36,872 nt of DNA from Acidobacteriota bacterium. Lineage in GTDB: Bacteria; Acidobacteriota; UBA6911. The position numbers were made by a program, and so were the translations under genes. Numbering within the stretch: the stretch's first letter is position 1; each line of letters starts with the position of its first letter. The notes under the pieces were generated by a model. It had not been told where the DNA came from. It saw only the letters and a list, made by a program, of their open reading frames with translations, and made no database searches. Below are positions 1-36,872 of this stretch, piece by piece. The stretch spans positions 1 through 36,872 of the forward strand of contig JAISUT010000027.1 in assembly GCA_031271905.1 (NCBI GenBank), read 5' to 3'.

Positions 1-3000
1 CTAAACCGGATGTCGGCCTCCTGCCGGTGCTCCTGTTCGTACAACTGGTTCTGGCGGTACAGCCCATTTTTTATTTTGGATAATTCGTAGCTATCCCCGG
101 GATGGGCGCCGAGCCGGTCGAGCAGCGCCCGCTCCGGCAGCGCCTGTTGCGGGGAGTCCGAGCCGCCGGTGAAGCGGATGGCCCCGATCTCGAATTTCGT
201 GGCGCCACCGCGCCGGGGCGTGGCCGCCGCCACCGCGCCAGACGGCGGAGCGTCGCCGACCGCCGCGCCTTCTGGCCGGGGCTTCGCCCGCGACGCCGAC
301 CGCGCCTCGGCGCCGCCCCCCCCGAAGCGGATGTCGTGGCGGAACTCGAAACGGTAGGTGTTGTCCTGCTGCTTGGTCGCCTGCGTGGTCAGCCGCCGCG
401 TCACCGCATACTGCGCGACCCATATCTGGTCGCCGCCGTTGACCAGGTTCATCGAGTAGGCGAGGCTGAGATCGCGCGTGACGTCCTCGCCGATGGTGAG
501 CCGCGCCCCGGGGTCGGACTCCGACGCGATCTGCCCCGGATCGATGCGGAAGGTGCTCAGATGGAGCGCCTTGCGCGCCTCGCCGGTGAGCTGCTCCCCC
601 GCCTGTCCGGCGAGCAGGGAGAGCGCCTGGGTCTGCATCACCTGCATCTCCTGCCCTTGGGTCTCCGAGGTGGTCTTGCCCGTGACCAGCAGCGAGAGGA
701 TGTCGCGCTCCGGCAACGACGGCTCCGAGGAGAAGCTGGTGGTGAGCCGGTCGGGGTTGCCCGCCAGTTGCAGCGTGATCTCGTACTCGGCGACCTTCGT
801 CTGCGCCTGGATGTCCAGCTCCGGCTCGACGCGGGTCTGGTTGGCGAAGGTGACGACGCCCCGGTCGATGTAATACTCCCGGTTGTTGAGGATGATCTCG
901 CCCCCCTCGGTCAACGCTATGCGCCCCGTGACCGACGGTTCGTAATAGGTGCCGACGATGCGCAGGTTGGTCGCCATCGCCTCCACCCGCGCCACGTTGT
1001 TCTGCACCAGGAGCGGCGTCGTGGTGCGCACGCCGATGTTGTAGCGGATGCGCCCCAGCAAGGGGTTCGGCGCCGAGTCGGGGATGACCACCTGTTGCGA
1101 CTTCAGGTAGTTCATCACCTGGCCGCCGACCTCGATCGACTCCCGGTAGGAGCTTTCCGTGACCCGCACGTTGCCGCCGACGACGATGGCGTCCTCCTCC
1201 GATTTGATGGAGATCGTGCCGCTGGAAGCCGACTTCAGCCCTTCCGGCGCGTCGAGGAAGAAGTCTTGGAAGGTGGCGCGCAGGTCGATGTCGTTGAGGA
1301 TGCCGCGCCGGTAGCCGAGCGAACCCTCCCCGCGCAGGCTGCCGCCGTTGAGGATGCCCTCCAGCCGCTCGACGGTGATCCTATCCGGCGAGAGCCCAAG
1401 GCGGATGCGCAGGTCGTCCGCCACGATGCGGGGGTCGGAGAGCGCGAGCCTGCCGTTGCCGGTCTCGGCGTAGCCGGAAAGCACCGGCTCGTATAAAGAC
1501 CCGTCCAGCGCCGCCAGGAGGTCGAGCCGTCCGGCGGCCTTAAGGTCGGGGTCGCCGAAAGTCAAAAGGGCGGCGTCCAGATGCCCTTCGAGCCTCAGGC
1601 CGATGGGGGCTGCGACCGCCCCCCCGCCTTCCGGGAAGAGGGTCGCCGACCCGCTCAACCGGAGGTCGGTCTCAGGCCCCACGACCGTGAAGCTGGAGAC
1701 GGTGGCGACGCCGTCGGCGACGTCCACCCGCACCGGCGCCTGTTGGCGGAATTCGAGCGTGCCGACCTTGAAGCGCAACTCGTCGAAGGCGACTTCGGCG
1801 CGCAACGCCCTCGGGTCGGCTTTCGCCGCGCTCCCCTCGGCGTGCAGCGACACGCGCCCGGTCAGCCCTTCGGGAAACATGCCGGTCATCTCCGGCGTCA
1901 GGCCGGCGACGGTGAGGTTGAACCGCACCGGGCCGTCGCGCGCGACGAGTCCGGGGACGGGTTGCGGCAAGGCGCTGAACGGGAACTCGCCGGAGAGGGC
2001 GATGTCGCCCACCCCCCATTTCGCCGTCGCCGAGCGCACGACCAGCGCCCCGTCCTCCACCCCCGCGTTGACGGCGATGTCGGTGAAGGGGAGCGGCGAA
2101 CCGGGGATTTGGACGGCGCCCCGTTCCAGCGAAAGCTCCCCGTCTCCGCCAAAGACCTTGCCCCGGACCTTCACCCCCAGATCCAGGTTCAGCACGCCGT
2201 CGATGGAGAGCCCCTCCTCTGAGGGGCTTCGGGAAGGCCCGGCCTGCGGCTTGACGAAGGGAAGGGCGTCAGCGATGTTCACGCGCCCCCGCAACCTCAG
2301 CGTCTCCCCGGCGCCGGTCCCGGCCAAGGGGAAGCCGCCGGAAAGCTCGACCTGCGAGCTGCGCATCACGAGCAGCGCCGGGACGGGGATGTCGAGCACC
2401 CCGTCCCGGTATCGCAAGCTGGCGGGGCTGAAAAGGCGCGCCCGCCGCTCCTGCCCCGTGTCCGGATCCCGCGCCTGCAACATCAGGCCCTGCACGTCGG
2501 CGACCACCTCCGCCCCTTGCAGATCCCCCAGCTCGCCCGTGGCGCGGACGACGGCGTCCAGCGCCCCCCCGAGCGGCTGCCCGTCCCGCAACCGCAAATC
2601 CAGGACGCCGAGGTCGGATTTCCTCGCCTGCAACTCCCCGGAGAAGGGGAAGGGCGGCGAAAGCCCGATCCGCCCGGTGCCGGAGAGGTCGAGGCGCGGC
2701 GCCGACGCCGCGAGCGACACGCCCCCGTCCGACAACCCCGCCTCGACGGAGACGGCGCCGAGGGGGACTTCCTTGCCTGCGCGCACCACCCTCACCTCGT
2801 CGGCATGCACCCGCGCGCGCAAGCGCGGCTCGTCCAGAGTCCCCTCGCCCGACATCTCCAGATCGACCTTGCCGGGGAGCGGGCTCCCCGCAGGGAGGAT
2901 GCCGGGGTTGCGCAGGCGCAGACCCCTGCCCTGCGCCCGCACCGCGTAGCGTCCGGCGTCCGCGCCGACGAGCGCGTAGGAGAGCTGCGCCTCGACCGCG

Positions 3001-5030
3001 TCGTCGAGGCCATCCCCCCCGCCGTCCGCCGCGCGGCGCAGAATGAGGCGTTCCGAACGAAGCACCCCTCCGGACAACGCCAAGGCGGCGTCCAGCGCGC
3101 CCAGCGGCTCGTTATCGATGGCGAGGCCCTCCCCGCGCAGGGACGCCTTGCCTTCGAGGGCGCCGGGGTCGCGCAACGGCCCCTGGAGCGTCGCCGAGGC
3201 GTCGAGGACGCCGTCCAAGGGAAGTCGCAGGCCGAAGAGGTCGTTCGCCAGAAGCGCCGGGAGGCGCTCGCCGCGCGCCTCCGCGGACAGCGCCGCCTCC
3301 CCTTGGCTGAAATCGAGGCTGCCCCGGACCGAGGCGGCGGCGTTTTGCGGCAACCCGAAGTCGCCGTCGAACCCCAGCGCGGCGCCGCGCCAAATGAAAT
3401 TTGATCTCGCGCCAAGGCCCCGCCGCCCCTTGAACGCCAGGTTGGGGACGTCGAGTTGCGCGACCGCCTCCACCTGCGCCAAGGGGCCCGACGCCTGGAT
3501 GCGGAACTGCGCCGGGCCGTGCAGTTCGTCCAGGGCGGCGGGCGGTTCCGCCGCCCCGAAAAACCGCGCGAATCGCGCTATCGCCTGGCCGATGTCCTCG
3601 CCGGCGCCCGAGACGTCCCCCTCGATCTCGCGGAAATCGCGGAACGCGACCTTTCCCGTCACCGCGACGCCGAGCCCGTCCAGCCCCCGCGCGTCGATCT
3701 CCAGCCGGTTCGCCTCCAAGCGCGCGTCGAGCGCCCCGCCGACCGGCAGGACTCCGGGCCCGGGCTCGACGCGCATGGCTTCGATGTCCAGATGCGCCGC
3801 CGCCGCCACCTTGCCCAGGGAGCCCCCACCCTGCCAGCGCATGTCGATTCTCCCGTCGGCGCGGCTGGCGACATCCAGCGGCGCGCCGGCGAGCTTTGCC
3901 ACCGACCGCAGGTTGAGCCTTTTGAATTCCACCGACACCGAATTGGGCGACGACGCCCCCCCCTGCGCCCCGGACGCGGCGAGGTCGGCTTTCCCCGCGA
4001 CGGCGCCGTCGGGGGCGGAAAGGGCGATTTCCGGGAAGACCCACCGCCCGGAATCGCGCCGCCAGCCCCCCGTCAGCGCCAACGCCAGCGATTCCTGCCT
4101 CCAATCGCGGACGCTGAGACCGGAGACGGTCATATGCGCGGAGACGTCGACGCGGTCGAAATCCCCCGCCGCGGCGACCTCGCCGGACAGGTCGCCGCGC
4201 AAAGGCGCATTCATGGCGGCGACGCCGGCGGCGACGCCCAGGTCGATGGCGGGACGGACGGTCACGTCAAAGGAGGGGGCGTCGAAGCTGACTTTTCCGG
4301 CGATGTCGGCGGCGACGCCGCTGGCCGCGACGCGCGCCGAGGAGATCGTGAACTCGCCTTTCCCAAGGTCGAGCACGCCGACCAGCCGCAAGGCCTGTAT
4401 CGGGACGCCGAACGCCTCGCGCCCGACGCCGTATGCGACGAGCGGATCGGCCGGGGGGGTTTGGGCGAATTCGACATGGTGCGTCCGCGTCCGCGCATCG
4501 CCCGCGACCGACAGGCGCCAGGACGGGATGGTCGCGGACAGGTCGCGCCGCAGGTCTTCGTAGCGGAAGGCGCCGCCTTCCGCCACGGCGTGGACGACGA
4601 GGAAGTCGGGGATCCTCCCCGGCGACGTCTTCGCGGATCCGCCCCTGGGCAGGTTGTCCCGCCCCTCGGCATCGACGAGGTAGGCGACCTCAGGCCGCTC
4701 CAACGCGAGGTCTTCCACCGTCCACCTGCCGCGAAGCGCGTCCCGGACGCCGATGTCGATGAAAAGGCGCCCGGCGCGGAGAAACGGCCGATCCGGCGCG
4801 GCGACGGAGCGGACGGACAGGTCGCGCACGTCCACCGTGCCGTCGAGATAACCGATGTCGGTTATAAGCGCCTCGACGCGCACCCCCTGGGTGCGTTCCA
4901 AACGGCGGCACAGCCGGTCGAAGGCGAACTGCCTCACGGGGGGGGCGTGGAGCAGGCACACGACGAGGACGACGAGGGCGGCGATTGCCGCCAAGACCAA
5001 GGTTGTCCGTCGAACCCACCGCTTTTTCAT
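1..5030 (-). CDS. TamB-like translocation/assembly protein running into a POTRA domain (C-terminus beyond window)
   Basis: One minus-strand frame is open from the ATG at 5030 to the left edge, at least 1676 codons; I read through the forward-stop-rich stretches and found no break. Residues 1-30 form an N-terminal signal anchor (MKKRWVRRTTLVLAAIAALV). The body is long, beta-rich and AsmA/TamB-like. A typical TamB (DUF490) C-terminal region ends near residue 1568; visible pieces include GGEIILNNREYYIDRG, DILSLLVTGKT and YRFEFRHDIRFGGG. TamB proteins span the periplasm and help deliver lipids or outer-membrane proteins, with TamA. Unusually the frame continues through an Ala/Pro linker of about 40 residues into a POTRA-like segment from about residue 1610 (FEIGAIRFTGG, then LYRQNQLYEQEHRQEADIRF), as found in TamA/BamA. 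It could therefore be a TamB-TamA fusion. What follows the POTRA is outside the window. It lies 68 bp downstream of the PGPGW gene. Confidence 0.88.
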   Translation of the reverse strand, partial: MKKRWVRRTTLVLAAIAALVVLVVCLLHAPPVRQFAFDRLCRRLERTQGVRVEALITDIGYLDGTVDVRDLSVRSVAAPDRPFLRAGRLFIDIGVRDALRGRWTVEDLALERPEVAYLVDAEGRDNLPRGGSAKTSPGRIPDFLVVHAVAEGGAFRYEDLRRDLSATIPSWRLSVAGDARTRTHHVEFAQTPPADPLVAYGVGREAFGVPIQALRLVGVLDLGKGEFTISSARVAASGVAADIAGKVSFDAPSFDVTVRPAIDLGVAAGVAAMNAPLRGDLSGEVAAAGDFDRVDVSAHMTVSGLSVRDWRQESLALALTGGWRRDSGRWVFPEIALSAPDGAVAGKADLAASGAQGGASSPNSVSVEFKRLNLRSVAKLAGAPLDVASRADGRIDMRWQGGGSLGKVAAAAHLDIEAMRVEPGPGVLPVGGALDARLEANRLEIDARGLDGLGVAVTGKVAFRDFREIEGDVSGAGEDIGQAIARFARFFGAAEPPAALDELHGPAQFRIQASGPLAQVEAVAQLDVPNLAFKGRRGLGARSNFIWRGAALGFDGDFGLPQNAAASVRGSLDFSQGEAALSAEARGERLPALLANDLFGLRLPLDGVLDASATLQGPLRDPGALEGKASLRGEGLAIDNEPLGALDAALALSGGVLRSERLILRRAADGGGDGLDDAVEAQLSYALVGADAGRYAVRAQGRGLRLRNPGILPAGSPLPGKVDLEMSGEGTLDEPRLRARVHADEVRVVRAGKEVPLGAVSVEAGLSDGGVSLAASAPRLDLSGTGRIGLSPPFPFSGELQARKSDLGVLDLRLRDGQPLGGALDAVVRATGELGDLQGAEVVADVQGLMLQARDPDTGQERRARLFSPASLRYRDGVLDIPVPALLVMRSSQVELSGGFPLAGTGAGETLRLRGRVNIADALPFVKPQAGPSRSPSEEGLSIDGVLNLDLGVKVRGKVFGGDGELSLERGAVQIPGSPLPFTDIAVNAGVEDGALVVRSATAKWGVGDIALSGEFPFSALPQPVPGLVARDGPVRFNLTVAGLTPEMTGMFPEGLTGRVSLHAEGSAAKADPRALRAEVAFDELRFKVGTLEFRQQAPVRVDVADGVATVSSFTVVGPETDLRLSGSATLFPEGGGAVAAPIGLRLEGHLDAALLTFGDPDLKAAGRLDLLAALDGSLYEPVLSGYAETGNGRLALSDPRIVADDLRIRLGLSPDRITVERLEGILNGGSLRGEGSLGYRRGILNDIDLRATFQDFFLDAPEGLKSASSGTISIKSEEDAIVVGGNVRVTESSYRESIEVGGQVMNYLKSQQVVIPDSAPNPLLGRIRYNIGVRTTTPLLVQNNVARVEAMATNLRIVGTYYEPSVTGRIALTEGGEIILNNREYYIDRGVVTFANQTRVEPELDIQAQTKVAEYEITLQLAGNPDRLTTSFSSEPSLPERDILSLLVTGKTTSETQGQEMQVMQTQALSLLAGQAGEQLTGEARKALHLSTFRIDPGQIASESDPGARLTIGEDVTRDLSLAYSMNLVNGGDQIWVAQYAVTRRLTTQATKQQDNTYRFEFRHDIRFGGGGAEARSASRAKPRPEGAAVGDAPPSGAVAAATPRRGGATKFEIGAIRFTGGSDSPQQALPERALLDRLGAHPGDSYELSKIKNGLYRQNQLYEQEHRQEADIRF

Positions 5031-5098
5031 GAGCCGAGATCAATGATTCAAAATTGCTTTTTCCCGCAAGGCTCGCAGCAGGCGCCCCCCTGCCGGGC

Positions 5099-5425
5099 CT
5101 ACTTGCCGCGCCGGAAAAGCGAGCGGACCCTGCCCGCCACCCTCACGGCGGCGTCCACGAGGACGCGGAACCAACGGTGCCTCTTCGAGAACTCCTCGAA
5201 AAAGGGGCGGAGCCCCAGCTTGTCCGCGCCTTTTTCGGCGGTCGCCCTGATGGCTCGCAACCAGCGTCGCGCCCAGGCGTATTCCGTCGCCAAGATCGCC
5301 AAGCCCGCGAAGATCGCCCCCCAGCCGGGGCCGGGCGTGACCAGCATGACGACGCCGGTCAAAACCACGGTCACACCGACGACCAGCACGATGACCCGCC
5401 TGGCGAATTTGAGCATGTCCCGCAT
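5099..5425 (-). CDS. PGPGW family small membrane protein
   Basis: A 108-residue protein. It has two closely spaced hydrophobic segments in its N-terminal half around the diagnostic motif TPGPGWGAIFAGLAIL, which defines the PGPGW family of putative transmembrane proteins of unknown function. A basic, amphipathic C-terminal tail ends RSLFRRGK. I chose the ATG at 5425 (MRDMLKFARR); the frame is open to a TTG at 5449, and ribosome-binding signals here are weak. It sits 39 bp after pepF and 68 bp before the TamB-like gene on the same strand, so the three may be co-transcribed. Its role, perhaps in the envelope, is inferred only from that neighbourhood. Confidence 0.85.
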   Translation of the reverse strand: MRDMLKFARRVIVLVVGVTVVLTGVVMLVTPGPGWGAIFAGLAILATEYAWARRWLRAIRATAEKGADKLGLRPFFEEFSKRHRWFRVLVDAAVRVAGRVRSLFRRGK

Positions 5426-5464
5426 CTCACGTCCCGTCCGGGCGGACAACCACGCCGCCCCGCC

Positions 5465-7330
5465 CTACTCCCCCAAACGGCCGAGAGCCGCAGCCAACCG
5501 CTCGATTTCGTCCATGGCCTGGTTGAGCCGACGCATGCAGGCGTCCATCGGCGCCGTCGTCGTCATGTCCACACCCGCCTTCTTGAGCAGGTCGATGGGG
5601 TAGTCGGAGCCGCCGGCGCGGAGCAAGTCCAGATACCCTTCCGCCTCTTCGCGACCCCCTGCCATGACCTTTTCGGCAAGGGCGGCCGAAGCTATAAATG
5701 AAGTCGCGTACTGGTAGACGTAAAAATTGTAGAAGAAGTGCGGGATGTGCGCCCATTCCGCGCGGATCACGTCGTCCACGACGCACGCCCCGCCGCCGTC
5801 CCCGCGATGGCCGTAGTATTCGCGCACAAGGGCGATGTAGGTCTCGTCCAAGAGGTCGCCGGTCAGCGCCGCCCCCCCTTCCGCGAGCTGGTGCATCTTC
5901 AACTCGAACTCGGCGAACTGCGTCTGCCGGAAGACGGTGGCGCGGGCGTTGTCCAGGTAGTTGCCGAGCAGCGAGAGGCGAACCTCCTCGCGCACCTCGT
6001 TCTTCAACATGAACTCCAGCAGCAGCGCCTCGTTGAAGGTCGAGGCGACCTCCGCCACGAAGATCGAGTAGTGGGAGAGCGCGAAGGGCTGCGCCTGGTT
6101 GGCGAGGTGGCTGTGCATCGTGTGCCCCAGCTCGTGGGCGATGGTGCTCACGTCGTCGTACTTGCCGTTATAGTTGAGCAGGATGTACGGGTGCGCGTCG
6201 TAGACCGAGCCGTTGGAATAGGCGCCGGAGCGCTTGCCGTCGTTGTGATACACGTCCACCCAGCGGCTGGTGAGCGCCTTGCGGGCGACATCGACGTACC
6301 CGCCGCCCAGCGGCCCGAGCGACTGCACCACCAGATCCACCGCCTCGTCATAGGTGTAGGCGAGGTCGGTCTCCGCGACGATGGGCGCGTAGAGGTCGTA
6401 GTAGTGCAGGTCGTCCAGCTTCAAAAGGCGGCGGCGCAGGTCGAGGTAGCGGCACATCGTGTCGAGATGCCCCCGTATCCCGGCGACCAGGTTCGTGTAG
6501 ACCGCCGTGGGGATGTTGTGCGCCCCGAGCGCCCGATCAAGGCAGGACGGGTAGTTGCGGACGCGCGCGAAGAACATGTTCTTGCGCACCTCGGCGGCGA
6601 GCTGCGCGCCGAAGGTGCGGCGGAACTCCGCCATCTTCCCCATGTAGGCCTCGAAGACCTTGGCGCGGTCGGCGCGCACGGGCGAGCGGCGGTTCAGGCT
6701 GAACGCCGCCGGGTCGAGGCGCACCGTGGCGCCGTTCGCAAGCGTGACCTCGGGGTAGGGGAAGTCGGCGTTGGTGAAGACGCCGTTGATGCTGCCGGGG
6801 GCGTCCGCCATCAGCCCCGCCTCGGCGATGATCCTCTCCTCCCCCTCGCTGCGCGTGTGTTCCTTCTGCCGCAGGATGTCGTCGAACACGTGGCGGTAGG
6901 GGACGAGACGGGGCTCTTCGGCGACGAAGGCGTCGATCACCGGTTCCGGCCGCCCTTCGCCGCCCAGGCGGAGGATTTCCGGCTCGATGAACGCCGAGAG
7001 GGCGGAGAAGTCCGAGGCGACCTGCGACATCTCCTGATCCATCGCCAAGCACGTGGCGTCCCGCACGTCCTCGTCCGACTTCATGCTGGCGTAACATGCC
7101 AGGCGCATATACTCCTTGCGCAGCAGGTTGACGAGGTCGAGGCACTGGAAGAGCCGCTCCGCCGACTGCCCGAGCGTGCCCGCGAAGGAGGATATCTCCG
7201 GCAGGCGGGCGAGGAGTTCTTTTTTCGCCGCAGCCCAGGCGGCATCGTCAGGGTAGATGTCGCCGAGATCCCACCGGTACCGCTCCGGGATGTGCGACCG
7301 CTCCCGCTCCTTGACATATGCGTCTTGCAT
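5465..7330 (-). CDS. pepF: Oligoendopeptidase F (M3B metallopeptidase)
   Basis: A 621-residue cytosolic zinc peptidase of the usual family length, which cleaves short oligopeptides during peptide recycling. The zinc motif HELGH lies at residues 399-403 in the context IAHELGHTMHSHLANQ. The third ligand is expected in VAEVASTFNEALLLEF about 27 residues later, as in M3 enzymes. The N-terminus (IPERYRWDLGDIYPDD) is the typical PepF opening. The frame also has a GTG two codons upstream, but GAGGGGGTGCTC places a Shine-Dalgarno about 7 nt before the ATG at 7330, so I use that. It is the first gene of a probable three-gene run with the PGPGW and TamB-like genes. No signal peptide is visible. Confidence 0.95.
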   Translation of the reverse strand: MQDAYVKERERSHIPERYRWDLGDIYPDDAAWAAAKKELLARLPEISSFAGTLGQSAERLFQCLDLVNLLRKEYMRLACYASMKSDEDVRDATCLAMDQEMSQVASDFSALSAFIEPEILRLGGEGRPEPVIDAFVAEEPRLVPYRHVFDDILRQKEHTRSEGEERIIAEAGLMADAPGSINGVFTNADFPYPEVTLANGATVRLDPAAFSLNRRSPVRADRAKVFEAYMGKMAEFRRTFGAQLAAEVRKNMFFARVRNYPSCLDRALGAHNIPTAVYTNLVAGIRGHLDTMCRYLDLRRRLLKLDDLHYYDLYAPIVAETDLAYTYDEAVDLVVQSLGPLGGGYVDVARKALTSRWVDVYHNDGKRSGAYSNGSVYDAHPYILLNYNGKYDDVSTIAHELGHTMHSHLANQAQPFALSHYSIFVAEVASTFNEALLLEFMLKNEVREEVRLSLLGNYLDNARATVFRQTQFAEFELKMHQLAEGGAALTGDLLDETYIALVREYYGHRGDGGGACVVDDVIRAEWAHIPHFFYNFYVYQYATSFIASAALAEKVMAGGREEAEGYLDLLRAGGSDYPIDLLKKAGVDMTTTAPMDACMRRLNQAMDEIERLAAALGRLGE

Positions 7331-7513
7331 GAGCACCCCCCTCGCGCGCCCCCCGCCGCCAAGCGCCGAGACGGACTTGGTTGCGGACGCGCAGGCAAAT
7401 CTGGGATTTTATAGGAAATGCGCCGCACAATCATCCCTCAGGATCGAGGATTCGCAAAATATTTCGCGTTCGCGGGCGGCGGCGGGAGGCGAACATGCCG
7501 CAGGGACGGAAGA

Positions 7514-7536
7514 CGGGGGGCCTTTGCGACCCCCCG
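7514..7536 (-). terminator. GC-rich hairpin after the tandem-domain lipoprotein gene
   Basis: A 7-bp perfect stem (CGGGGGG / CCCCCCG) with a 9-nt loop lies 35 bp beyond the stop codon of the lipoprotein gene on the minus strand. There is no clear U-tract. It may act as a transcript end or an RNA-stabilising stem between that gene and pepF. Confidence 0.4.
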
Positions 7537-7570
7537 CCAGGAGCACGGACCGGTCATGCCGGGAAAACCC

Positions 7571-9472
7571 CTACCAGCCGTTCTTGAAGCCGGTGATCCA
7601 CTTGCCGTCCTTGTCGGTGTAGATGTAGCCGATGGCCTCGATCTCATGCATCTGGCCGTTGCGGATCTTGAAGACGTGCGCCGCCGGCAGCTCGAACGGG
7701 CCGTAGTCGTTCTTCCGCTCGGTCACGCCGGGGACGTTCTTGATCGTCATCACCTTCGGCTCGCCGTCGTGGCGGAACACCGAGAACGCCATGACCAGCC
7801 CCAGCTCCTCGTCGATGGCGAAGATGCGCCGGTCGTTGATGTCCGTGATGTAGCTCATGACGTTCGTCGAAAGCTGCTCGCCGCACTTCATCTTCTCGAA
7901 GACGGCGAAGTCGCTCTTCGGGTCGGGCTTGGGGTTCCCGGCGGTGATGCCGCCGTTCTCCCGCCGCTGGCAGTCGTCCGCGAACGGCGCGACCGTCCCG
8001 TCGTCCTTGAGGATCGCCTCGTAGTAGGAGTCGGCGATCTCCGCCATCTTGTCGCGGTGGACCCGTTCCAGCTTCAGGTCGCGGGCGAGGAACGCCGGGC
8101 GCGGCGCGGCCATGTTCGGGTTCAGCGGCTGGTCGCCATGCACGACCAGATGGTCCACTTCGACGATCTTGCCGCCCATGTCCACGCGCCGGTCGTCGGC
8201 GACCTTCAGACGCACCGCCGCCAGCGTGGGCTTGCCGTTCTCGCCGATCACCCCCATGAAGCCGACTTCGCCCCGGTTGGGGTCGGCGGTGACGATCTTG
8301 AACTTGGTCGGACCGGAGGTCGCGGTCTTCCACAGCCCCGCGTCGGTCTTGATCGCCTCGCCGTTCTCCACGATCTTCGCGTCGGCGGCCAGCGGCACGG
8401 CCGACGGGTCGTGCTTCGCCAGCGCCGCGAGGTAGCCGTCCATCAGGTTGACAAGGTCTTGGCGGGTGTTGTTCCAGCCGTCGCTCGCCTGGTAGGGGAT
8501 GGGCTTGCCGTTCACGTTGACGATCGCCATCGCCTCGATCTCGTGGATCTTCCCGTCCTTGATCTTGTAGATGTGCGCCGCCGGGACGGTGAACTTGCCC
8601 CAGGAGTTGGGGCTTTCGGTCACGCCGGGCATGTTCTTGATCGGCAGCGGGTTCGGCTCGCCGTCGTGGTTGAACACGGAGTACGCCATGACCAGCCCCA
8701 TCTCCTCGTCCACCGCGAACAGCCGCCGCTGGTTGATCTTGGTGATGTAGCCCATGATGCCGGTCGAAAGCTGCTCGCCGCACTTCAGGCGGCCGAAGGC
8801 GGCCATCGCGCCGAAGGGGGTCTCGCCCTCGTCGGGCGGCGGCGGTGCGGTGTTGCCCGCCGAGGTGACGCCGTTCTCCCGCCGCATGCAGTCGTCGGCG
8901 AAAGGCGCGATGTCGCCGTCGCTGAACTCGATGGCGTCATAGTAGGCGTTGGCGGCCTTCAGCATCTCCTCGCGGGAGGCGTGCTCGCCGACGGCGAGCT
9001 TGGTCACCAGCCCCTCGCGCGGCTTGAGCAGCCCCTCGGGGACTTCGCCGTCGATGGGCGACACCATGTGGTCGATCTCGGTGATCTTGCCGTCCACCAC
9101 CTTCAGGCGCGCCCCCAGCAGCGCGGGCTTGCCGCCGTCGCCGATGACGCCCATGAAGCCCACCTGCCCGCCCGTCGGGTCGGAGGTGTAGATCTTGAAC
9201 TCGGTCGGGCCCGAGGTCGCGGTCTTCCACAGCCCTTCGCCCACCGGGGTCGGGGTGATGTTCTCCACCAGCTTCACGTCCTCGGCCAGCGGCAACCCCG
9301 CCGGGTCGTGCCTGACCACGGCGTCGAGGTACTGGTCCATCAGCTTCACCAGCGGTTCGCGATCCGGCAGCACCAGGTCTTTCGCCTCCTGGGCGGCCTG
9401 CTTGGCGCGGTTGCAGGCGCTGACGCAGAACAGACTGCAAAGGATACAGAGAAGCGCTGTCGCCTTTTTCAT
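7571..9472 (-). CDS. Lipoprotein with two tandem DUF8021-like domains
   Basis: A 633-residue secreted lipoprotein. The N-terminus MKKATALLCILCSLFCVSAC is a signal peptide with a lipobox cysteine. The mature part is an internal duplication of about 300 residues. Each half carries GLWKTATSGPT, VGFMGVIG, PFADDCxRRENG, KCGEQLST and a near-identical block ending FxHDGEP, followed by PAAHxxKIxxGxxHEIEA. The ADDCxRRENG pattern resembles DUF8021 (SnoaL-like) domains, whose function is unknown. The start at 9472 is set by GGAGG 7-8 nt upstream; the open frame extends further 5' but without a signal peptide. It is divergent from mqnD across about 280 bp. Envelope location is inferred; substrate or partner is unknown. 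Confidence 0.85.
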   Translation of the reverse strand: MKKATALLCILCSLFCVSACNRAKQAAQEAKDLVLPDREPLVKLMDQYLDAVVRHDPAGLPLAEDVKLVENITPTPVGEGLWKTATSGPTEFKIYTSDPTGGQVGFMGVIGDGGKPALLGARLKVVDGKITEIDHMVSPIDGEVPEGLLKPREGLVTKLAVGEHASREEMLKAANAYYDAIEFSDGDIAPFADDCMRRENGVTSAGNTAPPPPDEGETPFGAMAAFGRLKCGEQLSTGIMGYITKINQRRLFAVDEEMGLVMAYSVFNHDGEPNPLPIKNMPGVTESPNSWGKFTVPAAHIYKIKDGKIHEIEAMAIVNVNGKPIPYQASDGWNNTRQDLVNLMDGYLAALAKHDPSAVPLAADAKIVENGEAIKTDAGLWKTATSGPTKFKIVTADPNRGEVGFMGVIGENGKPTLAAVRLKVADDRRVDMGGKIVEVDHLVVHGDQPLNPNMAAPRPAFLARDLKLERVHRDKMAEIADSYYEAILKDDGTVAPFADDCQRRENGGITAGNPKPDPKSDFAVFEKMKCGEQLSTNVMSYITDINDRRIFAIDEELGLVMAFSVFRHDGEPKVMTIKNVPGVTERKNDYGPFELPAAHVFKIRNGQMHEIEAIGYIYTDKDGKWITGFKNGW

Positions 9473-9636
9473 TCGTTGCCCTCCTTTGTTTGCGCCCCGT
9501 CGGGATCGGCGTCCCGACGGAGCCGTTGAATCTCCGCCCGCGCCCCCCGGCGGGTCGGCCAGTTGCAAATCAGAATCCTTCACGCCCCCGCGTAAAGGAT
9601 TCTTACCTTAACCCAAGTCGCGCGGAATCGTCCGTG

Positions 9637-9656
9637 TTTTTTTGTAATTTTTTGTA
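9637..9656. repeat. T-rich 10-bp tandem repeat in the divergent lipoprotein/mqnD promoter region
   Basis: Two adjacent 10-bp units, TTTTTTTGTA and ATTTTTTGTA, differ at one base. They lie about one helical turn apart in an otherwise GC-rich intergenic region between the divergent lipoprotein and mqnD genes. The tract could be an UP-element-like or bendable promoter feature; this is inference. Confidence 0.35.
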
Positions 9657-9749
9657 GCGACGGAGCGGGCGCGGGCGCGGCGCAAGATAACCCGGCATGG
9701 CGGGGGGAATTCTTGTAATATAAGCCTTCAACTTTTTCGAGAGGTGAGC

Positions 9750-10577
9750 ATGGACATACATATCGCACACAGCCCCGACTCCGACGACGCCTTCATGTTC
9801 TACGCCTTGGCGAAGGACAAGCTGCCGACCGGGAAATTCCGCTTCCAACACACGCTGCAAGACATCGAGACGTTGAACCGCAAGGCGCTGGACGGCGTGT
9901 ACGAGATCACCGCCATCTCCTTCCACGCCTACCCGTACCTGGAGGACAAGTACATGCTGCTCCCCTCCGGCGCCAGCATGGGCGACCGCTACGGCCCGAT
10001 GGTGGTCGCGCGCGAGCCGATGCGGCAGGATGACCTGCGCGGCAAGCGCATCGCCGTGCCGGGCACCATGACCTCCGCATACCTGGCGATGAAGCTGTTC
10101 CAGCCCGACTTCCAAGAGGTGGTCGTCCCCTTCGACCAGATCATGGACGCGGTCAAGCGCAAGGAGGTGGACGCGGGCCTGCTGATCCACGAGGGGCAAC
10201 TGACCTACGCCGCCGAGGGGTTGTCCTTGGTCGTGGACTTCGGCGAGTGGTGGTTCCAAAACACCGGCCTGCCGCTGCCCCTGGGGGGCAACGTCATCCG
10301 CAGGGACCTCGGCGCGGAGGACATCCGCGAGGTCTCGCGCCTTCTGAAGGCGAGCATCCAATACTCCCTCGACCACCGCGGGGAGGCGTTGCAATACGCC
10401 TTGCAGTTCGCCCGCGACCTGGATCCGGCGACCGCCGACCGCTTCGTCGGCATGTATGTGAACGAGCGGACGCTGGACTACGGCGAGGAAGGGCGTCGGG
10501 CGGTGCAGCTTTTCCTGGACAAGGCGTTCGAGGCGGGGGTCATCCCCAAGGCGGTCAAGGCCGAGTTCGCCGACTAG
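9750..10577 (+). CDS. mqnD: MqnD-type 1,4-dihydroxy-6-naphthoate synthase (menaquinone, futalosine pathway)
   Basis: A 275-residue protein with a periplasmic-binding-protein-like fold and no signal peptide, hence cytosolic. The N-terminal block [17 protein letters not shown], then [42 protein letters not shown] and [17 protein letters not shown] are the conserved stretches of the MqnD/MqnA-related family. MqnD converts cyclic de-hypoxanthine futalosine into 1,4-dihydroxy-6-naphthoate in menaquinone synthesis. The ATG at 9750 is preceded by GAGAGGTGAGC; a GTG six bases upstream lies inside that ribosome-binding site. No other mqn genes are in the window, so the pathway is dispersed. A related substrate-binding protein is the main alternative. 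Confidence 0.82.
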
Positions 10578-11024
10578 CCGGCGTCGCGCCAAGGGGAAAC
10601 GCCGCGTCGCCGCCGCTGGGGGGCGCGGCGCAGAGACGGCGCCGCAAGGACGGCACAAAGTTCAATAATCCCGACCGGAGATTCAAATATTTGGATGGTC
10701 GGAGAGGCGGGAGCGGGGCGATGATTTTTTGGAGCGATCATAAACTTATAAAAATCAACGACATCTGATATAAGATAACAGCGCGTTGGGTTGGCATGAA
10801 ATATGCATACCCAATGAGTGAAGTTTTTTTAGATCCAAGCCTGGGTCTGAATGCTTGTCGAAGGTCTGGGGATTATTCGCGGTCCCTTCCCGCGATGCCA
10901 GGGATTTCCAGACATGAGGCATGTGACTCAGGGCCGGGCTTGGCAGTTCTTGGCAACCAACCCCTCCCCAAGCCCCTCCAACCTTACCAAGTCCCCGCCG
11001 GGCCTCCCGGGGCGTGCGGCGGCG
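10578..11024. other. Gene-free interval between mqnD and the LOG-family gene
   Basis: These 447 bp separate the convergent mqnD and LOG-family genes, and no convincing protein-coding frame was found. The middle third is AT-rich and holds the hairpin and T-tract listed separately. A second imperfect stem, GGGCTTGG (10936-10943) pairing with CCAAGCCC (10968-10975), lies nearer the LOG gene. Confidence 0.5.
10746..10830 (+). ncRNA. Candidate short transcript: promoter-like boxes, hairpin and T7 tract
   Basis: A TTATAA box (10746-10751) and TATAAG box (10769-10774) are 17 bp apart. They are followed by a 12-bp imperfect stem (TTGGGTTGGCAT, 10786-10797, with ATGCATACCCAA, 10803-10814; two mismatches, 5-nt loop). 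A run of seven T begins at 10824. The stem-to-T distance of 9 nt is long for an intrinsic terminator. This may be a very short RNA or the terminator of mqnD; confidence is low. Confidence 0.25.
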
Positions 11025-11591
11025 CTATTCCTCCCATTTGTCCGCAGACGGGGGGACGTATCCTTGGAACTGCGCCAGCAACTCCTCCGCGCCGGAGGCG
11101 ACCAGGAGCATCGCCCGGTGACGCGGCTTCATGAAGCCTTCCGCCGTCGCGTGATCCAAGAACCGCAGCAGCGTGTCGTAGTAGCCGGCGACGTTCAAGA
11201 GCCCGCACGGCTTCTGGTGCAACCCGATCTGAGCCCACGTCAGCAGCTCCGACAGCTCCTCCAACGTGCCGAAACCGCCGGGGAGCGCGACGAAGGCGTC
11301 GGCGAGGTCGAACATCGTCCGTTTGCGCTCGTGCATGGTGCCGACGACGCGCAGTTCGCTGAGCCCGCGATGCGACACCCGGTCTGCGAACGACTCCGGG
11401 ATGACGCCGACCACCCTGCCCCCCGCATTGAGCGCCGCGTCCGCCAGCACCCCCATCAGCCCCACGTCGGCGCCGCCGTAGACCAGCTCCAGCCCCTGCG
11501 CCGCCAGGGCCCGCCCCAAGGAGCGCGCCGCGTCGGCGTATTCTCCGCGCGCACCCGGGCTGGAACCGCAATAGACGCACACACGCTTCAT
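11025..11591 (-). CDS. LOG family protein (TIGR00730, lysine-decarboxylase-like Rossmann fold)
   Basis: A 188-residue cytosolic protein. It begins MKRVCVYCGSSPGARGEYAD, has YGGADVGLMG, a conserved MHERKR segment, and the family signature PGGFGTLEE. LOG proteins are nucleotide 5'-monophosphate phosphoribohydrolases; in plants and some bacteria they release cytokinin bases, while many bacterial members probably act on AMP or other nucleotides. Length matches the family. The ATG at 11591 follows GGAGGC about 9 nt upstream; the longer open frame to 11783 crosses an inverted repeat and is not supported. The gene appears monocistronic. Confidence 0.9.
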   Translation of the reverse strand: MKRVCVYCGSSPGARGEYADAARSLGRALAAQGLELVYGGADVGLMGVLADAALNAGGRVVGVIPESFADRVSHRGLSELRVVGTMHERKRTMFDLADAFVALPGGFGTLEELSELLTWAQIGLHQKPCGLLNVAGYYDTLLRFLDHATAEGFMKPRHRAMLLVASGAEELLAQFQGYVPPSADKWEE

Positions 11592-11620
11592 CGCCACAAC
11601 GCCTCCGAAAAGATGACAAG

Positions 11621-11685
11621 GGGAACCTCTGAAAACCCCGGACGCTGCGTTGCGCCTTGTCTGCGAGGTTTTTAGAGGCTCTCCC
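11621..11685. repeat. Palindromic element with 17-19 bp imperfect arms
   Basis: The left arm GGGAACCTCTGAAAACC (11621-11637) pairs with GGTTTTTAGAGGCTCTCCC (11667-11685) with one substitution and a two-base bulge. The two arms enclose 29 bp. It lies in the 5' region of the LOG gene. Its form resembles dispersed REP- or MITE-like palindromes, but only one copy was noticed here, so the repeat class is unproven. Confidence 0.45.
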
Positions 11686-11710
11686 AGAGAGATATGTCCA
11701 GACAAAGGAA

Positions 11711-11754
11711 CAGGGGCGCGCCCCCGCCGGATTGCGGTGCAAGGCGCGCCCCTG
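11711..11754 (-). terminator. Hairpin downstream of the small secreted protein gene
   Basis: A perfect 12-bp inverted repeat, CAGGGGCGCGCC (11711-11722) and GGCGCGCCCCTG (11743-11754), has a 20-nt loop. It begins 36 bp after the stop codon of the minus-strand gene at 11790. The following bases on that strand (TTCCTTTGTC) are only weakly U-rich. Confidence 0.55.
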
Positions 11755-11789
11755 AATGGATTAGAGCTCCCCGGAATCTCCAAGGAGTT

Positions 11790-12143
11790 TTATTCGAACG
11801 TGATGCGGACGCTCTTCTTGCCCTTGATCTCGATCTTTTTGATCACGGACTTGCCCTCGGCGTCGCGGGCGATCCCCATCGCGTTGTCTCTAAGCTTCGC
11901 ATCGAGCTCTTCGATGTTCCCTTGGACGGAATATTTGGTCGGCTTGCCGACGAGCTTGAACAGGATCTCCCCGCCAGGGATCCACTGGACGTCGTACTTT
12001 CCCGCCGGCACTTCGGTTCCGGCGACCGTCGTCGCGGAAAGGAGGGTGAACCTCGCCTGCCCGCCGTCGGCGGCAAACGAGACGACCGGCGCGGCGGTCA
12101 GGAGGAGCAGAACCAAGGCAATCACAAACTTTCTCACAAACAT
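11790..12143 (-). CDS. Small secreted protein, function unknown
   Basis: A 117-residue protein. MFVRKFVIALVLLLLTAAPV starts a clear Sec signal peptide with likely cleavage after VSFA. The mature domain of about 90 residues contains TTVAGTEVPAGKYDVQW and a lysine-rich C-terminal strand (KSVIKKIEIKGKKSVRITF), suggesting a small beta-sandwich. The 'PAGKYxVxW' pattern is reminiscent of small secreted proteins common in Acidobacteriota; that is recollection of pattern rather than a family assignment. I chose the ATG at 12143 with GGGAGA upstream; an in-frame ATG at 12158 is also possible. A hairpin follows the gene. Confidence 0.7.
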   Translation of the reverse strand: MFVRKFVIALVLLLLTAAPVVSFAADGGQARFTLLSATTVAGTEVPAGKYDVQWIPGGEILFKLVGKPTKYSVQGNIEELDAKLRDNAMGIARDAEGKSVIKKIEIKGKKSVRITFE

Positions 12144-12158
12144 GCTGTTTTCTCCCAT

Positions 12159-12728
12159 AGCAATACCTGCAAAACATTTTTAAATACCGGCCGATTTGGT
12201 CTTTGGTTTTTACGGCGTAATTCATGCGCCTAGGCGCGTGGTAAAACTCGAAGGCTGGAGGAAGGGAAGAACTGTCTGAAACGAGGCAAAATCTTCCTGC
12301 TCTGCTAGAGGTGCGGCCCGGAGGCCAATCAATTTCCTTCAAGTGTGCCGAAAATACTCGCCAACATCGGCCTTGAGTCATGCAGGAGCCGTTTACACGC
12401 CCCTTGCAGACCCGACACATTATACGCCTTCGTCAATGGCTTTGTTTCTCGGGGCGGAATCTTTCTGCGCCCGGCGGCGCAACAAAGCGCGCAGCACCGC
12501 GTCCGCCCCTTGGGCCGCAGTCCCGGAGGCGCAGACTTCTTCGACGCGGCGGTCGATGGCGGCGGGCGCCAGAAATGCAACGTGTCCAACGCCCCATCCC
12601 CCCCATTTTCCCCGGCAAAAAGCGCTTCCATGACACGGAATCCTGGCATAGAATCGGAACTCCCGTTGATGCGGGGGTTTCCTTCCTGCGGCGGGGGAAG
12701 CTGTCCCACCCATTTCCAGGAGAACGCC
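12159..12728. other. Gene-poor interval, possibly holding a decayed minus-strand reading frame
   Basis: These 570 bp lie between divergent genes. No plus-strand frame here looks coding. On the minus strand, 12420-12590 reads like the end of a real protein (AFLAPAAIDRRVEEV, then AVLRALLRRRAQKDS). It has no convincing start or ribosome-binding site, so it may be a remnant. A TATAAT box on the minus strand lies around 12418-12423 without a good -35. Confidence 0.3.
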
Positions 12729-14348
12729 ATGACGAGCATCTCCGAACCCGGTCGGGAGCCGGTTGACCGAATGGGCGATCCCTTCGACCTATTGGTTGAC
12801 GCGGTGCGTTCGCATTTCGCCTCCACCGTGACCAAGCACGGACCGCATCTATTCACCGTGGACGCGGGCGACCTGTATGCGGTCTATCTGGCGGCGCTGC
12901 CGGTCGAAGCGCGCCAGGAGCACACGTGCAACGCCTGCCGCTCCTTCTTCGATCGCTATGGCAATCTGGTGGCGATCACGGAGAACGGCGATACGGTGCC
13001 GGCAATGTGGCCGATACGCAGCGGCGCCGACCTCTACGATGACGCGGTGGCCGCGCTCCGCCGGGCCGTCTCGGCCGCCAAGGTTACGGGCGTGTTCCTG
13101 TCCAGCTCCTCCGTCTGGGGCAAACCGCTCACCGGCGAATGGACGCACCTGGCCGTGTCGCCCTCCACTCCCATGTTCCGGCACCCTTTAATGAGCGCCG
13201 ACCAGGCCATGGCGGAGAAGCACGAGCACTTCGGCACGCTGTCGCGCGCGCTGGCCGAATTCAGCCCGGAGCTGGTGGGGCAGGCGCTCACCTTCCTAGA
13301 CGCGGAATCGCTCTACCGTGAGGAGAAGGTCGCGGGGCCGGCCCGCTTCATACACCAGCTCCAGGAGGCGCGGGCGCGCGTCCAGTCGAAAGACCGCACC
13401 GGGGCGAAGCGCCGCAATCTGGTATGGCGTGCGGTGGCTGGCGCGCCTGCCGGCTTCTGCACTCCACGCTCCAGCATGATCGGCACGCTGTTGGAGGATA
13501 TGGCGGCCGGCCTCCCATTCGAGGACGTCAAGGCCAAGTTCGCGTCGAAGATGCACCCGCTGCGCTATCAGCGGCCCCAGGTCGAAGCTGGAGCCGTCAA
13601 CATCGCCCAAGCGGAGAAAATCGTGGCACAGCTCGGCTTGGAACCGTCACTGCGCCGTCGTTTCGCCCGGCTGGACGAAGTGGAAACGATCTGGACGCCA
13701 AGCCCCGCGCCAGCCCAGGAGAAGGCTGGCGGCGTGTTCGGACACCTCAAAGCCAAGGGATCGGCGGACGAGCGCATTGCCATCCAGCAGGAGCCGGTTC
13801 CCATCACCTGGGACAAGTTCACCCGGACGGTGCTGCCGGGCGCGCTCGAAATGCACCTCTACACCGAATCGAACATGTCGTTCGGCGCGCTGGTGACGGC
13901 GGTAGACCCCGACGCGCCTCCGCTGCTCCAGTGGGACCGCGAGGGCAACCGCAATCCGGTCTCCGGGTATCAATACTTTCACGGCAGCTCGCCCAGCGCC
14001 TGGCACCTGGACAGTCACGTCTGGGTGCGTGTGACAGGCCTGGCGCTCATGCCGAGCACATGGAAGGGCTACCAGTGGGCCGATCACCACGGCAAGGGCG
14101 CCATCCTGCTGCTGGAGGGGGCGCGCGACATGACCAATCCCACTCTGGCGCTCTTCCCAGAGACGCTGCGCGCGGAGCTGCACTCGGTGCGCAAGGTGAT
14201 CGAACAGTTCAGCAAGTCGCGGCGAATCGAGGGTGTGGAGGACGCCTCGGCGTGCGGCCTGCTCCTAGGCAAGGAGAACTCGCGGCACCGGCTGCGCGTG
14301 CGGTCAGCCACCGGCTTGGCCATCTATCACATTGATCGCTGGGACTGA
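12729..14348 (+). CDS. Conserved hypothetical protein with a CxxC pair, possibly acquired
   Basis: A 539-residue protein I do not recognise with confidence. The start at 12729 is fixed by AGGAGA about 6 nt upstream; the open frame extends 5' to 12345 through low-quality sequence. Near the N-terminus HTCNACRSFFDRYGNLVAI (Cys67, Cys70) suggests a metal-binding knuckle. The centre is helical with a putative linker (TPSPAPAQEK). The C-terminal half has aromatic-rich blocks (WKGYQWADHHGKGAILLLEG). No signal peptide or membrane span is seen. It is flanked by a gene-poor stretch on the left and two inverted repeats on the right. Its codon choice (many TCG, GCG and CGC mixtures, few CCC runs) feels different from its neighbours, consistent with transfer, but I did not measure it. 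Confidence 0.75.
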   Translation: MTSISEPGREPVDRMGDPFDLLVDAVRSHFASTVTKHGPHLFTVDAGDLYAVYLAALPVEARQEHTCNACRSFFDRYGNLVAITENGDTVPAMWPIRSGADLYDDAVAALRRAVSAAKVTGVFLSSSSVWGKPLTGEWTHLAVSPSTPMFRHPLMSADQAMAEKHEHFGTLSRALAEFSPELVGQALTFLDAESLYREEKVAGPARFIHQLQEARARVQSKDRTGAKRRNLVWRAVAGAPAGFCTPRSSMIGTLLEDMAAGLPFEDVKAKFASKMHPLRYQRPQVEAGAVNIAQAEKIVAQLGLEPSLRRRFARLDEVETIWTPSPAPAQEKAGGVFGHLKAKGSADERIAIQQEPVPITWDKFTRTVLPGALEMHLYTESNMSFGALVTAVDPDAPPLLQWDREGNRNPVSGYQYFHGSSPSAWHLDSHVWVRVTGLALMPSTWKGYQWADHHGKGAILLLEGARDMTNPTLALFPETLRAELHSVRKVIEQFSKSRRIEGVEDASACGLLLGKENSRHRLRVRSATGLAIYHIDRWD

Positions 14349-14422
14349 TCGACTCGCGTCCCCCTGGTCGGACACGGCGTCGAGGGTGCCGGCGGCATGG
14401 CATTGTTGTATACTTCGCTTCA

Positions 14423-14493
14423 GGCTGAAAAGCATGGTTGCCGCAAGCCTCCTTTTTGGCGGTTGGAAACCTACGCCATCATGTTTTTCAGCC
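14423..14493. repeat. Inverted repeat with 14-bp arms downstream of the orphan gene
   Basis: GGCTGAAAAGCATG (14423-14436) pairs with CATGTTTTTCAGCC (14480-14493) with one mismatch, enclosing 43 bp. It could form a long hairpin terminator for the plus-strand gene at 12729 or mark the edge of an inserted segment. Confidence 0.45.
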
Positions 14494-14543
14494 GCTTGTA
14501 GTGAAACCATGCATCATTCCTTCTTCGGTTGGGGTTTTGCAAT

Positions 14544-14582
14544 CGGCTCGATACGAACCAGTTTTCGAGCCGTTGCGACCTG
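14544..14582. repeat. Inverted repeat upstream of the DUF2148 gene
   Basis: CGGCTCGA (14544-14551) pairs with TCGAGCCG (14575-14582). The pairing extends outward as GCAA...TTGC with a single-base bulge, over a 23-nt loop. It lies 33 bp before the DUF2148 start and could be an operator or an RNA stem in its leader. Confidence 0.4.
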
Positions 14583-14614
14583 TTCGGAAACGCTTTATTT
14601 GATGGGAAGAAACC

Positions 14615-15136
14615 ATGATATTGAATGAGAGGGAGAGCCGCCAAGACCATATCTTGAACGCCGTCCGGCAGTTGATGGCCGCCGCGCGCACCGCGCCCAA
14701 GGGGAAGGGTGTGGACGTCATCGAAGTCGCCGCAGTGACCGGGGACGACATCCGCACGCTGGCCGACAAGACGCGGGAGCTGGCGGGGGAGACGGGGTTG
14801 AAGTTCCTCCTCCGCGACGCGGACAACATCCTTTCCGCAGGGGCGGTGCTGCTGGTGGGCACGCGCCCGAAGCTGCAAGGGCTCAACTGCGCCTATTGCG
14901 GCTTCCCCACCTGCGCCGACAAGCCCGAGGCCACGCCCTGCGCGATCAACGCGGTCGACGTGGGCATCGCCCTCGGCTCCGCCTGCGCCGCCGCCGCCGA
15001 CTTGCGCCTGGACACGCGCGTGATGTTCTCCGTGGGCTTGGCCGCGCAACGGCTGAACTGGCTGGAGGGCTGTCGCACCGTGTTCGCCCTGCCGGTGTCG
15101 GTGGGGTCGAAGAACCCGTTCTTCGACCGCAAGTAG
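14615..15136 (+). CDS. DUF2148 ferredoxin-like protein
   Basis: A 173-residue cytosolic protein matching the DUF2148 family. The cysteine block NCAYCGFPTCADKP followed by PCAINAVDVGIALGSA is suited to bind an Fe-S cluster. The C-terminal signature RVMFSVGLAAQ then SVGSKNPFFDRK is the conserved family ending. DUF2148 proteins are common in anaerobes and their exact role is not established. The ATG at 14615 has only a weak GGGAAGA upstream. The antiporter gene begins 66 bp downstream on the same strand, so the two may be co-transcribed. Confidence 0.88.
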   Translation: MILNERESRQDHILNAVRQLMAAARTAPKGKGVDVIEVAAVTGDDIRTLADKTRELAGETGLKFLLRDADNILSAGAVLLVGTRPKLQGLNCAYCGFPTCADKPEATPCAINAVDVGIALGSACAAAADLRLDTRVMFSVGLAAQRLNWLEGCRTVFALPVSVGSKNPFFDRK

Positions 15137-15201
15137 CCGCAGGGGCGCTTGCGGGCGGTTGGTTGCCACGTTGCAAACGATATTTTCCGTTTCCGAAGGC
15201 G

Positions 15202-17481
15202 ATGGGACATCTACCTCATTTCATCAGCGACCTGGGACTCATCCTCGTCACGGCGGGCGTCGTCACGATCATCTTCAAGTGGCTGCGCCAGCCGGTGGTG
15301 CTGGGCTATATCGTGGCGGGCTTCCTCGCCGGGCCGAACTTCGTCTTCTTCCCCTCGGTCGGCGAGGAGGCCGTCATCAGCGTCTGGGGGGAGATCGGCG
15401 TCATCTTCCTCCTGTTCGCCCTGGGTCTGGAGTTCAGCTTCAAGAAGCTGGTGCGCGTGGGGGCGACCGCATCCATCGCCACGTTGGTCAACATGGGCTC
15501 GATGATCGCCATCGGCTACCTGGTCGGCTACCTGCTGGGCTGGTCGTCCATGAACAGCATCTTTCTAGGCGGGATGCTCTCCATGTCCTCCACCACGATC
15601 ATCATCAAGGCGTTCAACGACATGGGCATGGAGAAGAAGAAATTCGCCCACATCGTCTTCGCCATGCTCATCGTGGAGGATCTGGCGGCCATCCTGATGA
15701 TGGTGCTCCTGTCCACCTTCGCCGTCAGCCAGCACTTCCACGGCAAGGAGCTGTTCGCCAGCCTCCTGAAGCTGGTCTTCTTCATGCTGATCTGGTTCAT
15801 CGTGGGCATCTACCTGCTCCCCACCCTGCTGAAGAAGTTCAACCGCTACCTGAACGGCGAGACGTTGCTGATCGTGGCGACCGGCCTGTGCCTAGGCATG
15901 GTGATCTTCGCCTCGTCGGTGGGCTTCTCGGCCGCGCTCGGCGCCTTCGTCATGGGCTCCATCCTGGCGGAGACGGTGGAGGTCAAGCGCATCGAGCACT
16001 TGGTCGAGCCGCTCAAGAACTTCTTCGGCGCGGTCTTCTTCGTCTCGGTGGGGATGATGCTGGATCCGAGGATGCTCATCGAGCACGCCTGGACCGTCGT
16101 GCTGCTCACGGCGGTGGTGCTCGTCGGCAGGGTGGTCTTCGCCACGCTCGGCGTCTCGGCATCGGGGCAGAGCCTTCAGGTGGCGGTCGAGTCGGGGATG
16201 AGCCTCGCGCAGATCGGGGAGTTCTCGTTCATCATCGCCACGCTGGGGGTCAGCCTCGGGGTGATCGACGGGTTCCTCTACCCGGTCATCGTCGCCGTGT
16301 CGATCATCACGACCTTCACGACGCCTTACTGCATCAACGCCTCGGGGAAGGTCTACGGCATCGTGGAGAAGCGCGTGCCCGCCAAGTGGGGGCGGTTGCT
16401 CAAGGGGTACGCCTCCTCGGGCTACGCCACCACCGTCAACCGCAGCTCGGACTGGAACGTCCTGCTCCGGCAGGTGCTGCGCCTGGTCGCCATCTACACC
16501 TGCCTGTGCCTGGCGGTCATCTTCCTCTCCGCCGAGTTCCTCCGCCCTGTCATCCTCGCGCGCGTCCCGTCGTTCTGGGGTTCGCTCCTGGTCGCGGTGG
16601 TGACCATCCTCGCCATCGCCCCGTTCCTGCGCCCCATGATCGTGCGCAAGAACAAGTCGCCCGAGTTCAAGCGGCTTTGGACTGACAGCCGCCTGAACCG
16701 CTCGGGGCTGCTGACGCTCACCGCATTCCGCATCCTGGTCTCGGCCATGCTGGTTCTGGCGGTGCTGACGCCCCTGTTCCCGCACACGACCGCCGTCCTG
16801 TTCATCGTCGCGTTGCTCGTGGTCGTCGGCGTCATCTACTCGCAGGTGGTCAAGCGGCAGTCGCGCAAGCTGGAGCAGCGCTTCTTCGAGAACCTGAACC
16901 TGAAAGAGATGCTGGAGGAGCAGAGCGCGCCGGTGGACAGGAAGACGCGGCAGGACTTGCTCGACAAGGATCTGCGCGTGGAGGAGGTCGAGATCGCGCA
17001 GAACTCCGCCGTCATCGGCAAGACCCTGCGCGAGCTGGATTTCAAACAGTCGGTGGGGGTCAACATCGTCTCGATCATCCGGGGTGCGGAGAAGGTCAAC
17101 ATCCCGGACGGCAACGAGCGCCTCTACCCGCTGGACAAGATCGTCGTCGTGGGCTCGGACGAGGAGATCCAGGAGTGCATGAAGCGGGTGGAGAAATACC
17201 GGACGGCGCGCCACGCCGAGGCCGTGCACCACATCGTGCTGTCGCAGTACGTCATCGAGGCGCGCGTGCCGCTCGCGGGCAAGACCATCCGCGAGCTGAA
17301 CACGCGGGAGCGGGCGGAGTGCATGATCATCGGCATCGACCGCAAGGGGCATTCCCTCGCGAGCTTCGACGCGGACACGGCGCTGGAAAACGGCGACGTG
17401 CTCTGGCTCGCCGGGGAGAAGGATGCCGTGGACGCCTTCGGCAAGGTCTACGCCGCCCCGCCCCGCCCCGACGCCCGGTGA
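15202..17481 (+). CDS. KefB-type cation:proton antiporter with two TrkA-C domains (copy 1)
   Basis: A 759-residue inner-membrane protein. The N-terminal two-thirds is a CPA2 Na+/H+ exchanger domain of about 12 helices, with QPVVLGYIVAGFLAGPNFVF, FLLFALGLEFSFKKL, GFSAALGAFVMGSILAETVE and SLAQIGEFSFIIATLG. Further membrane helices follow to about residue 550. The C-terminal cytosolic part contains two consecutive RCK_C/TrkA-C-like regulatory units (around residues 590-680 and 690-755), each with an 'IGKTLRELxF' or 'AGKTIRELNT' segment. Such proteins exchange K+ or Na+ for protons in pH or osmotic control. The ATG at 15202 matches the start of its paralogue at 33097. The upstream ribosome-binding site is poor. 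Confidence 0.92.
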   Translation: MGHLPHFISDLGLILVTAGVVTIIFKWLRQPVVLGYIVAGFLAGPNFVFFPSVGEEAVISVWGEIGVIFLLFALGLEFSFKKLVRVGATASIATLVNMGSMIAIGYLVGYLLGWSSMNSIFLGGMLSMSSTTIIIKAFNDMGMEKKKFAHIVFAMLIVEDLAAILMMVLLSTFAVSQHFHGKELFASLLKLVFFMLIWFIVGIYLLPTLLKKFNRYLNGETLLIVATGLCLGMVIFASSVGFSAALGAFVMGSILAETVEVKRIEHLVEPLKNFFGAVFFVSVGMMLDPRMLIEHAWTVVLLTAVVLVGRVVFATLGVSASGQSLQVAVESGMSLAQIGEFSFIIATLGVSLGVIDGFLYPVIVAVSIITTFTTPYCINASGKVYGIVEKRVPAKWGRLLKGYASSGYATTVNRSSDWNVLLRQVLRLVAIYTCLCLAVIFLSAEFLRPVILARVPSFWGSLLVAVVTILAIAPFLRPMIVRKNKSPEFKRLWTDSRLNRSGLLTLTAFRILVSAMLVLAVLTPLFPHTTAVLFIVALLVVVGVIYSQVVKRQSRKLEQRFFENLNLKEMLEEQSAPVDRKTRQDLLDKDLRVEEVEIAQNSAVIGKTLRELDFKQSVGVNIVSIIRGAEKVNIPDGNERLYPLDKIVVVGSDEEIQECMKRVEKYRTARHAEAVHHIVLSQYVIEARVPLAGKTIRELNTRERAECMIIGIDRKGHSLASFDADTALENGDVLWLAGEKDAVDAFGKVYAAPPRPDAR

Positions 17482-17595
17482 CGGGCGCCCCAGTCCATGT
17501 GAACCGGCTGCCGTCACGCGGCGTCCGTCAGCCTCCGGCAACGCCGCCCCGCATAGACACGCCGTGAAAACCACAGGGAAATTGATGGCGCGGTA

Positions 17596-17625
17596 TTGAC
17601 TTGCCGGCTCGGGCGGCTTTATCAT
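17596..17625 (+). promoter_or_regulatory. Sigma-70-like promoter for the chemoreceptor gene
   Basis: TTGACT (17596-17601) and TATCAT (17620-17625) are separated by 18 bp, a close match to the housekeeping consensus in GC-rich surroundings. Transcription from about 17632 would leave a 5' leader of about 170 nt before the chemoreceptor ATG. Confidence 0.6.
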
Positions 17626-17631
17626 GCTATC

Positions 17632-17802
17632 AAGTTTGTTCTACCGGGTGTTTCGTCATCATGCCGGTTGTCGCGTGGTTCTCCACGTCTCCCAATGGGA
17701 ACACCCCAGCAAGCGCCCGCAATGCCGCAGTCGCCCGTTTTCCCGAGTCCCGGGGACGACATGGCATCGGCCGCGCCGACGGTCTTTTGAAGGTGCAACG
17801 CC
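17632..17802 (+). promoter_or_regulatory. Structured 5' leader of the hydrogenase-like chemoreceptor
   Basis: An outer 7-bp stem (GGGTGTT, 17646-17652, with AACACCC, 17700-17706) encloses an inner hairpin (CGTGG, 17674-17678, with CCACG, 17683-17687). A further GC-rich palindromic stretch follows near 17745. The leader is long for a single gene. I do not recognise a known riboswitch class; regulation by RNA structure is speculative. Confidence 0.3.
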
Positions 17803-19755
17803 ATGTCCAGTACGCCCAAGGAATTGATCACCATCGACTTGGACAGATGCCAAGGTTGCAACCAGTGTCTGGCCGCCTGTCCGGTGGAGGAAGCGAACCA
17901 CGCCGTCAACGTCAACGGCCAAAACAAGGTCAGGGTGGACAACGCCAAGTGCATCCGCTGCGGCGCCTGCATCCGGGCTTGCAACCACGGCTCGCGCGGG
18001 TTCGCCGACGACACGCCGGAGTTCCTGGCGGAACTCAAGGCCGGTCGCACGGTGTCGGTCATGGCCGCGCCAGCCATCCGGCACAATTTCCCCGACTACA
18101 AGAACCTGTTCGGCTGGCTGAAAAGCATCGGCGTCGCGAGGTTCTTCGACGTGTCCTTCGGCGCGGACATCACGACGTGGGGCTATCTGAGGCACATCGC
18201 CGAAAACGGAGTGGGGACGGTGGTGGCGCAGCCCTGTCCCGCCATCGTCAACTACATCGAGAAATACCAGCCGGAGGTCATCCCCCGGCTCTCCCCCGTA
18301 CACAGCCCGATGGGCTGCCTGGCCGTGTGGTTGCGCAAATACGCCAAGGTGCCGGAGAAGCTGGCGTTCCTGTCCCCGTGCATCGCCAAGTGGGACGAGA
18401 TCAACGACCCCGACGGAGGCCGGATGATCCAGTACAACGTCACCTACGCCAAGCTCCGGCAACACCTGCAAGAACACAAAATCGACCTCGCGGCATATCC
18501 CGAGGTCGATTTCGACAACAAGCCGACGGCGGGCCTGGGGCTCGTGTACTCCCGCCCCGGCGGCCTGCGCGAAAACGTCGCCCGTTACACCGACGATGCG
18601 TGGGTCAAGCAGGTCGAGGGCACGGAGCTGGCATACCACTACCTGCGCTCGTACGGGAAGCGCGTCAAGGCGGGCAAGCCGGTGCCCCTGCTAGTCGATG
18701 TCCTGAACTGCGAGTTCGGCTGCAACCTCGGCACCGGCACCGACCGGGACATCGACATCGACGACGTGGACGCCCGCATGAACCGGATGAAGGCCGCGGC
18801 GGACAAGGACAAGACCGTCACCCGCGGCAGGCTGAAAAAGCGCCAGGTGTACGAACCCGCCGAGTGGTGCGACAAGAACCTCAAGCTCGCCGATTTCATC
18901 CGGCCCTACACCGACAGGTCGGGGAAGGACGCCGCCACCGGCGGCGCGACCGCGCTGGAGGATGTCTGGCGCCAATTGCACAAGACGACCGAGGAGTCGC
19001 GGCGGATCGACTGCACCGCCTGCGGCTACAACAGTTGCAAGCGCCTGGCCACCGCCATCGCCAAGGGGAGGAACCACAAAGAGAACTGCATCTTCTACTC
19101 CCACCGCGAAATCGAGGGGGAGAAGGACAAGATGGCGCAGGGCAACGCCGAGCTGCAAGCCACGCTGGCCGCGTTGGAGGAGCAGAAGCAAGTCCGCGCG
19201 CGGGAGTTCCAGGTGCTGGAGGAGAACGTGAACCTCATCCTGGTCAAGGTCCGGGAGATCGCCGGGGCGCAGGAGGCCAACGCGGGCCGGGTCGCCGACC
19301 TGCAGAAAAACCAAGTCAGCCTGCTCACCCGCGTGTCGGACAGCCTCAACGCCGCAATCGGGGAGATACGCACCAAGCTGGTCGATTTCTCCGTCGGCAA
19401 CGAACAGGTGTCCCTCATCGCCAGCCAGACCAACATGCTGTCTTTGAACGCCACCATCGAGGCCGCGCGCGCGGGGGAGTCCGGCAAGGGCTTCTCGGTC
19501 GTCGCCTCGGAAGTGCGCACGCTGGCCGCGCAGTCCAACGACATCGTCGAACGCACCCGCAGGAACCAGGAGCGGATCGACGAGCAGGTGGCCAAGATCA
19601 CCTCCATCAGCGAGGATCTGGTCGCCAGGATGGACGAAGCGGCCACCAGCTTCGACGAGCTGTCGCGCATCCTCCAGACCGACTTGGCGCGGTGCGAGCA
19701 GATCGTCGGCATCATCAACGACTCGGCCAAGACCATGATGGCCATGAAAGCCTGA
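17803..19755 (+). CDS. Soluble methyl-accepting chemoreceptor with an [FeFe]-hydrogenase-like sensor
   Basis: A 650-residue protein with no membrane helix. Residues 10-62 hold two ferredoxin motifs ([11 protein letters not shown] and [11 protein letters not shown]). Residues about 75-370 resemble the catalytic domain of [FeFe]-hydrogenases. Four cysteines match H-cluster positions in [24 protein letters not shown] and [12 protein letters not shown], although flanking residues are degenerate relative to active enzymes. Around residue 405 a [19 protein letters not shown] segment with a following Cys forms an extra Fe-S (PF04060-like) domain. A coiled coil then leads to a typical MCP signalling tip ([20 protein letters not shown]). 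It probably senses H2, redox state or an Fe-S condition and signals to CheA from the cytosol. No chemotaxis genes are nearby. The ATG at 17803 has GAAGGTG upstream. Confidence 0.93.
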
Positions 19756-19934
19756 CAAAGCCCGCCCCGGCCTGGGGCAAGCGCCCGATTCGCGCAACTC
19801 CACCCTCCCTTCGCCGAAGCCTTCTCCGAGAGGATCCACATGCCGGGATCCGGACCGGCCGAGGGCGGCTCCACCGGCAAAGGGGCTTTGCAATCCGTCT
19901 TGGCGCCGCCGGCACGCCGGGTGTTGCGCCCTCC

Positions 19935-21950
19935 CTACAACCCCTTGTTCAGGAAGATGACCCCCTCGATGCTCTTGTTGACCGGGCCGGTCAGCCCCAG
20001 CACCCCTTTGACGCCGAAGCCGCAGTTGGAGTCGTAGATCAGATGCACCGATTCGGTGAAGGGCAGGAGCTTGCCGAACCCCGGCAGGTTCGTCCCAATG
20101 CCGATGGAGAGCTCGTAGCTCCCGTCTGGATGGACCTCCGCGCCGGCCGAGATGCCGCCCAACGCCTCGGGCGTCTTCATGGTCAGGTTCGACTCGGTCT
20201 CGGTAGACTTCCCGCCGCCGGCGGTGTAGGTGGTCGATTCCCCCAGCTCGAAATCCAACAAGTCGGAGCCGCCGCTGAGCGAAGTCTTGACCTTGATGTA
20301 CTCCTTGACGGGGCACCGCTTGGGCGGCGCCTCGATGGCGTCGCACACGGGGGTGACCTTCTCCTCGGTGCGGAAGATGTAGCCGGTGTAGTGGACCTCC
20401 CGGATCAGCCGGTCGTTGAGCGGCAGGCGTTTGTCGTAGTGGATGAACGGCTCGTTCTCCTTGTTCATCAAAAGCGACAGGTGGAACGGCCCGCGCATCG
20501 CCTTGCCCGCCGCGTCGGGAGGGAGCGGGCTCCAGGTGTCGATCTTCTGCGCCTTCCCCACGTTGACGAGGTCGAGCTGCACGGGGGGCAGCCCCGTCAG
20601 CGTCAGCGAGCCGTCGTCGGACACGGTGCCTTTGAAATCCCAGGGGCGCGTCTGCTTCCCGCCCTTGAGCGTGGCCGCGCCGCCGCCGGAGGCCATCGCC
20701 GCCAAGCCGCCCGCCAGCCCGGAGGAGCCGCCGTTGTACATGTACATGATCTCGCCGCTGCCGACGACGGTGCCCGACTCGCTTATCTCCATCGTGAATT
20801 TCGTGACGCAGGCGAGGGTCTGCAAGGTCACGCTGGTCTGCGCCATCCCCTTGCCGAACGTGGACAGCGCCGCGCCCGGGGTCTCGCCGCTGCGGGCGCA
20901 GATGTACTTGGCTTGGTAGCGCCCCGCCCAGTCCTTCTGCTTGAGCACTTCGGAGTCCTTCTGCGGGTTGGGGCTGTTGGTCTCGGGGTTCTGCAATTCT
21001 TCGTCGATGGCGTCCTCGGCTTCGCGCCCCTGCCCCGCGTAGCCCCGGTCCCACGCCTCGACGAAAGACTTCTTCGCCTGCTCGCCCTGTCCGCGCCGCG
21101 CCAGGATCTTCCCCTTGGTGTAGCGGAAGACTCCCGCACCCTTGTCGAGCTTGATGGCGCGGTTGATGAACGCCTCGGCCTCCGCCAGCCGCCCCTTGAT
21201 GAAATAGAAGCAGGCGGTGTTGCCCCAGCCGGAGGCCACCGTGGGGGCGACGCGGGTGGTGTAGACCCCCAGCGTGATGGCGTCCCCGGTCTTGCCCGTC
21301 TCGTGGACAAGGTAGCTGAGGTTGCTCAGGTAGAGGCCGTTGCGGTTCTGGAGCTGCGCCGCCCGCCCCAAGGCGTAGAGCGCGTCCGTGGCGCGCCCGG
21401 AAAAGAAGGTGTACATGCCCGCCATGTAGTAGCCTTCGGAAACATCGGCGCCCCGTTTCTTGGCGTAGTCCTGCGCCGCGTCGTCGATCGCCTGCGCGTT
21501 GCCGCCCGCCCTGCCGGCGGAGACCGCCGCGTCGATGACTTGCAGCGCGGTCAAGCCCGACGGCGGCGCCTCGGCCACCGCCTGCCACTCTGAACTCCCT
21601 TCGTCGGCGTCCAGCATCTGGAACGGCAGGGTCAGCTTGCCGCCGCTGAGCGACCACGCGCCCGTGCGCTCCCCCTGCTCCATCTCGTTGAACTTGATGG
21701 TCATCTGACCGCCGTTGACGGAATACGTCCCGTCGTCGGTCACGGTCGTCCCCGGCATCTCGGCAAGGAGGTTGAAGCGCCCCGAAGCGAAGTCGATGGT
21801 GATGGTCGCCTTGGCGTTGGGCACCCGTCCGTCGCTGTCTTTCACGAAGCGGTATCTGCCTTGCAACGCGCCCTGCGCCAATGCCGCCTGTGCGAGTCCG
21901 GTGGCGAGCAGCAAGGCGATGGCGAGCGATATATGCTTGAGAGTTTTCAT
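19935..21950 (-). CDS. Large secreted protein with beta-rich ends and a TPR-like middle
   Basis: A 671-residue protein with a clear signal peptide (MKTLKHISLAIALLLATGLA, cleavage near AQA). Residues about 28-125 are beta-rich and lipocalin-like (GRYRFVKDSDGR, GTYSVNGGQMTIKF). Residues about 160-320 contain TPR/Sel1-like helical pairs (YMAGMYTFFSGRATDALYAL, FYFIKGRLAEAEAFINRAIK). The C-terminal half is again beta-rich with Gly-rich stretches and scattered Cys. I do not recognise the family. It is presumably periplasmic or surface-exposed. Its 3' end faces the chemoreceptor gene; the small lipoprotein gene lies 63 bp upstream on the same strand, so the two may form an operon. Confidence 0.8.
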   Translation of the reverse strand: MKTLKHISLAIALLLATGLAQAALAQGALQGRYRFVKDSDGRVPNAKATITIDFASGRFNLLAEMPGTTVTDDGTYSVNGGQMTIKFNEMEQGERTGAWSLSGGKLTLPFQMLDADEGSSEWQAVAEAPPSGLTALQVIDAAVSAGRAGGNAQAIDDAAQDYAKKRGADVSEGYYMAGMYTFFSGRATDALYALGRAAQLQNRNGLYLSNLSYLVHETGKTGDAITLGVYTTRVAPTVASGWGNTACFYFIKGRLAEAEAFINRAIKLDKGAGVFRYTKGKILARRGQGEQAKKSFVEAWDRGYAGQGREAEDAIDEELQNPETNSPNPQKDSEVLKQKDWAGRYQAKYICARSGETPGAALSTFGKGMAQTSVTLQTLACVTKFTMEISESGTVVGSGEIMYMYNGGSSGLAGGLAAMASGGGAATLKGGKQTRPWDFKGTVSDDGSLTLTGLPPVQLDLVNVGKAQKIDTWSPLPPDAAGKAMRGPFHLSLLMNKENEPFIHYDKRLPLNDRLIREVHYTGYIFRTEEKVTPVCDAIEAPPKRCPVKEYIKVKTSLSGGSDLLDFELGESTTYTAGGGKSTETESNLTMKTPEALGGISAGAEVHPDGSYELSIGIGTNLPGFGKLLPFTESVHLIYDSNCGFGVKGVLGLTGPVNKSIEGVIFLNKGL

Positions 21951-22013
21951 GGCATGGCGTCCTTTGTCCTATATTTGGATCCCGATGTCGCGCTGCGGCG
22001 TCTTGCGCCCCAC

Positions 22014-22568
22014 TCACCGCACCTTGGCGTCCGAATGCTCGAGCTTGACGCTCAGTTCGCCGTCCCCGGACTCGACCGAGGCGGCCTTCACGCCGCCCTT
22101 GTACCGGAAGCACCAGGATTGGTTCAGGAACTGCTCGCCGAGCAACGCCGCCATCTCCCGGTCGTAGACGTCGTCGAAGGACTCGTAGTCTTCGCCGCGG
22201 AAGGTGGTCAGCTTCATGTCGTCGTCCATCTTCGCGCCCAACTTGAAATTGCCGTCCGACGCCGCCTTCTTGGTGGCTTCGAAAAAAGCGCGCGCCACCT
22301 CTTTTTCGGGCGCGGCGCCTCCTCCGCCTTTTTTGAACACCACCGTCACGACCTCTTTACCCATGTAGGCGTCGGCCCTTTCGACCTGCCAGCCCGACGG
22401 CGCGGCGAACTCGACGCCGAACTCCGAGCGCATGACCGATTGCCAGTTCTCCGGGGTGAAATAATCCGGGTCGGTCGGCGCGTAGGCGTCGCCGCCCCTC
22501 TTGCCGCCGCCGCAGGCGACCGCGAGCAGACACCCCGCGAGCCACGCAAGCCGCATCGCACGTTTCAT
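22014..22568 (-). CDS. Small lipoprotein, function unknown
   Basis: A 184-residue lipoprotein. MKRAMRLAWLAGCLLAVACG gives a short signal peptide ending in a lipobox cysteine followed by Gly residues, then a charged linker. The mature domain (YFTPENWQSVMRSEFGVEFAAPSGW by position 50-75, later a KKGGGGAAPEKE loop and helices) looks like a small alpha/beta fold. I recognise no family. The ATG at 22568 has AGGAA upstream; earlier in-frame starts lack a signal peptide. It precedes the large secreted protein on the same strand. Confidence 0.72.
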   Translation of the reverse strand: MKRAMRLAWLAGCLLAVACGGGKRGGDAYAPTDPDYFTPENWQSVMRSEFGVEFAAPSGWQVERADAYMGKEVVTVVFKKGGGGAAPEKEVARAFFEATKKAASDGNFKLGAKMDDDMKLTTFRGEDYESFDDVYDREMAALLGEQFLNQSWCFRYKGGVKAASVESGDGELSVKLEHSDAKVR

Positions 22569-22826
22569 GGCATTGTTCCTCGATGACATTGGTTCGCCCC
22601 GCCCCCCTCTCCGCGCCATCGCCATATGAGCCTTCCCGATGTTCCCGGCGTGGAGTCCGGGAGGCATTATACCGCAATTGCGGCAGAGCGAGGCACATTA
22701 CGTACGGGCGCGCGCAATACACATCATGTTCGCCGGGCTTGCGGCGGACTGCGGCGCGCAATAGGGGGCGGCGGGCGCGCGCCGCGCAGCCGCCCACCCG
22801 CCGCCCTCGTTTCGCCACATCGGCGC

Positions 22827-24605
22827 CTATCGATGCAACGCCACGTCGAACAGGCGTATCTCCTCGCTGTATGGGACGTAGGGGATGCTCGGCGAGAGCG
22901 ATTCGATGCGCACCGCCTCGACGCCCTTGACGTCGAACATCAGCGACCCGTCCTTTCGCACCTCGGGCTCCAGCTTCTTCCGGCGCACGCCGCCGCCGAG
23001 CGCGTACACGCCCACGCACCCTTTGGGGTCAACGCCCTTGTGCGCCACCGAGAAGCCCACCTTGCCGATGGTCAATGCGGAATAGCCGCCGCCGAGCGCC
23101 ACTTCGGCATACTCGTCGTACCAACCGTCCAAGCGAGCGCCGGACGCGGAGAACGCCTCCGCCGTCAGCGTGCCTCCCACCGCGCCGCCCATCTTGCCCA
23201 AGGGCACCGTCGCAATGGATCGGTAGACGGGTGCGAAGGCGTCCTTCAACCTGCCATCGGCGGTGAAGTGGCCCCAATGCCGCCCCACGTCGCCTGAGGC
23301 GCCTTCGACCTTCCACGCCTCGTCCATCGCGCTGAACATGACGACCTCCACGTCGTTTGCCCGCGACCAGGAATAGGTGTCCTCGAACAGGCGCTTGGCG
23401 TTCGCCATGCCGGGAACGGCGAGCCCCTCCGCGCCGCCCTCGGTGGGCCAGCCGCTTTCGGACACGATCACAGGCCTGCCTGCGGCGGCTTTCTCCACCT
23501 GGGCATAGGCCGATTTGACGTGGCTTAAGCCCCGTGCCGCCGGCACGTTGCTGAAGAACGGGTAGATCGTGACCAACACGACGTCGCTGGCCTGGACCAG
23601 CGATGGGTTCCCAAGCCATGATTCGACGGTGTCCGAAGTGCCTACGGGAATGCCTCCATCCTTTATCCCCCGCCGGACGCGCCCGATGTAACCGGCCAGC
23701 TCGCTTGCGGAGAAATCGCCCCGGTGCAGGGTTTCCGAGCCGACCACGGCGACATCGACGTAGCCCTTGTTCGCCAGGTCGATGAGCTTGTCCAGCTCCG
23801 CGTGGATTTTCTCCTCGCCGTAGCTTTTATCAAACCACGCCCCGGCGATGACGCGCAGGCCGTACTCCTCCTTTGCCATTCGATACGCCTTCTCCAAAGT
23901 CCCGGACACGCCGAACATGCGGATCGTGTCCACGTAGGGACGCAGGAGGTCCAGTTGCCGGCGCATCTCCTCGACCGGCACCTCGCTGTCGTCCTCAGGC
24001 GACAGGCCGTTCGTATAAGGGGAGAAGCAGATGGACAACCTCGGGTCGGCCTTGGGGTGCTTCCGCCATGCGGCGGGCGCAGCCCGAGGCGTCCCGGCAT
24101 CGGCGGCGGGAGGGGCCGCCGACAAAGCCTTCCCCGACCGTTGGGAGATCTTGGCCTCGCCGTCGCTGTAGCGGTCGATGACGACGGTGTCCAGCGCCGC
24201 CGCCTCTGCCGCCGCCACGCTGCCGGGAGCCGCGCCGCGACGCAACAGGTAGACATGCAGCCGCTCCGCCGCAGCATCCTGGCCGCCGGAGACGAACAGG
24301 CAGGAGAAGGTCCCGTCAGGCCTCACATCGACGGCGGGGTTGTCGTAGGTCGGCTTCGGGCCGAACTTCCTGCCGCCCCGGGTCACCTCGACCGCCATGG
24401 AGATGGCGTAGTCGGCGGGGTCGCCGCCCTTGCCGTCGGCAAATCCGACATGGCCCTCCACGTAGCCGCCGCCGCCGATCCTGGGCACGGAATCGATGGC
24501 GATGTACGCCCCTTGGCCGGCGGCGTCCCCCGCCCGCGCCGCCACGCCTGCGAGCAACGCCCCGCACGCGACAAAGATGCAAAGCACGATCCTGATGTTC
24601 TTCAT
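22827..24605 (-). CDS. Secreted GH17-like beta-1,3-glucanase with an N-terminal accessory domain
   Basis: A 592-residue secreted protein; the signal peptide MKNIRIVLCIFVACGALLAG is followed by an ARAG site. Residues about 30-120 form a beta-sandwich-like accessory domain (GFADGKGGDPADYAISMAVE, KPTYDNPAVDVRPDGTFSC). Residues about 190-455 form a GH17/COG5309-like TIM barrel beginning LSICFSPYTNGLSPEDD. The likely acid/base is Glu291 (VVGSETLHRG) and the nucleophile Glu383 (VSESGWPTEGG); both signatures are intact. GH17 enzymes cleave or transfer beta-1,3-glucan. A C-terminal beta-rich domain follows. The ATG at 24605 has a strong GGAGGAAAG upstream. It lies 140 bp after the proline-rich membrane protein, which shares its accessory domain. 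Confidence 0.88.
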   Translation of the reverse strand: MKNIRIVLCIFVACGALLAGVAARAGDAAGQGAYIAIDSVPRIGGGGYVEGHVGFADGKGGDPADYAISMAVEVTRGGRKFGPKPTYDNPAVDVRPDGTFSCLFVSGGQDAAAERLHVYLLRRGAAPGSVAAAEAAALDTVVIDRYSDGEAKISQRSGKALSAAPPAADAGTPRAAPAAWRKHPKADPRLSICFSPYTNGLSPEDDSEVPVEEMRRQLDLLRPYVDTIRMFGVSGTLEKAYRMAKEEYGLRVIAGAWFDKSYGEEKIHAELDKLIDLANKGYVDVAVVGSETLHRGDFSASELAGYIGRVRRGIKDGGIPVGTSDTVESWLGNPSLVQASDVVLVTIYPFFSNVPAARGLSHVKSAYAQVEKAAAGRPVIVSESGWPTEGGAEGLAVPGMANAKRLFEDTYSWSRANDVEVVMFSAMDEAWKVEGASGDVGRHWGHFTADGRLKDAFAPVYRSIATVPLGKMGGAVGGTLTAEAFSASGARLDGWYDEYAEVALGGGYSALTIGKVGFSVAHKGVDPKGCVGVYALGGGVRRKKLEPEVRKDGSLMFDVKGVEAVRIESLSPSIPYVPYSEEIRLFDVALHR

Positions 24606-24745
24606 GGCGTCTTTCCTCCAAATATGCGTCCAACATCCGGGGCGCCGGCGCAACCCGGGGGATGCGGGGCGTCGCCCCCCCGAGCTCCCGCCGCTTCCGC
24701 AACCGCGCCCCCTACGCACATCCCTTCCGAAAAGGCGCTTTTTTT

Positions 24746-25390
24746 TCATTCGCCCACGGCCCCGGCGTTACCCGTCGCGCCGGTGCGCACGTCGAGGGCG
24801 CGGGCGTCGATGTAGGAGTAGTCGGACATGTCCGGCAGGCCGGAGAAGTCGGCGCCAACCAGGAACACCGCATAGCCGTCTGCGGCCTTGTCGGCGAGCA
24901 TCGCGTCGAGGGGATAGTCGGAATACGCCTTGATGCGGAACGAGCCGTCGTCGCGGATGGGGCTCAGGCATTCGTCCAACGTGGGTTTGACGTAGAATCG
25001 CCCCCCCACCGAGATCATGAGGATGACACGGTAGTCTTTCGCGTTGGAAATGCCCGCGACCCGCCCCCGGACATGGTGTTCGGAGACGTCGTACCTCACG
25101 CCGTCGAACCCCGGCTCGGGCTTTTGCTTCTCCGGGACGCGGGGAGGCGTCTGCCCGCCGCCGTCTTTCGCCACCGGTTCGCCGGGGGGCGGCTTCGGGG
25201 CATCCGGAATTTTTTCATCGCCGCGTGTTTTCAAGGGGGAGGGGGCGCCCCCCCCTTCGGGAGGCTGTTCGGCGAGGGTGTCCCCGGAAGGACGCCCGGG
25301 GGCGTCTGCGTACAACCACATCCATGTCGCGATGGCGACCAGCGCGATGACCAGTGCGATGCTGGTGTTTTGCGAACGTGTGAGCCTCAT
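24746..25390 (-). CDS. Membrane-anchored proline-rich protein with the GH17 accessory domain
   Basis: A 214-residue protein. A single N-terminal helix (residues 10-27, IALVIALVAIATWMWLY) anchors it. A Pro/Gly-rich linker spans about 32-92. A C-terminal domain (HHVRGRVAGISNAKDYRVIL, YVKPTLDECLSPIRDDGSF) matches the accessory domain of the adjacent GH17 protein in order and spacing (DY-V/I, KPT, DDGSF/PDGTF). The outward-facing domain suggests an envelope binding or scaffolding role. It starts 66 bp after the JAB gene with GGAAG upstream, so it may be the last member of the ubiquitin-like operon or the first of the glucanase pair. Function unknown. Confidence 0.75.
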   Translation of the reverse strand: MRLTRSQNTSIALVIALVAIATWMWLYADAPGRPSGDTLAEQPPEGGGAPSPLKTRGDEKIPDAPKPPPGEPVAKDGGGQTPPRVPEKQKPEPGFDGVRYDVSEHHVRGRVAGISNAKDYRVILMISVGGRFYVKPTLDECLSPIRDDGSFRIKAYSDYPLDAMLADKAADGYAVFLVGADFSGLPDMSDYSYIDARALDVRTGATGNAGAVGE

Positions 25391-25456
25391 GGTGACTTCC
25401 GCCTTTCTCAGATATTCCGAACCGCTTTGGGTTATAAACCCTGAGGGGCGGCGGAG

Positions 25457-25903
25457 TCAATCCGGCAAGATCAGCGGCAGCCTCTTGCCGTCTTTGCGGA
25501 ACGCCTGCATCTCGTTGCGCTGAGGGTTGCAGATCAGGCTGGCGCCATCGGGGAACATCCGCCGGTGCGTCTCCCTGTCGGGCCCGGACATGAACACCGG
25601 CAATTTGCAGGGGTGGGTGTGGACGCTCCCTACGAGCGACACCTGCATCTGCGCGAAGACCTGCATGGCGTAGAACCAGGTGCCGCCGCCGATCACCACA
25701 TGCGCGCCGCCGCCGGAGATCGCCAGCAGGGGGAGGGCGAACATGACCTTTATCCCGTCCTTGGCGATCCTGCCGCCCAAGGCGCACAACTGCTCGTTGA
25801 CGTTGTGCGGCGTCTCGCCGCACCCGATCCCGAAGTAGGCGGAGAACACTTTGTAGGCGCACTCGCTCACGACCACGGGTTGCAATGCGCGCGACTTCCT
25901 CAT
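25457..25903 (-). CDS. JAMM/JAB-domain metallopeptidase (candidate Ubl processing and deconjugating enzyme)
   Basis: A 148-residue single-domain protein. The JAMM zinc signature is His95-Thr-His97-Pro followed by Ser106-Gly-Pro-Asp109 (HTHPCKLPVFMSGPD), one residue longer between His97 and Asp than in eukaryotic RPN11. A catalytic Glu should lie in the first 40 residues (Glu30 or Glu37 are candidates). JAB peptidases in bacterial ubiquitin-like operons trim the Ubl tail and remove Ubl from targets. The ATG at 25903 overlaps the E2 stop by 4 bp (ATGA), indicating translational coupling. No membrane segment is seen. A longer open frame that runs upstream antisense to nothing real simply reads through E2 in another frame. 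Confidence 0.88.
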   Translation of the reverse strand: MRKSRALQPVVVSECAYKVFSAYFGIGCGETPHNVNEQLCALGGRIAKDGIKVMFALPLLAISGGGAHVVIGGGTWFYAMQVFAQMQVSLVGSVHTHPCKLPVFMSGPDRETHRRMFPDGASLICNPQRNEMQAFRKDGKRLPLILPD

Positions 25904-26436
25904 GCCCCCTCCCCCGCCGCCTCGCCGCGGCCATCGCCCAGGAGCTCGCCGATGCTCGCGACCCCATGCGGACGCTCCTTGGCGCACCGGGAGCAGAATC
26001 CAGCCACATCCCTGTCCGCAGGCGATTTGAAATTGAACGTCCCGCCGTCCAGCAGGATCAGCCGGATGACGCGGCACGTCAGGCTGCGCAGGTCTTCGGC
26101 GGGGTTCCAATCGCCTATGCACACGTTGCCGCCGGCAAAGACGTTGACGTGGGCGACCGGCCGCGTGGAGAACGCCACCACCGGAGGCGACTTCCTGTAC
26201 GGCCACCCTATGGGGAGCCGGATGGTGAAGACATGCGGCCCCTGCGCATACTCGGGCGCGCCGCCATCGGCGGACTTGACGAACGTCGGGGTGGAGACCG
26301 CCACGGTGTAAGCGCGCAAATCGGCGGACGACAAGGCTACCTCCACGCGCCCGGGCCGGTTGAGCGACATCATCTTCACATGTTCGGCCGCCAGCCTGTG
26401 GCGGACGCGCAAATCGGCGGCTATGGGGATTTTCAT
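25900..26436 (-). CDS. E2-like ubiquitin-conjugating (UBC-fold) protein
   Basis: A 178-residue protein with the UBC core. WPYRKSPPVVAFSTRP (residues 78-93) corresponds to the 'YPxxPP' strand. HVNVFAGGNVCIGDWNP (96-112) contains the presumed catalytic Cys106 and a conserved Trp. A helix then leads to SPADRDVAGFC, matching the 'nPaD' segment of E2s. The eukaryotic HPN triad is replaced by H-V-N. A C-terminal CSRC pair and Gly/Glu-rich tail are extra. E2 enzymes accept the Ubl from E1 as a thioester and transfer it to targets. It begins 6 bp after the E1 stop codon, its ribosome-binding site (AGGTGA) overlapping that stop, and overlaps the JAB gene. Confidence 0.9.
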   Translation of the reverse strand: MKIPIAADLRVRHRLAAEHVKMMSLNRPGRVEVALSSADLRAYTVAVSTPTFVKSADGGAPEYAQGPHVFTIRLPIGWPYRKSPPVVAFSTRPVAHVNVFAGGNVCIGDWNPAEDLRSLTCRVIRLILLDGGTFNFKSPADRDVAGFCSRCAKERPHGVASIGELLGDGRGEAAGEGA

Positions 26437-26442
26437 GCCGGT

Positions 26443-27576
26443 TCACCTCGTCGAGACGGTTTCGGGGGAGTCGCCCCCGAGGACGAAAGCCACCAGACCG
26501 TCGCCGTCTTCGGCGAGCAGCCTGTCCAAGGCGCGGAACCCCAGTTCGTAAAGGGTGAACCCCTGCAAACGTTCCTGCGACGCCGTGAACGTGGACAGCA
26601 TCTCGTGGGGCTGGTCGGGCGCCGCACCGGGAGGGCAGACGGGGCAGCGCATGTCGCTTTCGCGCAGGCGCCGCACCGGCCGGTTCACGGGATAGGGATC
26701 GCCGCAACGCAGGCACCGGCCGCTGACGACGAAGTCGCTCTGCGCGAACAGCGCCGTGCCGCGCCTCCCCTCCAGCAGCCGTCCCAGCGTGGTGTCGCGC
26801 ACCGAGCCGGGAAGATCGACCTCCCGCACGCCGCCGGCGGTCATGTGGTGCGGGCAACCGGCGTCGCGGGTTATCGGGAAGCGGAACAGCTCGTCGCCCG
26901 TGTCATAGTAGCGGACGTCCCCGCCCGGTCTCTCGAGGCGCTTGACCAGCTCCATGACCAGCCGGTTCGCGCTGATCGCGGTCGGGAACTGCACCGACGG
27001 GGTGTGCCCGCCGGCCACGTCCTTCAGGTAGCGGACGCCGCATCCGCCCGAGCGCGTCTCCACCGGGGCGTCGAACCGGTGGCAGCACAGGCAGGGGTCG
27101 CCGTCGGCCGCGCCGTTGGCGACGACCTCGACGCTGCCGTTGAACCCCTCGGTGGCGGCGCGGTAGAGCGGCACCCGGCTTCCCGCCATCGCCTCCCCCA
27201 CCGCCAGCACCGCCTCGGTGTTGTCCAGCGCGCAAACGACCGCGTCAAACCGCTCGTAGAAGCGCGCCCCGAGGTCGCGCACGTCCGCGTTGACTGCGAC
27301 GACCTCGCACTCCGGGGCGTGGCGCAGGATGTAGTCGCCGAAAGCGTCCGTCTTGAGGCGCCCGACGTCCCCCGGCGACAGGACGCCGAACCCCCGGAGG
27401 CAGTTATGGGGCTCCACCCGGTCGCAATCCACCAAGGTCACGCGCCGGAAGCCGGCGGGGAGCATCGCGGCCACCGTCGCGCCGCCTATCGCGCCGCAGC
27501 CGAGGATCGCGACGCGGCACCCCCGCGTCTTCGCCAGATCCGCGTATCTGCCCAGCTCGAAATCCACCGTCGCCAT
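26443..27576 (-). CDS. E1-like ThiF-family Ubl-activating enzyme with zinc-binding cysteines
   Basis: A 377-residue protein. The Rossmann nucleotide loop GCGAIGG is at 26-32, DCD at 50-52 with N58 and R61 (the adenylation ring of ThiF/MoeB/E1), and ALDN at 116-119. A Cys-Leu-Cys-Cys cluster (162-165) and CPHH (241-244) are likely zinc ligands. Cys179 in RSGGCGVRYLKD is the best candidate for a catalytic thioester cysteine. A C-terminal extension carries a zinc-ribbon-like CLRC (288-291) and CPVC (311-314), then a helical segment. It should adenylate the C-terminal Gly of the neighbouring Ubl and pass it to the E2. AGGAGGT gives a strong start at 27576. Confidence 0.92.
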   Translation of the reverse strand: MATVDFELGRYADLAKTRGCRVAILGCGAIGGATVAAMLPAGFRRVTLVDCDRVEPHNCLRGFGVLSPGDVGRLKTDAFGDYILRHAPECEVVAVNADVRDLGARFYERFDAVVCALDNTEAVLAVGEAMAGSRVPLYRAATEGFNGSVEVVANGAADGDPCLCCHRFDAPVETRSGGCGVRYLKDVAGGHTPSVQFPTAISANRLVMELVKRLERPGGDVRYYDTGDELFRFPITRDAGCPHHMTAGGVREVDLPGSVRDTTLGRLLEGRRGTALFAQSDFVVSGRCLRCGDPYPVNRPVRRLRESDMRCPVCPPGAAPDQPHEMLSTFTASQERLQGFTLYELGFRALDRLLAEDGDGLVAFVLGGDSPETVSTR

Positions 27577-27620
27577 CGCCACCTCCTTGGAACGTGCAGC
27601 CGCCGCGCAAAGCCGACGCT

Positions 27621-27911
27621 TTACGGGAGGGTCGTTTCGCACCTCGCGCCGCCGGCGTTCACCGTGTCCGGCAACGCGACCAGCTCTATCTCGACGCAAG
27701 CGGCGTCGAACAGGTCGCGCATCCGTTGCGCCCCGTCGAACAAGCGGCTGCTTTTCATGTCGGCGAGCAACACGCCGTGGGGCGCCTTCCAAGGCGCCAC
27801 CGCCGTGAACAGGCGTTGCAGCTCGGAGACGGTCGCGTCCTCGTCAACTTGGAACTCCACCCGGCTCATCGTAGGATCTTTGATCGTAACCTTCATCGTC
27901 CTGACGTTCAT
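27621..27911 (-). CDS. Ubiquitin-like beta-grasp protein with a GG plus 8-residue tail
   Basis: A 96-residue protein with a beta-grasp pattern: MKVTIKDPTMSRVEFQV as a first beta-hairpin, ATVSELQRLFTAV as the helix, then strands GVLLAD, RLF and CVEIELVAL. The chain continues TVNAGG (Gly87-Gly88) and ends ARCETTLP, so a protease must remove eight residues to expose a diglycine. The adjacent JAB is the obvious candidate. The start at 27911 is chosen because GGAGG is 8 nt upstream; an in-frame ATG at 27896 gives a shorter form. It lies directly before E1 and E2. Primary-sequence similarity to ubiquitin is low; the call rests on fold pattern, size, tail and context. Confidence 0.82.
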   Translation of the reverse strand: MNVRTMKVTIKDPTMSRVEFQVDEDATVSELQRLFTAVAPWKAPHGVLLADMKSSRLFDGAQRMRDLFDAACVEIELVALPDTVNAGGARCETTLP

Positions 27912-27954
27912 CTCCATGCCCTCCTGCGAATGGTTGTCGTTTGCGGCGACCGCC

Positions 27955-28443
27955 TCAGCGCGTCGCCAACAGCCGCGAGGCCAGCATCATCAACAGCGCG
28001 GACGCCAGCAACGCGATCTCCACGAGCCTCCCCGCCAGCGCCCTGAAGGCGAACCGGTGGACGCCGGGGAGGCTGTTCCAGAAACGCCGCCGGCACCCGT
28101 CCTCTTCAGCCCGCCGCCCCTCGTCCGACGGGCGGGTGCGCGGAGCGGGAGTCCGGGTGACGGTCACACGCCTCGGCCTGAGCGGGACGCTCGCCCGCAC
28201 GCCATCGACGACGACCGGCTCGCGCGCCATCAGTTGCGCCGCGACGCTGAAATGCACCCTGTCCCCGCCGTTGCAGATCGGGCAACGGCCGTCCCAGTCG
28301 TCCGCGAACAGCGTGGCCCTGCACCCCGCGCACACGCAGATGCGGCATCCCTCCGTCAGCGGGACGCCCCACAGCGCGTCGACGGGGTTGGACTCCAGGA
28401 ATGCGCCGTCGCGGCCGGAGAGTTCGTATTCCGTCACCATCAT
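27955..28443 (-). CDS. Membrane-anchored RING-like zinc-finger protein (candidate E3)
   Basis: A 162-residue protein. A dense cysteine cluster, Cys33-x2-Cys36-x-Cys38-x2-Cys41, is followed by Trp50 and CPIC (54-57). The spacing resembles a small RING or treble-clef zinc finger ('W...CPxC'). A basic, Pro/Arg-rich linker (85-120) leads to a C-terminal membrane helix at about 140-159 (LVEIALLASALLMMLASRLL). The finger should face the cytosol next to E1, E2 and Ubl, so a membrane E3 role is a reasonable inference, not a demonstrated one. A plain zinc ribbon is the alternative. GGAGGGG precedes tandem ATGs at 28443/28440. The Ubl gene starts 43 bp downstream. Confidence 0.75.
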   Translation of the reverse strand: MMVTEYELSGRDGAFLESNPVDALWGVPLTEGCRICVCAGCRATLFADDWDGRCPICNGGDRVHFSVAAQLMAREPVVVDGVRASVPLRPRRVTVTRTPAPRTRPSDEGRRAEEDGCRRRFWNSLPGVHRFAFRALAGRLVEIALLASALLMMLASRLLATR

Positions 28444-28458
28444 CCCCCTCCCCGCACC

Positions 28459-28478
28459 AGGCGGCTGGGGCGCCGCCT
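28459..28478 (-). promoter_or_regulatory. Short GC hairpin in the leader of the RING-like gene
   Basis: AGGCGGC (28459-28465) pairs with GCCGCCT (28472-28478) over a 6-nt loop. It sits 15 bp before the RING-like start codon within the longest gap (140 bp) of the operon. It could modulate expression of the conjugation genes relative to the upstream genes. Confidence 0.3.
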
Positions 28479-28583
28479 CTGCAACAGTGTCTCCGAATCC
28501 CGCCTTTTTTCACGCCCGCCGCATTGTCATCCGGACAGGCGCCCTTTCCCCGGACGGGTCGCGCGAACCGCACCAAGGCCGCA

Positions 28584-29498
28584 TCAATCGATGGGAGGCA
28601 GGACGTAGATGGTTTCGACGACCGGCCGGGGCTCCTCCTCCGGCTCGTCCCGCCCACGGGATGGGCGGTACAGGCCCCACCACGCGGAGGCGCCAATCTC
28701 GCGACGAGGCCGTCCGCCGCCCGAAGCGCCGATCATCGCGAACAGCGGCATCGCCAAGAACGCGACGACGAGGGCGGACACCGCCGCCCCGGAAAACAGG
28801 GCGAGCAGGAACAGGAGGAAGTCCGTCGCCAGCTTCGCCGCGCAGAACGCCCTCGTATCGCCGAGAGCGCCCCGTCTGAGGAGCATCTTCAGGCAACAGG
28901 CGACGAGCAGTACGCCGAACACGCCGACGGCGGCGAGCAGGTCGCCGGGCGCGCAGGCGTCCGGCGGCGTCCGGCGCGTATACAACAACGCCGCGAAAGG
29001 CACCAGGAGGGCGGCGGCGCGGGCGAGCACCGGCTCGACGGCGAGCAGGGATTTGACGAGCGCGCGCCGCGACGGCATGATGTCGGCGTACAACCTTCCG
29101 ACCAGGCCGAGCCGCTCCTCCGCCATATCCGCCGCGCCCGCCAACGAAAGCACAGACGGGCAGAACACCGCCGCCATGACGAAGGAGAACGCCTCCACGA
29201 CCGACCAAGGCGGCAACCGCCACCCGGCGGGGAGGAGGTCGAAGCAAGAACGGAATCCATCGAAGGCGGTCGCGACCTGCGACCCGGGCGGCGAACAGAG
29301 GCAGGCGACGAGCGCCGCGCCCCGCCCGGTCAGTTGCGCGACCAAGGCGAGCGCGCCTCCCGCGAGGAAGGCGGCGCAGAGGGAACGGAGGAGCGGGCGC
29401 GCCCTCCACCCGCCCGACACGGCGACCGCGCCATGCAGCGCGACGCCGGCAAAGAACCAGAACGCCACGTAATTCCCGTTGACCGCCACCGCCGCCAT
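28584..29498 (-). CDS. Multi-pass integral membrane protein of the Ubl/CHAT locus
   Basis: A 304-residue protein with about seven predicted membrane helices (roughly residues 9-28, 38-56, 99-121, 155-173, 185-205, 222-240, 239-258). A cytosolic C-terminal tail is rich in Arg, Pro and Glu (RGRDEPEEEPRP). I recognise no family. The ATG at 29498 is preferred because GGGAGGGTG lies 6 nt upstream; a longer frame to 29567 lacks a ribosome-binding site. It lies between the CHAT protease and the RING-like gene. Two of its neighbours are also membrane-anchored, so it may form a pore, receptor or platform; this is inference from position only. Confidence 0.78.
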   Translation of the reverse strand: MAAVAVNGNYVAFWFFAGVALHGAVAVSGGWRARPLLRSLCAAFLAGGALALVAQLTGRGAALVACLCSPPGSQVATAFDGFRSCFDLLPAGWRLPPWSVVEAFSFVMAAVFCPSVLSLAGAADMAEERLGLVGRLYADIMPSRRALVKSLLAVEPVLARAAALLVPFAALLYTRRTPPDACAPGDLLAAVGVFGVLLVACCLKMLLRRGALGDTRAFCAAKLATDFLLFLLALFSGAAVSALVVAFLAMPLFAMIGASGGGRPRREIGASAWWGLYRPSRGRDEPEEEPRPVVETIYVLPPID

Positions 29499-29594
29499 CG
29501 GCACCCTCCCCGCTTTCAAGATGCGCCCCACACACAGGCATCCGAAAAACGGGGGGATTCTCGCCATGTCCGCGGCGACGGGCGCGGCAAGGCG

Positions 29595-31016
29595 CTAACC
29601 GCCCCGCCCGCCCCGCCCGACATCCCGGATCACGGAGACCGCAAGGCCTGCGGCGACGGCGAGCATGCCGATGATCCAATTCCCGGCGTCGCGCCCCGTG
29701 GCGTCCACCCACGCCTGGGGTCGGAACAGCACGACGAGCAGCACGGCCAACAGGAGCGCCGCCGGCGCCAAGGCATAGTCCAAGGCGGTCTGCCACCATG
29801 CGGGTTTCCCCATGCCCTCCATGGCATGGGCGATGGCAAGCCGCTCCTCCCCCCCGATCCGCACGTTTTTCGGGACGTCGAGCCCCAGCAGGTCTTCGAG
29901 GGACTGCCCCGGCGAGACGCCCTCGGCCGCGTAGACCACGCAGGAGTACGCGGCGGGGAGGTTGTCCGCCGCAGTCAGCATCCTGGCGGCGTAGATGCAA
30001 TCCCCTATGGCATGGAACCCGCCTGGCGCCGCACCGCCGTTTTCGCCGGCATTGTCGAACAGGGCGCACCAAAGGTGGTAGAAGCACTCGCTCCCCCGGA
30101 CGTCCTCCCCTCCGACGCCGGCGGGGAACGTCGGGACCTCGCCGATGTTGCCGACAAACAGCCTGGTGCCGCGCCGGATGACGGCGCTGGCGAGGCTGCC
30201 CACCTGGCCGCAACAGGTGAGGCAGGTCTCGCCGCTATGGCAGCAATCGGCAAAGACGACCGCCGGAGTCCTCGACAACCGGGGGTCGCCGAAGACCGAA
30301 CCATGGCCGCCGCCGCAAACGTCCCTTGCGGCGATCAAAGGCGGCATGGCCTCCCGCCCGTCTGGATGCGGCTGGGCGCGGTGTATCTTGAACGTGTCCT
30401 TCGCGAGCCCGTTGTCCCCGTATCCGGCTATATGTACGATGCCGCTGGAGGCGAATTCCGCCGCGCACCGGTCGCCGGCGGCGTTCTCCAAGGGGATGAC
30501 GACCGGCGCGACCTGGGCGGGGTCGGCGGGAGTCCCGACCTCCCGTGCGAACCGGCACGCCCCCTCCATCGTCTCGTCGTAGAACAGGGCGTACCCGGCC
30601 GTCGGCGGGGCGCCCTGCGGGACGCCGCCCTCGATCCTGCGGAGCACGCAATAGGCGTCGTCGAGCCGGATGCTCCTGAGCCGGTCCCGTTTGACGACGA
30701 CCGCCTCCCACGGCAGCTGGCTGAGTCCGACGTCCCTGACGATCAGGTCGAGCGGGCGCCTGCGCCCCATGTCCGCATCGCGCCCCAATTCGTCCTTTAT
30801 CTCGTCGGGCATCAACTCCGACAAGCGGCGGCAGGCGTTGTGGAATTTCTTTTTGTCGCCGTGGACGGCGGAGGAGGAGAACAACTGCGCCAACTCTTGC
30901 ACCTGGTCGTCGGAGACCGGTTTCGGGATCGGCGGCTTCGAGTCCATCGACCATTGCAACTGCACGTTGTGATGGTCGACGCGGGCGTGCGCTATGCTTA
31001 TCCGCCTGGTCTTCAT
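29595..31016 (-). CDS. CHAT/caspase-like protease with two C-terminal membrane helices
   Basis: A 473-residue protein. After a charged N-terminal region, LIVRDVGLSQLPWEAVVV (91-108) is the typical CHAT N-terminal strand with 'LPWE'. GIVHIAGYGDNG (192-203) supplies the catalytic His195. AVVFADCCHSGE (252-263) supplies the catalytic cysteine, most likely Cys259 by analogy with 'DxCHSG' of caspases and metacaspases. Helices at about 414-431 and 446-463 tether the chain to the membrane with the protease inside. CHAT proteases act as effectors in bacterial conflict and death systems and often sit near sigma and anti-sigma genes. It starts 10 bp after the zinc-finger gene, and its own ribosome-binding site is weak. 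Confidence 0.88.
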   Translation of the reverse strand: MKTRRISIAHARVDHHNVQLQWSMDSKPPIPKPVSDDQVQELAQLFSSSAVHGDKKKFHNACRRLSELMPDEIKDELGRDADMGRRRPLDLIVRDVGLSQLPWEAVVVKRDRLRSIRLDDAYCVLRRIEGGVPQGAPPTAGYALFYDETMEGACRFAREVGTPADPAQVAPVVIPLENAAGDRCAAEFASSGIVHIAGYGDNGLAKDTFKIHRAQPHPDGREAMPPLIAARDVCGGGHGSVFGDPRLSRTPAVVFADCCHSGETCLTCCGQVGSLASAVIRRGTRLFVGNIGEVPTFPAGVGGEDVRGSECFYHLWCALFDNAGENGGAAPGGFHAIGDCIYAARMLTAADNLPAAYSCVVYAAEGVSPGQSLEDLLGLDVPKNVRIGGEERLAIAHAMEGMGKPAWWQTALDYALAPAALLLAVLLVVLFRPQAWVDATGRDAGNWIIGMLAVAAGLAVSVIRDVGRGGRGG

Positions 31017-31026
31017 CTGCGAGAAC

Positions 31027-31809
31027 CTATTCCGCCCACTTGCGCAACGCGGCAATCGGGCATAGCTCCAACACCCTGAAGGAACCCACGCCGGGCAGGC
31101 GGATGGACACCAGCGTCACCGCGTGGGGGTTGAACTCCAACGTGAGTTTCGCCGCCGTGACGGCGCTCCAGGCGACGGCGACCTTGCCGGCGTCCTCGTA
31201 GGCGGTGACTTCCGGCACTTCCCCCGCCCAAGCGCCGTCGCGGGCGATTTCAAGCACCCCCTTCGCGTCGGTGTAGCGCACGGCGGCCTTCACGCCGGCG
31301 ACGACCTCGCCCTCGCAGGAGTAGGCGATGTTTTCGCCCGCCCCGGCGTGAACCGGGGCGCAGACGGGAGGCCGTCCGAGGAACACCGAGGCGAAATCGG
31401 CGAAAACGCCGGTGGCGGCGGCGACGGCGTCTTCAAACCGCCGGGACTTGCCTTCGACGAGGGCATCGGCCCCGGGATCGCCGAACCCCAGGAACTCCAC
31501 ATACCCCCGGCAGCGTTCGCACCCTTTCAAATGCCGGAGCGCGAAATAGTCCTTCACGATGTCGGGGGCGCCGTACACCAGCCGGTGCACCTTGCCCTCA
31601 TATTCGCAGGGCGGGTCGCCTACAACGGCATCGTCCGCGCCGGACGGCTCGACCGGCTGCGTCAAGCCCAGGTAGATCAGTTCGCAACGCGGGCAACCGG
31701 AAAGATGCCGCTCCAGTCGCGCCGCCTGCTCGCCGGGCGTCAGCAACAGCAAGAAATCCTGCATGGTCAGGTGGTTTCCACGTTCCTCGTGCGGTTCTGG
31801 CAAAGTCAT
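31027..31809 (-). CDS. Double HxxxCxxC zinc-finger protein (anti-sigma-like)
   Basis: A 260-residue soluble protein. Two similar motifs, RHLSGCPRC (34-42) and RHLKGCERC (92-100), are HxxxCxxC signatures of zf-HC2-type anti-sigma zinc fingers. Such domains bind ECF sigma factors. The C-terminal two-thirds is beta-rich without a membrane helix, unlike classical anti-sigma factors, and may sense a ligand. The ATG at 31809 has AAAGGAC upstream. It follows the sigma-like gene by 75 bp and precedes the CHAT gene by 10 bp. Its pairing with the sigma-like protein is inferred from motif and gene order. Confidence 0.75.
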   Translation of the reverse strand: MTLPEPHEERGNHLTMQDFLLLLTPGEQAARLERHLSGCPRCELIYLGLTQPVEPSGADDAVVGDPPCEYEGKVHRLVYGAPDIVKDYFALRHLKGCERCRGYVEFLGFGDPGADALVEGKSRRFEDAVAAATGVFADFASVFLGRPPVCAPVHAGAGENIAYSCEGEVVAGVKAAVRYTDAKGVLEIARDGAWAGEVPEVTAYEDAGKVAVAWSAVTAAKLTLEFNPHAVTLVSIRLPGVGSFRVLELCPIAALRKWAE

Positions 31810-31884
31810 GGCGACAAGTCCTTTCATTGGCAAGTTGCAGAAGACGGCGTCTTCCGTCCACGCATCCGGAAATGCGCGATATTC

Positions 31885-32898
31885 TCACCGTCTCAACCGC
31901 CCCCGCAAGCGCTCGTAGGCCTCTTCCCGCGCTTTCTCTTGCGACAGGGCTTCGTCATCCGCTTCGAAAGCCTTGAAGAGCGGCCTGGCGATGACATAGA
32001 GCGCGCGGCTCACCTGCCCTTTTGTTTTACCCGCATACCGGCCCTCATCCCGGAGCCGGTCGAGGATGCGGTCGAGATTGAGCCCTTCCAAGAAGTTCAG
32101 CTCAAACATTGCAAAGGCGAACTCGGCGCGCGCCTCATCCCCCTCCCACCAATCTTTGCAGCCCTTTTTCCACCAAGCCTTGAACCGCGCCAGGATGGCG
32201 CGCCTCTCATCCGGGGTGCGCCCCCCGCCAAACCCCGTCATCGGCGCGCACACGGGGGTCCCATCCCGTTCGCAGAGCGCAAGCGCCTTTTCCAGCTCCC
32301 CGTCTTCGAACGGCAGGGACAAGAACGGCAACGGCCGGACCATGGCGACGCCATCGACGTGCTCCTGGCGCCTAAACGGGTATTTCACGAACTTGCCGGC
32401 GACGTCCCGCGTCGCCCTCTCCAACAGTGCTTCCCGGTAAAACTCCTCCCATGCCGGGCGGAATGGGGCGTCCCGGTCTTCCATGCCGTGAACCGACGGA
32501 GCCGCGCCGTCGGCAAGCCCCGCCTTCCCCAAGAACGCCTCCCGGACTGCGGCTTTGACGTCATGGACATCCTTCTTGGCATAGTCGAAGACATGGAAGA
32601 TGAAACTTTGCAGCGTCTGCCGGTGGCGGTCGTATTTGTGTATGCTCCTGGCGAGGCGGGTGATGGTGAACGCTTTCGCCGCCAAGAACTCCACCTCGTC
32701 AGCGATGCCGCGACCCCTGGTCTTGTCGCCAAAGGCGTACCAGAGCAACTTGAACCGCGCCCAAGTCGCGTTGGGGTTGAGCATGAGGCATAGGACGGCG
32801 TACTTGACCTCTTCCGCTTCGAAGCCGGCGGAGGGCTGCCTTCCGCTTGGATAGACCTGCTCCGGCGACAGATAATCGACGACTCCCTTGGGTGGCAT
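31885..32898 (-). CDS. Divergent ECF sigma-factor-like protein
   Basis: A 337-residue protein. Residues about 45-125 read like a degenerate sigma region 2 (WARFKLLWYAFGDKTRG, EVEFLAAKAF, then SIHKYDRHRQTLQSFIFHVF, resembling 'yD...gsf..Wl'). Residues about 262-320 read like region 4 (FLEGLNLDRILDRLRDEG, then GKTKGQVSRALYVIARPLF, a helix-turn-helix-like stretch). The roughly 130-residue insertion between them is unusual. The neighbouring zf-HC2-like gene supports a sigma/anti-sigma pair. The start at 32898 has AAAGG upstream; an ATG at 32916 lacks one. It is the first gene of the Ubl/CHAT locus and is divergent from the antiporter across 198 bp containing tandem repeats. The call is moderate; it could be another DNA-binding regulator. 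Confidence 0.6.
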   Translation of the reverse strand: MPPKGVVDYLSPEQVYPSGRQPSAGFEAEEVKYAVLCLMLNPNATWARFKLLWYAFGDKTRGRGIADEVEFLAAKAFTITRLARSIHKYDRHRQTLQSFIFHVFDYAKKDVHDVKAAVREAFLGKAGLADGAAPSVHGMEDRDAPFRPAWEEFYREALLERATRDVAGKFVKYPFRRQEHVDGVAMVRPLPFLSLPFEDGELEKALALCERDGTPVCAPMTGFGGGRTPDERRAILARFKAWWKKGCKDWWEGDEARAEFAFAMFELNFLEGLNLDRILDRLRDEGRYAGKTKGQVSRALYVIARPLFKAFEADDEALSQEKAREEAYERLRGRLRR

Positions 32899-32978
32899 TT
32901 CCTCTCGCCTTTCCATGTGCGTGTGACGCGCCCCTCATTCTCACCAAATGCCGCGGCGGAATCAAGCTCCCCGTCCCC

Positions 32979-32999
32979 GGAAAAACACTGGAAAAACAC
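32979..32999. repeat. Tandem GGAAAAACAC repeat (period 11) in the divergent promoter region
   Basis: Two exact copies of the 10-mer GGAAAAACAC at 32979-32988 and 32990-32999 are separated by one base, so they fall on the same face of the helix. They lie 81 bp upstream of the sigma-like start and 98 bp upstream of the antiporter start. A tandem operator is plausible. Confidence 0.5.
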
Positions 33000-33010
33000 G
33001 GCGCGGGCCG

Positions 33011-33040
33011 TTTGCCGCGACCATGCGGATATGGCATAAT
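33011..33040 (+). promoter_or_regulatory. Possible promoter of antiporter copy 2
   Basis: TTTGCC (33011-33016) and CATAAT (33035-33040) are separated by 18 bp upstream of the antiporter. The -35 is weak. The 13-bp tandem repeat begins just after the -10, where a repressor could block transcription. Confidence 0.3.
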
Positions 33041-33047
33041 CCACTGC

Positions 33048-33073
33048 TTTATATCTCAGGTTTATATCTCAGG
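33048..33073. repeat. Tandem 13-bp repeat TTTATATCTCAGG between the sigma-like gene and antiporter 2
   Basis: Two exact, adjacent 13-bp copies lie just upstream of the antiporter ATG (24 bp away). On the opposite strand each unit reads CCTGAGATATAAA, so each could supply a TATAAA -10 box for the divergent sigma-like operon. The exact duplication could be a regulator-binding array or a recent slippage event. Confidence 0.5.
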
Positions 33074-33096
33074 CGCATTGGCATCGACTTGGATCT

Positions 33097-35385
33097 ATGG
33101 AAAATCTGCCGCATTTCGTCAACGACCTCGTCCTCATACTGATCACCGCAGGCGTCGTCACCATCGTCTTCAAATGGTTGAAGCAGCCGGTGGTGTTGGG
33201 CTACATCGTGGCGGGCTTCCTCGCCGGCCCCAACTTCGTCTTCTTCCCCTCCATCGGCGACGCCGAGAACATCGAGGCGTGGGGCGAGATCGGCGTCATA
33301 TTCCTCCTGTTCGCCCTGGGGCTGGAGTTCAGCTTCAAGAAGCTGGCGAGCGTCGGCAGCACGGCGTTCATCGCGGTCTTCATCGACATGGGGGCGATGA
33401 TCTCGCTCGGCTACCTGGTCGGGGGGCTGCTGGGCTGGACTTCCATGGACAGCGTCTTCCTAGGCGCGATGATGTCGATGGCGTCCACCACCATCATCTT
33501 CAAGGCGTTCGGCGAGATGGGCCTCGAGAAGAAGAAGTTCGCCCACATCGTCTTCGGGATGCTGGTCATGGAAGACCTTGTCGCCATCCTGATGATGGTG
33601 CTGCTGTCCACCTTCGCCGTCAGCCGCGACTTCGAGGGCGCGGATCTGCTCTACAGCGTGCTGAAGCTGCTGTTCTTCATCCTGATCTGGTTCATCACGG
33701 GCATCTACCTGCTGCCCACCATGCTGAAGAAATGCAGCCGCTACCTGAACAACGAGACCCTCCTGGTCGTCGTGACCGGCCTGTGCCTCGGCATGGTGCT
33801 GTTCGCCGTCTCGGTAGGCTTCTCGGCGGCGCTGGGCGCGTTCGTCATGGGTTCCATACTGGCGGAGACCGTCGAGGGGAAGCGGATAGAGCATTTGATC
33901 GAGCCGGTCAAGAACCTGTTCGGCGCGGTCTTCTTCGTCACGGTGGGGATGAAGCTCGACCTGGGGATCGTCGCGGAGTACGCCGGCGCCATCGTCCTGC
34001 TCATCCTCGTGGTGCTGGCGGGGCAGATCGTCTTCGCCACGCTCGGCGTCTCGGCGTCCGGGCAGAGCCTGAAGGTGGCGGTGCAGTCGGGCTTCAGCCT
34101 GGCGCAGATCGGCGAGTTCTCGTTCATCATCGCCTCGCTGGGCATCAGCCTGGGGGTGATAGACAAGTTCATCTATCCGGTCATCGTCGTCGTCTCGGTG
34201 GCGACGACCTTCACCACCCCCTACTGCATCAAGGCGTCCGCGCCCGCCTACGCCCTTTTGGAGAAGATCGTCCCGGGCAGTTGGGAGCGGCTGCTCAAGG
34301 GCTACGCCGCCTCCGGCTACTCCACCACGGTCAACAGCCAGTCCGACTGGCGTTCGCAGTTGCGCAAGGTGCTGCGCATCACGGTCGTCTACACCGCCAT
34401 CTGCCTCGCCATCATCTTCGTCTCGCTGCAGTTCGTCCGGCCGATCGTCCTGCGCGCCATCCCGTCGGACTGGCCCTCCGCCTGCGGCCCGTTGCTGATC
34501 GCGGTCGTCACCGTCCTCGCCATCGCCCCGTTCATGCGCGCCATGATGATGCGCAAGAACAAGTCGCCCGAGTTCAAGCGCCTCTGGGCTGACAGCCGCC
34601 TGAACCGGACGGGGCTGGTGGCGCTGATCGCCATGCGCATCATCATCTGCGTGATCCTGGTGCTCTCCGTGCTGACGCCCCTGTTCCCCTACGCCACGGC
34701 CATGCTCTTCCTCGTCTCGCTGCTGGTGGTCACCGGCGTCATCTACTCGCAGACGATCAAACGGCAGTCGCGCCGCATCGAGCAACGGTTCATGGAGAAC
34801 CTGCACCGGCGCGAGCGGTTGGCGGAGCAGACGGCGCCCTTCAACAAGAAGCTGGAGACCGACCTGCTCGCCAAGGACGTGCGCGTGGAGGAGGTCGAGG
34901 TCTCGCAAACCTCGCCCAGCATCGGCAAGACCCTGCGGGAGCTAAATTTCAAGCAGGTGGCGGGGGTCAACGTCGTCTCCATCATCCGCGGCTCGAAGAA
35001 GATCAACATCCCCGACGGCAACGAGCGCCTCTACCCGTTCGACAAGCTGGTGGTGGTCGGCTCGGACGAGGAGATCCAGCGCTGCCTAGACCGGGTGGAG
35101 AAGTACCGGCAGGAGCAGGAGGCGGAGCTGGAGGCCGCCTACCACGTCGTGCTGTCGCAGTACATCGTCGAGGAGGGGACGTGCCTGGAGGGCAAGACCG
35201 TCCGCGAGTTGAACACCCGCGAGAACGCCGAGTGCATGATCATCGGCATCGACCGCGACCAGGCGTCGATGACCAGCTTCCCCGCCGACATGCGGTTGGA
35301 AGGCGGCGATGTGCTCTGGCTCGCGGGCGAAAAGGAGGCCGTCGAGGCGTTCGGCGAGGTCTACGAAAAACTCTTCGCCCCGTGA
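33097..35385 (+). CDS. KefB-type cation:proton antiporter with two TrkA-C domains (copy 2)
   Basis: A 762-residue inner-membrane protein, collinear with the copy at 15202 and nearly identical over many blocks (QPVVLGYIVAGFLAGPNFVF, FLLFALGLEFSFKKL, GFSAALGAFVMGSILAETVE, RMRNKSPEF-like loop RKNKSPEFKRLW, INIPDGNERLYP). The CPA2 exchanger domain occupies roughly residues 10-390, more helices run to about 555, and two TrkA-C-like units follow. Differences cluster in the loops, in the 390-500 region and in the TrkA-C units, suggesting different regulation or ion preference. The gene is divergent from the Ubl/CHAT locus. Its last 25 bp overlap the antisense Rhs remnant. Confidence 0.92.
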   Translation: MENLPHFVNDLVLILITAGVVTIVFKWLKQPVVLGYIVAGFLAGPNFVFFPSIGDAENIEAWGEIGVIFLLFALGLEFSFKKLASVGSTAFIAVFIDMGAMISLGYLVGGLLGWTSMDSVFLGAMMSMASTTIIFKAFGEMGLEKKKFAHIVFGMLVMEDLVAILMMVLLSTFAVSRDFEGADLLYSVLKLLFFILIWFITGIYLLPTMLKKCSRYLNNETLLVVVTGLCLGMVLFAVSVGFSAALGAFVMGSILAETVEGKRIEHLIEPVKNLFGAVFFVTVGMKLDLGIVAEYAGAIVLLILVVLAGQIVFATLGVSASGQSLKVAVQSGFSLAQIGEFSFIIASLGISLGVIDKFIYPVIVVVSVATTFTTPYCIKASAPAYALLEKIVPGSWERLLKGYAASGYSTTVNSQSDWRSQLRKVLRITVVYTAICLAIIFVSLQFVRPIVLRAIPSDWPSACGPLLIAVVTVLAIAPFMRAMMMRKNKSPEFKRLWADSRLNRTGLVALIAMRIIICVILVLSVLTPLFPYATAMLFLVSLLVVTGVIYSQTIKRQSRRIEQRFMENLHRRERLAEQTAPFNKKLETDLLAKDVRVEEVEVSQTSPSIGKTLRELNFKQVAGVNVVSIIRGSKKINIPDGNERLYPFDKLVVVGSDEEIQRCLDRVEKYRQEQEAELEAAYHVVLSQYIVEEGTCLEGKTVRELNTRENAECMIIGIDRDQASMTSFPADMRLEGGDVLWLAGEKEAVEAFGEVYEKLFAP

Positions 35386-35579
35386 ACTTCTGCGCCGCGC
35401 GACCCGCGATGCGAGCCGCTGTACGGCGTGTAGTCGCGGCACTCCACAACCGCGCCGTTCGCGTCCGTCACCGTCCTCACGCTCCCCAGCATGTCCGCGA
35501 ACAGGTACGTCGTCCCCGTCGCCGCAGGTTCCCCCGTCGAGTATTCCGCAAGTTCGATTCGGTCGAAATCCCGAATTAA
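35361..35579 (-). pseudogene. Displaced Rhs core remnant
   Basis: This 72-codon open frame without a start encodes the characteristic end of an Rhs core: RIELAEYS, then TYLFADMLGSVRTVTDANG and VVECRDYTPYSG. It loses similarity and stops at 35361-35363. An in-frame stop lies just upstream. The frame begins at the very base next to the immunity stop codon, as expected when a new toxin-immunity cassette recombined into an rhs gene and pushed the old core end downstream. The remnant's GC content is high, like the chromosome and unlike the AT-rich cassette. Confidence 0.8.
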
Positions 35580-36178
35580 TCATCGGCTTCTGGATGTTTT
35601 ATTTTATTCGGTCTCTGGAAATCCACCTCCGCCCTCCCTGCATCGGGAAGTTTTACTATAACAAGCGTATTCGTGTACTTTTTTATCTCATCTTTTTTAA
35701 TAATCAGTCGCGGAGCAGAGCGATTGACTTCGAAAACTATTTCAATCCTATCAAAATATGGCAACTTGCTTCCGGTTAACGTATAAGGGAATTTTATGTA
35801 TTTGCCGTTGTACCAGCCCCGAGGTTTAACTGTAAACGGAGGTATGGAGATTTGATCGCCTCCACTTGGAGTACAAACAATGAGATCTTCCCCGTCTGAC
35901 CATGCCCCCCATTCATGTTCAATGGCTGGATACACAACCCACCGCCAATAGTAATGAATATTTATAGTTTCTGGAATTATTGGCTGTCCATCATCAATGT
36001 CGACGAATTTTAGATTCAGCTCCGGCATTTCATAAGATTTGCCCCAAACCACAGGTTGCCCTCTATCTACTCCGGATATTCCGTAGGAAATTCTGCATAT
36101 GCCTTGCTCCGCAGTCCAGCCGAAATTCGGCAACGCCAAGAGAAACACAATATAAACAATCTTCTTTCCCAAGATCAC
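35576..36178 (-). CDS. Secreted candidate immunity protein of the Rhs toxin
   Basis: A 200-residue protein starting at a GTG (36178) with GGGAGA 5-6 nt upstream. The N-terminus (ILGKKIVYIVFLLALPNFGW, then a TAEQ site) is a signal peptide, so the mature protein should be periplasmic. The rest is beta-rich with many Trp and Tyr (HYYWRWVVYPAIEHEWGAW). It is AT-rich compared with the rest of the window and starts 13 bp after the Rhs toxin stop, the usual position of an immunity gene. I recognise no family. A periplasmic immunity protein would imply that the toxin acts in the periplasm. Confidence 0.7.
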   Translation of the reverse strand: MILGKKIVYIVFLLALPNFGWTAEQGICRISYGISGVDRGQPVVWGKSYEMPELNLKFVDIDDGQPIIPETINIHYYWRWVVYPAIEHEWGAWSDGEDLIVCTPSGGDQISIPPFTVKPRGWYNGKYIKFPYTLTGSKLPYFDRIEIVFEVNRSAPRLIIKKDEIKKYTNTLVIVKLPDAGRAEVDFQRPNKIKHPEADD

Positions 36179-36191
36179 ATGATCTCCCGTC

Positions 36192-36872
36192 TTATCGATT
36201 ATATTTTCGTTCTGGACTCGGTGTAATCGTCTGAATGTTCGGATTGTTGATTAATATCATCCGAATCAGATCTTGATCTGTTCTTGTGTTAAACATCTTA
36301 TTCATAATGACCTCCTCTGCATGAACCACCGCCCCAATGATCTTTTTAAACGGATTGTCCACCACGATATTTCCAATGTCATGGTCGATATCAACTCTCC
36401 GGCAGCTACTATCAAATGACAATTGAATGTTCCCAAACATACTGTCGGTGCTTTTAAAGCTACTGAAGTTAAAATCGCCATGCCAGTTTGCTGAAACAGA
36501 TGTGAAATTACCAGTTCCTTTCAATGTTTCAATGAGTGAACTGTCAACATTTGCAAAAATGCGATCAGCATCTGCCCCCATGCCTGTTTCGCCAACGCCA
36601 CCTATCAAGCTGGTGATTTGAGAAATAAGATTACGTGATACCAAATCATCAGTAATGTTCATGAAAGCATTCTGTTGTTTTTCCCCCCAATTGTTCCACA
36701 ACGTTCCTCCCGACAAATCTTTCCCATCGATTGTGATTTTGGAATTTTCCAGAATTCGTCGCTGCTCGTCGTTCAAACACTTACCGCCACTTGCGCCAGC
36801 GGGGCAGTTGTAGGCCGGAGACGGAAAAAGCCCCAGTGGGTCGTTGTAGCGCAATGGGTTGTTCAGCGCGTA
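36192..36872 (-). CDS. Rhs-family polymorphic toxin, C-terminal part (start beyond window)
   Basis: The frame is open from the right edge. The first residues (YALNNPLRYNDPLGLF) are the conserved end of the Rhs core, including the 'NPLxYxDPxGL' mark after which the variable toxin begins. About 210 residues of AT-rich toxin domain follow, with RRVDIDHDIGNIVVDNPFKK and HAEEVIMNKMFN and acidic/His residues that could be catalytic; no nuclease or deaminase signature is obvious. Rhs proteins deliver C-terminal toxins to neighbours through a secretion system or by self-export. Its N-terminal core lies outside the window. It is followed by the secreted immunity candidate. Confidence 0.85.
   Translation of the reverse strand, partial: YALNNPLRYNDPLGLFPSPAYNCPAGASGGKCLNDEQRRILENSKITIDGKDLSGGTLWNNWGEKQQNAFMNITDDLVSRNLISQITSLIGGVGETGMGADADRIFANVDSSLIETLKGTGNFTSVSANWHGDFNFSSFKSTDSMFGNIQLSFDSSCRRVDIDHDIGNIVVDNPFKKIIGAVVHAEEVIMNKMFNTRTDQDLIRMILINNPNIQTITPSPERKYNR

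Follow-up and report, generated by a model that had tools for sequence, protein, structure and literature searches.

A tail-anchored single-zinc finger protein, possibly RING-derived, in an E1-E2-JAB-Ubl operon of an Acidobacteriota bacterium

Introduction

Complete bacterial E1/E2/RING/JAB/Ubl systems with caspase-like effectors have already been described (PMC7159879, citing Burroughs 2011), and as early as 2006 a proposal was made that the zinc-finger proteins accompanying such operons are E3-like adaptors (PMC1779556). The RING partners of the Prok-RING_1 (PF14446) and Prok-RING_2 (PF14445) families sit beside E1/E2, are often membrane-anchored and have eight zinc ligands. In archaea, Caldiarchaeum subterraneum encodes E1, E2 and the RING protein srfp in a compact operon, and mutation of the PY pair in loop 4 of the E2 or of I30 in the RING abolished ubiquitylation in the archaeal cascade, while W58A impaired it (PMC5654768). 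Finger domains with a single zinc can also be E3s: examples are the SP-RINGs, in which the distal zinc remains, and the UBR4 hemiRING, in which it is the proximal zinc (PMC10873205).

Here we analyse a window of 36,872 nucleotides from an Acidobacteriota bacterium (contig JAISUT010000027.1), in which a tail-anchored protein with one predicted zinc site, P0002, is encoded beside E1, E2, Ubl and JAB genes. As in the FtsH-ternary Ubl tri-ligase systems (Kaur et al. 2020, PMC7159879), these genes stand together with a candidate caspase-like effector; unlike in those systems, Ubl and E2 come from separate genes, the place of the RING is taken by a one-zinc finger, and neither MoxR, vWA nor FtsH was found among the operon genes and the 10 other window proteins scanned, the contig ending with the window. 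P0002 shares its operon slot and the site-2 register with Prok-RING_1 and Prok-RING_2, whose members match or nearly match their models, whereas P0002 lacks site 1 and matches neither. Its operon E2 carries the same type of RING-binding motif in loops 4 and 7 as that of C. subterraneum, but srfp is of the RING-H2 type and its function as an E3 is proven. The Siz/PIAS SP-RING and the UBR4 hemiRING are one-zinc fingers related to RINGs, as that of P0002 may be, the former also sharing the retained distal site; they differ in being eukaryotic and proven E3s. The tail-anchored half-RING that we propose is a variant of the zinc-finger/RING partners known from bacterial Ubl operons.

Results

P0002 is a real coding gene. 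Its codon-position GC (0.67/0.56/0.91) is the same as that of its neighbours, and a strong Shine-Dalgarno-like GGGGAGG lies immediately 5' of its ATG. The plus-strand reading of the same interval was rejected, as it is not P0002 and its long ORFs are without this codon-position pattern. An earlier note had proposed P0002 as a candidate E3, a membrane-anchored RING-like protein with a zinc finger on the cytosolic face next to E1, E2 and Ubl genes. The anchor is borne out by a hydrophobic segment at the C terminus, the only one in a Kyte-Doolittle scan (Table 1), and the operon map likewise places the predicted finger beside these genes and JAB. Arginines precede the transmembrane (TM) segment (CRRRFWNSL...RALAGR); this suggests a tail anchor of N-in orientation, which would leave the finger on the cytosolic side. 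The finger core has six cysteines (C33RIC36VC38AGC41RATLFADDW50DGRC54PIC57).

Table 1. Features of P0002 and of the surrounding operon in the window.
Feature	Coordinates	Strand	Basis
P0002, 162 aa, tail-anchored one-zinc finger protein (the finding)	27955..28443	minus	
P0002 predicted zinc-finger core, residues 33-57 (C33, C36, C38, C41, C54, C57 and W50)	28273..28347	minus	
P0002 C-terminal TM segment, residues 135-161	27961..28041	minus	Kyte-Doolittle scan
Putative Ubl, 98 aa, internal GG then 8-residue tail (AGG-ARCETTLP)	27621..27917	minus	Rad60-SLD 17 bits, below the 23.8 cut-off
E1-like ThiF adenylyltransferase, C-terminal CxxC...CxxC	26443..27576	minus	ThiF E=9.6e-29
E2-like enzyme, catalytic C106, HVN, loop 4 PY, loop 7 WNPA	25900..26436	minus	UQ_con 28.1 bits, above cut-off
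JAB/JAMM-like peptidase, HTHP...SGPD motif, overlaps E2 stop	25457..25903	minus	Prok-JAB 15 bits, below the 25 cut-off; motif read directly
Multi-transmembrane protein, ~7 segments, no family	28584..29567	minus	
Possible caspase/CHAT-like protein (FADCCHSG), two C-terminal TM segments, start codon unsure, candidate effector	29595..31055	minus	Motif only
zf-HC2 protein and adjoining divergent-sigma-factor-like protein	31027..32916	minus	zf-HC2 28.8 bits, above cut-off; sigma-like protein, no Pfam match

On the minus strand the genes run in the order sigma-like (possible), zf-HC2, caspase/CHAT-like (possible), multi-TM, P0002, Ubl, E1, E2 and JAB, with short gaps (37 nt between P0002 and Ubl, 6 nt between E1 and E2) and an overlap of E2 and JAB. 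The linked E1, E2 with its catalytic Cys, JAB and Ubl with its GG make this a bacterial E1-E2-JAB-Ubl operon, where Ubl and JAB are recognised by their motifs, their place in the operon and their alignment with relatives, the Pfam scores of both being below threshold. The sigma-like and zf-HC2 genes look like a sigma/anti-sigma pair heading the operon. The caspase/CHAT-like protein has HIAGYG at the expected catalytic His-Gly (Tyr for His) and found no database match, a PDB sequence search included.

Close homologues of P0002 were found neither in 14 genomes of the family (one weak match apart) nor among plasmids, phages and viral contigs, and single-sequence searches of other genomes of the family, order and class returned none for its finger or for the operon E2. 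A PDB sequence search with P0002 gave chance ankyrin matches only. The weak match from the family genomes (L002/L019, E=0.006), which lies in a large ORF with no Ubl genes nearby, was dropped. In GTDB contigs a query with the single E2 sequence recovered no homologue and an alignment query did; the nearest E1 and E2 relatives are only ~25% identical.

We compared the 30 loci that carry both E1 and E2 (29 from Acidobacteriota, the window included, and one from a Burkholderiales MAG); the related operons were collected by searching the phylum with the E2 and with a profile of E2s, and by one GTDB scan. A membrane-anchored zinc-finger/RING protein adjoins E1/E2 in 20 of these, and soluble RINGs occur in four further loci (L086, L089, L090, L091). 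Since 24 of the 30 loci thus have a RING or zinc-finger neighbour, E3-type partners are the rule in this operon class, contrary to the statement in the earlier note that they are uncommon in bacterial Ubl operons; RING-type E3s together with E1, E2, JAB and Ubl are also reported from bacteria in PMC7159879. No such partner was found in L061, L062, L065, L087, L092 and L093, the operon of L092 being cut by a contig end. A P0002-type gene beside E1/E2 recurs more often than chance: in a conservative automatic count, membrane-anchored zinc-finger genes numbered 17 of 198 near E1/E2 and 4 of 276 elsewhere (Fisher p=0.0004), although the caller missed P0002 itself and one of the four genes elsewhere is itself a RING.

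The membrane-anchored partners are of three classes. A full eight-ligand RING with a TM2 domain is found in L049-L052, L054-L057 and L059 (the RING of L055 scores 42.9 bits with Prok-RING_1, cut-off 29.1), and a multi-TM protein with two RING-like fingers in L060, L063, L064 and L094 (the last with 22.1 bits for Prok-RING_2, just below 22.4). The third class, one CxxC...CxxC pair and one TM helix, comprises P0002, the Blastocatellia loci L016 (two copies), L017, L021 and L022, L012, and L028 of the Burkholderiales MAG. These relatives also sit beside E1/Ubl/E2, but their TM helix is N-terminal, whereas that of P0002 is C-terminal, and they have no detectable full-length sequence similarity to it. 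Trees placed the window loosely: its E1 branch was too long for placement, the one-zinc loci were the nearest rows to it in the E2 tree with weak support, and a single origin of the half-RINGs appeared in 12% of bootstraps.

The operon E2 aligns with yeast Ubc4 across the active site (loop-4 PY, HVN, C106, and WNPA against WSPA in Ubc4), and in this alignment its catalytic Cys and RING-binding loops (PY, NPA) are conserved. Among the E2s compared, WNPA is limited to those of the window and L012.

Canonical RINGs have eight Cys/His ligands in cross-brace order and bind two zincs. In RING register P0002 supplies ligands 3, 4, 7 and 8 only (C38, C41, C54, C57), with F46 at the position of ligand 5 and D49 at that of ligand 6. 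C33 and C36 sit in the loop before ligand 3, a single residue separates this CxxC pair from C38/C41, and there is no CxxC pair for ligands 1 and 2 at RING spacing. None of the Pfam RING models exceeded its cut-off (best zf-C3HC4_3, 13 bits against 27), and no Prok-RING model matched at E<=1. Judged by these features, P0002 is not a canonical two-zinc RING. The W...CPIC stretch described as RING-like in the earlier note does resemble the second half of a RING, but ligands 1, 2, 5 and 6 have no counterpart in register and the RING models all stay below their cut-offs; of the two arrangements that the note wished to distinguish, the pattern points to one zinc site and gives no support to a cross-brace. 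A single site does not refute an E3 role, as SP-RINGs and the UBR4 hemiRING bind one zinc and yet are active E3s (PMC10873205).

Nor is the finger likely to be just any zinc ribbon. As far as the alignment goes, it resembles single-zinc RING relatives in keeping the distal ligands and having lost the other site. In an unguided MAFFT alignment its GVPLTEG..CVCAGCRATLFADDW...DGRCPIC fell on the stretch from the RING loop to ligand 8, pairing GVPLTEG..C..CRATLFADDW..GRCPIC with RING PF...EE..C..CGT.HHADCW..NGGC. Against shuffles of the non-Cys residues this block reached P=0.004-0.0075 when the combined set or the TM2 set of RINGs was used, and P=0.13 for the double RINGs; the absolute score is negative and the register was picked post hoc. 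With hhalign, P0002 alone was not significant against RING, 13 of 150 shuffles matching its RING score. A three-row profile of one-zinc proteins scored about equally with RING (91.9) and with the E1 zinc ribbon (92.3), and an eight-row profile preferred RING (96.9% against 81.6%). By itself the P0002 sequence does not tell RING from zinc ribbon.

AlphaFold2 was run on residues 20-75 (pLDDT 83.6, pTM 0.67), giving the order strand, CxxC turn, strand, short helix. Because true RINGs made up 5 of the 8 rows of the input alignment, this fold may be imposed or borrowed. With these RING rows in the input, the VIA-align neighbours were mostly RING/U-box (TRIM28 Z 5.6, HEI10 5.2, Prp19 U-box 4.9), at Z values low enough to stem from a common arrangement; a true-RING control (L055) likewise had RINGs on top, at Z 5.1 and below. 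Foldseek found no match below E 0.4, its weak top matches including ribbon-bearing MCM, PolD and rubrerythrin.

Discussion

We propose, with a probability of roughly 0.45, that P0002 is a tail-anchored protein whose finger has one zinc and descends from a RING, and that it has an E3-like or docking role at the membrane. The finger would be a RING-derived treble clef with RING zinc site 2 only, site 1 having been lost. At the inner membrane P0002 would dock the operon's E2 once this is charged with Ubl, and would work there as an E3-like factor or as a positioning platform for Ubl conjugation, while the JAB would process the Ubl or take it off. The gene, its operon, the anchor seen in hydropathy, the pattern of cysteines, the loop motifs of the E2 and the recurrence of such genes in relatives are observations; that the finger descends from a RING, binds zinc, binds the E2 or has any activity as a ligase is inference. 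In canonical RINGs the first zinc loop bears a main E2 contact, and the lack of this loop in P0002 is the main weakness of the E3-like reading. It would be tempting to go further and see in P0002 a bacterial counterpart of the SP-RING, that is, a membrane-anchored single-zinc RING-derived E3 with an E1, E2, Ubl and JAB of its own; in its lineage full RINGs would have been reduced to half-RINGs, whereas the E2 would have retained its RING-binding loops. We regard this fuller version as rather doubtful.

The finger might instead be a membrane-anchored plain zinc ribbon that was never derived from a RING and serves as substrate adaptor or scaffold for E1, Ubl or the neighbouring membrane proteins. 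This is somewhat unlikely, though it has several points in its favour: there is one C-x2-C-x12-C-x2-C site, with the spacing of the Blastocatellia fingers RCEVCHxxDxFDxxTGxCxRCxH, the E1 ribbon profile did about as well as RING on the three-sequence set, and ribbon-bearing proteins are among the Foldseek matches. The preference of the eight-member profile for RING, the mainly RING/U-box neighbours of the AlphaFold2 model and the true RINGs that relatives hold at the same operon slot argue the other way. Full RINGs at this slot would also go unexplained if P0002 were an anchor that localises Ubl conjugation, or were itself the chief target of conjugation, and so linked the cascade to its multi-TM and caspase-like membrane neighbours with no catalytic help. 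Three consecutive genes (for P0002, the multi-TM protein and the caspase-like protein) do encode membrane proteins, and bacterial Ubl systems are tied to caspase-like effectors (PMC7159879). However, neither the caspase-like nor the zf-HC2 protein has a relative among 395 other genomes of the phylum; they are therefore not a fixed part of the system, and we consider a purely anchoring or substrate role improbable.

Least probable is a canonical two-zinc RING E3, its second site formed by C33, C36, D49 and H64. CRIC is like C1-x-I-C2 of RINGs, and six cysteines, H64 and acidic residues are at hand; but a cross-brace would need more than the one residue between the CxxC pairs, F and D occupy the places of ligands 5 and 6, and the Pfam RING score is 13 bits against a cut-off of 27.

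If a RING-derived half-finger is indeed what P0002 carries, bacteria, like eukaryotes, have evolved reduced RING relatives with one zinc, and an E3-like component may hold many bacterial Ubl cascades at the membrane. Full RINGs, double RINGs and half-RINGs at one operon position would also offer small testable sets with which to find out what portion of a RING is enough for an E2.

Several further features of the related loci may be recorded. E2 genes, several with an adjoining JAB, also occur in L013, L014, L015, L018, L025, L026 and L027 (mostly Blastocatellia), with no E1, Ubl or zinc protein within the stretch read. The genes for double-RING-like multi-TM proteins (L060 6520-7251, L063 6660-7472, L064 4364-5143, L094 6502-7200) all adjoin E1 and E2, and in L064 and L094 they overlap the end of E1 by 4 nt. 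In L028 the operon order is zinc protein-E1-Ubl-E2-JAB, and the TM-anchored one-zinc protein (3803-4567) has a long C-terminal region without recognised fold. The E1s of the window and of related loci carry a C-terminal CxxC...CxxC module, its four cysteines being invariant in the five E1s aligned.
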